A stretch of DNA of 61,304 nucleotides, taken from positions 1-61,304 of the forward strand of contig JAAZXW010000007.1 of assembly GCA_014239955.1 (NCBI GenBank), read 5' to 3'. Within the stretch, counting starts at the first letter, position 1. Each line of letters opens with the position of its first letter. Shown piece after piece: positions 1-61,304 of this stretch. A program made the translations under genes and the position numbers. Source of the DNA: Methanobacteriota archaeon (GTDB lineage Archaea; Thermoplasmatota; Poseidoniia; Poseidoniales; Thalassarchaeaceae). Below the pieces are notes generated by a model. That model saw nothing but the letters and a program-made list of their open reading frames with translations. It was not told the origin of the DNA and searched no databases.

Positions 1-1002
1 CCTCAGGGTCTGGTCCCCTATCTCCAAGTAAACTCTGGTGGTAGCTATGCTGGAATGTCCCAGAAGCCTCTGAATGGTGACCAGATCTGCTCCCCTCTCT
101 AACAGTCCTGTAGCGAATGTGTGCCTCAGTGTATGAGGACTCAAGCGACTCTTTGGTATGTCAGCAGCATCGGCAAGCCTGTCCATCATCTTCTGTATTG
201 ATCGGGGGTTTATCCGCCTCCCCCTGCTTGAGACGAACATGGCCCTAAGTCCACCATCATCGATATCGCTGATCCTTCTTGCCCTGATTGGCTCCCATGA
301 TTCCAGGACCTCTACCGAATCTTGCGTGAACAGGACAGTGCGATCCTTCTCTCCCTTCCCTCCAATCACCATTGCAGACAGATCATCCTTGTCAATGTCA
401 TCGATATCGAGTGCGCAAAGCTCCGAGACTCTCAGCCCCGTGTCCAGCATTAGGGTAGAGACTGGCATTGCCAATGGATCTTCAGACTCACTCACTGCAC
501 GTCTGAGTCTAGCCAACTCTCTCCTGCCCAGAGTCTTTGGAAGGGAACGACTTCTCGATGGACGCTGGATCCAGTCCGGTACTGTGTGCCCTAGCCATTT
601 CAGCAGATGGGTAATAGCCGCAATTTTCGCATTGATGGTGGAGGGCTTCAGTTCGCCTAGACCGTTCATCCACGCATCCATCCTCCCATTGTTGGGATCC
701 ACGAAGAGGTGGAATGGCCTCACGGGGATTGCGGACGCCGCCTCCCAATCCAACACATCTTCTCCGGGAAGGGAAGTGGTGGAGAACGACCTCACTGCAA
801 CATCGTAGGCCCTGATGGTATGGGAGCTCTTCTTCTCAGAGCGCAATTGCTGCATCCAGCAATCGTGCCATCGCAGGTCTGCTAGTCTATTCAGCCTCGA
901 TGGAAGGGAGTCACTAAGGCCAATTTCGTCCGAACCGAATCTCTGACCAAATCTCCCGCCAGGGGGACTGTCAATTTCGTTACTGTTCCCTTCTTCAGTC
1001 AA
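1..1002 (-). CDS. Tyrosine recombinase (XerC/XerD/XerA-type), 3' end cut by window edge
   Basis: Site-specific tyrosine recombinase, probably a Xer-like chromosome dimer resolvase or an integrase. Reading the minus strand, an N-terminal SAM-like core-binding domain (EKKSSHTIRAYD) is followed by the catalytic domain. All expected catalytic residues are visible: Arg191 in TGLRVSEL, Lys in GKGEKDR, His290 and Arg293 in HTLRH, His316 in LGHSS and the nucleophile Tyr325 in TTRVYLE. Only a few C-terminal residues should be missing beyond base 1. The start is uncertain. I chose the TTG at 1002 because GGAGG lies about 9 bases upstream of it; an ATG at 855 would cut into the core-binding domain, and the frame stays open to 1161. 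It lies downstream of the RimK-like gene on the same strand. No phage or integron genes adjoin it, so a housekeeping Xer role is the simpler reading. Confidence 0.85.
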   Translation of the reverse strand, partial: MTEEGNSNEIDSPPGGRFGQRFGSDEIGLSDSLPSRLNRLADLRWHDCWMQQLRSEKKSSHTIRAYDVAVRSFSTTSLPGEDVLDWEAASAIPVRPFHLFVDPNNGRMDAWMNGLGELKPSTINAKIAAITHLLKWLGHTVPDWIQRPSRSRSLPKTLGRRELARLRRAVSESEDPLAMPVSTLMLDTGLRVSELCALDIDDIDKDDLSAMVIGGKGEKDRTVLFTQDSVEVLESWEPIRARRISDIDDGGLRAMFVSSRGRRINPRSIQKMMDRLADAADIPKSRLSPHTLRHTFATGLLERGADLVTIQRLLGHSSIATTRVYLEIGDQTLR

Positions 1003-1145
1003 TCCTGCTCGCCTCCAGCCGCAAGCGGCGTGTGCATCCCTGTCCCGAAGGACGAAGGCAACGAGGCGTGTTGGAACTTGAATGCTTCTCTGCCCCTTTA
1101 GGGTTTGAAGCGGGTTAGCAGGCAAGCCATTCTTAGCCGAGGTGA

Positions 1146-2096
1146 TCAGAAGGCGTGCTCAGATCCCTTTTCGTTATAACCAGGGCCCCCTCCAATCTTC
1201 TCCGAATCCACGGAATCTCTCTCATACAGATTGTTCAGTCGTTGTGCAACCTTCTCTGCTATATTGATTCTGGTCGCCCCCTCTATCCCTTCTAATCCGG
1301 GACTCGAGTTCACTTCCAGGACCAGAGGTCCTCGATCGGATTCGAGCAAGTCGACACCAGCCAACTCAAGTCCCAATGTTTGAGTGGAGCGGATTGCAAT
1401 ATTCCTCTGTTCATCAGTCAATTCTACATTGCTGACCGAACCTCCAAGGTGGAAGTTGGAACGGAACTCGCTCCCATGGGCCTTCCTACGCATAGAAGCA
1501 ACAACCTCCCCTCCAACGACAAGAGCGCGAATATCACTACCATGAGACTCCTTGATGTACTCCTGAACCAGGGGTCTCATCCCCCTCTCAAGCATTTGGA
1601 AGACGAGTTGCCTTGCCTGCTGTGACGAGTTAACCAAGAAGACTCCAGAGCCATGAGTTCCCTCAGTGGACTTGACTACGCAAGGAGAGCCTCCGACTCT
1701 TCTCACTGCTCGGTCGGTGTCCTCCCAAGCCCCTACTTGAGCAGTAATGGGGACCGGTACACGAGCCTCTGCCATCATTTGGCAGGCAACAAGCTTGTCC
1801 CTGCTCCTCATGATTCCCCGGCTGGAGTTGAGTACGATGACTCCCGACTGCTCGAATTGCCGTACTATGGCTACCCCTCTCCTGGTGATGGAGTATCCAA
1901 TTCTTGGGAGCACAGCCTCGCACTCCACCGGCCAGCCCTTGTGGAAAACTCTGCCCCCATCCTCATCGACTACTACGGTCAGTGCCAACGGATCGATAAT
2001 GTCGACCATCCAGCCCATTTTCTCCGCCTCCGTCGCAAGCCTCCTTGTGCTGTACAGCTCGGGACCCCTCGAAAGGAGGACTAGCCTAGGCTCCAT
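1146..2096 (-). CDS. rimK: RimK-family ATP-grasp ligase (alpha-L-glutamate ligase-like)
   Basis: ATP-grasp enzyme of the RimK/LysX/MptN group, which joins an amino acid, usually glutamate, to a carboxylate on a protein, LysW or cofactor. The protein is about 316 residues, matching bacterial RimK (about 300). It opens MEPRLVLLSRGPELYSTRRL, the usual RimK beginning. ATP-grasp signatures follow: CVVKSTEGTHGSGVFL (lysine and glycine-rich loop), LVQEYIKESHGSDIRALVVG, and the Mg-binding VLEVNSSPGLEGIE near the C-terminus. The frame stays open to an ATG at 2261, but that would overlap the divergent gene starting at 2228, so the ATG at 2096 is preferred. No lysW or lysine-biosynthesis gene is adjacent, so the acceptor substrate is unknown. 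Confidence 0.85.
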   Translation of the reverse strand: MEPRLVLLSRGPELYSTRRLATEAEKMGWMVDIIDPLALTVVVDEDGGRVFHKGWPVECEAVLPRIGYSITRRGVAIVRQFEQSGVIVLNSSRGIMRSRDKLVACQMMAEARVPVPITAQVGAWEDTDRAVRRVGGSPCVVKSTEGTHGSGVFLVNSSQQARQLVFQMLERGMRPLVQEYIKESHGSDIRALVVGGEVVASMRRKAHGSEFRSNFHLGGSVSNVELTDEQRNIAIRSTQTLGLELAGVDLLESDRGPLVLEVNSSPGLEGIEGATRINIAEKVAQRLNNLYERDSVDSEKIGGGPGYNEKGSEHAF

Positions 2097-2227
2097 GGTC
2101 TGCGCCGCCCAAAAGGCCGTCTTCAACCCTTTCCCTCGGGAATTCAAGACAACACGAGGAGTATGCCCCCGGAGGCCCACGTAGTCGGAGAGATTGAAAG
2201 CCTCAGGGTCGGACTGAGTCACAGAGC

Positions 2228-4321
2228 ATGCCCGAAGACGATTCAATTGACAGAGAGTCACTCACCTCAAACACAGTAGCGAAGCTCAGGGAGATATGCA
2301 AGGATCGGGGACTTCTCGTGTCGGGGAAGAAATCTGTACTGGTTGATAGGATCCTGGAAGATGCCGGGATTGTCAAAGATTCCACCGAGACTCCCGAAGA
2401 TGAATCGTGGGACGAGGACGACGCTCTCGTAGTTGACGACGACCTCCCGGATACACGTGAGAAGGTGGACGAGGTACTTTCGAGGATTGGAGGGGTCGTA
2501 GAGGCCGAGATCGTAGAGGCCGAGGTCATTACTCCCGAACCCGAGGAATCTCCGGCAGCTCTAGAACCCATGATCCTTGGTGAGGACGATCAACCGTCTT
2601 TGGTCATTTCAATGCCAACGATTTCTTCGTTGGGAGACAGATGGAAGGCTGTGGTCGCCATTCTACTTGTGACAATCCTCGTCGGTGCCACTGCTACGGT
2701 TTTCCTACAGAGGAGTTCCGGATTCACTGTCTCAAAATTGAGATTCGGAGAGAGCATGGACTTCCAGGTCATCGGCTCTAGCCTCAGCATCAATGGTGAG
2801 GAGATGCTCAGTCTAGTTAGAGACTCCAGTGGCGGCATCTTGGATCCGGCCTGCGGAGAATTCTCAATGGAAATGGATGGCACGGGCACGGTTCTGGTTT
2901 CAGATGGGCCTGATTCGGGTGCGGTAAGCACCACCGATAGTCTAGGGAGGACAGGATTCCTTTCTGCTGAGAAGAGTATTAGTCTGGATCTTGACGTTGA
3001 CTTCGAGGGCAGGACTTGGAGAGACGATGCTCAAACCGACTGTGGAAACATACGATGGGTAATGTCAGGCAACGATCTGTTGATCGACTCGACTAGTTGG
3101 GTGGAGCTGGAGAAGACCGAGGTGAAGAGGACCCACACATCGATTTCCTTCAGTGATGTAGACTCAGTGACTACTAATCTCAGAGTCGTGACTTATGATG
3201 CTGGAGGACTCGGAGGATTGGCAGCGCTTCTCCCCACCCTCTCTTTCCCCATGACCCCAATCGAGCTTCATGACTTCTTTGGAGATGCTGTAATCAAGGA
3301 GGGGGCAAGGTCCTCAGACCCTGATTTGAATTGGAACTCAGACTGGAATTGGGAGGTGAAGAAGGAGTTCAGGGATAATACTCATGGCCTCGTTTATCCA
3401 ATTTTCCTAGAACACGAAGAAATCGGAAGGTGTTACGGGCACGCAACTATCCAAATCTATGTGAAGAGCGACAGCGCATGGCCAGTCAAGCAGATGTCTG
3501 ATATCCTTCTCGACAAGGACTTGCAGACTAAGGATTGCGATTTCCTTGTTAGTTCTCTGTCCGATGAGCTTCTGCCCCAGGGGACACTGTCCATTACCAC
3601 GTCATTCTCACGCACAGATTCGTCCCATGGTAGTCGTGCTATTGACTGGGAAAGAAACTACATTGGGAGTCCCACTGATGGTGAAGATAGGCCTGGGACC
3701 TCTACCAAGAGGAACTGGGTCGATTCCATGTGGGACGAATCGGATATTAGACAGTTTGACCTCGAAGAGGCAGTCACCTGTCTGAAGTCCAACCATCCAA
3801 ACACACAGGCAACCCAGGCCCTCGATTCTGGAGGTTACATTTGGCGGTCATATTGGTCCAGAACAACTGGGGAGGGGGAGTGGAACATGTCTTGGGTGGA
3901 TGAAGACGATGACTCTGGTTGGTTGGTTCTAAGGAGATCTTCCGAGGGTTGCGAGGTAATCTCAACAGGCTCGAACAATAGAGGCGATGTTTCATGGAAT
4001 CGTGACTCAATTCCATCCACTCAGACGATGTCACTATTGGAACAGAGAATCCTAAGCCCCGGCAGATACCCGGACCTCTCTCAGTTCATACAATCCGGAG
4101 ATTCTTGGAATTTGGAAGCAGAGGTGGGCTACAGGCTTTCTGTAACTGAGGATAACGAATTACTGAATTTCCTACCTGGAGACCTTGGAGATGGGAAGGT
4201 AACCATGACTGCAGCTAGGGAATGGGAAGACAATGGCAGAGATAAGTCACTAGACTTGGCAATGGATGCAGAGATTGGCGAGATGATGTTCTGGTATCTC
4301 ATCGACAGTCCCACCAGCTAA
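2228..4321 (+). CDS. SAP-domain protein with one membrane anchor and a large external domain
   Basis: A 697-residue protein of unknown function. Residues 12-46 (VAKLREICKDRGLLVSGKKS and onward) form a clear SAP helix-extension-helix motif, a small DNA-binding fold. A very acidic linker follows (50-130), containing a short duplication of VEAE. One hydrophobic helix at about 140-160 (WKAVVAILLVTILVGATATV) is followed by about 535 residues rich in Trp, Asp and Ser with scattered cysteines, which look extracytoplasmic. The expected topology puts the SAP domain in the cytoplasm and the bulk outside. It lies 69 bases upstream of a ParA gene on the same strand, suggesting a link to chromosome or surface positioning. 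I recognise no family for the external part. Confidence 0.75.
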   Translation: MPEDDSIDRESLTSNTVAKLREICKDRGLLVSGKKSVLVDRILEDAGIVKDSTETPEDESWDEDDALVVDDDLPDTREKVDEVLSRIGGVVEAEIVEAEVITPEPEESPAALEPMILGEDDQPSLVISMPTISSLGDRWKAVVAILLVTILVGATATVFLQRSSGFTVSKLRFGESMDFQVIGSSLSINGEEMLSLVRDSSGGILDPACGEFSMEMDGTGTVLVSDGPDSGAVSTTDSLGRTGFLSAEKSISLDLDVDFEGRTWRDDAQTDCGNIRWVMSGNDLLIDSTSWVELEKTEVKRTHTSISFSDVDSVTTNLRVVTYDAGGLGGLAALLPTLSFPMTPIELHDFFGDAVIKEGARSSDPDLNWNSDWNWEVKKEFRDNTHGLVYPIFLEHEEIGRCYGHATIQIYVKSDSAWPVKQMSDILLDKDLQTKDCDFLVSSLSDELLPQGTLSITTSFSRTDSSHGSRAIDWERNYIGSPTDGEDRPGTSTKRNWVDSMWDESDIRQFDLEEAVTCLKSNHPNTQATQALDSGGYIWRSYWSRTTGEGEWNMSWVDEDDDSGWLVLRRSSEGCEVISTGSNNRGDVSWNRDSIPSTQTMSLLEQRILSPGRYPDLSQFIQSGDSWNLEAEVGYRLSVTEDNELLNFLPGDLGDGKVTMTAAREWEDNGRDKSLDLAMDAEIGEMMFWYLIDSPTS

Positions 4322-4390
4322 AGCAAAACTGTCTTTTCACCGCCTTGAAAAGCGTCATGTTCAACACGGCTCCGAGCGCCGTTACCTCGG

Positions 4391-5344
4391 ATGACCTCCA
4401 CTGATGGTGACGAAGAATTGCCGGAAGTAGGTGAGGCGCCACTGATAATCGACGTAGAATTCTTGGAGGAGGAAGACGAAAACCTCGCTCAACATATCGA
4501 TTCGCCCGAGGAGATTAGTGCAACAAGGTCGCGGAGTCCGATGGAGCTCCCGCTTTCACTACCAACACCCCAAGGGCGCGCAAGGGTCGTTACAGTAATC
4601 AACCAGAAGGGCGGTGTCGGGAAGACTACTACAGTCATCAACATCGCATCCCAACTTGCCTTGAGGGGATTCAGGGTTCTTGTTATCGACTCAGATTCCC
4701 AGGGGAACTGCGCCACCGGACTCGGGGTGGATAAGAGCAGGGTCCGGACGACTACAAGAGACCTGATTCTAAGGCCGGAGACCGCAGTCGACTCTCGGCA
4801 CGCGACAGCAGTGGATAATCTGCACATTATAGTCGGAGACAGGAGTCTGATTGGATTGGAGCAGGAGATGATGAGGCAACTTGGAAGGGAGAAGAGGATG
4901 AAGGAGGCACTCGACCCTCTCCTTGCTCATTACGACCTTGTACTGATTGACACTCCCCCTTCCCTGGGCCTGGTGACGATCAATGCATTGGTGGCCTCTG
5001 ACGGGATACTAGTTCCGGTTCAGACTGAATACTTCGCATTGGAGGGGTTGGCCCTTCTGGCTGGAACAATTAGGGAGGTCAGGAGTCTGCTCAATGATAG
5101 ACTGGGAGTCGATGGGGTCCTTCTAACCATGCACTCGCAGACACTTCTGAACAAGCAGGTTGCAGGAGAGGTTCTGGCAAACTTCCCTGACCTAGTTGTC
5201 AGGCCAGCGATTAGGAGGAATGTCAGGTTAGCCGAAGCACCAAGCCACGGAGTCCCAATACACCTCCATGACCCTGCCAGTGCCGGTGGTAAGGACTACC
5301 AGGCAATAGCCACAGAATTGCAGATTCGTTGGGGTCTGTCGTAA
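4391..5344 (+). CDS. parA: ParA/Soj-family ATPase
   Basis: Deviant-Walker ATPase of the ParA/MinD superfamily, which positions DNA or protein cargo through ATP-dependent dimerisation. The protein is 317 residues with a 60-residue acidic N-terminal extension. The deviant Walker A KGGVGKTT has the signature lysine at 73 and the P-loop lysine at 78. It is followed by IDSDSQGNCATGLG and LIDTPPSLGLVTINAL (Walker B and switch). The C-terminal AIRRNVRLAEAPSHG is typical of Soj-like ParA. The acidic extension is unusual for ParA. The next reading frame begins one base after the stop codon and opens with a ParB-like peptide. No complete parB gene follows. Confidence 0.92.
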   Translation: MTSTDGDEELPEVGEAPLIIDVEFLEEEDENLAQHIDSPEEISATRSRSPMELPLSLPTPQGRARVVTVINQKGGVGKTTTVINIASQLALRGFRVLVIDSDSQGNCATGLGVDKSRVRTTTRDLILRPETAVDSRHATAVDNLHIIVGDRSLIGLEQEMMRQLGREKRMKEALDPLLAHYDLVLIDTPPSLGLVTINALVASDGILVPVQTEYFALEGLALLAGTIREVRSLLNDRLGVDGVLLTMHSQTLLNKQVAGEVLANFPDLVVRPAIRRNVRLAEAPSHGVPIHLHDPASAGGKDYQAIATELQIRWGLS

Positions 5345-5345
5345 T

Positions 5346-6323
5346 ATGGTTAGAAGCGGACTGGGCAGAGGCCTGGAGGAGATATACTCCAGAACCGAGG
5401 GTCCCGACCTATCCTCATTCGTAACTGAGGGAGTGATGTCGGACTCTCCTAGGGAGGCGGTTATTTGGATGATATTCGGCAGCTTCTGCTTTGGAACAAT
5501 GAATGCTCTGGTCAAGTGGACGAGTGATCATGCTGATGTGTGGATGATAATCATGGTCAGATCAGCGGTGATCGCCTTTGGAGTGGCTACGTTCGCAGCA
5601 AGCCGCGGTATCAGTCTGAAAATCAATGACAAGAGGACAATGCTTCTCAGATGCTCCCTCGGCCTTCTAGCGATGATTATCTACTTCACCGCTCTCGGTA
5701 GGATCCCGATAGGGCAGGCAGTGGCCCTCCAGTATACGGGACCCATATTCGTAGCACTGCTTTCGGGAAGGATTCTGGCTGAACGAGTCTCATTCGTAGT
5801 CGTTGGGCTTGTCATGACTGCATTCACTGGAATTGTCCTGATAGTCTCCCCGGAACTTGGTAGCATCGAGCCAGATGCCCTTTTGGCCCTCGGATCCGGA
5901 TTCTTCGCCGCTCTGGCATACATGTACGTCAGAGAACTCAGGAAGACGGACTCACCTGCTACTGTAGTGTTCTGGTTCGCCGCCTTCTCTGTGTGCGGGA
6001 GCATCATCCAAGCCGCCCCAGATATCCCCTCCCTGGATTCCAAAACTATTGCTTCTCTAGTTGGAGTGGGCATTGGAGCGGGAGGGGGCCAGATCGGAAT
6101 CACAATGGCGTACCACAAGGCGAATGCCGCTTGGGTCAGTGCCTTCTCCTACCTCACTGTAATCGTAGCCACGTTCTACGGCTTCGCAATTTTCGGTGAG
6201 ACCCTCACTCACGCAGACTGGGCCGGGGGCATCCTCATCGTTGGATCAGGAGTGGCATTGGTGTTCTCAGTCCCCCAGGAGGGCCCCTCACAACAGACCA
6301 AACCCTCACGAGACGCTTCCTAG
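5346..6323 (+). CDS. DMT/EamA-family permease with ParB-like N-terminal peptide
   Basis: Membrane protein with about ten hydrophobic helices in two EamA repeats, typical of the drug/metabolite transporter superfamily. The substrate is not predictable. The frame opens one base after parA with MVRSGLGRGLEEIYSR. This closely resembles the N-terminal GLGRGLxxL peptide by which ParB/Spo0J proteins stimulate the ParA ATPase. The transporter proper begins near the in-frame ATG at 5436 (MSDSPREAVIW), which has GAGG a few bases upstream. So either the 30 extra residues are translated as a fusion, or a tiny ParB-like leader and the transporter are made from one frame by two starts. It overlaps the convergent lipoprotein gene by 18 bases. 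Confidence 0.85.
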   Translation: MVRSGLGRGLEEIYSRTEGPDLSSFVTEGVMSDSPREAVIWMIFGSFCFGTMNALVKWTSDHADVWMIIMVRSAVIAFGVATFAASRGISLKINDKRTMLLRCSLGLLAMIIYFTALGRIPIGQAVALQYTGPIFVALLSGRILAERVSFVVVGLVMTAFTGIVLIVSPELGSIEPDALLALGSGFFAALAYMYVRELRKTDSPATVVFWFAAFSVCGSIIQAAPDIPSLDSKTIASLVGVGIGAGGGQIGITMAYHKANAAWVSAFSYLTVIVATFYGFAIFGETLTHADWAGGILIVGSGVALVFSVPQEGPSQQTKPSRDAS

Positions 6324-7316
6324 GGATTGGATGGTAATCGTTCCTCCCATGTTTGCATGGTTCTGGCAGTAGTAGTACAGAGTGTCAGGAGCATCCAGAG
6401 GAACTGTGAATGTCAGCAAACCGTCTGAGCCCTGGCTTCCCGTGTATGTCACGCCACCTGTGTACTGGGTGCCTCCTCCGTGAGTCCCATCGCTACTGGA
6501 GGACAGCCTCAGAGGGTGAGGGGAGTTGCTAGAAGCAGACTGATCAAAAGTATAGGTGAAGCCTCTGTACAGGGTCACATCAGCCTGTAGAATTGAATCG
6601 ATGTAGAACTTCATTCCTGAGACTGTTATGTCCATCTCCATCACTACGGGCACCGAACCATCACCCCCGTCTTCTCCAGCAGGGCCCTCTGGGCCCTCTG
6701 GCCCCATCTGGCCATCAGACCCCGTATCGCCATCAGCGCCGTCCGATCCGGGAGAACCCTGTGGTCCAGGAGATCCCTCTGGGCCTGAGATATTCCCTAG
6801 ATCGACCCACTTAGAACCACTCCAGACATGGATGTGTACAGTTGAGTTTACCATGAAAGCGTCCCCAGAGTTTCCGATGTATATTTCCCCGAGATCAGAA
6901 GTCTCTTCAACGGTGCCAATAACCGAGAATGAGGTTCCATCTTCCCCAGCCGGACCCACTGGGCCCTGTGCCCCGTCTGCCCCAGCCGGACCCGCTGGGC
7001 CCTGTGCCCCGTCTGCCCCAGCCGGACCCGCTGGGCCCTGTGCTCCCTCCGATCCCGTCAGATCAATCAATTCCCACGAACCGCCGGAGCAGGCTTGGAA
7101 TCCTGACTCATAGGCAACATAGTACAGTCTGCCATCTGTCGAGGAATCGCAGACAGGTAGGTCGGACGAACTCTGCACTAGGAAAACGTTCCAATCCTCA
7201 AGAGCACCGGGTTCCTCCTCCAAATCGTCATCGGTCCCCGAGCAACCCGACAGGGCAGAGGCAGTCATCAGTAGGGCTAGTAGAATCGCCAAGACGTTCT
7301 TTCTGGTACTCTTCAT
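6306..7316 (-). CDS. Lipoprotein with collagen-like repeats and a C-terminal cupredoxin-like domain
   Basis: Predicted secreted, lipid-anchored protein of 336 residues. The ATG at 7316 gives MKSTRKNVLAILLALLMTAS and then the lipobox LSGC. Two collagen-like Gly-X-Y tracts lie at about residues 88-127 and 178-220, separated by a short folded insert. The last 105 residues resemble a plastocyanin-type cupredoxin: a His in SPHPLRLS (about 267) and the cluster YYCQNHANM (Cys317, His320, Met323) have the C-x2-H-x2-M spacing of a type 1 copper site. A role in copper binding or electron transfer at the surface is an inference. An earlier in-frame start at 7349 would add 11 residues before the signal peptide and is less likely. 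Confidence 0.85.
   Translation of the reverse strand: MKSTRKNVLAILLALLMTASALSGCSGTDDDLEEEPGALEDWNVFLVQSSSDLPVCDSSTDGRLYYVAYESGFQACSGGSWELIDLTGSEGAQGPAGPAGADGAQGPAGPAGADGAQGPVGPAGEDGTSFSVIGTVEETSDLGEIYIGNSGDAFMVNSTVHIHVWSGSKWVDLGNISGPEGSPGPQGSPGSDGADGDTGSDGQMGPEGPEGPAGEDGGDGSVPVVMEMDITVSGMKFYIDSILQADVTLYRGFTYTFDQSASSNSPHPLRLSSSSDGTHGGGTQYTGGVTYTGSQGSDGLLTFTVPLDAPDTLYYYCQNHANMGGTITIQSLGSVS
6947..7054 (-). repeat. Three tandem copies of a 36-bp unit inside the collagen-like gene
   Basis: Near-identical 36-bp units begin at 6947, 6983 and 7019. Each encodes 12 residues of the form GPAGPAGADGAQ. The copies are contiguous with no spacers, so this is an in-frame minisatellite able to change copy number, not a CRISPR. 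Confidence 0.85.
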
Positions 7317-7345
7317 GAGTTCTCGGGAATCTCCCCGATACTTAA

Positions 7346-8035
7346 TCAATCTCGGAAATCCGAGACCTCTTCTAGTCTTTTTCTCATCAAGTCAGGTACT
7401 CTGGCTCCCTCTGCAGGATACCCGACCGGGAGGAGGAGCATGGCGTGCTCGTGCTTCGGTCTCTGGAGTATGTCCCTCAGGAACCCCATTGGAGAGGGCG
7501 TGTGGGGGAGTGTAGCCAGACCCATGTTGTGAACTGCTGAGATGAACAAACCTGCTGCGATCCCGCAAGACTCCTGTGAATAGTATGTGGGTGCCAAATC
7601 ACCCCCTCTTTCCCTCTTCGAGTGTCTGAAAAGAACGATCACCCATGGCGCATCAGTGATATGCTCCTTCACATAGTCGGTCCCTAAAGGGGCCAGTACC
7701 TCTTCCCACTCATCGGGCATCCTATCCTCGTAGAACCTAGTCTCCTCGCCCTCGGCCTCCTCGCGAATCCTTGTCTTCAATTCCTTGTTCGAGATTGCCA
7801 CAAATGTCCATGGCTGTAGATGGGCCCCAGAAGGGGCAGTGCTTGCAGTCTTGATTGCGAGTTCAATCAACTCGCGTGGCACCTCACGGTCAGAGAAGTT
7901 CCGAGTTGTTCTCCTACTGTCCATCTGCTCGTAGAAAGAGCGTGCATTGGAAAGCATAGCTTCCTTGTCGATCTCCACGAAATCCAGGTCAATGAAGCCA
8001 GGCTTCCTTTCGTCGCTAGCCATATTTCTGCTCAC
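7346..8035 (-). CDS. Nitroreductase-fold flavoprotein, iodotyrosine deiodinase-like
   Basis: FMN-dependent oxidoreductase of 229 residues, closest in sequence to iodotyrosine deiodinase (IYD), which reductively removes halogen from halotyrosines. FMN-site features are SRRTTRNFSD (about 40-49) and APSGAHLQPWTF (67-78). The IYD active-site lid trio is present with the same spacing as in the mammalian enzyme as I recall it: Glu98, Tyr102 four residues on, and Lys123 a further 21 on (VKEH). The C-terminal MLLLPVGYPAEGARVPDL also matches IYD. The GTG at 8035 overlaps the stop of the upstream gene (GTGA), suggesting translational coupling; an ATG at 8023 is an alternative. Whether it acts on halotyrosine or another phenol is not known. 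Confidence 0.85.
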   Translation of the reverse strand: MSRNMASDERKPGFIDLDFVEIDKEAMLSNARSFYEQMDSRRTTRNFSDREVPRELIELAIKTASTAPSGAHLQPWTFVAISNKELKTRIREEAEGEETRFYEDRMPDEWEEVLAPLGTDYVKEHITDAPWVIVLFRHSKRERGGDLAPTYYSQESCGIAAGLFISAVHNMGLATLPHTPSPMGFLRDILQRPKHEHAMLLLPVGYPAEGARVPDLMRKRLEEVSDFRD

Positions 8036-8649
8036 TCACGCCAAATCATCAAGGCTGCCATCGAGATAGAGGCCATTACCAGGGGGGCTGCAAAGCCCGG
8101 AATGAAACCTGAGGCCTCTTCCTGACATTCGGTCGAGGAACCACCCCAGGTCCCGTTGTCGTACCAGCAGTCGGACCATACCTTCCATCCGAAGCCAGTT
8201 TCCGGGACGCTGGTGGTGTTCCCATCCTCCCATTGAATCTCGATCTTCCAGTTGACGTAGGTCACTGTGTCCTCTGGAACAATAGTGCCCCTCCACTCGG
8301 TGCTAGAATGCTCGATCATTGAATTGGTCTCAGGTGGGTAGCAGACACCTGAGTTTATGCATACTTGGGTGATCCAGCTCACCACTGTCACATTATTTGA
8401 CGATTCGTCATTTAGGCCTACGGTAACTTCGAAAACCTCTCCTGCAGATGACTCACCGGGATGCAAAACAGTCTCGACTCCAGTCCCATCGACTGATGCC
8501 TCTTCATTGACTCCTCCCTGAGATGCGATTGCCGTAGACCCCATCGAGACAAGTAGAACTAGTGACAGGACGACCGTTCGCACGTATAGTCGTGAGTAAC
8601 CATCACTCATCAAGGGTGAGGCACTATGTCTCAAGATTCCAAAGGTCAT
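8032..8649 (-). CDS. Secreted surface protein with PGF-CTERM-like sorting tail
   Basis: Predicted exported protein of unknown function. A hydrophobic signal segment (RTVVLSLVLLVSMGSTAIAS) is followed by an Asn/Thr- and cysteine-containing extracellular domain. The C-terminus, GFIPGFAAPLVMASISMAAL followed by MIWRE, has the PGF motif, hydrophobic helix and charged end of archaeosortase substrates. It would be cleaved and lipid-attached at the membrane. The start could be the ATG at 8649, overlapping the upstream gene by 26 bases, or the ATG at 8610. It is the middle gene of a tightly packed minus-strand run with the PUA protein and the IYD-like flavoprotein. Confidence 0.7.
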   Translation of the reverse strand: MTFGILRHSASPLMSDGYSRLYVRTVVLSLVLLVSMGSTAIASQGGVNEEASVDGTGVETVLHPGESSAGEVFEVTVGLNDESSNNVTVVSWITQVCINSGVCYPPETNSMIEHSSTEWRGTIVPEDTVTYVNWKIEIQWEDGNTTSVPETGFGWKVWSDCWYDNGTWGGSSTECQEEASGFIPGFAAPLVMASISMAALMIWRE

Positions 8650-9169
8650 CCCCTATCCAGTGAATAGTGGATATCGCCTTCCCCTTGGTCATCGACATCA
8701 TCTCCTCACCATTGTGCAATGCTGTCCCCGAGGCAATTGGCTCACCGGTCTCCTGGCTCCTGATCCAGACGAAATCGCCTTTCTGCAGCGATGGGTCCGC
8801 AATGTGAATTCCAGCACCCATGCAATCGGCCCCATTTTCAAGGAAGGGTATCGCCCCCCCGTCAACAGCAACCCACGAACTCTCCATATTCCATTCAGCA
8901 ATGCCTTTGAGCGTAGGATACCAACCCATGTCACCATCAATCTCAATCCTCATCGCCAAAGGGACCCTGTCCACTAGGATCAGATCAGTTTCCTGGTAAT
9001 GGGCCTGCTCAAGGAAACCATCGAGGCTAACCTCATGCCCTATACATGAGGACAACTCATCCGCTACCCCTCGGATCTGCTTGATCCGCACCGGGGTCCT
9101 CCTCCTGAGCCTCTTGTCCACCACGATTACCCACACGCAGGGAGGCGCAAGAACATGCCGAGAGCGCAC
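8624..9169 (-). CDS. PUA-domain protein, MCT-1/Tma20-like
   Basis: Archaeal homologue of the eukaryotic MCT-1/Tma20 ribosome-recycling and reinitiation factor family. The N-terminal part (KRLRRRTPVRIKQIRGVADE) and the stretch YPTLKGIAEW match the pre-PUA domain. The PUA domain runs from WVAVDGGAIPFLENGADCMG to the terminal IHWIGDDLWNLET, matching MCT-1 motifs VDKGAIKFVLSGAN and IENIHYLNDGLWHMKT. It is likely cytoplasmic and binds RNA or the small ribosomal subunit. The ATG at 9169 lies only 31 bases from the divergent thrH start. GTG codons at 9124 and 9121, just before DKRLRRR, would give the more family-like N-terminus. Confidence 0.8.
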   Translation of the reverse strand: MRSRHVLAPPCVWVIVVDKRLRRRTPVRIKQIRGVADELSSCIGHEVSLDGFLEQAHYQETDLILVDRVPLAMRIEIDGDMGWYPTLKGIAEWNMESSWVAVDGGAIPFLENGADCMGAGIHIADPSLQKGDFVWIRSQETGEPIASGTALHNGEEMMSMTKGKAISTIHWIGDDLWNLET

Positions 9170-9200
9170 ACTTGAAGCGCAGGGTCAGCAACGATGCGCC

Positions 9201-9824
9201 ATGCTTGCGGTCTGCCTCGACCTTGAGGGGGTACTCATCCCCGAGATATGGATCAATGTAGCGGAGAGAACGGGCATAGAGGCACTAAGGAGGACTACCA
9301 GAGATGAGCCAGACTACGACCGTCTGATGAGCTATAGGCTTGGAATCCTCGATCAGAATGACATCAAGATCGAAGATATCACCTCCACCATCAATTCCAT
9401 GGAGCCCATGGACGGGGCACTAGAGTTCCTCCAATCACTAGAGTCTAGATGGCCTACGTTGATCCTCTCAGACACATTCTCTCAGTTCGCCAAGCCGATG
9501 ATGGCCAAATTGGGACACCCAACGCTATTGTGTCACGCATTGGTTATCGATGATAGCGGACGGATAGCGGACTGGGAGATCAGGTATGAGGACCACAAGA
9601 GCAAGACGGTGGAGTCCCTACTCGAGATGAATTACCACGTCATCGCCGCAGGGGATTCTTACAACGATACCACCATGCTATCAACAGCCAGTGCTGGAAT
9701 CTTATTCAGGCCTCCAGATAATGTGATCGAAGAGTTCCCCAACTTCCCAGTTGCCAGAGACTACGAAGAGCTCACAGCGGCAATAGAGTCAGCCGCTTCC
9801 GACATAGGTGAGCATTGGAACTAG
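9201..9824 (+). CDS. thrH: ThrH-type HAD phosphatase (phosphoserine phosphatase/homoserine phosphotransferase)
   Basis: HAD-superfamily enzyme of 207 residues, very like bacterial ThrH, which dephosphorylates phosphoserine and can pass phosphate to homoserine. The opening CLDLEGVLIPEIW carries the nucleophile Asp7 with Glu9 in place of the usual second Asp, as in ThrH. ILSDTFSQFAKPMM (motif II) and AAGDSYNDTTML (motif IV) follow. The ATG at 9201 gives the family start; the frame stays open upstream to 9081 but that part overlaps the divergent PUA gene. It is likely involved in serine or threonine synthesis. The ThrH form is commoner in bacteria, so horizontal acquisition is possible. Confidence 0.92.
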   Translation: MLAVCLDLEGVLIPEIWINVAERTGIEALRRTTRDEPDYDRLMSYRLGILDQNDIKIEDITSTINSMEPMDGALEFLQSLESRWPTLILSDTFSQFAKPMMAKLGHPTLLCHALVIDDSGRIADWEIRYEDHKSKTVESLLEMNYHVIAAGDSYNDTTMLSTASAGILFRPPDNVIEEFPNFPVARDYEELTAAIESAASDIGEHWN

Positions 9825-9875
9825 CTTGGTTCGACTCCAATCGTTTGAAATAAGGCAGGCAGGTCGGCGGGACGC

Positions 9876-10268
9876 ATGGCGAAGTGGCATGGGATTTCCC
9901 GCAGGAAGCCTACGGGCGGACGCCTGAAGCGCCCGAACCGATATAGGGGCAAGCGCAGGACTGAGGTCGCAAGCGAGGAGCAACTCGCTTTCGTGGGCGA
10001 GACAGACTCCCGCAAGAACTACCGGAAGAGAGCTGGTTCGCAGACTGTCCGAATCCTCTCCGTAAACCAGGTGAACGTCAACACAAAGGACGGGAAGACC
10101 GTAAGAGCCACCGTCAAGAACGTCGTCGGGAACGACGCCGACCCTAACTACGTGAGGAGGAACATCGTGACTAAGGGAGCAGTCCTAGAAACGGACAAAG
10201 GACTAGTCAGGGTGACAAGCAGGCCGGGAATGCACGGCGTGGTCAGCGGCGTACTCGTGGAAGAATGA
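9876..10268 (+). CDS. rps8e: Ribosomal protein S8e (eS8)
   Basis: Small-subunit ribosomal protein eS8, specific to archaea and eukaryotes. The protein is 130 residues. The N-terminal MAKWHGISRRKPTGGRLKR and the C-terminal VTKGAVLETDKGLVRVTSRP are the classic family signatures. It is followed 47 bases later by SRP19 on the same strand. Confidence 0.97.
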   Translation: MAKWHGISRRKPTGGRLKRPNRYRGKRRTEVASEEQLAFVGETDSRKNYRKRAGSQTVRILSVNQVNVNTKDGKTVRATVKNVVGNDADPNYVRRNIVTKGAVLETDKGLVRVTSRPGMHGVVSGVLVEE

Positions 10269-10315
10269 GGCACGAAGCCCTCAAGTCACACATCACTCAG
10301 GGATAGGGCGATAGC

Positions 10316-10756
10316 ATGGCGGCAAAGCGGGAGGAGATGACTCTGTGGACCGGATACTTCGACTCAAGGCTTAGCCGTTCTGACGGACGGCGGGTCCCGA
10401 AGGAAGCCAGTATTCCCAAACCCACCCTCGAGTCCGTTGTATGGGCCGCACGCAGCACTGGAATCAGAAAGATGAGACAGGAGTCCGAGGCCAGTCACCC
10501 TTCCAGACCCCATGCCAAGGAAGGCAGGCTTGTCATGCCCCCGAGCCATGTCTTCGAAGTGACTGGGACTAGCAGCAAAGAAGGTGTAATGCAGGCAATC
10601 GGAACAGTACTCAGGAAGAGATCGAAGGAGGCAAAGGAGCAGGGCAAGGATGCCACGAGTGGTCCTGCCAAGGGAGACCGGAGGAGGCGCGCTCAGCGCA
10701 AGTCATTCAAGCATCGCAAGAGCGGACAGAGGAAGAAGAAGTTCGGTCGGAAGTGA
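10316..10756 (+). CDS. srp19: Signal recognition particle 19 kDa protein
   Basis: SRP19 binds the tips of SRP RNA helices 6 and 8 and helps SRP54 assemble for cotranslational protein targeting. MTLWTGYFDSRLSRSDGRRV and the adjacent RVPKEASIPKPTLESV are the conserved core. The protein is 146 residues, longer than typical archaeal SRP19 (about 90-100). The extra length is a strongly basic tail rich in Lys and Arg from about residue 98, likely contacting RNA. Its stop codon lies just before the start of the GNAT gene. Confidence 0.92.
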   Translation: MAAKREEMTLWTGYFDSRLSRSDGRRVPKEASIPKPTLESVVWAARSTGIRKMRQESEASHPSRPHAKEGRLVMPPSHVFEVTGTSSKEGVMQAIGTVLRKRSKEAKEQGKDATSGPAKGDRRRRAQRKSFKHRKSGQRKKKFGRK

Positions 10757-10760
10757 GGCC

Positions 10761-11162
10761 TTGTTCAGGATCGAAGAGGGCACTCCCGATGTCGAGACTT
10801 TCCTTAGCCTCAGAGCTAGAGCAGGAATGCAACCGCGTTCAGAGGAAGGTGCGAGCAAGGGCCTCGGCCAGGAACTATTCTCCGTACTGCTGAGGCTGGA
10901 GGATTCGGATGACATCGTGGGAATGGGGCGAGTCATCGGGGACGGTGGGACGTTTTTTGTGATATGCGATATGCTGGTAATCGATGAATCCCAGGGTAAG
11001 GGAGGTGGTACGATGATCATGAACGCACTGATGGAATACTTGCTCCGAGAGGCACCACCCCAGTCATACATCAACCTCATGGCAGACGTTGATGGCTTCT
11101 ACGAGAGGTGGGGATTCGAGCCATCCCTGCCTAACTCAAGAGGCATGGTTCTGAAGACCTAA
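10761..11162 (+). CDS. GNAT-family acetyltransferase
   Basis: Small N-acetyltransferase of about 133 residues. DIVGMGRVIGDGGTFFVICD (beta-strands 2-4), the acetyl-CoA loop DESQGKGGGTMIMNALMEY, and the terminal YERWGFEPS are typical of GNATs. The TTG at 10761 (TTG TTC AGG ATC) is preferred as the start because GAGG lies just upstream and it begins 5 bases after the SRP19 stop; the frame itself stays open back to 10650 inside srp19. The substrate is unknown. Confidence 0.8.
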   Translation: MFRIEEGTPDVETFLSLRARAGMQPRSEEGASKGLGQELFSVLLRLEDSDDIVGMGRVIGDGGTFFVICDMLVIDESQGKGGGTMIMNALMEYLLREAPPQSYINLMADVDGFYERWGFEPSLPNSRGMVLKT

Positions 11163-11169
11163 AAACGAG

Positions 11170-12270
11170 TTATTCAACTGTGATCGTCCATCCAAATTCG
11201 TCCGGCGCGCGCCGTTGCTGAATCGCAGTCAGGGCATCATACATCTCCATGGCTACGGCCCCGACATCTCCTCCGCAGTACTCTACCACCCTATCTCCGT
11301 GCTCTATCGTTCCAATTGCGGAAATTACGGCTGCGGTTCCGACGCAGAAGCACTCGTCTGCGTCAAGCGCGTATTCGACGTCGACCTTCTCTTCCCTCAC
11401 CTCGTAACCCTTGGACTCCGCGAGCTCCATGACCGATGCCCTCGTTACGCCTGGCAGGATAGTCCCCGTCAACTCAGGCGTGGATATGACTCCATCCTTG
11501 ACGCAGAAGAAGTTGGCAGCCCCGACTTCTTCGATGTACCTGTGATTGACAGCATCGAGGTAAATTATCTCCGAGTAGCCCTCTTCCTTAGCCATCTTAG
11601 AGGGTACCATCCCCGGTGCGTAGTTTCCAATCGCCTTGACCCCTCCAGAACCTCCTGGAGCGGCCCTATGGAACTCATCGGACACGCGGAGGGAAGTCGG
11701 TGTGATCCCTCCCTTGAAGTAGGGGCCGACAGGAGAGACGTAGACTAGGAATGTGAACTCGGGTGCAGGAGCGACACCTAGGATAGCCCCGCTCCCGAAC
11801 AGCAGAGGCCTCACGTACAGCGCGCCCTTGCCCATCGGCGGGACCCATCTGATGTTCTCCCTCACGGTCTTCTTCACCGCATCCAGGAACATCTCCTCTG
11901 GGACTGGTGGCATGCCCAGCCTTCGAGCCCCCTCTTGTGATCTCCTTGCGTTGTCACTTGGGCGGAACAGAACTACTCTGCCATCTTCCGCATACTGTGC
12001 CTTCATCCCCTCGAACAGGCCCTGTCCGTAGTTGATGACGCCCGCAGCGGGGGATAGGCTCAGGTTCTGGAAGTCCTGCATGACTCCATCTTTCCACTCA
12101 TCACCCTGCTCGCAAGTGGCGATGTACATGCGATCAGTTTGCGTGAAACTGAAAGTGAGTGAGTCCCAGTCTATCCCCGGTCCAGTGTCTTCATCCAATC
12201 CTCGCACCCCAATTATTGCAGAGGGGAACGCCTCGGCTTTCAACGGTTCCGCTGGGGGTCCCCCCGGCAT
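11170..12270 (-). CDS. ilvE: Branched-chain amino acid aminotransferase
   Basis: PLP-dependent class IV aminotransferase of 366 residues that interconverts Leu, Ile and Val with their 2-oxo acids. The length and N-terminal extension fit the group II (eukaryote-like) BCAT subfamily. Visible motifs are YGQGLFEGMKAQ, the PLP lysine in GGVKAIGNYAP, and the phosphate/cofactor region EEVGAANFFCVKDG followed by TGTILPGVTRASVMELA. It is divergent from polB (35 bases between starts). Confidence 0.95.
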   Translation of the reverse strand: MPGGPPAEPLKAEAFPSAIIGVRGLDEDTGPGIDWDSLTFSFTQTDRMYIATCEQGDEWKDGVMQDFQNLSLSPAAGVINYGQGLFEGMKAQYAEDGRVVLFRPSDNARRSQEGARRLGMPPVPEEMFLDAVKKTVRENIRWVPPMGKGALYVRPLLFGSGAILGVAPAPEFTFLVYVSPVGPYFKGGITPTSLRVSDEFHRAAPGGSGGVKAIGNYAPGMVPSKMAKEEGYSEIIYLDAVNHRYIEEVGAANFFCVKDGVISTPELTGTILPGVTRASVMELAESKGYEVREEKVDVEYALDADECFCVGTAAVISAIGTIEHGDRVVEYCGGDVGAVAMEMYDALTAIQQRRAPDEFGWTITVE

Positions 12271-12305
12271 GGTTATGGCCCCTCACGAGGACGTAGGGTA
12301 AAGCA

Positions 12306-14996
12306 ATGGCCTTGGTACGGCAGATGGGTGAACTAATGCAATGGAATGAGGATGTCTGCATAGTCTCGGGGGACAATCGTGCATGGCAGGACGGCGGCGA
12401 GCCGAAGACCGTGATAGAGCTCTGGTGCAGATCCAGGGAGGGGCACTCGACATTGCTCCTGGTGAATGGACTCAAGCCCTACATCGAGATTTCTGATCCC
12501 TCAACGGACGATGGCGATTCAGAGTCGAATCTATCTCTGGAGAAAGTATCTGGAACCAAGGATGTGCGAGGGGGTCCCGTTCCAAATGGGATGAAACTAT
12601 CCACCAGAGACGGGAAAGTGAGGCCACACTACAGAGTTTTTGTGAGGGACACAACCAAGGTTCGTGGAGTTAGGAAGGCCCTTTCAGGCCTTGGGTGGAC
12701 GGTTACCAGCGCCGACATACTGTTCGTGCAGAGGCTCCTGCTAGACTTGGACCTAGGGCCGCACGTACGTATGAGCGGAGAGGTTCTTTGGGCCGGTGCT
12801 CGGGCCCCCGAAGGGGCAAAGACTCCCGAGACAATCGACAGAGATCTGGCGCAGAGTAGGATACTCGAGGTTGGGGGTTCCGGACTATACCCTCTCGACA
12901 TGATAGTGTCCTGCGACATTAGCGGTCTAGAGAGGGCCGATCCGTTCCCCGCTCCGTTCGTCACCCTCTCATTCGACCTCGAGACGAGCATAGCCGACAA
13001 CACGATACTCTGCGCGGCTGCCATAGTAGATAGGGCCGGTCAGAGGACTGAGTACCCGATCACTGGAGCCGAGACTGAGATACTAGAGAAACTGACCGAG
13101 GTGGTCCGCTCAGAGGATCCCGATTTCATCACCGGTTACAACATCGACAACTTCGACTTACCTAGAATGGAGGAGAGGTCAGAGGGCATCTCCCCGAACT
13201 CCGAAAGTGATCGCGCACCTCTTCTCGGGTGGGGCAGGGTCCCTTTGTCGGAGAGCGAGATAAAGAAGAGATGGAGAGGGCCAGGCAGGATATTCCCCAA
13301 CAGGGAGCAGAATAGAACCTGGACGATCAGGGGCCGAATCCCTCTCGATGCTTGGTGGCAGGCCAGACAGACCCTGAGGCCGCAGCGCGAGTCACTCAAG
13401 TATGTCTCCAAGCTTCTGTGGCCTGATGACGAAGAGATGCACAAGATGGACATCGATGCGAGCAAGATGGACGAGGAGTGGGCTGCGAGGCCGGACGAAG
13501 TCCTGGAGTACTGTGTCAAGGACGCCGTTCTCCCTCTGGACATACTGGACAATCTGAAGTCAATCGCAAGGAAGGAGGCTCTAGCATCCGTATCCCTGAC
13601 TACTGTCGACATAGCGGCGACCAGCACAACCAGCCGCTGGATCGACTCACTCGTGATACGTCTCGCAGATAGGGAGGGAGTCGCTGTACCTAACACAAAC
13701 CAAGGCCCAAGGAAGCAGGGCAAGATAGCAGGGGGATACGTGCATGAGGTAGATCCTGGCGTCGAACCATGGGTTGTAGTGCTCGACTTCAAGTCGATGT
13801 ACCCGTCGATAATGATCTCGAACAACATCTGCTCAACGACCCTAGTCAGAGACGATAGCGAGGACGAATCACACAGTGTATCACCCACGACGAGCACCCG
13901 GTACATCTCCAAGGAGGAGCGCTTGGGTTTGGTCCCGCAGCTTCTCGAGGGACTAATGGACAGCAGAGACAGCCACAAGGCCGCGCTCGCGAAGGCCAAT
14001 GAGGAGGGGGATGAGGAAGAGGCATTCCTGCAGGACCAGTTGCAGTATGCTGTCAAGATCCTCATGAACTCGTTCTACGGTGTGTTCGCTTCGAACTTCT
14101 ACCGCTTTACACACCCAAGCCTCGGTGCTAGCATCACCGAATGGGCGCGTTATAACATCAAATCGATAATCTCCAAGGTCGAGGATGAGGGGCACAGCGT
14201 GGTCTACTCTGACACCGACTCGATTTTCGTACGTGCTCCGATCGACGAAAACTCCCCTATGAACAGGCCTTCCGATTCAGGCGATCTCGAGAAATGGGTC
14301 AAGGCGAAGAGCAAGTCTATGGGATTCGGGGAATCACTGGCCGAGAGATTCACCAAGGAAGGCGCCGAACTCGAGTTCGAGACCGCCCTCTCATCATTCT
14401 TCAGCCATGGGGCCAAGAAGCGCTACGTGGGAAGGGTTGTATGGCCCAGGGAAGAGATGCTGATCAGGGGGTACGAGGTCAGAAGGACCGACTCCTTCCA
14501 GATACTCTCAGACACTATGACCCAGATGTTCGAGATGATTCTTGATGGTAACACCATAGGTGCGGTAGATATGACCAAGTCAGTGATAGACAGGGTCCGA
14601 GAGGGGGATGTGGAACCTGCACAACTGGTGATCAGCAGATCATGCAAGGGGAGGTGGGACTCCAAGAAGAACGAATGGGACTTCGACAGCGTGTATGCAA
14701 ACCCGGATGGACTACCCTATGTGCGAGCAGCAAAGCAGAGGATAGCAGCAGGCTTACAGTTCACCCCCGGGATGAAGGTCGGATACATCGTCACCAAGCC
14801 AGACCAGGGTGACAAGAAGCTGGGCGTCAGAGCATGGCTGGTTGACGAGATAGGAGGCGATCCACCTGATTACGATAGGGAATACTACGCCGGGCGGCTC
14901 GCAAAGTCTCTAGGGCGAGTCACAGATGCATTTGGATGGGATGAAAAGAACCTACTGAAGGGAACTAGGCAGGATTCTCTCGACAAGTGGTTTTAG
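12306..14996 (+). CDS. polB: Family B DNA polymerase
   Basis: Replicative or repair DNA polymerase of 896 residues with 3'-5' proofreading. Exonuclease motifs are Exo I SFDLETS (about 221), Exo II ITGYNIDNFD (275) and Exo III YCVKDAVLPLD (402). Polymerase motif A is DFKSMYPSIM (about 494), motif B is KILMNSFYGV (584), motif C is YSDTDSIFV (634), and KKRYVG lies near 704. All catalytic acids are intact, and no intein interrupts motifs A-C where inteins often sit. The start at 12306 may be a few residues long; ATG codons at 12324 and 12336 are alternatives. A GINS subunit gene lies 4 kb downstream. Confidence 0.97.
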   Translation: MALVRQMGELMQWNEDVCIVSGDNRAWQDGGEPKTVIELWCRSREGHSTLLLVNGLKPYIEISDPSTDDGDSESNLSLEKVSGTKDVRGGPVPNGMKLSTRDGKVRPHYRVFVRDTTKVRGVRKALSGLGWTVTSADILFVQRLLLDLDLGPHVRMSGEVLWAGARAPEGAKTPETIDRDLAQSRILEVGGSGLYPLDMIVSCDISGLERADPFPAPFVTLSFDLETSIADNTILCAAAIVDRAGQRTEYPITGAETEILEKLTEVVRSEDPDFITGYNIDNFDLPRMEERSEGISPNSESDRAPLLGWGRVPLSESEIKKRWRGPGRIFPNREQNRTWTIRGRIPLDAWWQARQTLRPQRESLKYVSKLLWPDDEEMHKMDIDASKMDEEWAARPDEVLEYCVKDAVLPLDILDNLKSIARKEALASVSLTTVDIAATSTTSRWIDSLVIRLADREGVAVPNTNQGPRKQGKIAGGYVHEVDPGVEPWVVVLDFKSMYPSIMISNNICSTTLVRDDSEDESHSVSPTTSTRYISKEERLGLVPQLLEGLMDSRDSHKAALAKANEEGDEEEAFLQDQLQYAVKILMNSFYGVFASNFYRFTHPSLGASITEWARYNIKSIISKVEDEGHSVVYSDTDSIFVRAPIDENSPMNRPSDSGDLEKWVKAKSKSMGFGESLAERFTKEGAELEFETALSSFFSHGAKKRYVGRVVWPREEMLIRGYEVRRTDSFQILSDTMTQMFEMILDGNTIGAVDMTKSVIDRVREGDVEPAQLVISRSCKGRWDSKKNEWDFDSVYANPDGLPYVRAAKQRIAAGLQFTPGMKVGYIVTKPDQGDKKLGVRAWLVDEIGGDPPDYDREYYAGRLAKSLGRVTDAFGWDEKNLLKGTRQDSLDKWF

Positions 14997-15058
14997 ATTT
15001 CTCACACATGCAGAGAGCCGTAGGATTGATTTCACTTCACCATGTCCCAGATACCAGA

Positions 15059-16255
15059 ATGGCAAGGACAAGGGACCTAGCGTGCTTGATTGTGATAGTT
15101 TTTCTAGCACCCATGCTGTCAGGTTGCACGGGCCTTCTTGGAAGCAACAGCCCACCAACAGCGGCCATGTCAGTGGACCCCAGTGGTACCGTTAAGGCTG
15201 ACTCTCCAATCACATTCAGCGCAGCAGGATCATCAGATCCCGACGGGGACTCTCTCACCTTCGAGTGGGACTTCGGTGATGGAAACACTGGTTCTGGGTT
15301 GACGACAAGTCACACATACGCCCAATCTGGGAACTACGTCGCAGAGTTGGCAGTAGGAGATGGAACCCATGAGGCAACAGCGAGCCAGACAATCACAGTG
15401 ATCGACTCTTCTGCCAGGGAACCAAAGGCCAAGATTACATCCAGCAAGGACGATGACTGCGAGGGCGAGGAGTCCTCAGCCAATGGGGACATGGTGATAG
15501 TATGGGTTTGCGAGGATGATAAAGACATCAATGAACGTGAAATCGAGGTCTCAGTCTCGATAACTCTCGATGGTTCGGAATCATGGGCAGGATGCGATCC
15601 AGAAGACTCCAGTTGCTACTCCGAGGAGTATCTAATGGAGTGGAAGTGGGATCTCGATACTTACACTGACTCTGATGACGATGGAGTCACCGACAACGAT
15701 GTGGATGCGACAGGGGAGACCTACGCGTGGGAATCCCGACCCGCAGGTGCATGGGAGGTGAGACTTACAGTGACCGATAATAATGGTCTCGAGGACAGCA
15801 CTGACTTGATGATTTACGTCAATTACAGGGGCGTATGGAACGACTTCGAAATAGACAGAGCGCCCCCAAGTAGTCAGGGCCAAGGTCAGCCAGTAACCAT
15901 GACATGGGAATACCCTGTGATGTACGATCAAGAATCAAAGGATAGAATCAGATACGTGCGAGCAAAACTCTCCTATCCAAAAGTGGATGAAGAACCACCC
16001 AGGCCAGATATCGACAATAGACTGGATTTGTTCATCTACAACAGCACCGAAGAACATGTAGCTAACACCACAGGGATAGACGACGGCAACAGGGACGCTG
16101 GCGATTGTGGAGGAGACGAGTATTGTGTTTGGATGGTGATAGGCGGATCAACTGTCAGGGGATTCCTGCCCGGTGACTGGACTCTCGATTTACAAAACGC
16201 AGAGACTCACAACACAGAGGTCAATCAGTTAGTGATAGAGCTACAGTACAGATAA
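15059..16255 (+). CDS. PKD-domain lipoprotein
   Basis: Predicted surface lipoprotein of 398 residues. The ATG at 15059 gives the signal peptide MARTRDLACLIVIVFLAPM and lipobox LSGC. A PKD domain follows (about residues 33-120) with the typical SSDPDGDSLTFEWDFGDGN signature. A second PKD-like segment is suggested by MEWKWDLDTYTDSDDDGVTD, whose acidic stretch could bind calcium. The C-terminal part is of unknown fold. The frame is open from 14987, overlapping the polB stop, but only the later start gives a proper signal peptide. A role in adhesion or glycan binding is only an inference. Confidence 0.8.
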   Translation: MARTRDLACLIVIVFLAPMLSGCTGLLGSNSPPTAAMSVDPSGTVKADSPITFSAAGSSDPDGDSLTFEWDFGDGNTGSGLTTSHTYAQSGNYVAELAVGDGTHEATASQTITVIDSSAREPKAKITSSKDDDCEGEESSANGDMVIVWVCEDDKDINEREIEVSVSITLDGSESWAGCDPEDSSCYSEEYLMEWKWDLDTYTDSDDDGVTDNDVDATGETYAWESRPAGAWEVRLTVTDNNGLEDSTDLMIYVNYRGVWNDFEIDRAPPSSQGQGQPVTMTWEYPVMYDQESKDRIRYVRAKLSYPKVDEEPPRPDIDNRLDLFIYNSTEEHVANTTGIDDGNRDAGDCGGDEYCVWMVIGGSTVRGFLPGDWTLDLQNAETHNTEVNQLVIELQYR

Positions 16256-16327
16256 CCCTCCAAAACTCCCGGAAAGGCTGAATTATAGCCATCTGGGACT
16301 AGCATACCGAAAACAGCGGGGAACGGT

Positions 16328-16368
16328 TCATATACGCCTCTCCGGTCGGCGGGCCTACATTAGAGGTG
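16328..16368 (+). promoter_or_regulatory. Promoter and Shine-Dalgarno of EF-1 alpha
   Basis: A TATA-like element TTCATATAC (16328-16336) stands about 40 bases before the ATG at 16375. GAGGTG (16363-16368) is a good ribosome binding site 6 bases before that ATG. The arrangement suggests a short-leadered strong promoter for EF-1 alpha and S10. Confidence 0.5.
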
Positions 16369-16374
16369 TAAACA

Positions 16375-17658
16375 ATGGGTTCACAATGGGAAGACAAGAA
16401 GAAGCCGCATCTGAATATCGTTTTCATAGGTCACGTCGACCACGGAAAGTCGACTACTGTAGGGAGACTGCTACTAGACAGCGGCCATATAGAAGCACAC
16501 GTGATTGAGAAGTTCGAACAGGAAGCATCAGAGAGGGGCAAGGCCGGTTTCGGCTTCGCCTACGTGATGGACGGACTGAAGGAGGAGAGGGAGCGAGGAA
16601 TCACCATCGACGTCGCTCACAAGGAATTCTTCACCCCCAAGTACTACTTCACCGTAATCGACGCTCCCGGTCACCGCGACTTCGTCAAGAACATGATCAC
16701 CGGAACCAGCCAAGCAGACGCCGCGGTCCTGAATGTCGCCGCCAACGACGGTGTAAACGCACAGACCAAGGAGCACGCATTCCTTGCTAAGGTACTGGGT
16801 GTCAAGGAATTAATCGTTAACATCAACAAGATGGATATCAGCGGAGTAGACTGGTCCCAGGACAAGTACAACAGCGCAGTTGAGGAAGTAAGCAATCTAC
16901 TGAAGATGGCAGGTTTCAACCCCACAGACATCCCCTTCGTTCCTTGCAGCGCCATTCAAGGAGACAACGTCTTCAACAAGAGCGATAACACACCTTGGTA
17001 CAACGGACCCACTCTGTTCGAGGCTATCGACGCTGTCGAGATGCCCCCCAAGCCAACGGACAGGCCTCTTAGGCTACCTATTCAGGATGTATACAAGATC
17101 AGCGGAATCGGAACCGTCCCAGTGGGCAAGGTCGAGACTGGCGTTCTAGAGAGAGGAAAGACCGTCGTATTCAACCCCAGCCAGAAGGCTGCAGAGGTGA
17201 AGGATATCGAGATGCACCACACAAGTCACGCCAAGGCAGAGCCAGGCGACAACGTTGGGTTCAACGTTCGTGGACTGGCTGCTAACGATATCCGAAGAGG
17301 GGACGTTGCTGGATACCAGGACAACGAGCCTTCATTCGTAAGACACGACGAGACTTTCGTTGGGCAGGTCCAGCTTATGGACATCCCGAAGGCGATTGGC
17401 ATTGGCTACACACCAGTGTTCCACGCCCACACGGCACAGGTCGCAGTCCGATTCGTGGAGCTGCTCGAGAACTCGAAGACAAAGGAGGCAAACCCAGCCT
17501 TCCTGAAGACCGGAGATGCTGCTCTGGTAAGGTTCGCACCTACCAAGCCAATGGCAATCGAGCAGATTGATACCTTCCCGGAACTCTCCCGCTTCGCAAT
17601 CAGAGACATGGGCAAGACCGTTGCCGCTGGCGTCTGCATGAAGATCGAGAAGAAGTAA
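16375..17658 (+). CDS. tuf: Translation elongation factor EF-1 alpha
   Basis: GTPase of 427 residues that carries aminoacyl-tRNA to the ribosome A site. G1 is GHVDHGKST (about 20-28), G3 is [12 protein letters not shown] and G4 is NINKMD. Domains II and III follow, with [13 protein letters not shown]. It is followed by ribosomal protein S10 after 19 bases, the conserved archaeal tuf-rps10 pair, which is probably co-transcribed. Confidence 0.98.
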
Positions 17659-17677
17659 TCAGACACTGGTGAAGTGA

Positions 17678-18007
17678 ATGCCGGTTGTCACGACTATCAA
17701 GCTGACCGGCGACAACCATGGGGATGTAGACTTGGTCTGCCAGCAGATCAAGGCAATCTCAGATGAGACTGGTGTCAATCTCAGAGGTCCTATACCCCTA
17801 CCAACTCGCAGATTAGTAGTTCCTTGCAGGAAGAGCCCTGACGGAGAGGGAGCGGAGACATGGGATCACTGGGAGATGAGAGTTCACAAGCGACTACTGG
17901 AGCTAGTGACCAATACCGCAAAGGACGAGAAGTCCTTGAGGAAGGTCCTCAGAATACCTATTCCAGACTCGGTCACAATCGAACTATCTCTTCGAAACCT
18001 GAACTGA
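17678..18007 (+). CDS. rps10: Ribosomal protein S10 (uS10)
   Basis: Small-subunit protein uS10, 109 residues. GPIPLPTRRLVVPCRKSPDG and WEMRVHKRLLEL are family signatures. It lies directly downstream of EF-1 alpha, and its stop nearly abuts the convergent aminopeptidase gene (1 base between ends). Confidence 0.97.
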   Translation: MPVVTTIKLTGDNHGDVDLVCQQIKAISDETGVNLRGPIPLPTRRLVVPCRKSPDGEGAETWDHWEMRVHKRLLELVTNTAKDEKSLRKVLRIPIPDSVTIELSLRNLN

Positions 18008-18008
18008 G

Positions 18009-19355
18009 CTAGTTGAGTGCCTCATCCCTAGCCAGGGAACCCATCGGATCCCATGCTGGAAGAACGATGGGTTCGCCATCTAGCCCAGCAGTCATCTTGT
18101 CAGTCAGATAGTCCCTGGGTGCTGCAATCTCGAACATGTGCTCGTCAAACCAGTTATCGTTCATCGTGTAGAATCCCTTGGCTCCACTCTCGTCCGACCC
18201 CCAAGAGTTCTCCACCCTCCACCTTCTCGGTTTTCCATCTACCACATCCACTCCTGTGAACAGCATAGCATGAGTCATCATCGTCTGTCCGAATTTTAAT
18301 CGATCGGCTTTTTCCATACCGAACTCTATCCCATACAAACCCTTGAGATCATAAAGCTCAGCATCCCAGAGGCCTTTCTTTCGTGCCATATGCTTGCCAA
18401 CATCGCAACCCATCCACACAGGGGTACCATCCTCGAGAAGCCGCTGAGTTACCCCCTTCATCTCATCCGAGGGGACATTAAGGTATACGACGGGAGGGCC
18501 ACCAGCGACATTCTGTAGGAAATCAACAGTATATGTCTGATAGTATTCGTTCCTCGGGTCATTGACTATGCATACGTAGTTCTCCCAATCGACATCAACA
18601 TATTCATCGACGAATTCCAGTGGAGTCATTTCTCCTTTTCTGTGGAACTCGTTGTCCTTGTCTCGCCACTGCCAGTCGAACTTCTCGGGTGGTGTCCCTA
18701 GATGGATGCACAGAACCTTCCATATTTCCTTCATCCTTGATTCCTTATGCCCCCTAGCCTCTTTCTCTGAGCCACCATTATCCAAAATTCCTCTTATCTC
18801 ACTAGCAGTTGATCTCAGGATGTCCTTCAGAACCGTGTTCATCGATCTGGTGCTACTGCTACTGTGTGACTCTGGATATGCTGACATTGGAACTAGGCCA
18901 TGCTTCCTGATCAGATTCATTGCCATGTTCCATTGGCCACCATCCCCTATGGGATCGCTAAGCATGAAGTGAATGGTCCGATCGTCTACCGGTCGATCTG
19001 ATGTCTCGAGAATCACCTCTAGAAAGTGGTTCGCCCTTTCCAGCTTGTCCCAGAAGTGGATATGTGCCTGGCTAAACTCGAAGTCCTTCACATTCATCTT
19101 CTTCATTGCACCAACTCTGAATAGATTCAATGTGGCGAATAGCCAACACCGACCACTCCTCCTCTGGTTGGTGACGCTCCACTCATCCAATTTGGTGCTA
19201 AATGAAAAATCCATGTTCTGCACCAGGTCTCTTCGCAGTGTTAGTGTGGACAAGTCAGCGTTGCTGACAGCATTCTGAGCGACCTTTGCGGACGCATCAG
19301 CATCGAAAGACTTCCTGAATTTCTTAATCTGCGTGTCAGTTACTCTCTTGGCCAT
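18009..19355 (-). CDS. pepC: Aminopeptidase C / bleomycin hydrolase (peptidase C1B)
   Basis: Cytoplasmic papain-fold cysteine aminopeptidase of 448 residues, the usual length for PepC and bleomycin hydrolase. The catalytic triad is visible: Cys70 in QRRSGRCWLFA, His362 in MMTHAMLFTG and Asn383 in VENSWGSD. N-terminal MDFSFSTKLDEWSVTNQ is also conserved. The C-terminus (DPMGSLARDEALN) resembles the autoinhibitory arm that trims these enzymes to aminopeptidases. The family is mostly known from Firmicutes, Bacteroidetes and eukaryotes, so a bacterial origin is likely. Confidence 0.95.
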   Translation of the reverse strand: MAKRVTDTQIKKFRKSFDADASAKVAQNAVSNADLSTLTLRRDLVQNMDFSFSTKLDEWSVTNQRRSGRCWLFATLNLFRVGAMKKMNVKDFEFSQAHIHFWDKLERANHFLEVILETSDRPVDDRTIHFMLSDPIGDGGQWNMAMNLIRKHGLVPMSAYPESHSSSSTRSMNTVLKDILRSTASEIRGILDNGGSEKEARGHKESRMKEIWKVLCIHLGTPPEKFDWQWRDKDNEFHRKGEMTPLEFVDEYVDVDWENYVCIVNDPRNEYYQTYTVDFLQNVAGGPPVVYLNVPSDEMKGVTQRLLEDGTPVWMGCDVGKHMARKKGLWDAELYDLKGLYGIEFGMEKADRLKFGQTMMTHAMLFTGVDVVDGKPRRWRVENSWGSDESGAKGFYTMNDNWFDEHMFEIAAPRDYLTDKMTAGLDGEPIVLPAWDPMGSLARDEALN

Positions 19356-19407
19356 CGTTCAATCCTCCAACCATGTGCGGCGCTGGAGAGAGTTAGTAAT
19401 TGCCCTA

Positions 19408-20280
19408 CTATATCGGAGCAGCCTCGGCGAGACCAGCCGCGATAAGGATCTCAGCAATCATGGAAGGGCAGGTCTCAATGTCCCCCTCGGTGAGAACAAC
19501 TTCAGTCCCATCTGTCATCAGAATTGGGTCCTCGACATCCTTGAGGATCCGTATTCTGAGAAGTTCAGATACTTCCTCATTCGCCTGCTCATCGAGGGTC
19601 CTCGACTCGGAGGGCGATGCCGCGTGTTCTGGGAACTCGTCCATCTCCCTGATCCTATCCTCCTCGTCGAAGTCAGGCTCTTCCCACTCCGCCTCTTGCC
19701 TCTGTGGAGAAATGGGAGCAGGAATATCTTCGACCTCTTCACCAGAGAAATCCATGAGAGTCTCGCTAACCTCGTTCACCACCGTCTCGGAGTCCGGCTC
19801 AGAAGAACCGAGCATGGAAGACCATGACGTGGAAACTTTGTACTTCTCAGCAAGATCTTTCACTCCGTTGTAGAAAACTCTCTCAGATGGATCGTGCCTG
19901 CCCCAATCGAGTCTCTGGAATCCAACTGATCCACCATTAACCGTGTTTAGTAGATTAGATGCCACCGCGTGCCTTGTGAAAGAAGTAAGCCGAATCCTAG
20001 TCAGGTCTCTGACGCAAGTTCGGGCAACGCCGAGTCTCCTTGAGAGCAATTGGGCCTTAGCTGTCATCCCCTCATCTCTGACGGTCTCCGACAGCTCAGT
20101 TTCCATGCTTTGCAATAACTGGCTAACTGCATCCCAGAAGACCACCCCCTCAGCCATAGCAATATCAACTGGAGTGTCGCTGCTTTTCTGCTTCCGAGTG
20201 ACTTCGATTAGTGACTTATGGACTGCCTCCAACTCGTTCTTGGAAAGCCTACGGGGACCAGAATCGACTGCCATGAACAC
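19408..20280 (-). CDS. GINS complex subunit, Gins51-like
   Basis: Probable archaeal GINS subunit of the Sld5/Psf1 (Gins51) class, part of the Cdc45-MCM-GINS replicative helicase. Residues 1-150 are predominantly helical, with DLTRIRLTSFTRHA as the typical A-domain helix. An acidic low-complexity linker follows (about 165-235). The C-terminal 50 residues (LRIRILKDVEDPILMTDGTE, then VVLTEGDIETCPSMIAEILI) form the small beta-rich B domain characteristic of Gins51. The start is ATG 20280 or ATG 20274. Similarity is judged by eye, so a fold prediction would settle it. Confidence 0.7.
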   Translation of the reverse strand: MFMAVDSGPRRLSKNELEAVHKSLIEVTRKQKSSDTPVDIAMAEGVVFWDAVSQLLQSMETELSETVRDEGMTAKAQLLSRRLGVARTCVRDLTRIRLTSFTRHAVASNLLNTVNGGSVGFQRLDWGRHDPSERVFYNGVKDLAEKYKVSTSWSSMLGSSEPDSETVVNEVSETLMDFSGEEVEDIPAPISPQRQEAEWEEPDFDEEDRIREMDEFPEHAASPSESRTLDEQANEEVSELLRIRILKDVEDPILMTDGTEVVLTEGDIETCPSMIAEILIAAGLAEAAPI

Positions 20281-20351
20281 GACCTATCCAGCATCCCACG
20301 GTGGAGATACATCAACAATTCCTTGGCAAATTAACAAGACAAACCACCCGT

Positions 20352-20362
20352 GATAATAAAAT
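20352..20362 (+). promoter_or_regulatory. TATA element of tRNA-Leu
   Basis: The AT-rich element GATAATAAAAT sits 23-33 bases before the mature 5' end of tRNA-Leu, the standard archaeal TATA position for a tRNA promoter. Confidence 0.5.
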
Positions 20363-20384
20363 CCAAGTCTTCTTTCGGTAAGGT

Positions 20385-20469
20385 GCAGGTGTACCCGAGT
20401 GGTCAAAGGGGGAGGGCTCAAGATCCTCTGCATAGCGCTTCGCAGGTTCGAATCCTGCCGCCTGCACCA
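20385..20469 (+). tRNA. tRNA-Leu (anticodon CAA)
   Basis: Class II tRNA with a long variable arm. The acceptor GCAGGTG pairs with CGCCTGC with one G-U pair. The D arm begins CCCGAGTGGTC. The anticodon stem GAGGG/TCCTC encloses loop CTCAAGA with anticodon CAA. The T arm is GCAGG-TTCGAAT-CCTGC. Discriminator A and an encoded CCA (20467-20469) close the molecule. No intron is seen. It reads the UUG codon. Confidence 0.95.
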
Positions 20470-20476
20470 ACCGCAA

Positions 20477-21190
20477 CTATCCTAGTAGTGCCTTGAGAAG
20501 CTCTATAGAACCACTTTTCCCCTTTTCTTCAGTAATGCAGTCGGCAGAGGATACAACATCCGGGAAGCGATCGCTCACTGCAACCGAGAACCCCACTAGG
20601 TCGAACATCGGGAGGTCATTGGGGGCATCTCCACATGCAATCACCCTAGTCGGGTCAATCCCCCTCTGCTGCAAAGCCATTCTCAGGCCGAGAGATTTGT
20701 TCAATCCCGGACAGGCGATATGAACTGCATATCCTGTTGAGACCACTTCGAGATCAGACCACTCGCTCTCTGCAATGAGTTCCTTCATCAAATCAAATGA
20801 GTCAGTCTCACTCAGGCACCATTCAGTCTCCCTCCACCTGTTCGACTCTATTCCTCGAGGGTCCAAACCTTCGATCTTAGATGCCAACCACTCTGCTGCA
20901 TCCTTCGCCCTGGAGCCATCGGAAAGTGACTGAATATCGTGTCCCTCTATGCTATCCCAGACCATCCCACCATTCTCTGCGACAATGAAACCAGAAGCAC
21001 CGATTGCTTGCATTATGGGGGTAACGTTTGGCAGAGTCCTCCCGGAAGCCAGTGAAACAGGCATCACCTCCCTGTCAACTCTTCTTGCTAGACTTACCAG
21101 TTCGTCATGAAAGCCATCTCTATCAAGCAGAGTTCCATCAACATCGAAAACAATCATGTCCCAATCTCCAGGATTGGGTACCTCGACCAT
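20477..21190 (-). CDS. HAD-superfamily phosphatase (Cof/phosphoglycolate phosphatase-like)
   Basis: Type IIB HAD hydrolase of about 237 residues. Motif I is IVFDVDGTLLDRD, motif II SLASGRTLPNV, with lysine in GLNKSLGLRMAL (motif III region) and motif IV VIACGDAPNDLPMFDLVG. The nearest relatives by pattern are archaeal phosphoglycolate or sugar phosphatases with a C2 cap. The ATG at 21190 is favoured; the frame stays open to 21247, and an ATG at 21157 directly before IVFDVDG is another choice. It is divergent from the metal ATPase. Confidence 0.85.
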   Translation of the reverse strand: MVEVPNPGDWDMIVFDVDGTLLDRDGFHDELVSLARRVDREVMPVSLASGRTLPNVTPIMQAIGASGFIVAENGGMVWDSIEGHDIQSLSDGSRAKDAAEWLASKIEGLDPRGIESNRWRETEWCLSETDSFDLMKELIAESEWSDLEVVSTGYAVHIACPGLNKSLGLRMALQQRGIDPTRVIACGDAPNDLPMFDLVGFSVAVSDRFPDVVSSADCITEEKGKSGSIELLKALLG

Positions 21191-21214
21191 GCCTGTTGGA
21201 ATTGTCAAACGTTC

Positions 21215-23977
21215 ATGATTCCACCGACAGGACAACATCATGTTCAAGCGATACCGAATTCTGGAACAATCGTGTCAGAGGACTCGGAAGATTTCCTGAT
21301 TCTCGATGAAGAGGAAAATGATGGATCCTCAATTGAGAAAACAAGTAGCAGGATTTCATTTCCTAAGATCTCAGTTCCCAGACGTTCTACTCTTAGAAAA
21401 ACCTCTAAAGATGTAATAGAAAGTCCAAACCAGACTGAGGAAAATGGATTTACGATTTCCTTCGATGGGACTCATAATTTTGATTGGGGAATCAGGGGCA
21501 TGGACTGCCCAGACTGTGCAATGAAGGCAACTAGAGCAGTAAAACGACTTCCTGGGGTAGAGTCATGCAGAATTTCTGTTTCCGATGGAACAGTAGAGAT
21601 TTCTCAGGACATATCGAGTGGATCAATTTCACGGGCTTCCTCAGTTCTTTCCAGCCTAGGACACGAACCTGACGTGGAATGGTTCAGAGCTGTTGGTAGT
21701 TCAACAGAGGCTCGCTGCTCAGAACTAGGAGTTGACGAAAACGGACTCAGACAATGGATTCTAGATGTCCCCGGGATACTGGATACTAGGATTGATATGG
21801 ACAGAATCGATATTCAGAGAGCCAGCATCATCGATTCCGAACTCAGTCAAGCCTCAGAGCAGAAATTATCAGAGATTCTTGGCCAAGGCCATAGGCTTGA
21901 GCCAACCCGCGAGTCTGGATTCAGGAAGGATCAACTCCAACTATTATCTTCGATATTATCTATACCCTTGATTTTCTTGGTCTCGTTTTCGGAGAAATCA
22001 GATTTTTTCCCGGAAGTAATCCCCTGGATTCTTGCTTTAGGTGGAATAATTTTCGCAGGACAACACCTCTTCTTAGAGGCAATAGCCAGCCTCAAGAACC
22101 GAGTCGTAGGTTTTCAGGTATTGATTTCACTAGCTATCTTCGGTGCACTGGCACTGGGGGAGTTGGTTGAGGCACTTCTGGTCGTGGCATTGGTTGCATT
22201 TGCTTCCCACCTTGAAAACAGAGCACTGATCAAGGCCAGGGAGTCTATGCAGGGAGGCCTGGATAGACTTCCAAGAAGGGCACGAATAGTCTCCAATGAT
22301 GTCCCAAAGGAGAAAAGTAGTGAGAGGACCCTGATGGTAATCCAACCCTCTACTCAAGATTCTGCAATTATCCATTGTGCAGATGATGATCTAGTTCCTG
22401 TGGAGGCTTTGGAAGTGGGAGAACTAGTAGAGGTGAGATCAGGAGAGACGATCCCAGTTGATGGACTGATAGTCGAAGGTGAGGGGGCGATTGACAGGGC
22501 CCCGCTAACCGGGGAACCGATCCCAATCCCTGTGAAGAAGGGGGACAGGGTTGAGGCAGGGCTTCTCCTAGCAAGAGGTCCACTCGTAATCGAATCGGAG
22601 GCCGTTGGCCAGGGAACTCGTCTTTCCAGCCTCATTGATCTTGTTAGGCACTACAAGGACCAGCCTACTAGGACTCAGAGCACAATAGAGAGATTTACCC
22701 TCTTCTGGACCCCACTAGTTGTCTTCGCAGCTCCAGTAGTTGGATTCCTGAGCTATCCTGGATCGACTGAACAGGCCATACTCACCACACTCTTGCTGTG
22801 GGTCGTATCTTGCCCCTGCTCTCTTCTACTAGCATCCCCGGTGCCTCATGCAGCAGCCCTTACGACAGCCTCCTCATTCGGATTAATTGCCAGGGGCGGG
22901 GACGTCTTGGAATCTGCAGCAGATGTCCAGTTGGCACTCTTGGATAAGACTGGGACCCTAACAACCGGAAATCCAACAATCTCCAATCTATTTGTTGTAG
23001 ACGGAGAAGATGAGGGGAAGGTACTGAGAATAGCCGCCGGCCTGGAGTCCCGATCAAACCACCCTTATGCAAGAACGATTCTAGAAGAGGTTGCCAAGCG
23101 TTCCCTGGAACCTATCAGAGTCAGTGGGATAAAAGACGGCGAAGCCGGGGTTTCGGGGCAGTTAGATGGCAAAACGACTATTCTAGGAAGGGCTGATTGG
23201 CTTGCTTCAGAGGGAGTCAGCATCCCTGCTCAAATAGAAAAGGCATTAGCCGAATCAAGAGAAGCAGGAAGAGGAGCTAGTCTGTTGTCAGTAGCAAATT
23301 CGGCAGTAGCACTCATCGGCTTTACTCACGATGATGCTAGGTTCGGGGTTATTGAAGCGATCAGTGAACTTGACACTCATGGCGTCAAGGTGGAGATTCT
23401 GAGCGGAGATGAGCAATCCAGTGTCGAGGCCTTTGCTAGGTCGATTGGCATCGATCCAACGATGTGTAAGGGGGGAGTTGACCCAGAGGAGAAGGCAGCA
23501 TACGTCACTAAGAAATCATCCGAGGTGCGGACAATGATGGCTGGAGACGGTTTCAACGATGCCGGGGCTCTAGCTGCTGCTGACATCGGCGTCGCTGTGG
23601 GTAGTGGTGATCAGGTGAATCTGGATGCCGCAGATGTACTAATTCCAGGAGAAGACCCACGTGCACTTTCTCGAATGATAGGCCTTGCCAAACAAACTAG
23701 GAGGGTTGTATACGCAAATATTGCAATCTCAGTAGTGGTTACCACATTATTGGTATTTGCAGTATTGATGGGTTTCAAGATCAATCTTGCTGCAGGAATA
23801 GCACTCCATGAGGCCAGTGTCCTAATTATCATCCTGAACGGCATGTGGGTTTCAGGAACAGGTACCCAGAGGCTTTCAACTATTGTCGATTTAGGGCGTG
23901 ATCTCGTTCAAGATGTCAAGGATATCTGGTCTATTCTCACGAACAATAACTCTGAGGACAAATCAGCGACCGCTTGA
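21215..23977 (+). CDS. P1B-type heavy-metal translocating ATPase
   Basis: Integral-membrane metal pump of about 920 residues. An HMA domain has GMDCPDCAMKA (Cys98, Cys101). TM segments lie around VFLVSF and VLISLAIFGALALG, and the actuator loop has PLTGEPIPIP. The intramembrane metal motif SCPCSLLLASP is centred near residue 534, the phosphorylation site is DKTGTLTTGNP (Asp577), and the hinge is MMAGDGFNDAGALAAADIGV. The last TM pair carries ALHEASVL. CPC plus a HEAS-type TM8 does not fit one well-known specificity class, so the ion is undecided (Zn, Cd, Co or Cu). The ATG at 21215 avoids overlap with the HAD gene, but the frame is open from ATG 21107 and that extra stretch contains a degenerate zinc-ribbon-like CWNC. 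Confidence 0.9.
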   Translation: MIPPTGQHHVQAIPNSGTIVSEDSEDFLILDEEENDGSSIEKTSSRISFPKISVPRRSTLRKTSKDVIESPNQTEENGFTISFDGTHNFDWGIRGMDCPDCAMKATRAVKRLPGVESCRISVSDGTVEISQDISSGSISRASSVLSSLGHEPDVEWFRAVGSSTEARCSELGVDENGLRQWILDVPGILDTRIDMDRIDIQRASIIDSELSQASEQKLSEILGQGHRLEPTRESGFRKDQLQLLSSILSIPLIFLVSFSEKSDFFPEVIPWILALGGIIFAGQHLFLEAIASLKNRVVGFQVLISLAIFGALALGELVEALLVVALVAFASHLENRALIKARESMQGGLDRLPRRARIVSNDVPKEKSSERTLMVIQPSTQDSAIIHCADDDLVPVEALEVGELVEVRSGETIPVDGLIVEGEGAIDRAPLTGEPIPIPVKKGDRVEAGLLLARGPLVIESEAVGQGTRLSSLIDLVRHYKDQPTRTQSTIERFTLFWTPLVVFAAPVVGFLSYPGSTEQAILTTLLLWVVSCPCSLLLASPVPHAAALTTASSFGLIARGGDVLESAADVQLALLDKTGTLTTGNPTISNLFVVDGEDEGKVLRIAAGLESRSNHPYARTILEEVAKRSLEPIRVSGIKDGEAGVSGQLDGKTTILGRADWLASEGVSIPAQIEKALAESREAGRGASLLSVANSAVALIGFTHDDARFGVIEAISELDTHGVKVEILSGDEQSSVEAFARSIGIDPTMCKGGVDPEEKAAYVTKKSSEVRTMMAGDGFNDAGALAAADIGVAVGSGDQVNLDAADVLIPGEDPRALSRMIGLAKQTRRVVYANIAISVVVTTLLVFAVLMGFKINLAAGIALHEASVLIIILNGMWVSGTGTQRLSTIVDLGRDLVQDVKDIWSILTNNNSEDKSATA

Positions 23978-24002
23978 TTAAGTGATTGTATTTCCCGATA
24001 AC

Positions 24003-24392
24003 ATGGCACCTCCCGATGTCGAGTCCAAGGTCGCGCCTCCCTTGGTCAACTGCGCACAGTGCGAAGGGATGCTCCCTCAGGGCCTGGGAGAAATCGAATG
24101 CACACTCTGCGGAGCTTTGTGCCGGGTGTCCCATCAACCAACTGTGACTGCTCTCAAGGAGGAGAACGTACAGTGTCCACATTGTATGACAGCAGTTGAA
24201 GCCGGTACGGAAAAGAGGCCAGTAGACTTGTCCTGCGGAGCCTGCTCGGGAATCTTCACACTAACTAGAAAGATAGTCAAGGTGGAAGTTCAATGTCCAT
24301 CATGCGAGGCAAGTCTGAGGATTAGGCCTAGGCCCGGGAAGAGAGAACTGTCGTGCCCTGGGTGCCAGAATGCGTTCTTCGTCACATTCTAG
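24003..24392 (+). CDS. Triple zinc-ribbon protein
   Basis: A 129-residue protein made of three consecutive zinc-ribbon-like units. Each has two Cys pairs: CAQC...CTLC, CPHC...CGAC and CPSC...CPGC. Between the pairs lie short beta-strand stretches. No catalytic domain is present. It could bind nucleic acid or serve as an assembly module. The ATG at 24003 follows the metal ATPase stop by 25 bases on the same strand. Function is unknown. Confidence 0.75.
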   Translation: MAPPDVESKVAPPLVNCAQCEGMLPQGLGEIECTLCGALCRVSHQPTVTALKEENVQCPHCMTAVEAGTEKRPVDLSCGACSGIFTLTRKIVKVEVQCPSCEASLRIRPRPGKRELSCPGCQNAFFVTF

Positions 24393-24492
24393 TCCCGAGA
24401 ATACATTAGGCGTGAGAAACAGGCTTTTGTCACAAGTTTCAACCCCATTGTCTCAAATACCCCGAAAAGGGCGTCCAATTGGGGATGGGCAC

Positions 24493-25587
24493 GTGAGTGA
24501 GAGCAGGTCGGCAGACTCGAATGAGTCAGAAGGATTGGACGAACTTGATGCTTTGAGGGCCGAACATGCGCTATCTTCCACGGCAATGGGAGCTGCAGCA
24601 AGGGCTCGAGAAAGACTCGACGAAGAGTCAACCCTACGTTCTGGAATCAGGAGAGAGCGCAGAATGCGTATTTCTGAAATGACTGAGAGAGTATCAGGCA
24701 TGCAAGGTGCAATGAGGAAGGCCAACGAGATACTCTTTGAAGAGCAACTTCAGCAGATAGAGGCTGACCTCAGGGACGAGCTTGAAGATGAACTTGAGAG
24801 ACTGGAGAAGGAGGCATTAGAGAGGGAGGAAAGACTTCTCCGCGAGGAAATGCTACACCGACTTAGAAGAGAAGAGAACAGACTTCGAGATCAACTAGAT
24901 TTGGAGAGAGATCGAAGGATTGAGGCACACACATCCAGAATTAGAGACCGACTCAGAGAGGAAATGGAAGTCGAATTCTCACGGAGAAAAGCATTCCTCG
25001 GGGAGAGACTAGAGATAGAGGCTAACCAAGGAATGGAGAGAATGGAACGCAGGGTTGAGATGGATCTCAGAGAAGCAATGGAGTCCGAGGTTCATCGGAA
25101 GGCAGAGGCATTCCGACTAGAACAGGAAATAAAAATGAGAGACAGCATTGCGAAGAAGAGGCGAAAGCATGAGTCTAAGATGGAGAAGCAGCTTGAGAGC
25201 GAGAGAGAGTCACTTGAGAAGGAAATGAAGTCCGACATCAATGTCAGGACCAAGGCATTACAGGAAGAGTCCGAAAGAGCCGCCCTTGGGGAGCTAGATC
25301 GGAGGTTCAGGACAGAGAAGGAGAGCATGGAGGCAGCTCTCGGCCTCAGAAGACAAGAACTGGCACTAGAGAGTGAGGTTGAGATGGAGCAGAGGGTAGC
25401 CGATTTCGTCAAGGAGAGAGAGTCAGAGATGATGGCAAATCTCGAGAAGCAGCTTTCAAAGAGAGGAAACCTGTCAAAGAAGGACATCAAGGAGATGCTC
25501 AAGACACTAGAATCCGAAATCCGCGTTAAGATGGAAAACGCTCTTCTTAATGCAAGACACAGTGTGATGGAACAGTCTAACCCCTAG
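24493..25587 (+). CDS. Long coiled-coil protein, highly charged
   Basis: A 364-residue protein made almost entirely of Glu-, Arg-, Lys- and Leu-rich helix from about residue 25 to the end. Heptad-like patterns such as LEDELERLEKEALEREERLL and long runs of RE, EE and RR pairs indicate an extended coiled coil. No signal peptide or membrane helix is seen. The frame is open from 24370, overlapping the zinc-ribbon gene. The GTG at 24493 (VSESRSADSNES) is preferred because it has GGGGAT upstream and avoids the overlap. It is convergent with an unusual ParA-like gene; a scaffold, cytoskeletal or SMC-like partner role is only a hypothesis. Confidence 0.75.
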   Translation: MSESRSADSNESEGLDELDALRAEHALSSTAMGAAARARERLDEESTLRSGIRRERRMRISEMTERVSGMQGAMRKANEILFEEQLQQIEADLRDELEDELERLEKEALEREERLLREEMLHRLRREENRLRDQLDLERDRRIEAHTSRIRDRLREEMEVEFSRRKAFLGERLEIEANQGMERMERRVEMDLREAMESEVHRKAEAFRLEQEIKMRDSIAKKRRKHESKMEKQLESERESLEKEMKSDINVRTKALQEESERAALGELDRRFRTEKESMEAALGLRRQELALESEVEMEQRVADFVKERESEMMANLEKQLSKRGNLSKKDIKEMLKTLESEIRVKMENALLNARHSVMEQSNP

Positions 25588-25592
25588 TGAAC

Positions 25593-26495
25593 CTATGAGT
25601 CAGTTATCGCCTTCAGTCTCTCATCTGCTTCCTTGGCAAACTCCCAGTATGATTGGCTAGCCGGATTTGATTTGGTTGGCTTTTGTGCAATAACAATAGG
25701 TGCACCTTCCAGGGGCGACTCTGCGATTGCTACGGATCTGGGAATCTGCGTTTCAAACACTCTGTCACCGAAGTGCTTCCTGGCATGCGACGTAACGGTT
25801 TCGCATAACTTGCTTCTAGTCTGAACCATGGTCATAAGAATTCCCAATAGCCCAAGATCAGGATTTACTGATTTCTGCACCTCTCTAATTGCAGAGATTA
25901 GTTGACTCATCCCTTCCAATGCATAGAACTCGGCTTGTATTGGGATTAGGATACAATCTGCTGCACATAGGGAATTCACGGTAAGAAGACCAAGAGATGC
26001 AGGCGTGTCTATAATGATCACATCGAAGTGATCCATTGCCTCATTGAGGGTAAGTTTTAGCCTATTCTCTCTGCCAACTCTTGTCGCTAGATCCACTTCA
26101 ATCCCTGACAGATCCAGATCCGCTGGAAGAATCCATAGATTTCGAATTCCAATATGCTTGGGAGGGCCTCGAGTCTTCTCTGGGTTATTCTTCTTCCATG
26201 TAGCCCTCATTGATCTTGAGAGAATATCTGGTCCAAGCGTGCAATCCTCTAGTTTGAGAGAGTAATCACCTACTCCTCGGGCGAATAACTCGTTCATTGT
26301 AGGGCCAACTCTCCTCTTGTCAACACCGAACGTCGTTGCTACGTTTCCCTTGGGATCCATATCAACTAGCAGGACCTTTCTGCTACGAATTTCGTAATCT
26401 TCACTCCCCAGGGCCAGAGAAGCGGCCAGATTGACTGCAGTGGTTGTTCTCGAACATCCACCTTTGTGATTCACACAAGCTATCACTACGGCCAT
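25593..26495 (-). CDS. ParA-like ATPase with altered Walker A
   Basis: A 300-residue member of the ParA/Soj superfamily. MAVVIACVNHKGGCSRTTT aligns with the deviant Walker A KGGVGKTT, but the P-loop Gly is Ser and the invariant Lys is Arg (KGGCSRTT). The first signature lysine is kept. LLVDMDPKGNVATTFG, IIDTPASLGLLTVNSLCAAD and the C-terminal TQIPRSVAIAESPLEGAP are otherwise well preserved. The replaced lysine may reduce or change ATP hydrolysis. It lies convergent to the coiled-coil gene and 38 bases downstream of moxR. It could bind cargo through the coiled-coil neighbour. Confidence 0.88.
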   Translation of the reverse strand: MAVVIACVNHKGGCSRTTTAVNLAASLALGSEDYEIRSRKVLLVDMDPKGNVATTFGVDKRRVGPTMNELFARGVGDYSLKLEDCTLGPDILSRSMRATWKKNNPEKTRGPPKHIGIRNLWILPADLDLSGIEVDLATRVGRENRLKLTLNEAMDHFDVIIIDTPASLGLLTVNSLCAADCILIPIQAEFYALEGMSQLISAIREVQKSVNPDLGLLGILMTMVQTRSKLCETVTSHARKHFGDRVFETQIPRSVAIAESPLEGAPIVIAQKPTKSNPASQSYWEFAKEADERLKAITDS

Positions 26496-26533
26496 GTTGG
26501 TGAGTATGGCATTCGGTTAATTGGGATTCCCGA

Positions 26534-27520
26534 TTACTGTATTACCGGGACGTTAACTTCACCGAGGATCTTGTTCACGACCCTCCTTCCAGTTACTCCT
26601 CTAATCTTGGACTCCGGCTTGAGGACAATCCTGTGACTAACCACATCCAGAGCGACTCCCTTAACGTCGTCAGGAATGACGTAGTCTCTTCCATCAATTG
26701 CAGCAGATGCCCTTGACGCCTTGAACAGGCCTTGGCTTGCCCTTGGAGAGGCACCCGCTTCTATTCTTGGATCCGCCCTGGTCCTCTGGACAACTTGAAC
26801 GATATATCCCAGAATGGCTGGATCGATGTGAACAGTCTCGAGCGCCTTCTGCATTGCCACAACCTTTCGAGGCTCCACAACCTGCTCCACGTCGTAACCG
26901 TCCTTTCCACGCAGTTTCCTTCGTTGCAATATCGCCTTCTCTTCGTCCATCGAAGGATATCCCATACTCATCTTCATGAGGAATCTATCCATCTGAGCCT
27001 CAGGAAGAGGATAGGTTCCTTCCTGCTCAATTGGGTTCTGTGTTGCCATTGTGACGAATGGAGCGGGAAGTTTGTGCGTGATTCCCTCAATAGTCACTTG
27101 CTTCTCCTCCATAGCTTCGAGAAGAGCAGCTTGAGTCTTTGGGGGGGCTCTGTTAATTTCGTCAGCTAGGAGGATGTTGGTGAAAAGAGGTCCGAATCTT
27201 GGCCTGAACTCTCCTGTTTTCTGGTCATACATGTAAGTCCCTATGATATCAGCGGGAAGGAGATCGGGAGTGAATTGGACTCTCTTGAACTTGCATCCTA
27301 GTGCGTGGGCGAAGGTATTCGCCATCAGAGTCTTAGCTAGACCGGGGTTGTCTTCAATCAGAATGTTCCCATTCGCTAGGATTCCTATGGCAACCTTGCG
27401 TATGTTTTCCGGTTTCCCGATAATGACCTTGGCAACCTCGCTCATGAGGTTGTTCGCATGCCCAGAGACTGACCTAATGAGGTCCTTTGAGCTAGATCCA
27501 CTACCCTGAGCAATCGTCAC
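26534..27520 (-). CDS. moxR: MoxR-family AAA+ ATPase
   Basis: A 328-residue AAA+ chaperone of the MoxR/RavA group, which remodels or activates partner proteins together with VWA or DUF58 proteins. Walker A is EDNPGLAKT, Walker B region is ILLADEINRAPPKTQAALLEAMEE, with sensor MATQNPIEQEGTYPLPEAQ and the C-terminal lid. MoxR genes normally sit beside DUF58 genes. Here the DUF58 and DUF4350 genes are 31 kb away (58.3-61.3 kb) and the neighbour is a ParA-like gene instead. Confidence 0.93.
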   Translation of the reverse strand: MTIAQGSGSSSKDLIRSVSGHANNLMSEVAKVIIGKPENIRKVAIGILANGNILIEDNPGLAKTLMANTFAHALGCKFKRVQFTPDLLPADIIGTYMYDQKTGEFRPRFGPLFTNILLADEINRAPPKTQAALLEAMEEKQVTIEGITHKLPAPFVTMATQNPIEQEGTYPLPEAQMDRFLMKMSMGYPSMDEEKAILQRRKLRGKDGYDVEQVVEPRKVVAMQKALETVHIDPAILGYIVQVVQRTRADPRIEAGASPRASQGLFKASRASAAIDGRDYVIPDDVKGVALDVVSHRIVLKPESKIRGVTGRRVVNKILGEVNVPVIQ

Positions 27521-27596
27521 ACTGAACCCCCTTGCTTCTAGGCCGATTCCGTGACTACTTGAGTGTTAGGTGCCTTTGAACATCCAATGATCTAAC

Positions 27597-29375
27597 TCAC
27601 CTGCCCCAGAAGTGGTCATCCTTCCTGTGTAGAGCCAGAAGATCTTCGTAGACTTCTTTTTCCACAGAGGTCATCTCCATCTTCCTAAGTTTCCTAGCAT
27701 GTGATTCTGGAATGTCCACCAGGAGAACGTCACCCTCGTCAATTTGCCTTCCCACTGTAACCCCTTCAACTGAAATCGCTACCTCAGCACCCTGCTTTGC
27801 CTCCTTGAGGCTCTCTTGTCCCGATCTGATGGACTTAATTCGGCCTACTTTCACTCCATCTTTTAGAAGACCTTGTCCTATGTGTATTCTACCTGCGAGA
27901 ACTCTTACTCCAACAACAGCTGGTTTTGAGATTCTGAATGTATGATCTGGAAGAAGCATAATTCTTCCAGGATAGACCACCAATTCCCTCCTCCCCTCTT
28001 CAAGTTCTGATTTTCTGACTTCCACCCATTCTTCACGTTCCTCCAGAATCCTGTAGATTATGTCGGAGCCAATGTGCTTGACTCCTGCTTCAGAAACTTC
28101 TACTTCTTCCTCAGCCTCTTCGAGAATTTCTGTGCTGAACGCCATTATCAATCGATTTAGAGGGTCCGAAGACGCTTCAGCGCTACGAACATCTCTGCGA
28201 CTCACCTTTCCTATCGAAGCCTCTCTGATTGGCACCCCTATCTCTTTGAGTTCCTTTGCCAGAGCCTCGAGGCCACCAACTGTATCGGATTTGATGCAAA
28301 CACCTTCTTCGTCGAGTTCTATCGCGAGGTTCGCCTCTTCGTTCGCTGCCGCCATTGCTATTTCTTTCTCCTCATCGGAGCAGACTACTCGAAGCGTAGT
28401 CCCCACTAGAACACCTTCCAAAGATGGGGCACTAATCTTGACTCCAGCAGCTGCATAGGCAGTTTCGGTGTTATCCCACCTGTCACCGGCATCTCTCATC
28501 TCACTCATTCCTCTTGGGGAAAAGAGTCCCTTCACATGGGTGCTAACTCCTCCCTTATCACTGACTAGTACAATCTCGTCCCCCTTTCGAATGGAACCCC
28601 TATGCAGAATCAGGTCCAGAGTCTTCCCAAGCCCCCTCTCCTCCTTCATCTCCAAAACAGTCGCTTCTCCAGAACCGTCAACATCTGTCAATTGGTCCGA
28701 TAGATATCGTTCTGCAAGACCTATTACAACTGCTAGCAGATCTTGAATCCCTTCTCCTTCTCTTGCAGATACTGGAACCATTGCAATCTCCTTAGTGAAG
28801 TCCTTTATTCGTTCATACCTCTCGAGATTGAAGCCTTCTTCGGCAAACTGCCCTACAAGCTCCCAGTAGCGCTGATCGAATAGGCCAAGTGACTCCTTTG
28901 ACTGGTCTCGCATAGAGATGGCCATTGATCTCCCTTCTTGACACTGCCATCCATAAATCCTGTCTACTTTGTTTGCAGCAACGACGAATGGAGTCTTCGA
29001 TTGCTTCAGAATTCTCAGTGACTCCCTTGTTTGAGGTCTGCAACCCTCCATTACATCCACAATTATGATTGCAATATCAGCCAGAGAGCCTCCTCGAGAA
29101 CGAAGAGAGGAGAATGAGTGATGTCCCGGGGTATCTATGAAAAGTAGACCGGGTGAGTCGAATGTTTTGCCCCCCATTAGTGAGGCGCACAAATCATTCA
29201 GGATTTCCGATGGAACCTCAGTTGCCCCGATATGCTGGGTGATACCACCTGCTTCTCTATCCATCACCGAGGAACGGCTCTGTTCACCTAGGGACCTTAC
29301 ATGATCCAAGAGTGAGGTCTTTCCATGATCAACATGACCTAGGACAGCGACGATGGGTTGCCTGCGTCCTGACAT
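27597..29375 (-). CDS. infB: Translation initiation factor aIF5B (IF-2)
   Basis: GTPase of 592 residues that promotes subunit joining and initiator-tRNA positioning. MSGRRQPIVAVLGHVDHGKT begins the G domain; G2/G3 regions include GGITQHIGATEVP and FIDTPGHHSFSSLRSRG, with VAANKVDRIYGW as G4. Domains II-IV follow, with the last domain starting around VYPGRIMLLPDHTFR. The ATG at 29375 avoids the overlap with ndk that an upstream ATG at 29444 would create and fits the family start. It ends the L7Ae-S28e-L24e-NDK-aIF5B cluster. Confidence 0.96.
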   Translation of the reverse strand: MSGRRQPIVAVLGHVDHGKTSLLDHVRSLGEQSRSSVMDREAGGITQHIGATEVPSEILNDLCASLMGGKTFDSPGLLFIDTPGHHSFSSLRSRGGSLADIAIIIVDVMEGCRPQTRESLRILKQSKTPFVVAANKVDRIYGWQCQEGRSMAISMRDQSKESLGLFDQRYWELVGQFAEEGFNLERYERIKDFTKEIAMVPVSAREGEGIQDLLAVVIGLAERYLSDQLTDVDGSGEATVLEMKEERGLGKTLDLILHRGSIRKGDEIVLVSDKGGVSTHVKGLFSPRGMSEMRDAGDRWDNTETAYAAAGVKISAPSLEGVLVGTTLRVVCSDEEKEIAMAAANEEANLAIELDEEGVCIKSDTVGGLEALAKELKEIGVPIREASIGKVSRRDVRSAEASSDPLNRLIMAFSTEILEEAEEEVEVSEAGVKHIGSDIIYRILEEREEWVEVRKSELEEGRRELVVYPGRIMLLPDHTFRISKPAVVGVRVLAGRIHIGQGLLKDGVKVGRIKSIRSGQESLKEAKQGAEVAISVEGVTVGRQIDEGDVLLVDIPESHARKLRKMEMTSVEKEVYEDLLALHRKDDHFWGR

Positions 29376-29415
29376 TCCACCCACCTCATGCTCCTTCCCC
29401 TGCTTAATTGATTGT

Positions 29416-29871
29416 TCACTCGTAGATGTGCGTCTCTGCGTCACGGGTCCAATCGACTAGTCCCTCAGGGAACCACAACCCTAGCTCAAAGGAGGCTGTG
29501 TCCTCGCCATCAGAGCCGTGGATCACATTGTGCCCGATGTCCATTGCTAAGTCCCCTCTGATAGTGCCTGGTGCCGCTGTGCGGCCATCGGTCGGTCCGA
29601 TTAGGTTGCGAGCGACACTGATCGCTTGGACCCCAGTCCATGCCATTGCGACGACTGGTCCGGATGTGATGAACTCGATGAGCCCCTCGTAGAATGGGCG
29701 CTCCTTGTGAATCTCGTAGTGGGTCTCTGCGAGTTTCATGGATGGGGTCAACTGCCTGAGCCCGACAAGTCGTAGCCCCTTTGTCTCGAACCTGCCGATT
29801 ATATCAGCCACTAGGCCCCTCTGTACACCGTCAGGCTTGATCATCACGAAGGTCGTCTGCATGTCTCCCAT
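29416..29871 (-). CDS. ndk: Nucleoside diphosphate kinase
   Basis: Equalises NTP pools by transferring the gamma-phosphate from ATP to NDPs via a phosphohistidine. The protein is 151 residues. [20 protein letters not shown] and the active-site [15 protein letters not shown] (phospho-His) are diagnostic. The stop lies 40 bases before aIF5B, the usual archaeal order. Confidence 0.97.
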
Positions 29872-29952
29872 GTCCCGGCCGAAACACCCTCCCTATTTCA
29901 ACGAAGTCACCAGAGCAAATATTTGATGAGCCTAGTGCTATGACGTAATTAC

Positions 29953-30411
29953 ATGAACATGCCAATCTCATTCCTATTGTCGATTTGTCTTTTGCTTCCC
30001 GGCTGTGTGGATAGCGTTAACGACACCGTGAACCCTGAGAGAGAACTTTTCGACGACAATACGTTCGTTAACGAAGACGAACACATCAAGCTAACTTGGG
30101 ATGTGGATTCAGTAGTGACGATTAGACTGGATCTCGAGAAGATCGAGGGTCCTAACATAGATCTCTACACTATGACTGAGGTAAATTACGAGAAGTACAA
30201 GGAATGTGACAGTTTTGTCTATCTGGCCGAACTTAGTGACCCCAACACTGCTGCAGCAAACCTCGAAGCCACTGTAGACGCGGGCACATATATCACGGTA
30301 ATAGACAACACCGATTGCGGAGAAGCACAACCACCCGGTCCACAGGGGCCTTTCGGAACGGACGACGAAAACGATGTAGCCAGAGTCGATTACAGGATTA
30401 CAGCCCAGTAG
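29953..30411 (+). CDS. Small lipoprotein of unknown function
   Basis: A 152-residue predicted lipoprotein. The signal peptide MNMPISFLLSICLLLPGC ends in a lipobox (LPGC). The rest is acidic, with two later cysteines (EC and DC) that may form a disulphide, and a Pro/Gly stretch PPGPQGP near the end. No known domain is recognised. It sits on the plus strand inside an otherwise conserved minus-strand ribosomal-protein/ndk/infB cluster, between rpl24e and ndk. Confidence 0.72.
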   Translation: MNMPISFLLSICLLLPGCVDSVNDTVNPERELFDDNTFVNEDEHIKLTWDVDSVVTIRLDLEKIEGPNIDLYTMTEVNYEKYKECDSFVYLAELSDPNTAAANLEATVDAGTYITVIDNTDCGEAQPPGPQGPFGTDDENDVARVDYRITAQ

Positions 30412-30415
30412 TCAC

Positions 30416-30607
30416 TCACTTGATTCCGCCCTTCTCATAGCGACGAGTCCACTTCAGCCGCCTGGCGTTTCTCTTCAGCTTGAGCATGTTCTTGCGGGAC
30501 TTGCTGTCCTTGAACCAGTAGACCGAACCATCCCTCTTGACGAACATCATGCCTGTCCCAGGCTCAATCTCCTCATTTGTGAAACTGCAAATCCTCTGCT
30601 CTGGCAT
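30416..30607 (-). CDS. rpl24e: Ribosomal protein L24e (eL24)
   Basis: Large-subunit protein eL24, 63 residues. The core CSFTNEEIEPGTGMMFVKRD and LKLKRNARRLKWTRRYEKGG match the family. Archaeal L24e usually has a CxxC...CxxxC zinc ribbon; here only one cysteine remains (CSFT, then FKDSKSRKN), so the zinc site is lost. The ATG at 30607 is preferred because GGTGA lies 5 bases upstream; a GTG at 30616 overlapping the S28e stop is possible. Confidence 0.93.
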   Translation of the reverse strand: MPEQRICSFTNEEIEPGTGMMFVKRDGSVYWFKDSKSRKNMLKLKRNARRLKWTRRYEKGGIK

Positions 30608-30612
30608 CATAA

Positions 30613-30855
30613 TCACCTGGAGCCTATCTTTCTGGCCTCTCTGCCCGTGTCTCTGAGCATTAGGATGTCTCCACCCTCTCCAGACACTGGATCTGGGCCT
30701 CTTACAGGCCCTAGTACGTTCCTTGTGATGATGCGCCCTACGTCTCGCGGGTTGTCTGAGTCTAGAACTCTGACCTTGACCTGCATTGCCTCGCCAGTAA
30801 GGCCAGTTCTGCCGACTATCTCGACGACCTCAGCAGGCCATGCTTCGGTTGCCAT
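30613..30855 (-). CDS. rps28e: Ribosomal protein S28e (eS28)
   Basis: Small-subunit protein eS28, 80 residues. [35 protein letters not shown] and the C-terminal [18 protein letters not shown] are diagnostic. It sits between L7Ae (16 bases) and L24e (near contact), the conserved order in Archaea. Confidence 0.97.
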
Positions 30856-30871
30856 ACCTCAAACCTCCAAA

Positions 30872-31252
30872 TCATGACGAGAGGGTCTCGAAGTGCGACT
30901 TTACCTCATTGAATCGATCCATCCCCTCTTTCTCGACCTGCATTACCGCAATGGCGGCAGTCCTAGTCCCAGTACTCATTCCAGCAGCCTCAGCAAGGTA
31001 TGCCTGGTCCTCAACGTAGATGAATGGGATTTCCTTCTCCTTGCAAATCATCGGTATATGTGCCAGAAGCTCACCTGGATTTACGTTCTCAGCCATCACG
31101 ACCATCTGTGCAGTACCCCTCTCTGCTGACTTGGTGACCTCATTGGCCCCTTTCTTTAGTCTGCCTTTGCCATCCTTGCCTAGGCTCTTGACCATCTCGT
31201 AAACTTGCTCTTGTACGTCTTGGGGTGTTTCGAAAACAATATGGACACTCAT
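30872..31252 (-). CDS. rpl7ae: Ribosomal protein L7Ae
   Basis: RNA-binding protein of the L7Ae/L30e family. It binds kink-turns in 23S rRNA, box C/D and H/ACA guide RNAs and RNase P. The protein is 126 residues. KGRLKKGANEVTKSAERGTA and VVMAENVNPGELLAHIPMIC form the kink-turn binding core. The ATG at 31252 has GAGGAG upstream and fits the family start; the frame is open 39 bases further. It is first in the translation cluster. Confidence 0.96.
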   Translation of the reverse strand: MSVHIVFETPQDVQEQVYEMVKSLGKDGKGRLKKGANEVTKSAERGTAQMVVMAENVNPGELLAHIPMICKEKEIPFIYVEDQAYLAEAAGMSTGTRTAAIAVMQVEKEGMDRFNEVKSHFETLSS

Positions 31253-31295
31253 TGGAACAACTCCTCGTGTTAGTAAGCCGCCGCACGGCATGACC

Positions 31296-31304
31296 GATAT
31301 AAAC
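31296..31304 (-). promoter_or_regulatory. TATA element upstream of L7Ae
   Basis: On the minus strand the element GTTTATATC lies 44-52 bases before the L7Ae ATG at 31252, leaving a short leader with GAGGAG. It probably drives rpl7ae-rps28e-rpl24e. Confidence 0.45.
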
Positions 31305-31322
31305 GCAGCGTATTCCTTCCAG

Positions 31323-32270
31323 TCAGTCGTTATGTGTGCCTTGGCCGATGAGCCTACCCAACCCTCTAGCTAATGCGGGTGCTGCGGACACATTAGCCCT
31401 TGGATTTGGTAGGGAGTCAGTGGTATATACTCCATCCACGTGATTTGCCAACCGGGACAACGCTCCACCAGTAAATAGGCCATGCGTGCATGCTGCGTGG
31501 ACCTCTTTCGCCCCCTGCCTTCTTAGTGCATCACTAGCCCTGCAGATCGTACCACCTGTGCTAATCATGTCATCAACAATTGCTACTACCTTACCAGAGA
31601 CGTTCAGGTCCTTTGGAGTGTGCTCTATTGTATGCGCATCAATTCTAGTCTTTTCTAGATAAGAAAAGTCGCATCCAATCAGGCCCGCAACCTCGGTAGC
31701 TCTGGAAATTGCACCCTTGTCAGGACTAAGTATGAAGTCAGGCGACACTCCGTTCTGCAGCCTCTCCGCTATCTCCGGCATCGAGCTTACGCACTCAATT
31801 GGCACATCCATGCCCTCTAGTACTTCAGGGGCATGCAAATCCAGTATTGCTATTCCATCACAATATCTCGATAAAATCTCTGCGACTAGTTTTGCCGAAA
31901 CAGACTCCCCCGGCGAGAACCTCTTGTCCTGTCGAGCATAACCATAGTACGGTATCGCTAAGAAAACACCTGGGCCAACATCTTCGGCGTCCCCCTCCCA
32001 ATTCCCCTTCAGGCTAGAAAGATCACCCCTCCTAACGTCTCTTATTGCTCCAAGGAGTAGTAGGGTTTGCATAATCCCTGAATCTGGGAAGGTATTGGAT
32101 ACCAGAACTACTGCCTCCGATCTGACAGATTCTATTGATTCTGGAGGAATTCTGACGTAGCCCTCTCCATCGGGGAATCTTCTACTTTCTAATGGAACGT
32201 GATCCATGTCAAGGATGGGGGCCAGTTTCTCTGCTATCTCAGCGCCTGAGGCCCCGCTCAGAACAGGCAT
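31323..32270 (-). CDS. prs: Ribose-phosphate pyrophosphokinase (PRPP synthetase)
   Basis: Transfers pyrophosphate from ATP to ribose 5-phosphate to give PRPP for nucleotide and amino acid synthesis. The protein is 315 residues. Motifs are LAIPYYGYARQDKRFSPGES, the binding loop DLHAPEVLEGMDVP, SPDKGAISRATEVA and the PRPP loop VAIVDDMISTGGTI. It follows tRNA-Ile on the same strand with about 70 bases between. Confidence 0.96.
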   Translation of the reverse strand: MPVLSGASGAEIAEKLAPILDMDHVPLESRRFPDGEGYVRIPPESIESVRSEAVVLVSNTFPDSGIMQTLLLLGAIRDVRRGDLSSLKGNWEGDAEDVGPGVFLAIPYYGYARQDKRFSPGESVSAKLVAEILSRYCDGIAILDLHAPEVLEGMDVPIECVSSMPEIAERLQNGVSPDFILSPDKGAISRATEVAGLIGCDFSYLEKTRIDAHTIEHTPKDLNVSGKVVAIVDDMISTGGTICRASDALRRQGAKEVHAACTHGLFTGGALSRLANHVDGVYTTDSLPNPRANVSAAPALARGLGRLIGQGTHND

Positions 32271-32340
32271 TTGAAGACAGGGAAAGGCGACCCCTTCATG
32301 ATGCTTCTTATCGATTTAAAACTCAGAGAATCATGAATAT

Positions 32341-32418
32341 TGGTGGGCACGACAGGATTTGAACCTGTGACCTCCCGGTTATCAGCCGGGTGCTCCAGCC
32401 AAACTAAGCTACGCGCCC
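32341..32418 (-). tRNA. tRNA-Ile (anticodon GAT)
   Basis: Read on the minus strand, acceptor GGGCGCG pairs with CGTGCCC (one G-U). The anticodon stem CCCGG/CCGGG encloses loop CTGATAA with anticodon GAT. The T arm is ACAGG-TTCAAAT-CCTGT, the discriminator is A, and CCA is encoded (complement of 32341-32343). No intron is seen. Confidence 0.95.
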
Positions 32419-32437
32419 TTGAGCATCATCGGCACAT

Positions 32438-32452
32438 GGGATTATGATTTGA
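32438..32452 (-). promoter_or_regulatory. Possible TATA element of tRNA-Ile
   Basis: The minus-strand AT-rich run CAAATCATAATCC lies 20-34 bases upstream of the tRNA-Ile 5' end, in the expected TATA position. The motif is weak. Confidence 0.35.
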
Positions 32453-32471
32453 AGGCTACTCAAGGATTCAC

Positions 32472-33059
32472 TCACTCTTCTTCGAAACTTTCGTCATTCA
32501 ATTTCAAGAAACTGGGAAGGGTAACTAATCTGGAGAAGGTGCACTTCAGGATGACTTCATCAAGTCTGGATGTTGTCTTGGCCAGTTGTCCACAGGGGAC
32601 GGCTATTGTCTCAGGTAGACCATGCCTGGCTCTGACCATGAAATGGGGTTTGACTAGAAGACCCTTGTACGTGCGCTTGATTTTGATGAGTTCCACAACA
32701 TTACCTATGTCCATGCCATCATTATCCAGTACCGCCCTGTCCAGTAACTCATCCGGTGCATAGAGATCTTCTTGGATTCTTACAGTGTTCCTCCACCTAC
32801 GTTGCAATTCCCTCATAGACTTCGAAAGTTTGATTCCACCATCGGGCCTAATACTGTGTACTAGTTCCTTCGCTAAGGGCGCAAGATCTGCCGGTTTTCT
32901 CATGAATTCACTAGCTACTTCATCCTCCACCTTGATCCTCAGCGACTTCACGAATTCGTCTCTAGGGTGGAATCTCTCTCCAACCACCACTCCTACGTGC
33001 TTTTCTCCAACGTAAACGTCTCTGTGTATCATTTCCTGTATTTCGTAGTCTTCTACCAT
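32472..33059 (-). CDS. Hypothetical protein with two PRC-barrel-like halves
   Basis: A 195-residue soluble protein of uncertain family. The first half has DVYVGEKHVGVVVGERFHPR and the second DRAVLDNDGMDIGNVVELIK. Both look like the opening strands of PRC-barrel domains (hydrophobic residue, D/G turn, IGxV). Between them is a charged helical segment with KSMRELQRRWRN. No enzymatic motif is seen. It lies upstream of tRNA-Ile on the same strand. Confidence 0.6.
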   Translation of the reverse strand: MVEDYEIQEMIHRDVYVGEKHVGVVVGERFHPRDEFVKSLRIKVEDEVASEFMRKPADLAPLAKELVHSIRPDGGIKLSKSMRELQRRWRNTVRIQEDLYAPDELLDRAVLDNDGMDIGNVVELIKIKRTYKGLLVKPHFMVRARHGLPETIAVPCGQLAKTTSRLDEVILKCTFSRLVTLPSFLKLNDESFEEE

Positions 33060-33127
33060 TTCTCTCCCTCAAGGAGGGTCGCATCCCCTATGCTTCTCCT
33101 GAGCTCCAGACACTGGAGTGGCACTTA

Positions 33128-33240
33128 TATTATTCGTTAACCAAGACTGATAATTCAATTGAAATTTTTTAGTAATAATGAATTATTCAATTGAAAAATT
33201 GATTTTAGTTTAATTTTATTAATGATTATCAGAAATACAA
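33128..33240. repeat. AT-rich spacer with two TTCAATTGAA palindromes
   Basis: This roughly 110-base stretch is far more AT-rich than the rest of the window. The perfect 10-base palindrome TTCAATTGAA occurs at 33154-33163 and 33186-33195. The copies start exactly 32 bases apart, about three helical turns, each within a shared 12-base ATTCAATTGAAA. The spacer lies between divergent genes (195-residue protein and class III aminotransferase). It could be a double operator, a promoter region or a DNA-unwinding element. Confidence 0.6.
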
Positions 33241-33325
33241 GTTTTCCCCTATCCGATATTTTCTCGAACATTCTACCGGCCATTTCCGGAAAATGTTGAT
33301 GTGCACCCCCCATCTCCCTTGTTTG

Positions 33326-34828
33326 ATGGTTGATCATCTGGCGACTCTAGCTGATATTCGCTCGAGAACCGGTCGAGCTCAGACTAACGGGCTCAATGAC
33401 TCGATAGTCTCCAATTTCCTCGAGACCGATCCATCTCTGAACCGAGCCATAGAGGAGGCTTCAGGAAATTTCCAGAGCCTTATCAATGACATGGGGGACG
33501 AATTCTTTTCCATGAAAGAGAGTGACTTAGTGGCTTATCTACAAGCAGATTATGTCAATTTCTACTCTGCCGCTACAATAAACCCATACGTTGCAATCGC
33601 TGCTCGAGGACCATGGATTGTTACATCTCATGGAGCAGTTCTGCATGATAATGGAGGATATGGGATGCTTGGCATGGGCCATGGCCCAGACGATGTCATT
33701 CAGTCAATGCAGCAGAACTGGGTTATGGCCAATGTCATGACGCCTTCTTTCAGTCAGAGGAGACTCTCGGATCGTCTTAGGAAGGAAGTAGGGCATAAGA
33801 GAGGGAGTTGCCCGTTCTCCAGGTTCGTCTGTTTGAATAGTGGCTCAGAATCGGTAACAATCTCGATTCGTATTGCTGATGCTAATACTCTCAAAATTAC
33901 TGGAAAGGGCAGAAAACACGAGGGGAAACCAACCAAGATGCTAGCCCTAGTAGAGGCATTTCACGGAAGAACACACAGGCCAGCTCAGATTTCAGACTCA
34001 TGCAGTGACAAGTATGAGGAGAATCTGGCGTCATTCCGAGAAAGAGACAATGTTATCTTCGTCCCTAACAATGATCTAGAATCACTTAGCACTGCCTTCG
34101 ATCGTGCAGAGAGAGAGGGATTCTTCATTGAATTGATGGCAATGGAACCAGTGATGGGCGAGGGCAATCCTGGACTTTGCGTAACCAGGGAGTTCTATGA
34201 CTTGGCCAGATCTCTTTGCTCCCAGCACGGAAGCATGCTTATCGTGGACTCAATCCAAGCCGGTCTAAGGGGACAAGGATGCTTGAGTATCGTTGACTAT
34301 GAAGGGTTTGAGGACTGCTTGGTTCCAGATATGGAGACATGGTCAAAGGCCCTAAACGCCGGCCAATTCCCTCTTTCAGTAGTTGGTCTCTCCGAAAGAG
34401 CCGCCGAACTATATGTTGTGGGCATATATGGCAATACTATGACAACAAATCCAAGGGCATTGGAAACTGCAGTTGCAGTTCTTGATCGAGTTACTCCCGA
34501 ATTAAGGCAGAACATCAAGGACAGGGGTGCTGAATTTGTCTCCAAATTGAGAGATCTCGCTGATGAGATTCCTGGAACGATTACTGAAGTTCAAGGTACT
34601 GGCCTCCTTCTCTGTGCCGAATTAGATCCAGAGAAACTCCCAGTAGTGGGTTTCGGATGCGTTGAGGAATGGTGTAGGAACAACGGTCTTGGCGTCATTC
34701 ATGGGGGACGGAACGCTCTGAGATTCACACCTCACTTTGCAATTACTTCCGAGGAAATAGATATGATACTGGGTATTCTCAGGGAAGCACTCCTAACTTT
34801 CACCTCGAAGGCTATCGAGGCTAACTAA
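33326..34828 (+). CDS. Class III PLP-dependent aminotransferase
   Basis: Large class III (ornithine/4-aminobutyrate type) aminotransferase of about 500 residues. Cofactor-binding stretches are FVCLNSGSESVTISIRIAD and VEAFHGRTHRP. An acidic pair in LIVDSIQAGLRGQG replaces the usual DEVQ/DEIQ motif with DSIQ. The PLP lysine is Lys341 in TWSKALNAGQFPLSVVG. The ATG at 33326 is chosen, with an earlier in-frame ATG at 33293. The substrate cannot be told from sequence alone. A truncated SDR-like gene follows 14 bases later in the same direction. Confidence 0.85.
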   Translation: MVDHLATLADIRSRTGRAQTNGLNDSIVSNFLETDPSLNRAIEEASGNFQSLINDMGDEFFSMKESDLVAYLQADYVNFYSAATINPYVAIAARGPWIVTSHGAVLHDNGGYGMLGMGHGPDDVIQSMQQNWVMANVMTPSFSQRRLSDRLRKEVGHKRGSCPFSRFVCLNSGSESVTISIRIADANTLKITGKGRKHEGKPTKMLALVEAFHGRTHRPAQISDSCSDKYEENLASFRERDNVIFVPNNDLESLSTAFDRAEREGFFIELMAMEPVMGEGNPGLCVTREFYDLARSLCSQHGSMLIVDSIQAGLRGQGCLSIVDYEGFEDCLVPDMETWSKALNAGQFPLSVVGLSERAAELYVVGIYGNTMTTNPRALETAVAVLDRVTPELRQNIKDRGAEFVSKLRDLADEIPGTITEVQGTGLLLCAELDPEKLPVVGFGCVEEWCRNNGLGVIHGGRNALRFTPHFAITSEEIDMILGILREALLTFTSKAIEAN

Positions 34829-34842
34829 ACAGATGCGTTTCC

Positions 34843-35514
34843 ATGCCCAAAAGTGTGCATGTTTCAGGAACTTTAGACGGCCTCAGAGAAGCTTTGGAGG
34901 AAAGGATCCAACGAGCTGGAGCACTAATTGTAGACCAGGTAGAAAAAGCAGACGTAACGATTCAGATAGATGGCCAAGAGAACTGCGACATCGCAATCGT
35001 CCCCCATGGTTCAAGATTCTCAAACTCAGGAATCGTGATCGAACTGTCAGATGTCATAATCCCACATGGCGGCAGGAAATGGGGTAATGGAATAATTACT
35101 GATTGGATTGAGCAGATAATGAGTGGAAAGCAACCAGCTCTAGAATCCAATGCTAGATTCTGGGTCAACGTTAGGGATGTAGTCGACGCAATATCTGAAA
35201 TTTGTTTGAATGAGAAAGAAAAAATACCCGACGGAAATTATAGAATGTGCGGCAGAAGATCATGGGAGATGGGGGATGTCGCAGACGAAATCAGAGTACT
35301 CTGGGAGCGCTACAATAATGCAATCAATCATTCTCACACCGTTGAATCATTATCCGAAGTCCCTAGTCCAGTAAGGGGGATACATTCTGAAATTGCAGAA
35401 AGACCCGACTTGAGCAATCTCCACGAGGCTTTGATCAAATCAGGGGGGGAGGGGTGGCATCCATTGGTTCCAATGCGGGTCTCTCTGATGGAAATGATAG
35501 CCAGCACGAAATAA
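34843..35514 (+). CDS. Truncated extended-SDR (sugar epimerase-like) protein
   Basis: A 223-residue protein resembling the C-terminal substrate half of NAD-dependent sugar epimerases. PHGGRKWGNGIITDWIEQIM and RFWVNVRDVVDAISEI align with the GxRGWGNxxI...FVyVDDVa region. The N-terminal Rossmann GxxGxxG motif and the YxxxK catalytic pair are absent, so it is unlikely to be a working dehydrogenase. The N-terminus (VHVSGTLDGLREALEERI) is short and different. It is probably cotranscribed with the class III aminotransferase. It could be a decayed or non-catalytic binding protein. Confidence 0.6.
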   Translation: MPKSVHVSGTLDGLREALEERIQRAGALIVDQVEKADVTIQIDGQENCDIAIVPHGSRFSNSGIVIELSDVIIPHGGRKWGNGIITDWIEQIMSGKQPALESNARFWVNVRDVVDAISEICLNEKEKIPDGNYRMCGRRSWEMGDVADEIRVLWERYNNAINHSHTVESLSEVPSPVRGIHSEIAERPDLSNLHEALIKSGGEGWHPLVPMRVSLMEMIASTK

Positions 35515-35515
35515 C

Positions 35516-35698
35516 TCAACGAGAAATCTTGTCGCCCTGTACCTTCACTCTAACGTCCTGAGCAAGACCTTTGCATGTTTGCATCACCTTTCGAATTCGG
35601 GTTCCCGCTGCATTATTCCCGGAGTCATGCTTCTCAGCATCACCGATAGCCTCCGTCAACTCATTTATCATGTCCTGAATCATTTCTCTTACTGGCAT
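35516..35698 (-). CDS. Small Hc1-like (histone H1-like) protein
   Basis: A 60-residue helical protein. The stretch NNAAGTRIRKVMQTCKGLAQ resembles the bacterial Hc1/histone H1-like family (GN-AA-RxRK pattern), which can coat DNA. Unlike Chlamydia Hc1 it lacks a basic tail. It lies downstream of the deoxyhypusine synthase gene on the same strand, 49 bases apart, and its stop faces the SDR-like gene. Confidence 0.6.
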   Translation of the reverse strand: MPVREMIQDMINELTEAIGDAEKHDSGNNAAGTRIRKVMQTCKGLAQDVRVKVQGDKISR

Positions 35699-35747
35699 AG
35701 CATTCTACGGAAAACGCAGATTAATAGCCATTTCTCCGGCGCACTTC

Positions 35748-36758
35748 TCATTCATTCCCAAATAGGTCTGAACCGAGAAGTGGCAGAATAAGACTTGCCT
35801 CACCCTCAACCACAATCTGGTCTGCATCAGGTCTTATCTTGCCCCAAGAAATAGCCTCCTTGAGTCTAGCCCCCGATAGGGAACCATCAAACTCAGGTGC
35901 AGTTGTAATCGAAACCGCCGAATCCATACCCGACTCCTCCCTAAATTGGTTCCACCAAATTACGTGATGCTTCGAGATCCCTCCCCCCACCATCAGTCCA
36001 TGACTCTCGTTTGCCGTCCATATCATGTCCGATAGGATTTGTTCGTCCGCCAGAACGTCTACCATGAAATCTGGACTCCTTTGCCGGTGCATGAACAATT
36101 GAGATCCTATTGAACCGTCAGTCAGACCCGGGATGACCATGGGGATCCTGTTCTTTGCAACCCAGTGGAGTAAGGAACCCTCGTCATCGATCCTGTCCCC
36201 AATTGCCCAGCAAAGCTCCACTGAGCCAAATCCCATCCATGGGTTGCTATTATTTTGGCTCTTCCTCTCGTCCTCAATCTCACTTAGCCAAGGTAGCAAG
36301 ACCCTCTCCAATATCTCGCCATAGCATTCGTTAGGGATTACAACATTGCCAAGTCTGTTCAGTCCTTCCTTTCCCAAGGCGATGTCGTCTAGGCTGAAAT
36401 CACCATGGAAATAGTCCCTGTATGTCCTTGCGATGTCATGGTCGAGTGTTCCACAGGTGGTAATTACAACATTGTATGCCTTTCTCTTCAAGGCCTCAAC
36501 GAAGAATCCTCTGGTCCCAGTAGCACACAGGCAAGCAGGAAAGGAAAGCCAGTTGAGGAACCCTTCATCACCAGACTGAGAAATAGCATTTCTGAGGATA
36601 TCTCTGGCCCGAGCTAATTTCGATGCGGTGAAACCACCAGCCATTCCCATCTGGTCAATCAGAGAGCGAACGTCTGAGATGCCCGAGAAGTCATAGTCCT
36701 CGACTGGGACGTCGAAATCATCCCGCGAGTAGCCGTCCATGGGATTCGCACTGGACAC
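35748..36758 (-). CDS. dys: Deoxyhypusine synthase
   Basis: NAD-dependent enzyme that transfers the aminobutyl group of spermidine to a lysine of aIF5A, the first step of hypusine formation. The protein is 336 residues. Family hallmarks are VVITTCGTLDHDIARTY, GSIGSQLFMH and the active-site lysine in GGGISKHHVIWWNQF. It starts 6 bases after the uvrB stop on the same strand, so it is probably cotranscribed. Confidence 0.94.
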   Translation of the reverse strand: MSSANPMDGYSRDDFDVPVEDYDFSGISDVRSLIDQMGMAGGFTASKLARARDILRNAISQSGDEGFLNWLSFPACLCATGTRGFFVEALKRKAYNVVITTCGTLDHDIARTYRDYFHGDFSLDDIALGKEGLNRLGNVVIPNECYGEILERVLLPWLSEIEDERKSQNNSNPWMGFGSVELCWAIGDRIDDEGSLLHWVAKNRIPMVIPGLTDGSIGSQLFMHRQRSPDFMVDVLADEQILSDMIWTANESHGLMVGGGISKHHVIWWNQFREESGMDSAVSITTAPEFDGSLSGARLKEAISWGKIRPDADQIVVEGEASLILPLLGSDLFGNE

Positions 36759-36764
36759 TGGGCT

Positions 36765-39035
36765 TCAATTGGTCGCATTCTGAAGCTTGAAAATCCTGTC
36801 CCTAAGGTTAGCAGCCCTCTCGAAGTCAAGCCTATCCGCAGCTTGCCGCATCTCCATTTCGAGTCTAGAAATTAAATCTGGAGATTCTTCATTCTCCTCT
36901 GGCCCTCCCTCCGGATCTCCGACCCATTCCGGTTGACTGACATTATCAAGAACAGAATTGGATGTGTTCCACATGCCAGCGCCTAGACCAAACTTCTTCG
37001 CCAATCCTTCTAGCCCCTTCTTTCCTGGAGGCTTGGCTACCATCCTACGTCCACCCCCACTCCCTGTGCCAGCCACCCCTGAAAGCAGATCTTCTATTTC
37101 GGCCCCCATCACAGGGAGTGCCTTCTGGATAGTCTTCGGGACAATTCCATTCTCTTCGTTGTGTTTTCCCTGCAGAACCCTTCTTCTGACCGTCTGGCTG
37201 ATCGCTGCCTCCATGGCAGGAGAGATTGAGTCTGCATACAGGATGACCGAGCCGTTTTCGTTACGCGATGCCCTACCAATGATCTGAAGCAGCGATCGCT
37301 CGTTTCTGAGGAAACCTTGCTTGTCAGCATCGAAGATCGCAACCAACGAGACCTCCGGAATATCGAGACCCTCTCTCAACAAGTTGATTCCTACGATTAC
37401 GTCAATGATACCAATTCTTAGGGCCTTGATAATCTCTGTTCGATCTAGGGTGTCAATCTCACTGTGCAGGTAGTGGGCCTTGACGCCCATCCTTTCCAAG
37501 TACTCTGCAACCTCTTCTGCAAACTTGATTGTCATCACGGTAACGAGGACTCTCTGGTCACGACTTACTCTATCACCAATCTCGCTTAGAAGGTCCTGAA
37601 CCTGTCCCTTCGTAGTTCTCACCTCGATTACTGGGTCAAGAAGCCCAGTTGGTCTAATCTCCATCTTTGCTATTCCTTCTACTTTCTCAAGCAACTCTTC
37701 CATGCTGTGCTTCGATTTTGGTTTCCCAGATTCGGACTTTCGCGCCCCCCCTCCTCCATCAACGTGCATCAGGCCCTTGGGGACTTCTTGCCCGGTAACC
37801 TCTGCCAGATGCCTTAGCTCCCGTTCGCCAGGAGTGGCACTAACATACATCATCTGGGGGACTAGATTCTGAAACTCATCCACTCGAAGTGGACGGTTGT
37901 CATATGCCGATGGTAGCCTGAATCCATGATCAATCAGATTCTTCTTTCTGGAGTAGTCACCACCATACATCCCTCCAACCTGAGGGAGAGTGACATGCGA
38001 CTCATCCATAATGACCAGATATCTATCTGATCCACCATGGAACTGCTCTCCATTACTTGCGAAGAAGTCAAGCAGACAGTACGATCTTTCTCCCCTAGTT
38101 CGCCCGTCAAAGTGCATGGAATAGTTCTCTACTCCCTTGCACGATCCAACCTCGTTCAACATTTCTAGATCGAATTTTGTTCTCTGATCCAGCCTATGAG
38201 CCTCCAAACCCCCATCTTTAGCCTCGAACCAGTCCAATCTGTCTTCCAATTCGTACTCGATGTCCTCTAGTGCTTGCTTGAAACTCTCCTCACTTGTCAT
38301 GTAGAACTCTCTAGGATGAATCCAAGCTTCCTCGAACTCGTCGAGAGGTTCCCATGAGACTGCCTCGCAGACTTGGATCCTCTCAATCCCCTCCCAACCG
38401 AATCTTACTCTGATGGGATCGTCCCTGCTTGGCATCCAAACGTCAAGAACCTCGCCTCTGAGGCGAACGTCACCTCTGACAATCTCTCCAGCAGTCCTAC
38501 GGTAATGCAGTCCCACCAGATCTCTGACTATTTCCTGCGGGTCAGCCTTCTGGCCAACGTGTAGCCTGAGGTGATTCTGCTGGAAGACCTCAGGAGGATT
38601 CAAGCCGTAGATCGTTGAAACTGTCCCAATCGTGATGACATCCGGCCGAGAAACAAGGGAGGCAACGGTTGAGAATCGCTCCTGTTCGATGCGTTCGTTC
38701 ATCTGGAGCTCCTTGTCGATGTACAGGTCGCGACCGGGGATGTACGCCTCGGGCTGGTAGTAGTCATAGTAGCTAACGAAGTACTCAACAGAGTTCTCAG
38801 GGAATAGACCGGACATCTCCTGCCAAATCTGACGCGCTAGAGTCTTGTTGTGTGAGAGTATCAGTGTTGGAATCTGCAGCCTCTCAATGACCTTGGCCAT
38901 AGCGAAGGTCTTCCCCGATCCGGTCACCCCAAGCAGAACACATCTTTCCTGTCCACCTTCCAACTGTATCACTAGCTGGTCAATAGCCTGCTGCTGGTCA
39001 CCCGCGGTCTCATAATCTGCGTGAAGTCTGAACAT
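36765..39035 (-). CDS. uvrB: Excinuclease ABC subunit B
   Basis: DNA-damage-verifying helicase of bacterial nucleotide excision repair, 756 residues. Walker A is GVTGSGKTFAMA. The beta-hairpin YYDYYQPEAYIPGRDLYIDK locks on damaged DNA. VITIGTVSTIYGL and MDESHVTLPQVGGMY are helicase motifs, and the C-terminal UVR domain is EMRQAADRLDFERAANLRDR. An insertion of about 30 residues near KGLMHVDGGGGARKSESGKP is unusual. No uvrA or uvrC lies in the window. The gene is bacterial in origin. Confidence 0.97.
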   Translation of the reverse strand: MFRLHADYETAGDQQQAIDQLVIQLEGGQERCVLLGVTGSGKTFAMAKVIERLQIPTLILSHNKTLARQIWQEMSGLFPENSVEYFVSYYDYYQPEAYIPGRDLYIDKELQMNERIEQERFSTVASLVSRPDVITIGTVSTIYGLNPPEVFQQNHLRLHVGQKADPQEIVRDLVGLHYRRTAGEIVRGDVRLRGEVLDVWMPSRDDPIRVRFGWEGIERIQVCEAVSWEPLDEFEEAWIHPREFYMTSEESFKQALEDIEYELEDRLDWFEAKDGGLEAHRLDQRTKFDLEMLNEVGSCKGVENYSMHFDGRTRGERSYCLLDFFASNGEQFHGGSDRYLVIMDESHVTLPQVGGMYGGDYSRKKNLIDHGFRLPSAYDNRPLRVDEFQNLVPQMMYVSATPGERELRHLAEVTGQEVPKGLMHVDGGGGARKSESGKPKSKHSMEELLEKVEGIAKMEIRPTGLLDPVIEVRTTKGQVQDLLSEIGDRVSRDQRVLVTVMTIKFAEEVAEYLERMGVKAHYLHSEIDTLDRTEIIKALRIGIIDVIVGINLLREGLDIPEVSLVAIFDADKQGFLRNERSLLQIIGRASRNENGSVILYADSISPAMEAAISQTVRRRVLQGKHNEENGIVPKTIQKALPVMGAEIEDLLSGVAGTGSGGGRRMVAKPPGKKGLEGLAKKFGLGAGMWNTSNSVLDNVSQPEWVGDPEGGPEENEESPDLISRLEMEMRQAADRLDFERAANLRDRIFKLQNATN

Positions 39036-39044
39036 CCCAACGCC

Positions 39045-40001
39045 TCAATCAAACAACCCGTCACTGAAGTAGTCTACGTACATGATGCTGGCTAGAAGAA
39101 TCCACCCAGTGAGCATGGACGAACGGAATAGAATCTTCTGATACCTATCCATTTCTTCGACAGACTCTGATGCTGATTCAGCGGTTTTGGTCATCACAAA
39201 GATGTTGACTAGTGCCATGAATACAACAGAAAGGATCCAAAACGTACTTCGAAATCTCCGAGATTCTGTGAACTCGTGCATCCCCGTGAGGAGAAAGCAC
39301 ACCATCCATCCGATGGTCAATGCAACGCTAAGATTCCTAGTTGCTATATTGCCAAAACTAGCAGGGAACGATCTAATTCCCTGATCTCGGTCCACATCCT
39401 TGTCCATTAGGGAGTAGTTGATGTCGAAAGCAGATATCCAGAGAGCCACTCCCAATGAAATGAAGAATACTTCTGGGAACCAGAGGAACCCAGTTTGACC
39501 ATCATGCATTCCGGTAATGGATGCCCAACCATGGGTATCTGCTGCAATTGCAACCCAGGCCCCTGCTGGAGCAAGTGCCAGGCAGAAGCCTATCCAGAAG
39601 TGACAAATCCAGGAGAACCTCTTCGTATATGGGTAAATAACGAATGCTATCACGGGAAGCCAAGCCATCTTCAGAGCCACCTCGTTCAACATCCACGCAG
39701 AAAACAATAGAATCCCCAGGAATGCTGCTGAGAGAATCCATGCGGTCTCAATCGACATAGTCCCCGATGGCAGGTGCCTAGAGGACGTTCGGGGATTTGA
39801 AGAATCGATTTCCCGATCAATAATCCGGTTCAGTGCCATTGCAAGGCCTCTGGCACCGACGGCTGCCACGATGATCCAGAAGACGTCCATTCTCTCGCTC
39901 CCGAACTCATGATCCGCTAGTACGAAGCCGATTAGGACGAAGGGAAGTGAGAACAGCGTATGTTCTACCTTGACGAACTCCAACATCTCCTTCAGGCCCA
40001 T
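39045..40001 (-). CDS. UbiA-family prenyltransferase
   Basis: Polytopic membrane prenyltransferase, 318 residues, that attaches a polyprenyl tail to an aromatic acid, probably in quinone synthesis. The two Asp-rich motifs are NRIIDREIDSSNPRTSSRHL and DINYSLMDKDVDRDQGIRSF, both intact. About eight hydrophobic helices are visible. The ATG at 40001 is favoured (MGLKEMLEFVKVEHTLF); a start at 40031 would overlap ubiD. It begins 1 base after the UbiD stop, suggesting an operon comparable to menaquinone mqnP-mqnL or ubiA-ubiD. Confidence 0.92.
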   Translation of the reverse strand: MGLKEMLEFVKVEHTLFSLPFVLIGFVLADHEFGSERMDVFWIIVAAVGARGLAMALNRIIDREIDSSNPRTSSRHLPSGTMSIETAWILSAAFLGILLFSAWMLNEVALKMAWLPVIAFVIYPYTKRFSWICHFWIGFCLALAPAGAWVAIAADTHGWASITGMHDGQTGFLWFPEVFFISLGVALWISAFDINYSLMDKDVDRDQGIRSFPASFGNIATRNLSVALTIGWMVCFLLTGMHEFTESRRFRSTFWILSVVFMALVNIFVMTKTAESASESVEEMDRYQKILFRSSMLTGWILLASIMYVDYFSDGLFD

Positions 40002-40002
40002 A

Positions 40003-41892
40003 TTACAACCTCTTTGAGAGCCATGAGTCAATCTTCTGAACTAGATCAGGGTTGTGCAGTGTGACTGCAGGCCATCTACGAACTGGCAATGGACCGGCCT
40101 CCGATGGGATTGGAGCAGTCGCATCCCAAGCAACCCTCGTCCCCGCCTCATCGAAGTGCAGGTCCCTTCCGACATCGAACCTGCAGAATAGCTGCCATAG
40201 CAGCCTCCTCCTCCAATCTTCGCTCTCCAAGTCCGCATCCGAGTCGGTGATGAACAACCACTTCAGTCCTTTGGATGCCCCCAATCCCCAAATCGAATCC
40301 TTGATGGAAGCAATCCTCTCTCTCTGGAGGCTTGCCAAATGCTCGTTGGCATCCTCTATGCTCTCCTCCGGTTTCGGGCCTCCTTCAATCTCAGTAGTGA
40401 TCACCATCATCGAGGGGCGTAGCATTCTGGCTTGAGTGACCCCATCAATGGCTGATGCCGAAATGGCCAGTGAATTGCTCACAGGACCCAAATCAGCATT
40501 TTCTATCGGATCTCCCTCGACAGGTGTTGTCGCATCGATTATCAGTTTGTCGTGAATGTTCTCCCACGGGGAAGTGTGCGCCAATGAGTCAGCCACCATT
40601 CCCCTCAGGGTCACAATATCATCAGGGATGCTGACTCTGCTCTCTAGAGCATCAAGAAGAGAGTCGAGGTTCTTTACAGTATGATTCTCGTCCACAACCA
40701 CCACCACCTTGAGGAACATCATCTGACCAGCACCCAGTAGACCCAGAGCAGTTTTCCTAGCCTGGCGAGGGAACCTCTGCTTGGAGGAAACAATCGCTAG
40801 GTTGTGAAAACCCGTCTCCAATGGTAGGAATGCATCAACAATATCTCGGTGCTGGAACTTCAGAACGGGCAACAAGGCATCACCGATCGCCTCACCGAGA
40901 TAACCGTCTTCCATGGGTGGGACTCCCACGATAGTCATCGGTACTGTCGGGTCCTTCTTGTGGGTGATTGCAGTTATGTGCATTACAGGATACTCGTCTT
41001 CCAGCGAGTAGTGTCCGAAGTGATCACCGAATGGCCCCTCCATCCTAGTCTCACCTGGAATTGTGTATCCCTCGATAATGAAGTCGCAGTCTGCGGGTAC
41101 CCACAGTTCATTCGTCTGACATTTCGTGATCCTCAACCTCTTTCCACTGAGAAGACCCGCAAACTCGTACTCTGAGAGATTATCTGGTAGTGGGGAGATT
41201 GAGCTGAATATTACCTGGGGTGGTCCTCCGAGACAAATCGCCACCGGCATCCTCCCTTCAGAGGAGTCTGCATGGTCTGCCCCATGCTTGTGCTTCTGCC
41301 AGTGAAGTCCAACTTCCTTGGGTCCGAAGACCTGACTCCTGTACATCCCCATGTTATGGGTTCCAGTCTCCGGATCGGCGGTTACAACTAGTGGTAGCGT
41401 CATGAACGGGCCACCGTCATGAGGCCAGGTGATTGGTATGGGCAGTTTGGTCACATCTGGATTATCGATACTGACTTGCTGGCACTTTCCTCTCGAGACT
41501 TTTTTTGGAGCCATTGAGATTCCTTGTCTGAGTAAGCGAATTCCAGTCCAGGGTCTCTTCAGGATAGCCCCTATGTCTGGCTTCATCAATCCGACCATCA
41601 TTTCTCCAATGTCACTTGGCTCATCCACCCCCAAAGCGAGGTTCGTCCTCTCTCTCGTACCAAAGAGGTTCATCGCAAGGGGGAATCTGCTTATTCTCCC
41701 ATCCTCGAGTCTTGGTTGATCAAAGACCACTGCAGGCCCCCCTTTCTTGACTAGTCGGTCCGCTATGCACCCAGCCTCAAACCTCACATCAACTGGATGG
41801 CTAACCCTGAGTAACTCGCCCCTCGCCTCTAGTGCTCTGATGAACTCCTCGAGACTCCTCCAGCCCATGGCGATTCGTGATGCTCCTGACAT
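40003..41892 (-). CDS. UbiD-family decarboxylase
   Basis: Prenyl-FMN-dependent decarboxylase of about 629 residues, expected to remove the carboxyl of a prenylated aromatic acid in quinone synthesis. MGWRSLEEFIRALEARGELL is the classical N-terminus. The active-site region ETRMEGPFGDHFGHYSLED contains the conserved Glu. The ATG at 41892 or 41868 is the start; the frame remains open to 42318 but that part lies opposite the reductase gene. It is longer than typical UbiD (about 490 residues), with a C-terminal extension of about 100 residues. Confidence 0.9.
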   Translation of the reverse strand: MSGASRIAMGWRSLEEFIRALEARGELLRVSHPVDVRFEAGCIADRLVKKGGPAVVFDQPRLEDGRISRFPLAMNLFGTRERTNLALGVDEPSDIGEMMVGLMKPDIGAILKRPWTGIRLLRQGISMAPKKVSRGKCQQVSIDNPDVTKLPIPITWPHDGGPFMTLPLVVTADPETGTHNMGMYRSQVFGPKEVGLHWQKHKHGADHADSSEGRMPVAICLGGPPQVIFSSISPLPDNLSEYEFAGLLSGKRLRITKCQTNELWVPADCDFIIEGYTIPGETRMEGPFGDHFGHYSLEDEYPVMHITAITHKKDPTVPMTIVGVPPMEDGYLGEAIGDALLPVLKFQHRDIVDAFLPLETGFHNLAIVSSKQRFPRQARKTALGLLGAGQMMFLKVVVVVDENHTVKNLDSLLDALESRVSIPDDIVTLRGMVADSLAHTSPWENIHDKLIIDATTPVEGDPIENADLGPVSNSLAISASAIDGVTQARMLRPSMMVITTEIEGGPKPEESIEDANEHLASLQRERIASIKDSIWGLGASKGLKWLFITDSDADLESEDWRRRLLWQLFCRFDVGRDLHFDEAGTRVAWDATAPIPSEAGPLPVRRWPAVTLHNPDLVQKIDSWLSKRL

Positions 41893-41961
41893 GAGAAGGT
41901 TCGCTTCCCGGGAGGAACTGCAAACCGACGGATTCTTTGATGGGTGCTCTACCGATAATCC

Positions 41962-43206
41962 GTGGACGAGGTAGGAACTGTATGTGATGTCCTTGTTGTA
42001 GGTGCCGGTCCGGGTGGTGGTAATGCTGCTCTCCAATGCTCTATGCAGGGTCTCTCTACTATCCTGATAGAAGATCACCCAGAGATCGGAACCCCGGTCC
42101 ACTGTGGGGAGTGCATCTCCGAGATAGCTTGCCAGAACCTCAATCTGGCTCTCCCCGAGGAAGTGATCAGCAAGAGGGTTAAGGGGATACGGGTGATCTT
42201 CCCCGATGGTACTGAGAAGTGCCTTACAGAGGAGGGATACGTCCTGGAGAAGCATCTGTTCGAGAGGTGGATTGCCGATGAGGCAGTTGCGGCAGGAGCA
42301 AGCCTCCACCTTCGTCACAAACTGCTCTCGATGGAGAGGGTGAAAGGAGACTCCTTCGGAGGTTGGATTTGTGATGGCAAAGGGGACCAGTTCCCCATCA
42401 GGGCCAAGATCGTGATTGATGCCTCAGGTGTGGCTGCTGTCTGCTCCCGTTTGGTGAAGCCCGATGACGTCTCCCCATTGAATCCAAAGGGCAAAGTCGT
42501 CGCAGGGATGCAGTACGAACTGCTGGACGTCCCTAATGATGGGTACTTGGACTTCTACATCTGGCCTAGATATGCCGAGAAGGGGTACCTCTGGATGATC
42601 CCCAAGTGCGACGGGAGGGCGAACGTAGGCCTGGTGACCGAGGACAAACCGAGGACTAAGAAGGCGTTGGACGAGTTCATTGCCGACACTCACTTCTCCG
42701 ACTTGGAGCAAGCCCTCCCTCCTTGGAAGGAGAAGGGCAGCCCGGCTTTCGGCGGGACCATACCCATCTCGGGCCCTTTCGATCGTACCCACCACGATGG
42801 GCTAATGCTGGTCGGTGACGCCGCTGGATTCACGTCCCCTCTCTTCGAGGGCGGTTCCCACCTCGCTCTGAAATCAGCCGTTTTCGCTGCTAAGACTGCT
42901 GCAAAGGCTATCTCGGAGGGGGATCTCAGTTCGGAGAGATTGTCTGAGTACACTAGGCTATGGAAGGCGGAGTTCCCACCATATGACAAGATCCTGAGGG
43001 GGAAGACCGCGCTCTTCGAGCTGTCCGACGATGAGATGTCCGTGATGGCGACCTGCTTCCCAGACGAGATGTCCGACATGGGAACAACAGGGAAGGCAAT
43101 GGTCGGATTCAGGCTATTGCTTAGAAGGCCCGGACTATACTTCAAGAGGATCGTCCCAGCGATGCTGTCTTTCGGGTACAGCCGGGCGAAGTATTACGGA
43201 TGGTGA
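41962..43206 (+). CDS. Geranylgeranyl reductase-family FAD oxidoreductase
   Basis: FAD-dependent reductase of 414 residues that saturates geranylgeranyl chains of archaeal lipids, or quinone or carotenoid tails. FAD motifs are VLVVGAGPGGGNAALQCS, the VHCGECISEIA segment with the family's conserved cysteine, and GDAAGFTSPLFEGGSHLALK. It is followed 3 bases later by ccmF in the same direction and is divergent from ubiD. Confidence 0.92.
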   Translation: MDEVGTVCDVLVVGAGPGGGNAALQCSMQGLSTILIEDHPEIGTPVHCGECISEIACQNLNLALPEEVISKRVKGIRVIFPDGTEKCLTEEGYVLEKHLFERWIADEAVAAGASLHLRHKLLSMERVKGDSFGGWICDGKGDQFPIRAKIVIDASGVAAVCSRLVKPDDVSPLNPKGKVVAGMQYELLDVPNDGYLDFYIWPRYAEKGYLWMIPKCDGRANVGLVTEDKPRTKKALDEFIADTHFSDLEQALPPWKEKGSPAFGGTIPISGPFDRTHHDGLMLVGDAAGFTSPLFEGGSHLALKSAVFAAKTAAKAISEGDLSSERLSEYTRLWKAEFPPYDKILRGKTALFELSDDEMSVMATCFPDEMSDMGTTGKAMVGFRLLLRRPGLYFKRIVPAMLSFGYSRAKYYGW

Positions 43207-43209
43207 ACA

Positions 43210-45576
43210 ATGCTCACCTTCCTCGGATACACCCTCACCTTCCTAGCCCTGCTCGTGAGCACCTACCTCGTCCTTCGCCCCGAGGCTAGTGCCGAACCCC
43301 TAGTCAGAACAACTTCAATGGTAGCACAAACGGCCCCTTTCCTCCTCCTAGTCTCGGCATTCCTGATCGAGGCAACGACACTCGAACTCGTCTCAAGATT
43401 CGTAGGAGATGACCTCCCACTGTCTTACCGCATTTCTGCCGTATGGGGAAGTAGATCCGGGCCACTGCTGATGTGGGCCTCGATGATGGGAGTCATCACA
43501 TGGATGATGTCTAGGGATCAGAGAATTGACACTACGACAATCAGGATCATGCATTCATGGACTGCAATCCTTCTCCTGGTGGCATCGGCCCTCCGCCCGT
43601 TCTCTCCCGCTGATTCCGGATCGTCTGGTGAGATCAGCCCACTGCTCCAGACAGACCTGATGGTGATCCACCCACCCGTTGTTTTCGTCTACTACTCCCT
43701 ATGCCTAGCAACAGCCAGCATCGCCCTGTCTGGGCTGATCAGGGCCATTCCATCTGAGGAGACGCACAGCTCGATGATCAGATGGGCTAGGTACTCGTTC
43801 CTGGCAGGTACCGTCGGCATCGGACTCGGGGGACTTTGGGCCTACACGGTTCTGGATTGGGGGGGATACTGGGCATGGGACCCTGTCGAGACTGGCTCCC
43901 TGCTGCCGTGGCTAGCGCTCCTCGCTATTCTGCATGCCAGGGCCAGGAGCCATGCATCCAGACCATTCTCATACACTCCCGCACTGGGTCTCTTGTGCGG
44001 GGCCCTGGTCATGCATGCGACCCTGGTTACCAGGGCCAATGGGGTATGGGCGTCGGTCCACGCCTTCGTTGGCGATGGGGAGAACGAACTCCCCCAGGAC
44101 CCATACGTACGGGTCGTCGAGATCATCGACTTCAGCGCTGTTGGGCTAGAGATCCTGGTCTATCTCCTCTCAGTCGTTGGCCTCCTGTGCCTGTCAGTCG
44201 TCCACGTCCTCAGGGAGCAGAGAACCGAGGTAGCTGAGAGGGGGGAGCAGTCACTGCTGGAATCCAACAGACCCCTAGCGGTTTCGCTTCTCGTCTACTT
44301 CGCTGCCGTGGGGCTGTGGATAGGCTCCTCGGCAATCATGTTCTTCGGGCTCGCCATTCTCCTCCTCCTGGTCCTCGGGGCCCGCGCCGACCCCCCGGTC
44401 CACTGGGTCGCTATGGGAGTGCTGCTCATGCTCTTCTCAAGCTGGGGATGGGTCTCGGAGTGGTACCAGTCACTGGCTGGAATCGCCCCGTTCCTCCTAG
44501 TCTGGATACTCCCTGAGGACGAGAAGGATGACATATCCTGGATAACCGGTGCGATGTTCGACCCCAAGCAGAGGGCGAGCCGCGTCCGATCCTTCCCGTG
44601 GCACCTCTCAATGGCCTTCCTCATGCTCACCTGGATTCTCCTGACAGTCGAGATAGAAGGCACTAACATAGCCGCTCACGAGTACTACGGTGCCCCGCTG
44701 ATCTCGTTGCTTGCAATCGGGCTGGCCCTGTACGCGTGGGGAGATGGAATCAGCGGCAAAGCGGGCTTTATCGCCCTATTGGCCACAGCCGTGCTCTCGG
44801 TCTTTCTTGCCGCGTACTCTGGCAGCTTCGACTTGCCTGGAAACCAAGACCAACCAATCACCGATAGCATATCCAGGGGGGCACTGTCCATGTTTGTTCT
44901 CACTTGGCTGGTATTCGCCATCCCCCCAACCCTTCTGAAGCTCTGGAGGAGCTCGAGGGATAGCCTTCCGGGAATCATTCGTCGCGGTCTGAGGTATGAG
45001 GCCGCTCGAACCAAGGTCATAGGCACTCACATCGCCCATGCCGGGATTCTTCTCCTCCTCGTCGGACACGTCCTCACAACCACCCTCGTGGATCGAACCG
45101 ACCCGTCCCACTTCGTTACCCTGGAGAGGGACGTCCCCACGGAGTATCAAGGGTTGGAGCTCGTGTTCACCGGGGTCGAGATCGTCTCTGTTGATGACGA
45201 TAGGTACGACTACAGCATAGGAGACGGCTACGTGGGGGTAGTGATAGAGGCAAGGGACGGGGAGGAGGTGCTGGGGACGGTCACGCCCGGCATGCTTCGC
45301 TTCGACTCCCCTTCCGGAGCGGTATCCGCCAGGTCGGAGGTCGATAGGCTGACCGGGGTGACTGGGGACACCATCGTCATCCTGGACCTCCTGCAGTCGA
45401 ATGAGCTGCTTTCCTCGATGATTCTGGGTCAGACCGAACAGGTGAGCGAGGTCAGGGTGACCGTGCACCACCTCCCCGGTAGCCACCTGGTCTGGTCTGG
45501 CTGGCTGCTGGTTGTGCTCGGGATCACTCTCACATCCATTACAAGAAGTGGTAGCTCAGACATTGATGTCAATTGA
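43210..45576 (+). CDS. ccmF: CcmF/NrfE-type cytochrome c maturation protein
   Basis: Polytopic membrane protein of 788 residues that acts as a heme lyase subunit joining heme to apocytochrome c. The WWD heme-binding motif is DWGGYWAWDPVETGSLLPWL. Conserved histidines occur near DLMVIHPPVVF and TLVTRANGVWASVHAF. About 14 hydrophobic helices are visible, with a large soluble domain after about residue 600. It starts 3 bases after the reductase stop. No ccmE, ccmH or ccmC is in the window. Confidence 0.92.
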   Translation: MLTFLGYTLTFLALLVSTYLVLRPEASAEPLVRTTSMVAQTAPFLLLVSAFLIEATTLELVSRFVGDDLPLSYRISAVWGSRSGPLLMWASMMGVITWMMSRDQRIDTTTIRIMHSWTAILLLVASALRPFSPADSGSSGEISPLLQTDLMVIHPPVVFVYYSLCLATASIALSGLIRAIPSEETHSSMIRWARYSFLAGTVGIGLGGLWAYTVLDWGGYWAWDPVETGSLLPWLALLAILHARARSHASRPFSYTPALGLLCGALVMHATLVTRANGVWASVHAFVGDGENELPQDPYVRVVEIIDFSAVGLEILVYLLSVVGLLCLSVVHVLREQRTEVAERGEQSLLESNRPLAVSLLVYFAAVGLWIGSSAIMFFGLAILLLLVLGARADPPVHWVAMGVLLMLFSSWGWVSEWYQSLAGIAPFLLVWILPEDEKDDISWITGAMFDPKQRASRVRSFPWHLSMAFLMLTWILLTVEIEGTNIAAHEYYGAPLISLLAIGLALYAWGDGISGKAGFIALLATAVLSVFLAAYSGSFDLPGNQDQPITDSISRGALSMFVLTWLVFAIPPTLLKLWRSSRDSLPGIIRRGLRYEAARTKVIGTHIAHAGILLLLVGHVLTTTLVDRTDPSHFVTLERDVPTEYQGLELVFTGVEIVSVDDDRYDYSIGDGYVGVVIEARDGEEVLGTVTPGMLRFDSPSGAVSARSEVDRLTGVTGDTIVILDLLQSNELLSSMILGQTEQVSEVRVTVHHLPGSHLVWSGWLLVVLGITLTSITRSGSSDIDVN

Positions 45577-45639
45577 GGCCCACCCTCACCGTTTGAATGA
45601 AAAAGGAGGAGCGGGTCGCGATGCTCCTGAGGTGCTATG

Positions 45640-46335
45640 ATGGATAATGGCTCAATCGTTCATATCGACTATGATTTGTTCAATGCAAGCAATGACAAAC
45701 TAATCGAGACAACTAGAGAGGATAATGCCAAGGAGCACGATTCTCATGATGAGAACAGAGAGTACTCACCGATGATTACCACTGTTGGGGATGGACGTCT
45801 GATTCCCGGTTTCGAGGCACACTTAGCCGAAGCCGAGGCTGGTAAGGAGTACGAGTTCGACATCGAGCCTGAAGACGCTTATGGAGAGAGGGACCAGAAC
45901 AAAATTGAGACAATATCGCAGAATGTTCTCCTTCGCAGCGTTAGGGATCCGAACACACTCGCGATTGGCGCTCCGGTCGAGATTGCAGGTAGGAACGGGA
46001 TCCTCCAGTTCATGAGTGCCGGCAGAGCGAGGATAGACTACAATCACCCTCTTGCGGGCGTCACTCTGAGATACAGCTACCAGATTGTCAAGGTCGTGGA
46101 GGACAGGAACGAAAAGGTCCAGACACTGATGAAGATGAACACGGGAAGAGATGACTTCGAAATCGAGTTCGATGGCGATGACCTAACCATGACACTCCCC
46201 GAGGAGATGGCATACGACCAGAACTGGGCATTCACAAAGTTCTCGCTGGTCACTACTCTGAGGGAGAATGTCGGGGTTGCCCGAGTAGTCTTCCGAGAGG
46301 TACACGAGCCTAGGAAGATCGACGAAGAAGAATGA
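45640..46335 (+). CDS. FKBP-type peptidyl-prolyl isomerase (SlyD-like)
   Basis: Chaperone-isomerase of 231 residues. GSIVHIDYDLFNASNDKLIE and VGDGRLIPGFEAHLAEAEAG are the FKBP core, interrupted by the flap/insert domain, with EPEDAYGERD at the junction. The long C-terminal domain matches archaeal 26-29 kDa FKBPs. An ATG three bases earlier (45637) is equally possible. It is convergent with the site-2 protease gene (ends abut). Confidence 0.92.
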   Translation: MDNGSIVHIDYDLFNASNDKLIETTREDNAKEHDSHDENREYSPMITTVGDGRLIPGFEAHLAEAEAGKEYEFDIEPEDAYGERDQNKIETISQNVLLRSVRDPNTLAIGAPVEIAGRNGILQFMSAGRARIDYNHPLAGVTLRYSYQIVKVVEDRNEKVQTLMKMNTGRDDFEIEFDGDDLTMTLPEEMAYDQNWAFTKFSLVTTLRENVGVARVVFREVHEPRKIDEEE

Positions 46336-47844
46336 CTAGAGAATCCACGGAATAATTACCGGGATCAAGAGCACTAGAAGTATGAAGATGCTGCTTAGGC
46401 TGCTTATTCTGTTAGACAACATCTCTATGCGCATCGGATGGGTCTTTTTGCTAACTCTCCTCAGTAAGGAGTGGACCCCATCCCTAACTAGATGGCCACC
46501 ATCGAAGGGGATCATCGGAATCAGATTGGCGAACCCTAGTAGGAAGTTAATCCAGACTAGCCAGAAGAGAAAGTCGAACAGCATCAACATCCCATCGGTT
46601 CCCAGAATGGATGCAATCGCACCATCCCCAGCAATTAGCATCCCCCTCTCCTCCAGACTCATAGTCTGACCTTCGTTTGCAATCGGGACATTAAGCATCA
46701 GAAGAGGCCGAATTGCAGTCACTAATGCCGTTCCGTACACCGAATACTCTCCCTCAACAATATCTGCATAAGCATCTAGCCCACCAGTCGAGGACATTAG
46801 GCCCGAGACTCCTAGGAACGCATCTCCACGCTCAATCTCCCACAAATCTAGCAACACTTCTGTATCCTCGATGCACTCGGGGGCACCATCACACTCATCG
46901 ATGTAGTATTGGTACCGATCACCCATAGTGACCGCTATCGTCCTTTCAGTCCATGGATCATTCACATCTGACCTTGATAGAACGGTCAGAACGGCTTCAT
47001 CTCCAGCAGCAATTTCACCCATTTCCATCGAAAAGTCGGAGTACTCACCAATCTGGTTCCCATCGATGTGGGTTATCGTCTCGAACGGAAGCAGGCCGGC
47101 TTCTTCGGCCCCCCCTCCGACCACAATCCCCCTAGCATAAACACCATCATTTTCTGCGACCATCCCACTGGAAACCGAAGAAAGAAGGATCAATACGACG
47201 TAAGTTGCGAAGATATTGATAGAAGGCCCTGCAGCAAAGAGCCTCAACCTGTCCCTTCTAGGTGCCCTCCCCATCTCAGCTTCCTCAGGCTCGGCGAATG
47301 CCCCAATCGGCAATGGCCCCAATTGCAGAACCCCAAAACTCCGTAACCTCATTCCATGTGCTCTAGCCTGAATCCCGTGGCTATACTCGTGAATAACAAT
47401 TGCCAAGATTAGAGCTAAGGCTGGCCACCAGAATGGAACGAAGCTAGTAACCCCCGGAATCAGAAGAAGATCACTTGCAGGAAGAGGGTCATCTGGGGGG
47501 TTAAACGCGACCGAGATCAAACTCAGTAGCAGTAGGAGAACTACCATGAACATTACAAAGAAGCAGAGCCAAATCGAGATCTCCCCGAAACCGCGCCAGA
47601 ATCTCTTAGGTTTGGAAATGAACTCGAGTAATCGCATCCCTCTTCTGGTTCTAATCATCAGAATTACCCCCAGTGCTCGAGTCGCATCGAACCTGTCCAG
47701 AACCCCAGTAGACTCAGCATACACCAATCCAGAATACCAAAGTCCGAACAGAATAACCAACCAAATAGGGACACCCAGGGAGTAGACAAGGAATAGGAGT
47801 AGAAGGGGGAAAAGAATGCCCCTACCCCCTGCATCTTCGGCCAT
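46336..47844 (-). CDS. Site-2 protease family (M50) intramembrane metalloprotease
   Basis: Integral membrane zinc protease of 502 residues. The HExxH motif is VIHEYSHGIQARAHGMRLRS (His152, Glu153, His156). The second metal motif is in LIPMIPFDGGHLVRDG near the C-terminus. A PDZ-like domain lies between (GIVVGGGAEEAGLLPFETI). Several TM helices flank them. The ATG at 47844 is preferred; the frame is open to 47874. It probably cleaves membrane-anchored regulators. Confidence 0.92.
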   Translation of the reverse strand: MAEDAGGRGILFPLLLLFLVYSLGVPIWLVILFGLWYSGLVYAESTGVLDRFDATRALGVILMIRTRRGMRLLEFISKPKRFWRGFGEISIWLCFFVMFMVVLLLLLSLISVAFNPPDDPLPASDLLLIPGVTSFVPFWWPALALILAIVIHEYSHGIQARAHGMRLRSFGVLQLGPLPIGAFAEPEEAEMGRAPRRDRLRLFAAGPSINIFATYVVLILLSSVSSGMVAENDGVYARGIVVGGGAEEAGLLPFETITHIDGNQIGEYSDFSMEMGEIAAGDEAVLTVLSRSDVNDPWTERTIAVTMGDRYQYYIDECDGAPECIEDTEVLLDLWEIERGDAFLGVSGLMSSTGGLDAYADIVEGEYSVYGTALVTAIRPLLMLNVPIANEGQTMSLEERGMLIAGDGAIASILGTDGMLMLFDFLFWLVWINFLLGFANLIPMIPFDGGHLVRDGVHSLLRRVSKKTHPMRIEMLSNRISSLSSIFILLVLLIPVIIPWIL

Positions 47845-47922
47845 GACATGACACGTCCACACTTCGTTCTTCAACCTGCTCTCAAACGTAAGAGAGAATA
47901 CTGTCCACCATTTCCGACATCC

Positions 47923-48108
47923 ATGTCTCTCGGAACTGATCAGCCTTCAAGGAGTACCAATCGGAGGATAGATTCCCTATCCAGAGAGAGGGAAAGCATC
48001 AGGAGGATACTGACTCAAGCCGAACTAGATAGGGTCCAAGAAGATATCAAAATGCTAAAGAAAAACTTAGACTCAATCGAAAAGAGTCTTTCTGGTGGTT
48101 CCCACTAA
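47923..48108 (+). CDS. Small coiled-coil protein
   Basis: A 61-residue hydrophilic helical protein ending in DIKMLKKNLDSIEKSLSGGS. The latter part shows an L-rich heptad pattern. The ATG at 47923 is chosen; an earlier in-frame ATG at 47848 exists, only 3 bases from the divergent protease start. Its end overlaps the Hjc-like gene by 4 bases (convergent). Function is unknown. Confidence 0.55.
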   Translation: MSLGTDQPSRSTNRRIDSLSRERESIRRILTQAELDRVQEDIKMLKKNLDSIEKSLSGGSH

Positions 48109-48680
48109 CCGAAGGCCGACTCCTTTGTTTTGGTCGACCCAGGATCAGATACAATCCCACTTGCTCCATTTGACTTGCAAACCAATGACAAGAAGCGGTG
48201 CACAGGCATTCCAGCATTCCAGTCTAGGTGGGGGGATCCCCTGCTCGTCAGAGGGAGAGGGGGGATGCTCCTTGAAAGATGCCTAAGCTTCCCACTCAAT
48301 CCTTCAACCTCAACTCTCATTATTCTCCAACTGTCCCCCCGTACTCCCTTCAGTCTGAATGCGTATAGGGGGAGAAGTCCACACCTCTCTCCTGTGGACT
48401 TCAGCGCATTGTACTGTTCCATCGTCCTCCCGGAGAGATAAATCCTGTCACTCTTTGAGGACTTCACTTCTATAGGGAAACACATGTCTCCCCTTAGAGC
48501 AAGCAAGTCACCAGTCCCTTCTGAACCGCTTCCAGCTGCCCGGACCACTAAGAATGGCCTCTGAATCACGCTCATCGCCTTGGCTCGCGCTACCTCACTG
48601 CATGATCTAGTAACCGCACGAACTCCCTTCAATTCACCAGCGAGCACTGATCGTAACTCTCGCTCATAGATGGTGCCCAC
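48105..48680 (-). CDS. Hjc-like Holliday junction resolvase / PD-(D/E)XK nuclease
   Basis: Archaeal Holliday junction endonuclease-like protein. Catalytic residues fit the PD-(D/E)XK set: Glu6 (YERELRS), Asp58 (GTGDLLAL), Glu71 and Lys73 (PIEVKSSKSDRIYLS). The GSGSEGTGD stretch and the downstream helix are typical of Hjc. It is 191 residues, against about 120-140 for classical Hjc; the extra 60 residues at the C-terminus have no known domain, and an insert lies between helix 1 and the catalytic strand. Confidence 0.78.
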   Translation of the reverse strand: MGTIYERELRSVLAGELKGVRAVTRSCSEVARAKAMSVIQRPFLVVRAAGSGSEGTGDLLALRGDMCFPIEVKSSKSDRIYLSGRTMEQYNALKSTGERCGLLPLYAFRLKGVRGDSWRIMRVEVEGLSGKLRHLSRSIPPLPLTSRGSPHLDWNAGMPVHRFLSLVCKSNGASGIVSDPGSTKTKESAFG

Positions 48681-48723
48681 GGCCCTATCCGATTCTCAGG
48701 GTTATTGAGGACACCGGTCCCAA

Positions 48724-49365
48724 TCACTGAAACTTTCCCTTTCTGTAGTCTCTGGTCCTGTCTACTCCAGGAAACTGATCCTCACTCTCTCTGTAGATTG
48801 TCTTCATGTTGTTCAGGAAATTGTCTTCGTGAGTCACAATCAGCACCATATCAACTCCCGGGTCTTTTTCTCCATCCATCCAAGGTAGGATGATTTCCAT
48901 AGTCATCCTAGCTCCTTCTCTGTGCGGATATGCATAGACGTCCATTCCCAGAGGAGGAAGAACCAGAGTCTTCCTCGGCTTTAGTTTCTCCACCGCATCG
49001 AAAAGAGCATTGTACGAATTCCTCATCAGCTCCCTCCTGAAATTGTCTTGGGTTGGCCTCCTGCAGTCTGGCCCAACTACGTGCACAAGGTTAGATGCCG
49101 GAAGGCCAAATGCAGGCGTAGTGACTGCTTCTCCCACTCCGCAAGGTTGTAGATTCGATTTCCTCCTCTCCTTTGCAATGTTGGCACACGCCTCTCTAAG
49201 GTCTTCTCCAGCGGCCTGCTGCATTCTTTCATCCAGGCCCTCCCTCCCAGCGAGTCTACTGTTCGCAGGAATGACCATCACGTCGCCCTCAACGCCAACG
49301 ATGTCCCCATAGAGAACTCGCACTTGTCCATGCCTGCATTCTCTTACGATTACTACTTCAGCCAT
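48724..49365 (-). CDS. Macro-domain protein (ADP-ribose binding)
   Basis: Macro-fold protein of about 213 residues. VRVLYGDIVGVEGDVMVIPA, then ANSRLAGREGLDERMQQAAG and GVGEAVTTPAFGLPASNLVH are the family motifs; the Asn and the Gly-rich loop needed for ADP-ribose are present. It may remove ADP-ribose or bind related nucleotides. The ATG at 49365 is chosen, with upstream ATGs (49386, 49401, 49419) possible. Confidence 0.85.
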   Translation of the reverse strand: MAEVVIVRECRHGQVRVLYGDIVGVEGDVMVIPANSRLAGREGLDERMQQAAGEDLREACANIAKERRKSNLQPCGVGEAVTTPAFGLPASNLVHVVGPDCRRPTQDNFRRELMRNSYNALFDAVEKLKPRKTLVLPPLGMDVYAYPHREGARMTMEIILPWMDGEKDPGVDMVLIVTHEDNFLNNMKTIYRESEDQFPGVDRTRDYRKGKFQ

Positions 49366-49460
49366 AGGTATACGAAGGGAGGCCATCTGATATGTATCCA
49401 TCGTAGGCAATTTCTGCATAATTAGGGAACTTTAATCGCCACCAACCCCTCCCCATGCTC

Positions 49461-49694
49461 ATGTCAACCGGATATGTACTGCTTGATGTGGAACCGGGTA
49501 CTGAGTATTCTGTTTTCGAGAAGGCCTCTTCACTACCATTTGTCTCAGATGCCCAAGTTCTATTTGGCGATCATGATATGATACTGAAGATCGAGGCTGA
49601 GAGCATGGGGGAAATTGCGAAATTGGTTGTTGATTCTGTCCGTTCAATCCAAGGAGTCACCAACACAAAGACGCTTGCGTGTGCCGAATTATAG
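49461..49694 (+). CDS. Stand-alone Lrp/AsnC ligand-binding (RAM) domain
   Basis: A 77-residue RAM/ACT-like domain lacking a helix-turn-helix. GYVLLDVEPGTEYSVFEKAS and HDMILKIEAESMGEIAKLVV follow the beta-alpha-beta pattern of Lrp effector domains. An ATG at 49455 is also possible. It probably multimerises and senses an amino acid, or partners with a full Lrp regulator elsewhere. Confidence 0.85.
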   Translation: MSTGYVLLDVEPGTEYSVFEKASSLPFVSDAQVLFGDHDMILKIEAESMGEIAKLVVDSVRSIQGVTNTKTLACAEL

Positions 49695-49754
49695 AATCCG
49701 GTCAGTCGGTAAAACTAGCAAACTTTGCCCCAGTATCCCGTTATTTCGACTTAA

Positions 49755-49790
49755 CTTTATTATCTATGCAGAACCTGAAACAGCCGGAGG
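49755..49790 (+). promoter_or_regulatory. Promoter and SD of the MC1 gene
   Basis: An AT-rich element (ACTTTATTATC, around 49753-49763) lies about 40 bases before the MC1 ATG. GGAGG (49786-49790) is a strong ribosome binding site 9 bases before it. This fits an abundant chromatin protein. Confidence 0.45.
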
Positions 49791-49799
49791 AATCCAATA

Positions 49800-50063
49800 A
49801 TGGCAGACAAGAAATATTTCGTGTTGATGCAGAACGGCAAGGACACTGCTCAAGTGTTCCACAGCAAGCAGCCCAGAGGAGCGGCTTTGAAGGCGGCTTC
49901 AAGAGGTGTCACAGACATCCACCTCAGGGAAAGAGGGACCAACAGAGTTCATGTGTTCTCTGGTTCTAAGAACAAGGTCCCCAAGGGACCAAATGCACCT
50001 GACTGGCTACCTGACATGATCAATAAGGCCAACGTGAAGAAATTACGAATTGACCGAATCTGA
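49800..50063 (+). CDS. Chromosomal protein MC1
   Basis: Monomeric DNA-bending chromosomal protein, 87 residues. KKYFVLMQNGKDTAQVFHSK, then QPRGAALKAASRG and LRERGTNRVHVFSGS match the methanogen and haloarchaeal MC1 family closely, including the basic beta-strand surface. It would package or kink DNA. Several base pairs separate it from the convergent sdhB gene. Confidence 0.9.
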   Translation: MADKKYFVLMQNGKDTAQVFHSKQPRGAALKAASRGVTDIHLRERGTNRVHVFSGSKNKVPKGPNAPDWLPDMINKANVKKLRIDRI

Positions 50064-50122
50064 TTAGGTCCACTTTTCTGGATTTACGGCGGTCTTCGTC
50101 AACTTCAGCGGATGCCTTTTGC

Positions 50123-51052
50123 CTACTTTGAACGGTATCTCTTTCGGGCTCTTTCAGTTCGTTCGGCTTCTTCCTTCAGTGCCTCATTAGCTCTGGCTCT
50201 CTCTTCCTCAATCGCATTCTCAGCCTTCTTCATATTTCCGGGATCAGCCGACTTTGAGAAGTCCTCAGTAAAGTAGCTTAACACTCCAGAAGTGAGATTC
50301 AATGCTGTATTCAACGGATCGATAAGGGGGTCGAAGTACTCGGTCACCACTCTCTCTTTGAGTGGGATGATGGCATTGTCAGTAATCTGAATACCTGCCG
50401 GACAAACCTCGGTGCAGCACCTGGTAATATTGCAATAACCAATTCCGAAGTCATCTTTGATTTCTGGAATCCTGCTCTCATTGTCTAGTGGGTGCATTTC
50501 TAGGCTGGCAAGGCGAACGAAGAACCTAGGGCCAGCAAATTCTTCGAACATCTTATGCTCTCTAAGGACATGGCAAGTGTTTACGCAAAGCATGCACTCG
50601 ATGCACGATCTGAACTCTTGCAATCTGTCTGCTTCTTCTTGATGAAAAACCCAATCTGTTTCTTCCGGACCATTAATCGGCTTTATCTGCTGTTCTGTCC
50701 TGTAAGCCCACGAGGTGTCGGTAACTAGGTCCTTAGTGAGTGGAAATGACTGCATAGGCTTAATCAGGACAGGCTCATTGCCCGGTGCCTCATCTAGAAT
50801 ATCTTCCATTCGAGTCATGCACATTAGTCTGGCCTTACCATTTACCTCTGCACTGCAAGAACCACATTTTCCCGCTTTACAATTCCAGCGGCATGCGAGG
50901 TCGGGGGCGTGTTCAGCTTGAATTCGGTGAATCACATCTAGCACTACCATGCCTTCGTCGAGGTCGACTTTGTAATCCACCATTCTTCCAAATGGGATGC
51001 CATCTGAGTCCGCCTCTCCTCTGAAAACCCTGAAAGTCACTTTGTCCTGCAT
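50123..51052 (-). CDS. sdhB: Succinate dehydrogenase iron-sulfur subunit
   Basis: Electron-transfer subunit of complex II, 309 residues. The 2Fe-2S site is Cys58, Cys63, Cys66, Cys78 (CKAGKCGSC...C). The 4Fe-4S site is Cys150, Cys153, Cys156, Cys160 (CIECMLCVNTC). The third cluster is Cys207, Cys213, Cys217 (CNITRCCTEVCP) with an extra adjacent Cys212. A charged C-terminal extension (about 50 residues, EEERARANEALKEEAERTER) is longer than usual. Third gene of the sdhC-A-B run. Confidence 0.95.
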   Translation of the reverse strand: MQDKVTFRVFRGEADSDGIPFGRMVDYKVDLDEGMVVLDVIHRIQAEHAPDLACRWNCKAGKCGSCSAEVNGKARLMCMTRMEDILDEAPGNEPVLIKPMQSFPLTKDLVTDTSWAYRTEQQIKPINGPEETDWVFHQEEADRLQEFRSCIECMLCVNTCHVLREHKMFEEFAGPRFFVRLASLEMHPLDNESRIPEIKDDFGIGYCNITRCCTEVCPAGIQITDNAIIPLKERVVTEYFDPLIDPLNTALNLTSGVLSYFTEDFSKSADPGNMKKAENAIEEERARANEALKEEAERTERARKRYRSK

Positions 51053-51053
51053 C

Positions 51054-52889
51054 TCATTCCTCCTCCTGCAAATCCCCAGAATCCAGCAGCGACCTCAATT
51101 CTTTCGGGATCTTCGGATAGGAAACGAAATCTATGTTCATTGAACCATCCTCTCCCATCAATATTACGCTGTTTATTTTGCCCCAATGATTGTGATCCGT
51201 TTCGGGGAAGTCATCTCTTGTATGGGCTCCTCGACTTTCCTCTCGCCTAAGTGCTGCAATCGCGCACATCTTGCTGACATCTATCATTGCGCCTATCTCA
51301 AGTGCTTGATGCCATCCCGGATTGTACATCCTTCCACCTCCCGGGGAAGTCAAAGAAGACCTCTCTCTAAGTTCCTCAAGGTCTTTGAGCGCTCCTTCAA
51401 GGAGCTCACCTGTTCTTATGATTCCAGCCTTATTCTGCATCATTTCTCTAAGATCGCTCACTACCTTGGCAGGGTTCTCTCCATCTTTCCTATCTAGCGG
51501 TTCTAAGGTCTCTTCAATAACCGCATCAATCTCAGATTGGCTAATCTCAGAGAACTCATCCTGTTCTTTCGAGTATTTTGCAGCATGCTCTCCAGCAATC
51601 TTACCGAATACAATCAGGTCTGAAAGTGAGTTGCCACCTAGTCGATTTGCACCGTGTAGCCCGGTTGCCACCTCTCCAGCAGCAAAAAGTCCCCTTACAG
51701 TAGTCTCTTGGCTGTAAGGGTCAACTTTGACCCCACCCATTACGTAGTGAGCAGTAGGGCCCACCTCCATTGGCTGTTTGGTTATGTCCACCGCTGCCAG
51801 TTCCTTGAACTGATGGTACATCCCTGGTAACTTTTTCTTAACTTCCTCTGAGTCTCTCCAGGAGATGTCTAGGTATGCTCCTCCGTGCTCAGAGGACCTT
51901 CCTGATGCTTTCTCGCTGTTTATCGCTTTGGCCACAACGTCTCTGGTTAGGAGCTCCGGGGGTCTCCTCTTAGTCGCTAATTTGCCACCAACAACCTCCT
52001 TGACCCACGCTTCTGCCTCTCCAATCGTATCGGCAAACTCATCTGCATACATCTCAGGAACGTAGTTGAACATGAACCGCTCACCCTTGTTATTCTTCAG
52101 CACACCACCCTCTCCGCGCACTCCTTCGGTAACGAGGATACCTTTCACAGAAGGCGGCCAAATCATGCCAGTGGGATGAAACTGGACGAATTCCATGTCC
52201 CCCATTTCTGCTCCCACCCAGTAGGCCAATGCATGACCTTCGCCAGAATACTCCCATGATCCGGAGCATACTTCCCAGCAGCGTGTAATTCCACCTGTAG
52301 CCAGTACAATCGTCTTGGCCTTGAAAACATGCAGAGAACCATCATTTCTGTCATAAGCGAAGCAACCCGAAACTTTCCCATCGGTCTTGAAGATTCTTCT
52401 AACGGTGTATTCCATGAATACTTGCATTCCTTCGTGGATGCCTTTCTGTTGTAGGGTTCGAATTAACTCTAGCCCAGTAGCATCTCCAATGTGGGCTAAT
52501 CTTGGGTAAGTGTGCCCACCGAAGTTCCTCTGACTCGTCAGTCCATTGGGAGTTCTGTCGAAAACTGCACCCCACCGTTCCAGCTCCCTGATCCTATCAG
52601 GCGCCTGCTGGGCGTGAATCTGGGCCATCCTCCAGTCTCCAAGATATTTGCCTCCTTTCATGGTGTCCCGGAAGTGAGTCTGCCATGAATCTCGTGGGTC
52701 TTTGTTGGCCAGAGCAGCTGCCGCCCCCCCCTCTGCCATAACCGTGTGAGCCTTGCCCAGCATTGATTTGCAAATCATTGCAACACTTGCCCCAGACTTG
52801 CTGGCTTCGATCGCTGCTCTGAGTCCAGCCCCCCCAGCCCCAATTACAATGACATCAAACTCGTGATGTTCGACTTTCTCTTCCATCAT
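51054..52889 (-). CDS. sdhA: Succinate dehydrogenase flavoprotein subunit
   Basis: Catalytic subunit of complex II, 611 residues, oxidising succinate to fumarate. FAD-binding GAGGAG lies at residues 17-22 and the covalent FAD histidine is His48 in KAHTVMAEGGAAA. Further conserved stretches are EFVQFHPTG and HGANRLGGNSLSDLIVFG, with the catalytic Arg region near the substrate site. Its start overlaps the end of the membrane subunit gene (4 bases) and its stop is 1 base before sdhB, so they form one operon. Confidence 0.96.
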   Translation of the reverse strand: MMEEKVEHHEFDVIVIGAGGAGLRAAIEASKSGASVAMICKSMLGKAHTVMAEGGAAAALANKDPRDSWQTHFRDTMKGGKYLGDWRMAQIHAQQAPDRIRELERWGAVFDRTPNGLTSQRNFGGHTYPRLAHIGDATGLELIRTLQQKGIHEGMQVFMEYTVRRIFKTDGKVSGCFAYDRNDGSLHVFKAKTIVLATGGITRCWEVCSGSWEYSGEGHALAYWVGAEMGDMEFVQFHPTGMIWPPSVKGILVTEGVRGEGGVLKNNKGERFMFNYVPEMYADEFADTIGEAEAWVKEVVGGKLATKRRPPELLTRDVVAKAINSEKASGRSSEHGGAYLDISWRDSEEVKKKLPGMYHQFKELAAVDITKQPMEVGPTAHYVMGGVKVDPYSQETTVRGLFAAGEVATGLHGANRLGGNSLSDLIVFGKIAGEHAAKYSKEQDEFSEISQSEIDAVIEETLEPLDRKDGENPAKVVSDLREMMQNKAGIIRTGELLEGALKDLEELRERSSLTSPGGGRMYNPGWHQALEIGAMIDVSKMCAIAALRREESRGAHTRDDFPETDHNHWGKINSVILMGEDGSMNIDFVSYPKIPKELRSLLDSGDLQEEE

Positions 52890-53824
52890 ATCCCTCCAAG
52901 GATGACATAGTCAGTTAGCCCGAAATCTTGACAAATCCAAATGTAGAAGTCGGCGAACATTACCCAAAATAGGCTGAGTAAAGCCCAGTCTTTGTGACGT
53001 TCGTTTAACTTAGTCGAGAACTTCCACATACTGTACTTGAAACGGTTAATCGACGAACCAGTCCAATCGTTTGACCCTCCACCAACTACATGTCTGAAAG
53101 CGTGACAGCCAAATACGTATCCAGATAGTAGAATAACATTCAGTAGAAGAACCAGGGAACCTACTGAGACGCCAAAATAGTCCCCGGTAGCATCGTGGAA
53201 ATTAACCGAGAGCCAGAAATCGTAACTTAGGATTGGCAAGTATATTACTGCGATGTACATGAAAATTCTATGCAGATTTTGGACTACAAGAATGCCCCTT
53301 TCACCACTATATTCGTTCCATGGTTTTGAAACTGCACATCCAGTAGGCTGCTGGAAGAATGCACGATAGTATGCCTTACGATAGTAGTAGCAGGTTGCTC
53401 GAAATCCAGCAGGAAAAACTAGGATGAACATTGCTGGACTCATCCACCACAATTCTTTGGGAATCCACGAAGATTGAGGGAATATCAGAGGACTGTAAAG
53501 CGGAGAGAGAACATGGCTGCCTTGTTCGATAGCCATTGTTTGGCATTCTGAGACATCCTTGAAAGATCTAGCAGTATCCCAATTTTCACAGGATGAAGCT
53601 CCAAAATCACTGAAAAACAAGAAGTCCGACTCCATGAATCCTCGCCAAGTAGCGTAGATAATCATGAATCCTAGATAAGCTGCCATCGCAGTTGGCCCCT
53701 TCCACCAATCGTCCCTTCGGTCAGTCTTCCCAAATCCCCTTTTCAGGGGGAGCTTCACATTTCCCACTGACCTCTTGTATTCCCTCAATCTTCGAGGGTT
53801 CCCAATCCGCTTTTCTATCTGCAC
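52886..53824 (-). CDS. sdhC: Probable succinate dehydrogenase membrane subunit
   Basis: Membrane protein of 312 residues, first in the operon with sdhA and sdhB and therefore the likely quinone-binding anchor. About five hydrophobic helices are visible (around TAMAAYLGFMIIYATW, WMSPAMFILVFPAG, FMYIAVIYLPILSY, GSLVLLLNVILLSGY and ALLSLFWVMFADFYIW). Histidines such as in NLHRIF and CHAFRHV could ligate heme. It replaces the usual two small SdhC/SdhD proteins by one larger unit. Assignment rests mainly on context. Confidence 0.7.
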   Translation of the reverse strand: MQIEKRIGNPRRLREYKRSVGNVKLPLKRGFGKTDRRDDWWKGPTAMAAYLGFMIIYATWRGFMESDFLFFSDFGASSCENWDTARSFKDVSECQTMAIEQGSHVLSPLYSPLIFPQSSWIPKELWWMSPAMFILVFPAGFRATCYYYRKAYYRAFFQQPTGCAVSKPWNEYSGERGILVVQNLHRIFMYIAVIYLPILSYDFWLSVNFHDATGDYFGVSVGSLVLLLNVILLSGYVFGCHAFRHVVGGGSNDWTGSSINRFKYSMWKFSTKLNERHKDWALLSLFWVMFADFYIWICQDFGLTDYVILGGI

Positions 53825-53920
53825 AACCCCCCAATGTCATTGGGCATGGAGACGAGCAATAAGTAATTGCATTCCGAAATCAGTCGAAAACTTTCTATTT
53901 TTCTACCAGTTCGGTAGGGC

Positions 53921-54028
53921 GTGCTCGGAGACGATATAGAGACTTCCATCTGCCCGAATTGCGGTTACATGCCAGGAGCTTGGCTTCCAGGACTGCCATG
54001 TCCCAAATGCGGAGAGACGCTACTCTAG
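53921..54028 (+). CDS. 35-residue zinc-ribbon peptide
   Basis: A very short gene starting at GTG: VLGDDIETSICPNCGYMPGA and then [15 protein letters not shown]. Two CxxC pairs make a minimal rubredoxin-like zinc ribbon. An in-frame TAG lies at 53915-53917, so GTG 53921 is the only plausible start. It shares four bases (CTAG) with the convergent aldehyde dehydrogenase stop. Likely a small metal-binding or partner peptide. Confidence 0.65.
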   Translation: MLGDDIETSICPNCGYMPGAWLPGLPCPKCGETLL

Positions 54029-55653
54029 GCAAGTGAAGAGTAGTCAACATCTGCTTCTTCTATGTGTATCTCTTCCACATCCATCTGAGCCAATTGTAGT
54101 TTTCCGGACAGCTCGTCATTAACAGCATGCCAGTATGAGTAAGCTTCTAGGACCCAAATTCCCGATTCCCTGGTGCCGTTTCCACTATCCTTGACCCCTC
54201 CAAAGGGTAGATGCGCCTCGGCACCAGTCGTCGAGTTGTTGATTCCAGTCATACCGGCCTTTATTCCCGTCTTGAAACGATATGCCTCAAGCCTGTCATT
54301 AGTGTAGCATGCACTTGATAGCCCGTAGGGGGAAGCATTGGCCAAATGTAGAGCATTTTCGAAGTTGTTTGCCTTTACTACCGTGACCACAGGGCCAAAT
54401 ATTTCCTCTTGAAAGCATTGCATATCCTCTGTCACGTCCGCATACACGTGAGGCCACATGTAAACTCCTTCAGATGCATCTCCAAGGAAGTTTGCAGGTT
54501 TGTTATCATTGGTAATCATCCCCTCGCCCCAGAGTTTTGTAGCCCCATCAGATTCGCACATCCCTAGATCTCTAAGGAAATCGTTTGCATACTTCTCCGA
54601 AAGCATTGGCCCATACAGTACATCTTCGTGCCTTAGAGAGTCGCCAATTTTCGTATCCTTGACCTTCGCCATGAACTTCGCCATAAATTCATCATAGACA
54701 TCTTCGTGCACTATCAGATTTCCTAGGCTAGTGCAACGTTGTCCAGAAGTTCCGAATGCGGCCCAGTAAGCCCCCTCGACAGCATTGTCAATATTTGCAG
54801 AAGGCATTACAACCAAGGGGTTCTTCCCGCCCAACTCTAGGGAGCAAGAGACCAGATTCCGTCCACAGACCTCCCCAATCATCTTCCCAACTGCGGTTGA
54901 ACCCGTGAAACTTATCTTGTTCAACAACCCTTCTTCTGCAGAATCAACTAGGAACTGTCCAGCGCCACTTCCTCGCCCATGGATTAAGTTGATTACTCCG
55001 TTTGGTAGGCCTGCTTCGTGCATGATTCTGGTGAGCATGAATGACAGTAGCGGTGAGTCCTGAGGGCTTTTCCAGACACATGTGTTACCACACATTATTG
55101 CCGGAATCATCTTCCAGAAAGGAACTGCTGCAGGGAAGTTGCTCGCATTGATTATTCCACATACCCCCAATGGTCTCCTGTATGTGAACAACTCCTTATC
55201 CGGCAATTCTGAGTTTACCGTCTGACCGTATAACCTCCTCCCTTCGGACTGGAAGAATAGGCATGTATCGATTGCCTCTTGAACTTCTCCTGCACTCTCT
55301 TTGAGAGTCTTACCGATCTCTCTTGTCTCCACTCTGACAATGTCATCTTTGTACTCCATTAGTAACCTGCCCATGTTGCCAATAATCTGGCCTCTTGAAG
55401 GCGCAGGTGTCATTGACCACCCCGAGAATGCTTCCCTGGCAGATTCCAACGCATCGTGGACATCTTGCTTGGTTGACAGAGGGAATACTCCAAGACAGTC
55501 TTCTTGCCATGCAGGGTTCCTGCTTTCGAAACTCTCTCCATCACTAGAAGAGCGCATCTCTCCATTGATGATATTGTACCCCATCACCGTGGGACTGCCA
55601 TTGGGGTTATCTCTTTGTAAAATCTCGAATCCAGTCTCTAGTACGTGTGCCAT
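54025..55653 (-). CDS. Aldehyde dehydrogenase
   Basis: NAD(P)-dependent aldehyde dehydrogenase superfamily member of 542 residues. The catalytic Glu is in [11 protein letters not shown] and the nucleophile Cys in [12 protein letters not shown]; the cofactor motif [13 protein letters not shown] and [11 protein letters not shown] are conserved. The substrate is not clear from sequence, though an ALDH7-like pattern is possible. It is the only gene between sdh and cdc48 on this strand. Confidence 0.9.
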
Positions 55654-55794
55654 GTTGCTGGCGGCTACTACTTCCGAAATGAATTATGCGCATCGGCCCT
55701 CTTTGTTCCGATAACCATTTTACCTCTTGGAGATTCCAAGATTGCAGGGTTTAACAACCCCCGATGCACGAGACGAAGTGGTAGGGACCGTAAA

Positions 55795-58020
55795 ATGGCA
55801 AACAACTCATCAGAATCACTTACCTTGAGGGTCGCTAAAGCAATACCCAGCGATGTGGGGCATGGTCGTGCCAGAGTCCCATTCGACAACGATCTAAATC
55901 TGAAGCCAGGAGATATTGTAGAGATTGAGGGCGAGAGGAAGACCGCAGCCATAGTCTGGAGGTGTAGGCCCGAAGATGCTAACCTCGGAGTAATTAGAAT
56001 TGATGGAATCATTAGGAAAAATTCTGGAGTCAGCCTTGGAGACAGAGCCGAGATTCGCAAAGTCGAGGTCGAGCCGTGTACTAAACTGATCCTGAGCCCA
56101 GTGATGGCCAAACAACAGAAAGTACGTTTTGGTCCCGGAATAGAAGGGTTTGCTAGAAGAGGCCTAAACAAGAGGCCAGTAGTAGCCGGAGATAGGATTT
56201 TCATTCCAGGAATGACTCTTTTTGCCGAGGCTCTACCCTTTGCTATCGTTCAGACGAGTCCTAAGGGGATCGTACAGGTCTTGCCCGACACTGAGATTGT
56301 AATCAAGGAAGATGCATTAGACCACGAAGAAGAGAATCAGGTTCAGACTATCTCATACGAAGACATTGGGGGTATAGGTAAACAACTTCAGAAGGTAAGA
56401 GAAATGATTGAATTACCTCTAAAGCACCCCATTCTTTTCCGTCGTCTTGGCATTGATCCTCCTCGAGGGGTTCTTCTTCACGGGCCCCCAGGAACAGGGA
56501 AGACACTTATTGCAAAGGCCGTAGCATCTGAGACAAAAGCCCATTTCACTTCTATAAACGGCCCAGAGATTATTTCGAAGTACTACGGTGAGAGTGAGAA
56601 ACAACTCCGTGAGATCTTTGATGAGGCCGCAGCAAACGCCCCTGCCATCATCTTCATCGACGAGCTCGATAGCATCGCCCCAAAGAGGGAGGATGTCTCA
56701 GGGGAAGTCGAGAGGCGAGTCGTCGCGCAACTTCTAACTCTTCTAGATGGAATGGGCGGGAGGGACAACGTCGTAGTGATAGGTGCGACAAATAGGAGAG
56801 ACGCGATTGATCAAGCCCTCAGGAGACCAGGGCGATTTGATAGGGAATTAGAAATCGGAGTCCCGGACAAGATAGGGAGAGGGGAAATTCTTGAGATTCA
56901 CACTAGGGACATGCCCATTAGTGATGATTACAGTCTTGACTGGCTTCTCGACAATACCCACGGTTTTGTGGGCGCCGACATCTCGGCTTTGGTCAGAGAG
57001 GCGGCAATGAAGGCCTTGAGGCGATATTTACCAGAGATTGACTTGGATGAGGAAGAGGTTTCTCCAGAGGTAATCGAAAAGATGGAGGTTCGGATGTCAG
57101 ACTTCCAGGAGGCACTCAAGGAGATTGAACCCAGCGCTCTAAGGGAGATTTACGTCGAGGTTCCAGAAGTGACATGGGACGAGGTTGGCGGTCTCGAGGA
57201 AATCAAGGAGAGACTCAAGGAGAGTGTAGAATGGCCATTGAATATGCCGGAACAGTTCGTCCACTTTGGAATCAGCCCACCCAGGGGGATTATGCTGTTT
57301 GGGGCACCAGGAACCGGAAAGACGCTAATTGCCAAGGCTATTGCTAATGAGGCGAAGGCCAACTTCATCTCCATCAAAGGTCCCGAACTAATTTCTAAGT
57401 GGGTCGGGGAATCAGAGAAAGCAGTCAGAGAGGTCTTCAAGAAAGCCAAGCAATCAAGCCCATCTATTGTTTTCCTAGACGAGTTTGAGAGCATAGCAGG
57501 AATGCGCCGAAGTCACTCAGGAGAGGGTTCCGACGTAATGAATAGGGTGGTGAACCAATTGCTAAGCAGCCTCGATGGCGTGGAAGGGATGGAGGGGGTT
57601 ATCGTGGTCGCAGCCACCAACCGTCCCGAGATGATTGACCCAGCTCTACTGCGCAGTGGACGATTCGAGAGGGTACTACATATTCCACCCCCGGACAGGG
57701 ACTCCCGATCTGCAATCTTGAAGATTCACACAAAGGAAATGCCACTTGGAAAGTTCAAGATTGATGATTTGGCGACAAGAATGGAGAATTACACAGGTGC
57801 AGATATCGAGGCGGTTTGCAGAGAAGCCGCTTTGACTGCAATGAGGGATGGGAAAAAGACAGTGACTAAGAGACACTTCGAAACTGCTGTTGATAGGGTG
57901 AGACCTACTGTAACAGATGAGATGATGCAATATTACTCCAAGTTGGAGGAGACTCTAACCAGTGGTCTTGAATCAGTCCGCAGATCGTCTGGAACATTCT
58001 CTGGAATTGAATTGATTTGA
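55795..58020 (+). CDS. cdc48: CDC48/VAT-type AAA+ ATPase
   Basis: Hexameric unfoldase of 741 residues that feeds proteins to the proteasome. The double-psi barrel N-domain begins [21 protein letters not shown]1 Walker A is GPPGTGKT and Walker [14 protein letters not shown]2 Walker A is GAPGTGKT and Walker [13 protein letters not shown]. The ATG at 55795 gives the canonical N-domain start; the frame is open further upstream to 55645 over the ALDH gene. No intein is present. Confidence 0.97.
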
Positions 58021-58028
58021 GGAATTGT

Positions 58029-58271
58029 ATGAAGACTACATTCGCCCAGGAAATTATGACGCGGCAGGTCGTTGATGCAGCCGGCGATCTCCTAGGCCAT
58101 CTCGCAGATTTTACTGTGGATATAGACACTGGCAACATTGTTGCAATATTAGTCGCTACTGAACAAGGAATCGACCCTAACGAGCTCCCATGGCCGTCTG
58201 CAGACGGCCTCCTTACAGTCCCTGTAGAGGAAGTCGCGAATGTGGGAACAGTCGTGGAACTCTCAAGATAA
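58029..58271 (+). CDS. PRC-barrel domain protein
   Basis: An 80-residue single PRC-barrel protein: QVVDAAGDLLGHLADFTVDI, then GNIVAILVATE and LTVPVEEVANVGTVVELS. It follows cdc48 by 8 bases and has GAGG before the ATG at 58029. PRC-barrels often occur in RNA-processing and photosynthetic reaction-centre proteins; in Archaea they are common small orphan proteins. Function unknown, but cotranscription with cdc48 hints at a protein-quality role. Confidence 0.8.
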   Translation: MKTTFAQEIMTRQVVDAAGDLLGHLADFTVDIDTGNIVAILVATEQGIDPNELPWPSADGLLTVPVEEVANVGTVVELSR

Positions 58272-58355
58272 GTCGATGCAGGGTTGTTCAGGGTCACATA
58301 ACGGTCATAAAACGAACTTCCGGCTCAATGGCTCGTAGTTGATGGGGGCCGAGGG

Positions 58356-60023
58356 ATGGTAGATTGGAACGAACTCTCAAAATTCCTCAAATCGAGGAGA
58401 AATAGGAGGGTTGCTCTACAGGCTTCATTCTGGACAGTTCTCATCCTACTCGTTCTTTCTATTGCAGTCACTTATGTTATCCCCGGACAGACCCAACAGT
58501 CTGCATATGGGGGCGAATGGAACGATTTGGGTAAATTTAGAGAGGATTTGAATAGTAAAGGCGTAGAGACCACGGCCCTAGTTTCCAGTCCTCTTCTGCT
58601 TAGCGACATAGACCACCCAGAACAGACAATTTTCGTAATCTCTGGAGTAGAGAGGGACACCATTTCTCTCCCCCGATTCACGGGCGAAGATGACCTGGTT
58701 CAGTTTTCCGAGGGAGATGGGTACACTTCATCGGAGATTGTTGCGATAAGGGATTTCGTTTCTAGAGGCGGCACTCTAATCCTAATGGATGATTTTGGCT
58801 ATTCGAGCAATCTTGCAGCAGAGTTTGGCCTTGACTTCACAAACCACCGCCTCTATACCGACTATAGTTACGACAGTGATCTTGGTTCAGACTTCGTCTG
58901 GGTGAACACTACCTCAGCCTTCAATTTCACTTCTTCACAGGGAGTTCAGACTAGCGTAAACCCATGTCTTAGGGATTTTGACAAAGACGGCGTAGTTGAC
59001 GTTCTTGACCAAGATCCTAGTGACCCAGAGATTGGTGCACAATTTGTCACCATTCAAGATTCAGGATTATGCTCTCATAGATTCCAGGGCACTGACCAAT
59101 CTACAAATCAACCCAAGTGGGACTGGTCTCAGAGCTATAGTATACTCACTAACACCCCATCAGCATTCGAGAAGACCACATCCTACAATCCAGCAGAGCA
59201 CAGGTACGTTATTGCCAAGACTACCCAGGATTCTTGGATAGACAATAATGACGATGGCAATTACTCAGTTGGATCATATGCTGCATTCGGCCTGGTTGGG
59301 GACGAACAGGGCCCTTTCCCAGTTTATGTGAGGTATTGCGAGGTAATTCTATGCCGAGGTTCCGAGACGGGAAGGGTTCATTTCATCTCTGACGGCTCTG
59401 TACTGATTAACTCGATTTATGATCCAGAGTTCGACTCTAGTTACTTGGGAATGGTCCCTGACAACGACAATAGAAAGTGGATTCTGGATGTGGTTGCTGA
59501 GGCTCTAATTCTGAATAACAACGGCACGTCTCCGGGCGAACATTCCTTAGTAATTTTTGATGAAAGTCGGCATCAACAGCCCACTATCTTCGGAGATACT
59601 TACAACCTTGTGTACTACCTACTGATCTATTTCACAAATGATTGGATGGCTATGCTAATACTATTCCTATTCCTATTTATTTTGCTTGAGGCGGTGCTTA
59701 TCAGAAAGGAGGACCCGGAAGATTGGCGGCATGTCTTCAGAGTTGTTTACTACGGTTTTGGAGATGCTGAGAGATACAAGTACTACCAAAGGCCAGAGAA
59801 AATCCGACAGGTCCTCCTCACTAGGGTTCGGAACCTAAACGCGCTGACTAGGGAAGAGTTCGATGCAATGCCCGCATCGGAACTCCAAGGAATGATCCGC
59901 GACCCAGTCCTGGTTCGTTTCTTATTCGAAGATAGAAACTACAGGCCGGACGAATTGGTTGGAATTGTTAGGAGAATAAAGCAATGGGGAGAAGCAGGGG
60001 GGGTGACTAGAATTGTGGACTAG
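58356..60023 (+). CDS. DUF4350-type membrane protein
   Basis: A 555-residue protein with one N-terminal TM helix (VALQASFWTVLILLVLSIAV), an extracellular-looking domain, and a C-terminal TM helix around WMAMLILFLFLFILLEAVL. The segment SEIVAIRDFVSRGGTLILMD, with DDFGYSSNLA, is the conserved GATase-like core of DUF4350. An inserted DFDKDGVVDVLDQDPSD is a thrombospondin-type-3/EF-hand-like calcium loop. It lies directly upstream of the DUF58 gene (overlap of 11 bases), the usual partner, and MoxR-type chaperones normally belong to the same set. Confidence 0.8.
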   Translation: MVDWNELSKFLKSRRNRRVALQASFWTVLILLVLSIAVTYVIPGQTQQSAYGGEWNDLGKFREDLNSKGVETTALVSSPLLLSDIDHPEQTIFVISGVERDTISLPRFTGEDDLVQFSEGDGYTSSEIVAIRDFVSRGGTLILMDDFGYSSNLAAEFGLDFTNHRLYTDYSYDSDLGSDFVWVNTTSAFNFTSSQGVQTSVNPCLRDFDKDGVVDVLDQDPSDPEIGAQFVTIQDSGLCSHRFQGTDQSTNQPKWDWSQSYSILTNTPSAFEKTTSYNPAEHRYVIAKTTQDSWIDNNDDGNYSVGSYAAFGLVGDEQGPFPVYVRYCEVILCRGSETGRVHFISDGSVLINSIYDPEFDSSYLGMVPDNDNRKWILDVVAEALILNNNGTSPGEHSLVIFDESRHQQPTIFGDTYNLVYYLLIYFTNDWMAMLILFLFLFILLEAVLIRKEDPEDWRHVFRVVYYGFGDAERYKYYQRPEKIRQVLLTRVRNLNALTREEFDAMPASELQGMIRDPVLVRFLFEDRNYRPDELVGIVRRIKQWGEAGGVTRIVD

Positions 60024-61263
60024 GAAGGCTGCAATAATGCTGGCAGGTGGAATTAGCCTGATATTGGTAGGGATGATGATTTCCAACTTCCAGATGATGA
60101 TAATCGGATTGACATTCATTTCCTTCATCTCGATTAACGGTTGGATTGTCGGTCAGTCAAACCTCGAGATTACTAGATTCGTACCTCACTCAAATGTGTA
60201 TAAGGGGGATCTAATCGAAGTATCTCTTTCCATAACCAACAAGTCATACAGAAGAACTCAGTTACTCGAGGTATTCGACAACGTCCCCCACGAGATGAAG
60301 ATTAGGAGGGGGATTAACCAGATTCGGCTTAACCTTGGTCCGGGGCAGTCGACAAAACTAGATTACATGCTACGCTGTCCACTACGCGGCCACTATTCGA
60401 TAGGACCAATCTCCGTGAGGTATCGAAACTCATTCGGTTTGTTTGTCAACGAGTCGGTGATTGAAGACCTCTGTGATATCACAGTATTTCCTCAAGTCAG
60501 AGATGTTGAGGATGCAATGCTACGGGCTGATGTCCCAAAGATGTATACTGGAGCTACAACACTTCGAACCCCTGGTCCGGGGATGGAATTCTACTCATTG
60601 AGGGAGTACCTTTCCACAGACTCCATTCGCTCAATAAACTGGAAGGCATTTGCTAGGACCGGCGAGATGATGGTCAATCAGAAGACTAGGGATGCAGTTA
60701 CCGATATTTTCGTAATACTGGATACTAGGGAAGTAAGCAGAATTGGAACCGTCCTGAAGAACCCCCTTGAGATGGGGGCCTCGGCAGCAGCCTCACTGGC
60801 TAGCCATTTCTTGAAAAGGAAAGACTCAGTTGCTATGGTTACCTATGGTAACAGAATGGATTACTTGCCACCCGACACGGGAGATAAGCAGCAGTATAAG
60901 GTTCTGAGTAGGTTAGCCTCGGTTTCTCCGACTGGTTCTATGCCTCTTCAAGCTGTTACCAATGCCCTTTCACCAAGGATTAGCCGCGGTTCCCCAGTAT
61001 TCTTAATCAGCAGTCTAGAAGGGGATGGAACAACATTGCCAGCAATACGAAACTTATCAGGCAAAGGCCACGAAGTCATCATCCTCTCGCCCAGTAGCGT
61101 AGATCTCGAGAGGTTAGTCAGCAGAATCCCTAGGATGGCTTACGAGGTACTGAAGCTAGAGAGGCAGAATAGGCTAACTGCAGTCTCGGGCTATGGGGCA
61201 AAGGTGGTCGACTGGATGCCAGATGTTGAATTGTCACAGGCCTTACTACAGTCCAGGGGGTGA
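60013..61263 (+). CDS. DUF58-domain protein
   Basis: A 416-residue protein with two N-terminal TM helices (AAIMLAGGISLILVGMMI, MIIGLTFISFISINGWI), a beta-rich region, and the DUF58 core: DSIRSINWKAFARTGEMMVN, IFVILDTREVS and VAMVTYGNRMDYLPPDTG. DUF58 proteins resemble VWA-fold partners of MoxR ATPases. The start is TTG at 60013 or ATG at 60037. Its TGA overlaps a possible GTG start of the next gene. Confidence 0.9.
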   Translation: MWTRKAAIMLAGGISLILVGMMISNFQMMIIGLTFISFISINGWIVGQSNLEITRFVPHSNVYKGDLIEVSLSITNKSYRRTQLLEVFDNVPHEMKIRRGINQIRLNLGPGQSTKLDYMLRCPLRGHYSIGPISVRYRNSFGLFVNESVIEDLCDITVFPQVRDVEDAMLRADVPKMYTGATTLRTPGPGMEFYSLREYLSTDSIRSINWKAFARTGEMMVNQKTRDAVTDIFVILDTREVSRIGTVLKNPLEMGASAAASLASHFLKRKDSVAMVTYGNRMDYLPPDTGDKQQYKVLSRLASVSPTGSMPLQAVTNALSPRISRGSPVFLISSLEGDGTTLPAIRNLSGKGHEVIILSPSSVDLERLVSRIPRMAYEVLKLERQNRLTAVSGYGAKVVDWMPDVELSQALLQSRG

Positions 61264-61304
61264 AAGATTGGAAATTGGTGAAAAGAAAGCTGAAATTACC
61301 GAGA
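61260..61304 (+). CDS. Start of a downstream gene, cut by the window edge
   Basis: A GTG at 61260 overlaps the DUF58 stop (GTGA) and opens a frame reading MKDWKLVKRKLKLPR with no stop to the end of the window. The overlap and basic N-terminus suggest the next gene of the DUF4350-DUF58 operon, probably membrane-associated. Only 15 codons are visible. Confidence 0.4.
   Translation, partial: MKDWKLVKRKLKLPR

Follow-up and report, generated by a model that had tools for sequence, protein, structure and literature searches.

What a ParA-binding-type peptide does at the front of a multi-pass solute transporter, and from where it was acquired, are the questions raised by a locus in the window, i.e. 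the whole 61,304-nucleotide stretch of archaeal DNA analysed here, which belongs to a genome assembly of 1.28 Mb that is 79% complete. A sequence-only reading of this DNA had proposed that the frame following parA begins with a ParB-like, ParA-activating peptide and then runs straight into a DMT transporter. Its coordinates and frame are exact: the parA stop codon TAA at 5342-5344 is followed by a single T and then by the ATG at 5346, and the frame, which opens MVRSGLGRGLEEIYSR, is uninterrupted to 6323. The N-terminus of the product reads MVRSGLGRGLEEIYSRTEGPDLSSFVTEGVM and continues into the EamA region, the match to which begins at residue 38 of the 325-residue protein (E 2.5e-25), with two stretches, both over the cut-off, corresponding to the EamA repeats. 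A ParB-type ParA-binding motif on a multi-pass transporter is borne out. The features of the locus are:

2228..4321, plus strand: SAP-TM gene, 697 aa, first gene of a conserved block; N-terminal SAP domain (E 3.6e-10), one hydrophobic stretch at about residues 139-161, large C-terminal region
4391..5344, plus strand: parA, ParA-type ATPase, 317 aa; AAA_31 E 1.7e-53
5346..6323, plus strand: transporter of the DMT/EamA type, 325 aa, bearing a ParA-binding-type tail at its N-terminus; EamA match
5358..5387, plus strand: predicted ParA-binding-type motif GLGRGLEEIY, residues 5-14; from the columns over 46 fused proteins
5403..5420, plus strand: PDLSSF, another conserved segment of the tail (residues 20-25), which aligns with PFLxAY in a small protein described below
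5436..5438, plus strand: ATG codon in the same frame (M31), given by the sequence-only reading as the other possible start

In 20 longer loci from 13 other genera a relative of the SAP-TM gene always lies upstream of parA, and the next slot is occupied by either a small protein (11 loci) or the transporter (9 loci); an ATP-grasp gene is found upstream in 18 of the 20, and a gene matching window 8032-8649 downstream of the slot in 19. The SAP-TM protein joins a SAP domain of the DNA-binding type to one membrane span (a single hydropathy peak) and a large outer part, and may tether the nucleoid to the membrane. The gene convergent to that of the transporter (6306-7349, minus strand) encodes a protein predicted to be secreted, which has Gly-x-y repeats of the collagen type and, as judged by eye, a cupredoxin-like C-terminus. 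A second ParA-like protein is encoded at 25593-26495 (minus strand), with relatives in most of 40 genomes searched; its Walker A motif is altered (KGGCSRTTT, the P-loop Lys being Arg) and the DNA-binding Arg is replaced by Ala. This protein may not behave as an ordinary ParA.

A parA ortholog (E <=1e-65) is present in 137 of 318 genomes of the order, and the frame after parA was read in 134 loci from 132 genomes, that of the window included (G216 and G227 have two parA loci each; the parA-bearing genomes G239, G263, G265, G267 and G274 were left out). The slot holds a transporter with the tail in 46 loci, a transporter without it in 37 and a small protein in 51. Sorting by pattern gave 46 tailed transporters, 36 tail-less ones and 48 small proteins with the tail, and four loci were placed by eye, namely G199, with a masked run, as a transporter without tail, and G289, G152 and G158 as small proteins. 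The tailed transporters span five genera, i.e. g1, to which the window belongs (23/23 loci), g12 (10/10), g13 (8/8), g11 (4/15) and g17 (1/8). Tail-less transporters are found in all loci read of g9 (10/10) and g14 (9/9) and in most of those of g11 and g17, and small proteins in g8, g10, g15 and g16 and, within f2, the other family of the order besides Thalassarchaeaceae (f1), in g6, g7, g20 and g21. The tail is, therefore, missing from 37 of the 83 transporter loci with parA retained, and its absence in these other genera speaks against an essential role. Since no standalone copy of the tail was found in those of 128 genomes sampled from the family that have a tail-less transporter, either ParA would have another partner there or the tail would be dispensable.

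Where the tail is present, the columns of its GLGRGL core hold G in 44, L in 46, G in 46, R in 44, G in 40 and L in 46 of the 46 fused proteins, so that L-G-x-x-L is invariant; the ninth motif column is I, V, M or L in 45, the column of the fourth hydrophobic contact (I19) has Y, A, S or T in 44, and the P-D/N-L/I-S/T segment is found in all 46. Two tails (G010 and G021) have I or M in place of the basic residue. Within the genus of the window the tail is found in 23/23 loci and the basic residue in 21, and the motif, for which the sequence-only reading had asked an alignment of relatives, is indeed conserved in the close ones (tail and transporter body were aligned for 27 of the 46 fused proteins). 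A profile of the tail (30 columns, 31 rows) gave 74 matches in the 128 family genomes (E <=3.6e-9), all directly after parA: 73 are at the loci read and the last (G197) follows a parA cut by the contig end, the next best among the matches listed having E 0.029. None of the other three EamA proteins of the same genome has a comparable N-terminal start. In three g1 genomes (G012, G015 and G024; loci L015, L020 and L021) the same tail precedes a divergent transporter body, the whole proteins being 51-55% identical to the window transporter. In the AlphaFold2 model of the latter, residues 1-31 have pLDDT <50, with a short helix at 10-16, and are followed by a helical bundle.

Whether these residues are made at all depends on translation starting at 5346 rather than at 5436. 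In five groups chosen by the analyst, which comprise 26 of the 46 fused genes, dN/dS over tail codons 2 to 25 or 26 lies within 0.05-0.13 (0.07, 0.13, 0.05, 0.08 and 0.13), to be compared with 0.07, 0.11, 0.05, 0.05 and 0.10 for the transporter body of the same groups; the ten-codon motif core, which offers few sites, gives 0.06, 0.27, 0, 0.17 and 0.14. The linker that follows the tail is drifting in g13 (0.71 versus 0.13 for the tail), while that of the other four groups (0.03-0.14) is constrained as well; ParA itself, at 0.02-0.03, is under stronger constraint than the tail. Purifying selection on codons 2-25 argues that translation very likely begins before 5436. Furthermore, the start of the fused gene, chosen by a set rule, lies <=4 bases from the parA stop in 46/46 cases, and a pattern for the internal Met (M31 site) fits 19/46 proteins, which, along with the codon constraint, makes a start at 5346 much likelier, and the dN/dS values support translation of the tail.

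Solved ParB N-termini read GLGRGLSALL (6t1f) and LGRGLEALL (1vz0), and another ParB start reads RLGKGLGALL, to be set beside GLGRGLEEIY of the transporter. With the ParA-binding peptide of ParB/Spo0J the tail shares N-terminal position, predicted disorder, the L-G-R/K-G-L spacing and a gene next to parA; unlike that peptide, it precedes a multi-helix transporter and no ParB_N/CTPase domain, a domain search of the protein having given EamA alone, with ParB_N (PF02195) absent. When the tail profile was run against PDB sequences, ParB/Spo0J chains took the last two of six ranks (5 and 6) with E 1.1, and the top match (E 0.065) was internal to an unrelated protein; by profile, the likeness to ParB is not significant, and a motif this short neither singles out ParB nor proves kinship. 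A true ParB gene nearby was considered and rejected, in that each of the PF02195 matches listed for 60 genomes (37 of the family) is on a contig other than that of this parA. The one strong PF02195 match (G021:C42) belongs to a parA-parB pair of bacterial type within an archaeal assembly, and is most likely contamination; the same is most likely true of the second parA locus of G216, where the small protein is identical to one from a different genus.

The ParA side of the predicted interaction can be examined through 8ray_B, the closest PDB chain to the window ParA (E 1e-57), which is taken to be the Myxococcus xanthus D60A construct, its identity and numbering being deduced from the alignment. 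In 54 ParA rows (the window and G037 are each entered two times) the signature Lys, the Walker A Lys/Thr, the D60 equivalent and the Walker B Asp are invariant (54/54), and the equivalent of R238, the basic DNA-binding residue, is R in 41 and K in 13. Leu6, Arg8, Leu10 and Ile13 of the tail correspond, by eye, to L11, R13, L15 and L18 of M. xanthus ParB, as given in PMC12462528. On the partner, the M. xanthus pocket sites L150, L152, L155 and L192 are L, L, I and L in the window ParA, the V116 and L187 sites are Q and E, and the site meeting R13 (Y81, E82, D110 and E117) reads R, D, S and E. Judging from these residues, binding of the tail to the window ParA is plausible; the contact made by its Arg cannot be the same as in M. 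xanthus ParA. In loci without the tail these sites of the ParA pocket show little decay. Coevolution of the pocket was dropped as support: Ile is found at the L152 site in 9/11 tail-less and 0/29 tailed rows, but I or V is also present in 7/13 small-partner rows, and the rows are related.

The origin of the tail is suggested by the other occupant of the slot. The small protein (SAP-TM - parA - X) is soluble, about 130-165 residues long, and has the same start as the tail. The lineages that have it are the deeper branches of the ParA tree (midpoint-rooted, 53 rows), where the loci with a transporter fall into a single group (99/93) within the small-protein lineages. From this we infer that a transporter replaced the body of the small protein one time, the first ~25 residues being kept, and that the tail, with good confidence, goes back to a small soluble partner of ParA whose gene formerly occupied the slot. 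In the transporter tree (82 rows) the tail label needs 7 changes, 5 of them forced by well-supported branches; repeated loss of the tail would be the simple reading, the tree itself giving no direction. The alternative raised from the sequence alone, that of a remnant of a lost parB gene fused to the next gene, is partly right: the donor was apparently not a ParB with a ParB_N domain but a small partner of no assigned family, and no transporter relative was found beside the small protein in the 11 longer regions that contain it. The predicted structure of the small protein has pLDDT >90 over most of residues 51-157 and a low-confidence start with a helix at 18-23. With 28 small proteins no Pfam family matches more than 2 (best E 0.0014, HpHbR), with four there is nothing at the NCBIfam cut-off, the PDB sequence search gave no significant match (best E 0.2), and a fold search with the body gave none at E <=0.001. 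A function deduced from the fold was rejected, the best match being the C-terminal domain of T4 MotA (E 0.008, TM 0.37/0.48); type III secretion chaperones are also among the best fold matches, in topology only. The tail of the small protein has no match in 72,556 plasmid records.

The small protein also allows the motif to be followed where parA is missing. Its profile (from 28 of the 51) matches 78 of 389 genomes sampled from the phylum, all within this order; 59 of these have no parA ortholog, and 49 of the 59 were read. In none of the 49 stretches is parA just upstream of the small protein, the SAP-TM gene being there in 29 and the other 20 all being g2; several f2 genera (L259, L260, L262, L263, L265 and L267) lack parA between the retained SAP-TM gene and the small partner. 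By profile the small protein is kept in all 49, and the pattern LxFLxAY fits 48 of them, most reading R-G/D-L-D-H-L/M-x-E-Q-N before it. The strict motif L-[GAS]-R-[GNS]-L is found in 46/50 small proteins with parA versus 0/49 without, and a looser pattern in 46/50 versus 7/49, counts that are not independent and reflect 1-3 events (on the small-protein tree the parA-less label needs 3 changes, 1 of them forced). The 50 exclude G152, and the four strict misses are one unreadable X and G032, G156 and G158, which are real. It is, then, the half of the start equal to the ParA-binding motif of ParB that is gone where parA is gone.

Other known systems provide terms of comparison. For ParA/MinD ATPases that position protein cargos (bacterial microcompartments, flagella, chemotaxis clusters and the divisome), a disordered N-terminus with positive charge is the demonstrated or suggested means by which partner proteins act, and such partners may themselves belong to the cargo (PMC10241942). 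The transporter tail has a basic residue and predicted disorder and may bind the ATPase dimer; here, tail and multi-pass transporter are one polypeptide, and no solute transporter is among the cargos just listed. As archaeal SegAB is described, it too combines a ParA-type ATPase with a partner protein; the small partner of the present block has a conserved body of its own, for which there is no convincing Pfam, NCBIfam or fold match, and the transporter version has no recognised DNA-binding part. Compared with other EamA/DMT proteins, the two repeats and the helical bundle are shared, whereas the conserved N-terminal tail is missing from the other three of the genome. Literature searches found nothing related to the motif itself (by listing) and nothing joining ParA with transporter/adaptor or integral-membrane topics; no title among the matches listed concerned an EamA-ParA fusion or ParA in Poseidoniales, and nothing related was found on Thalassarchaeaceae chromosome partitioning, with no claim of a wider absence from print.

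The best explanation overall, to which we assign a probability of about 0.6, is that an inherited ParA-binding tail makes the transporter a ParA partner. What is directly seen is the sequence, its conservation and constraint, the shared slot and the absence of the motif in parA-less relatives. The frame would start at 5346, its first ~25 residues being a ParB-type ParA-binding tail derived from the small soluble partner, whose body would have been replaced by a DMT transporter gene, tail kept, in the ancestor of one Thalassarchaeaceae clade. The tail would be a disordered N-terminus on the cytoplasmic side, a location presumed from what is known of EamA proteins. On the nucleoid, ParA in its ATP-bound form would tether the transporter briefly and then let it go, so that the transporter would serve ParA as partner or cargo with no need for the DNA-binding part of a ParB; replacement, binding, ATPase stimulation and positioning are all steps that we infer. 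They are not equally probable: the tail probably binds ParA at present; a ParA ATPase with an integral membrane solute transporter as both partner and cargo, such that nucleoid-bound ParA would distribute, tether or gate the pump, falls somewhat short of an even chance; and positioning of the transporter by ParA is put forward tentatively, the odds being rather against it.

The tail could instead be a fossil, i.e. the first 30 codons of a small ParA partner, still translated, no longer used by ParA and serving only as translation start or N-terminal tail of the transporter while being lost. This would fit the tail-less loci that keep parA (all those read of g9 and g14, most of g11 and g17), the two natural tails in which the basic residue is replaced, and the changes in ParA at the site that meets R13. 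However, purifying selection on the tail is about equal to that on the body, L-G-x-x-L (46/46) and R (44/46) are the residues that ParA binding would need, the same tail stands before a second, divergent body, and in g13 the linker drifts and the tail does not, even if the linker of the other four groups is constrained too. The counter-evidence (tail-less parA loci, two tails without R, the altered fourth site and the weak PDB rank) is the reason why present ParA binding is rated no higher than probable and a fossil, though unlikely, keeps a substantial share.

A functional tail with a role unrelated to ParA, such as membrane insertion, transporter gating or contact with another partner of the SAP-TM block, would agree with PDLSSF being as conserved as GLGRGL and with the persistence of its counterpart LxFLxAY in the small protein where parA is gone; it is improbable given that GLGR itself disappears in the latter case and that the motif matches solved ParB N-termini. 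As for chance resemblance or a wrong start codon, the failure of the profile to single out ParB among PDB sequences is outweighed by the conservation and dN/dS values, by strong profile matches confined to parA loci in 128 genomes and by the rule-chosen start close to the parA stop in every fused gene, leaving it a very small probability.

Returning to a tail that makes the transporter a ParA partner, the finding points to a family of ParA partners without an assigned name. In the block formed by the SAP-TM gene, parA and the partner, parA, tail and partner body are each missing in some lineages, so that each role is testable. If the tail works, it would be a natural domain swap that uncouples binding to ParA from any other binding by the partner, and ParA/MinD positioning would extend to a solute transporter in uncultured marine archaea.
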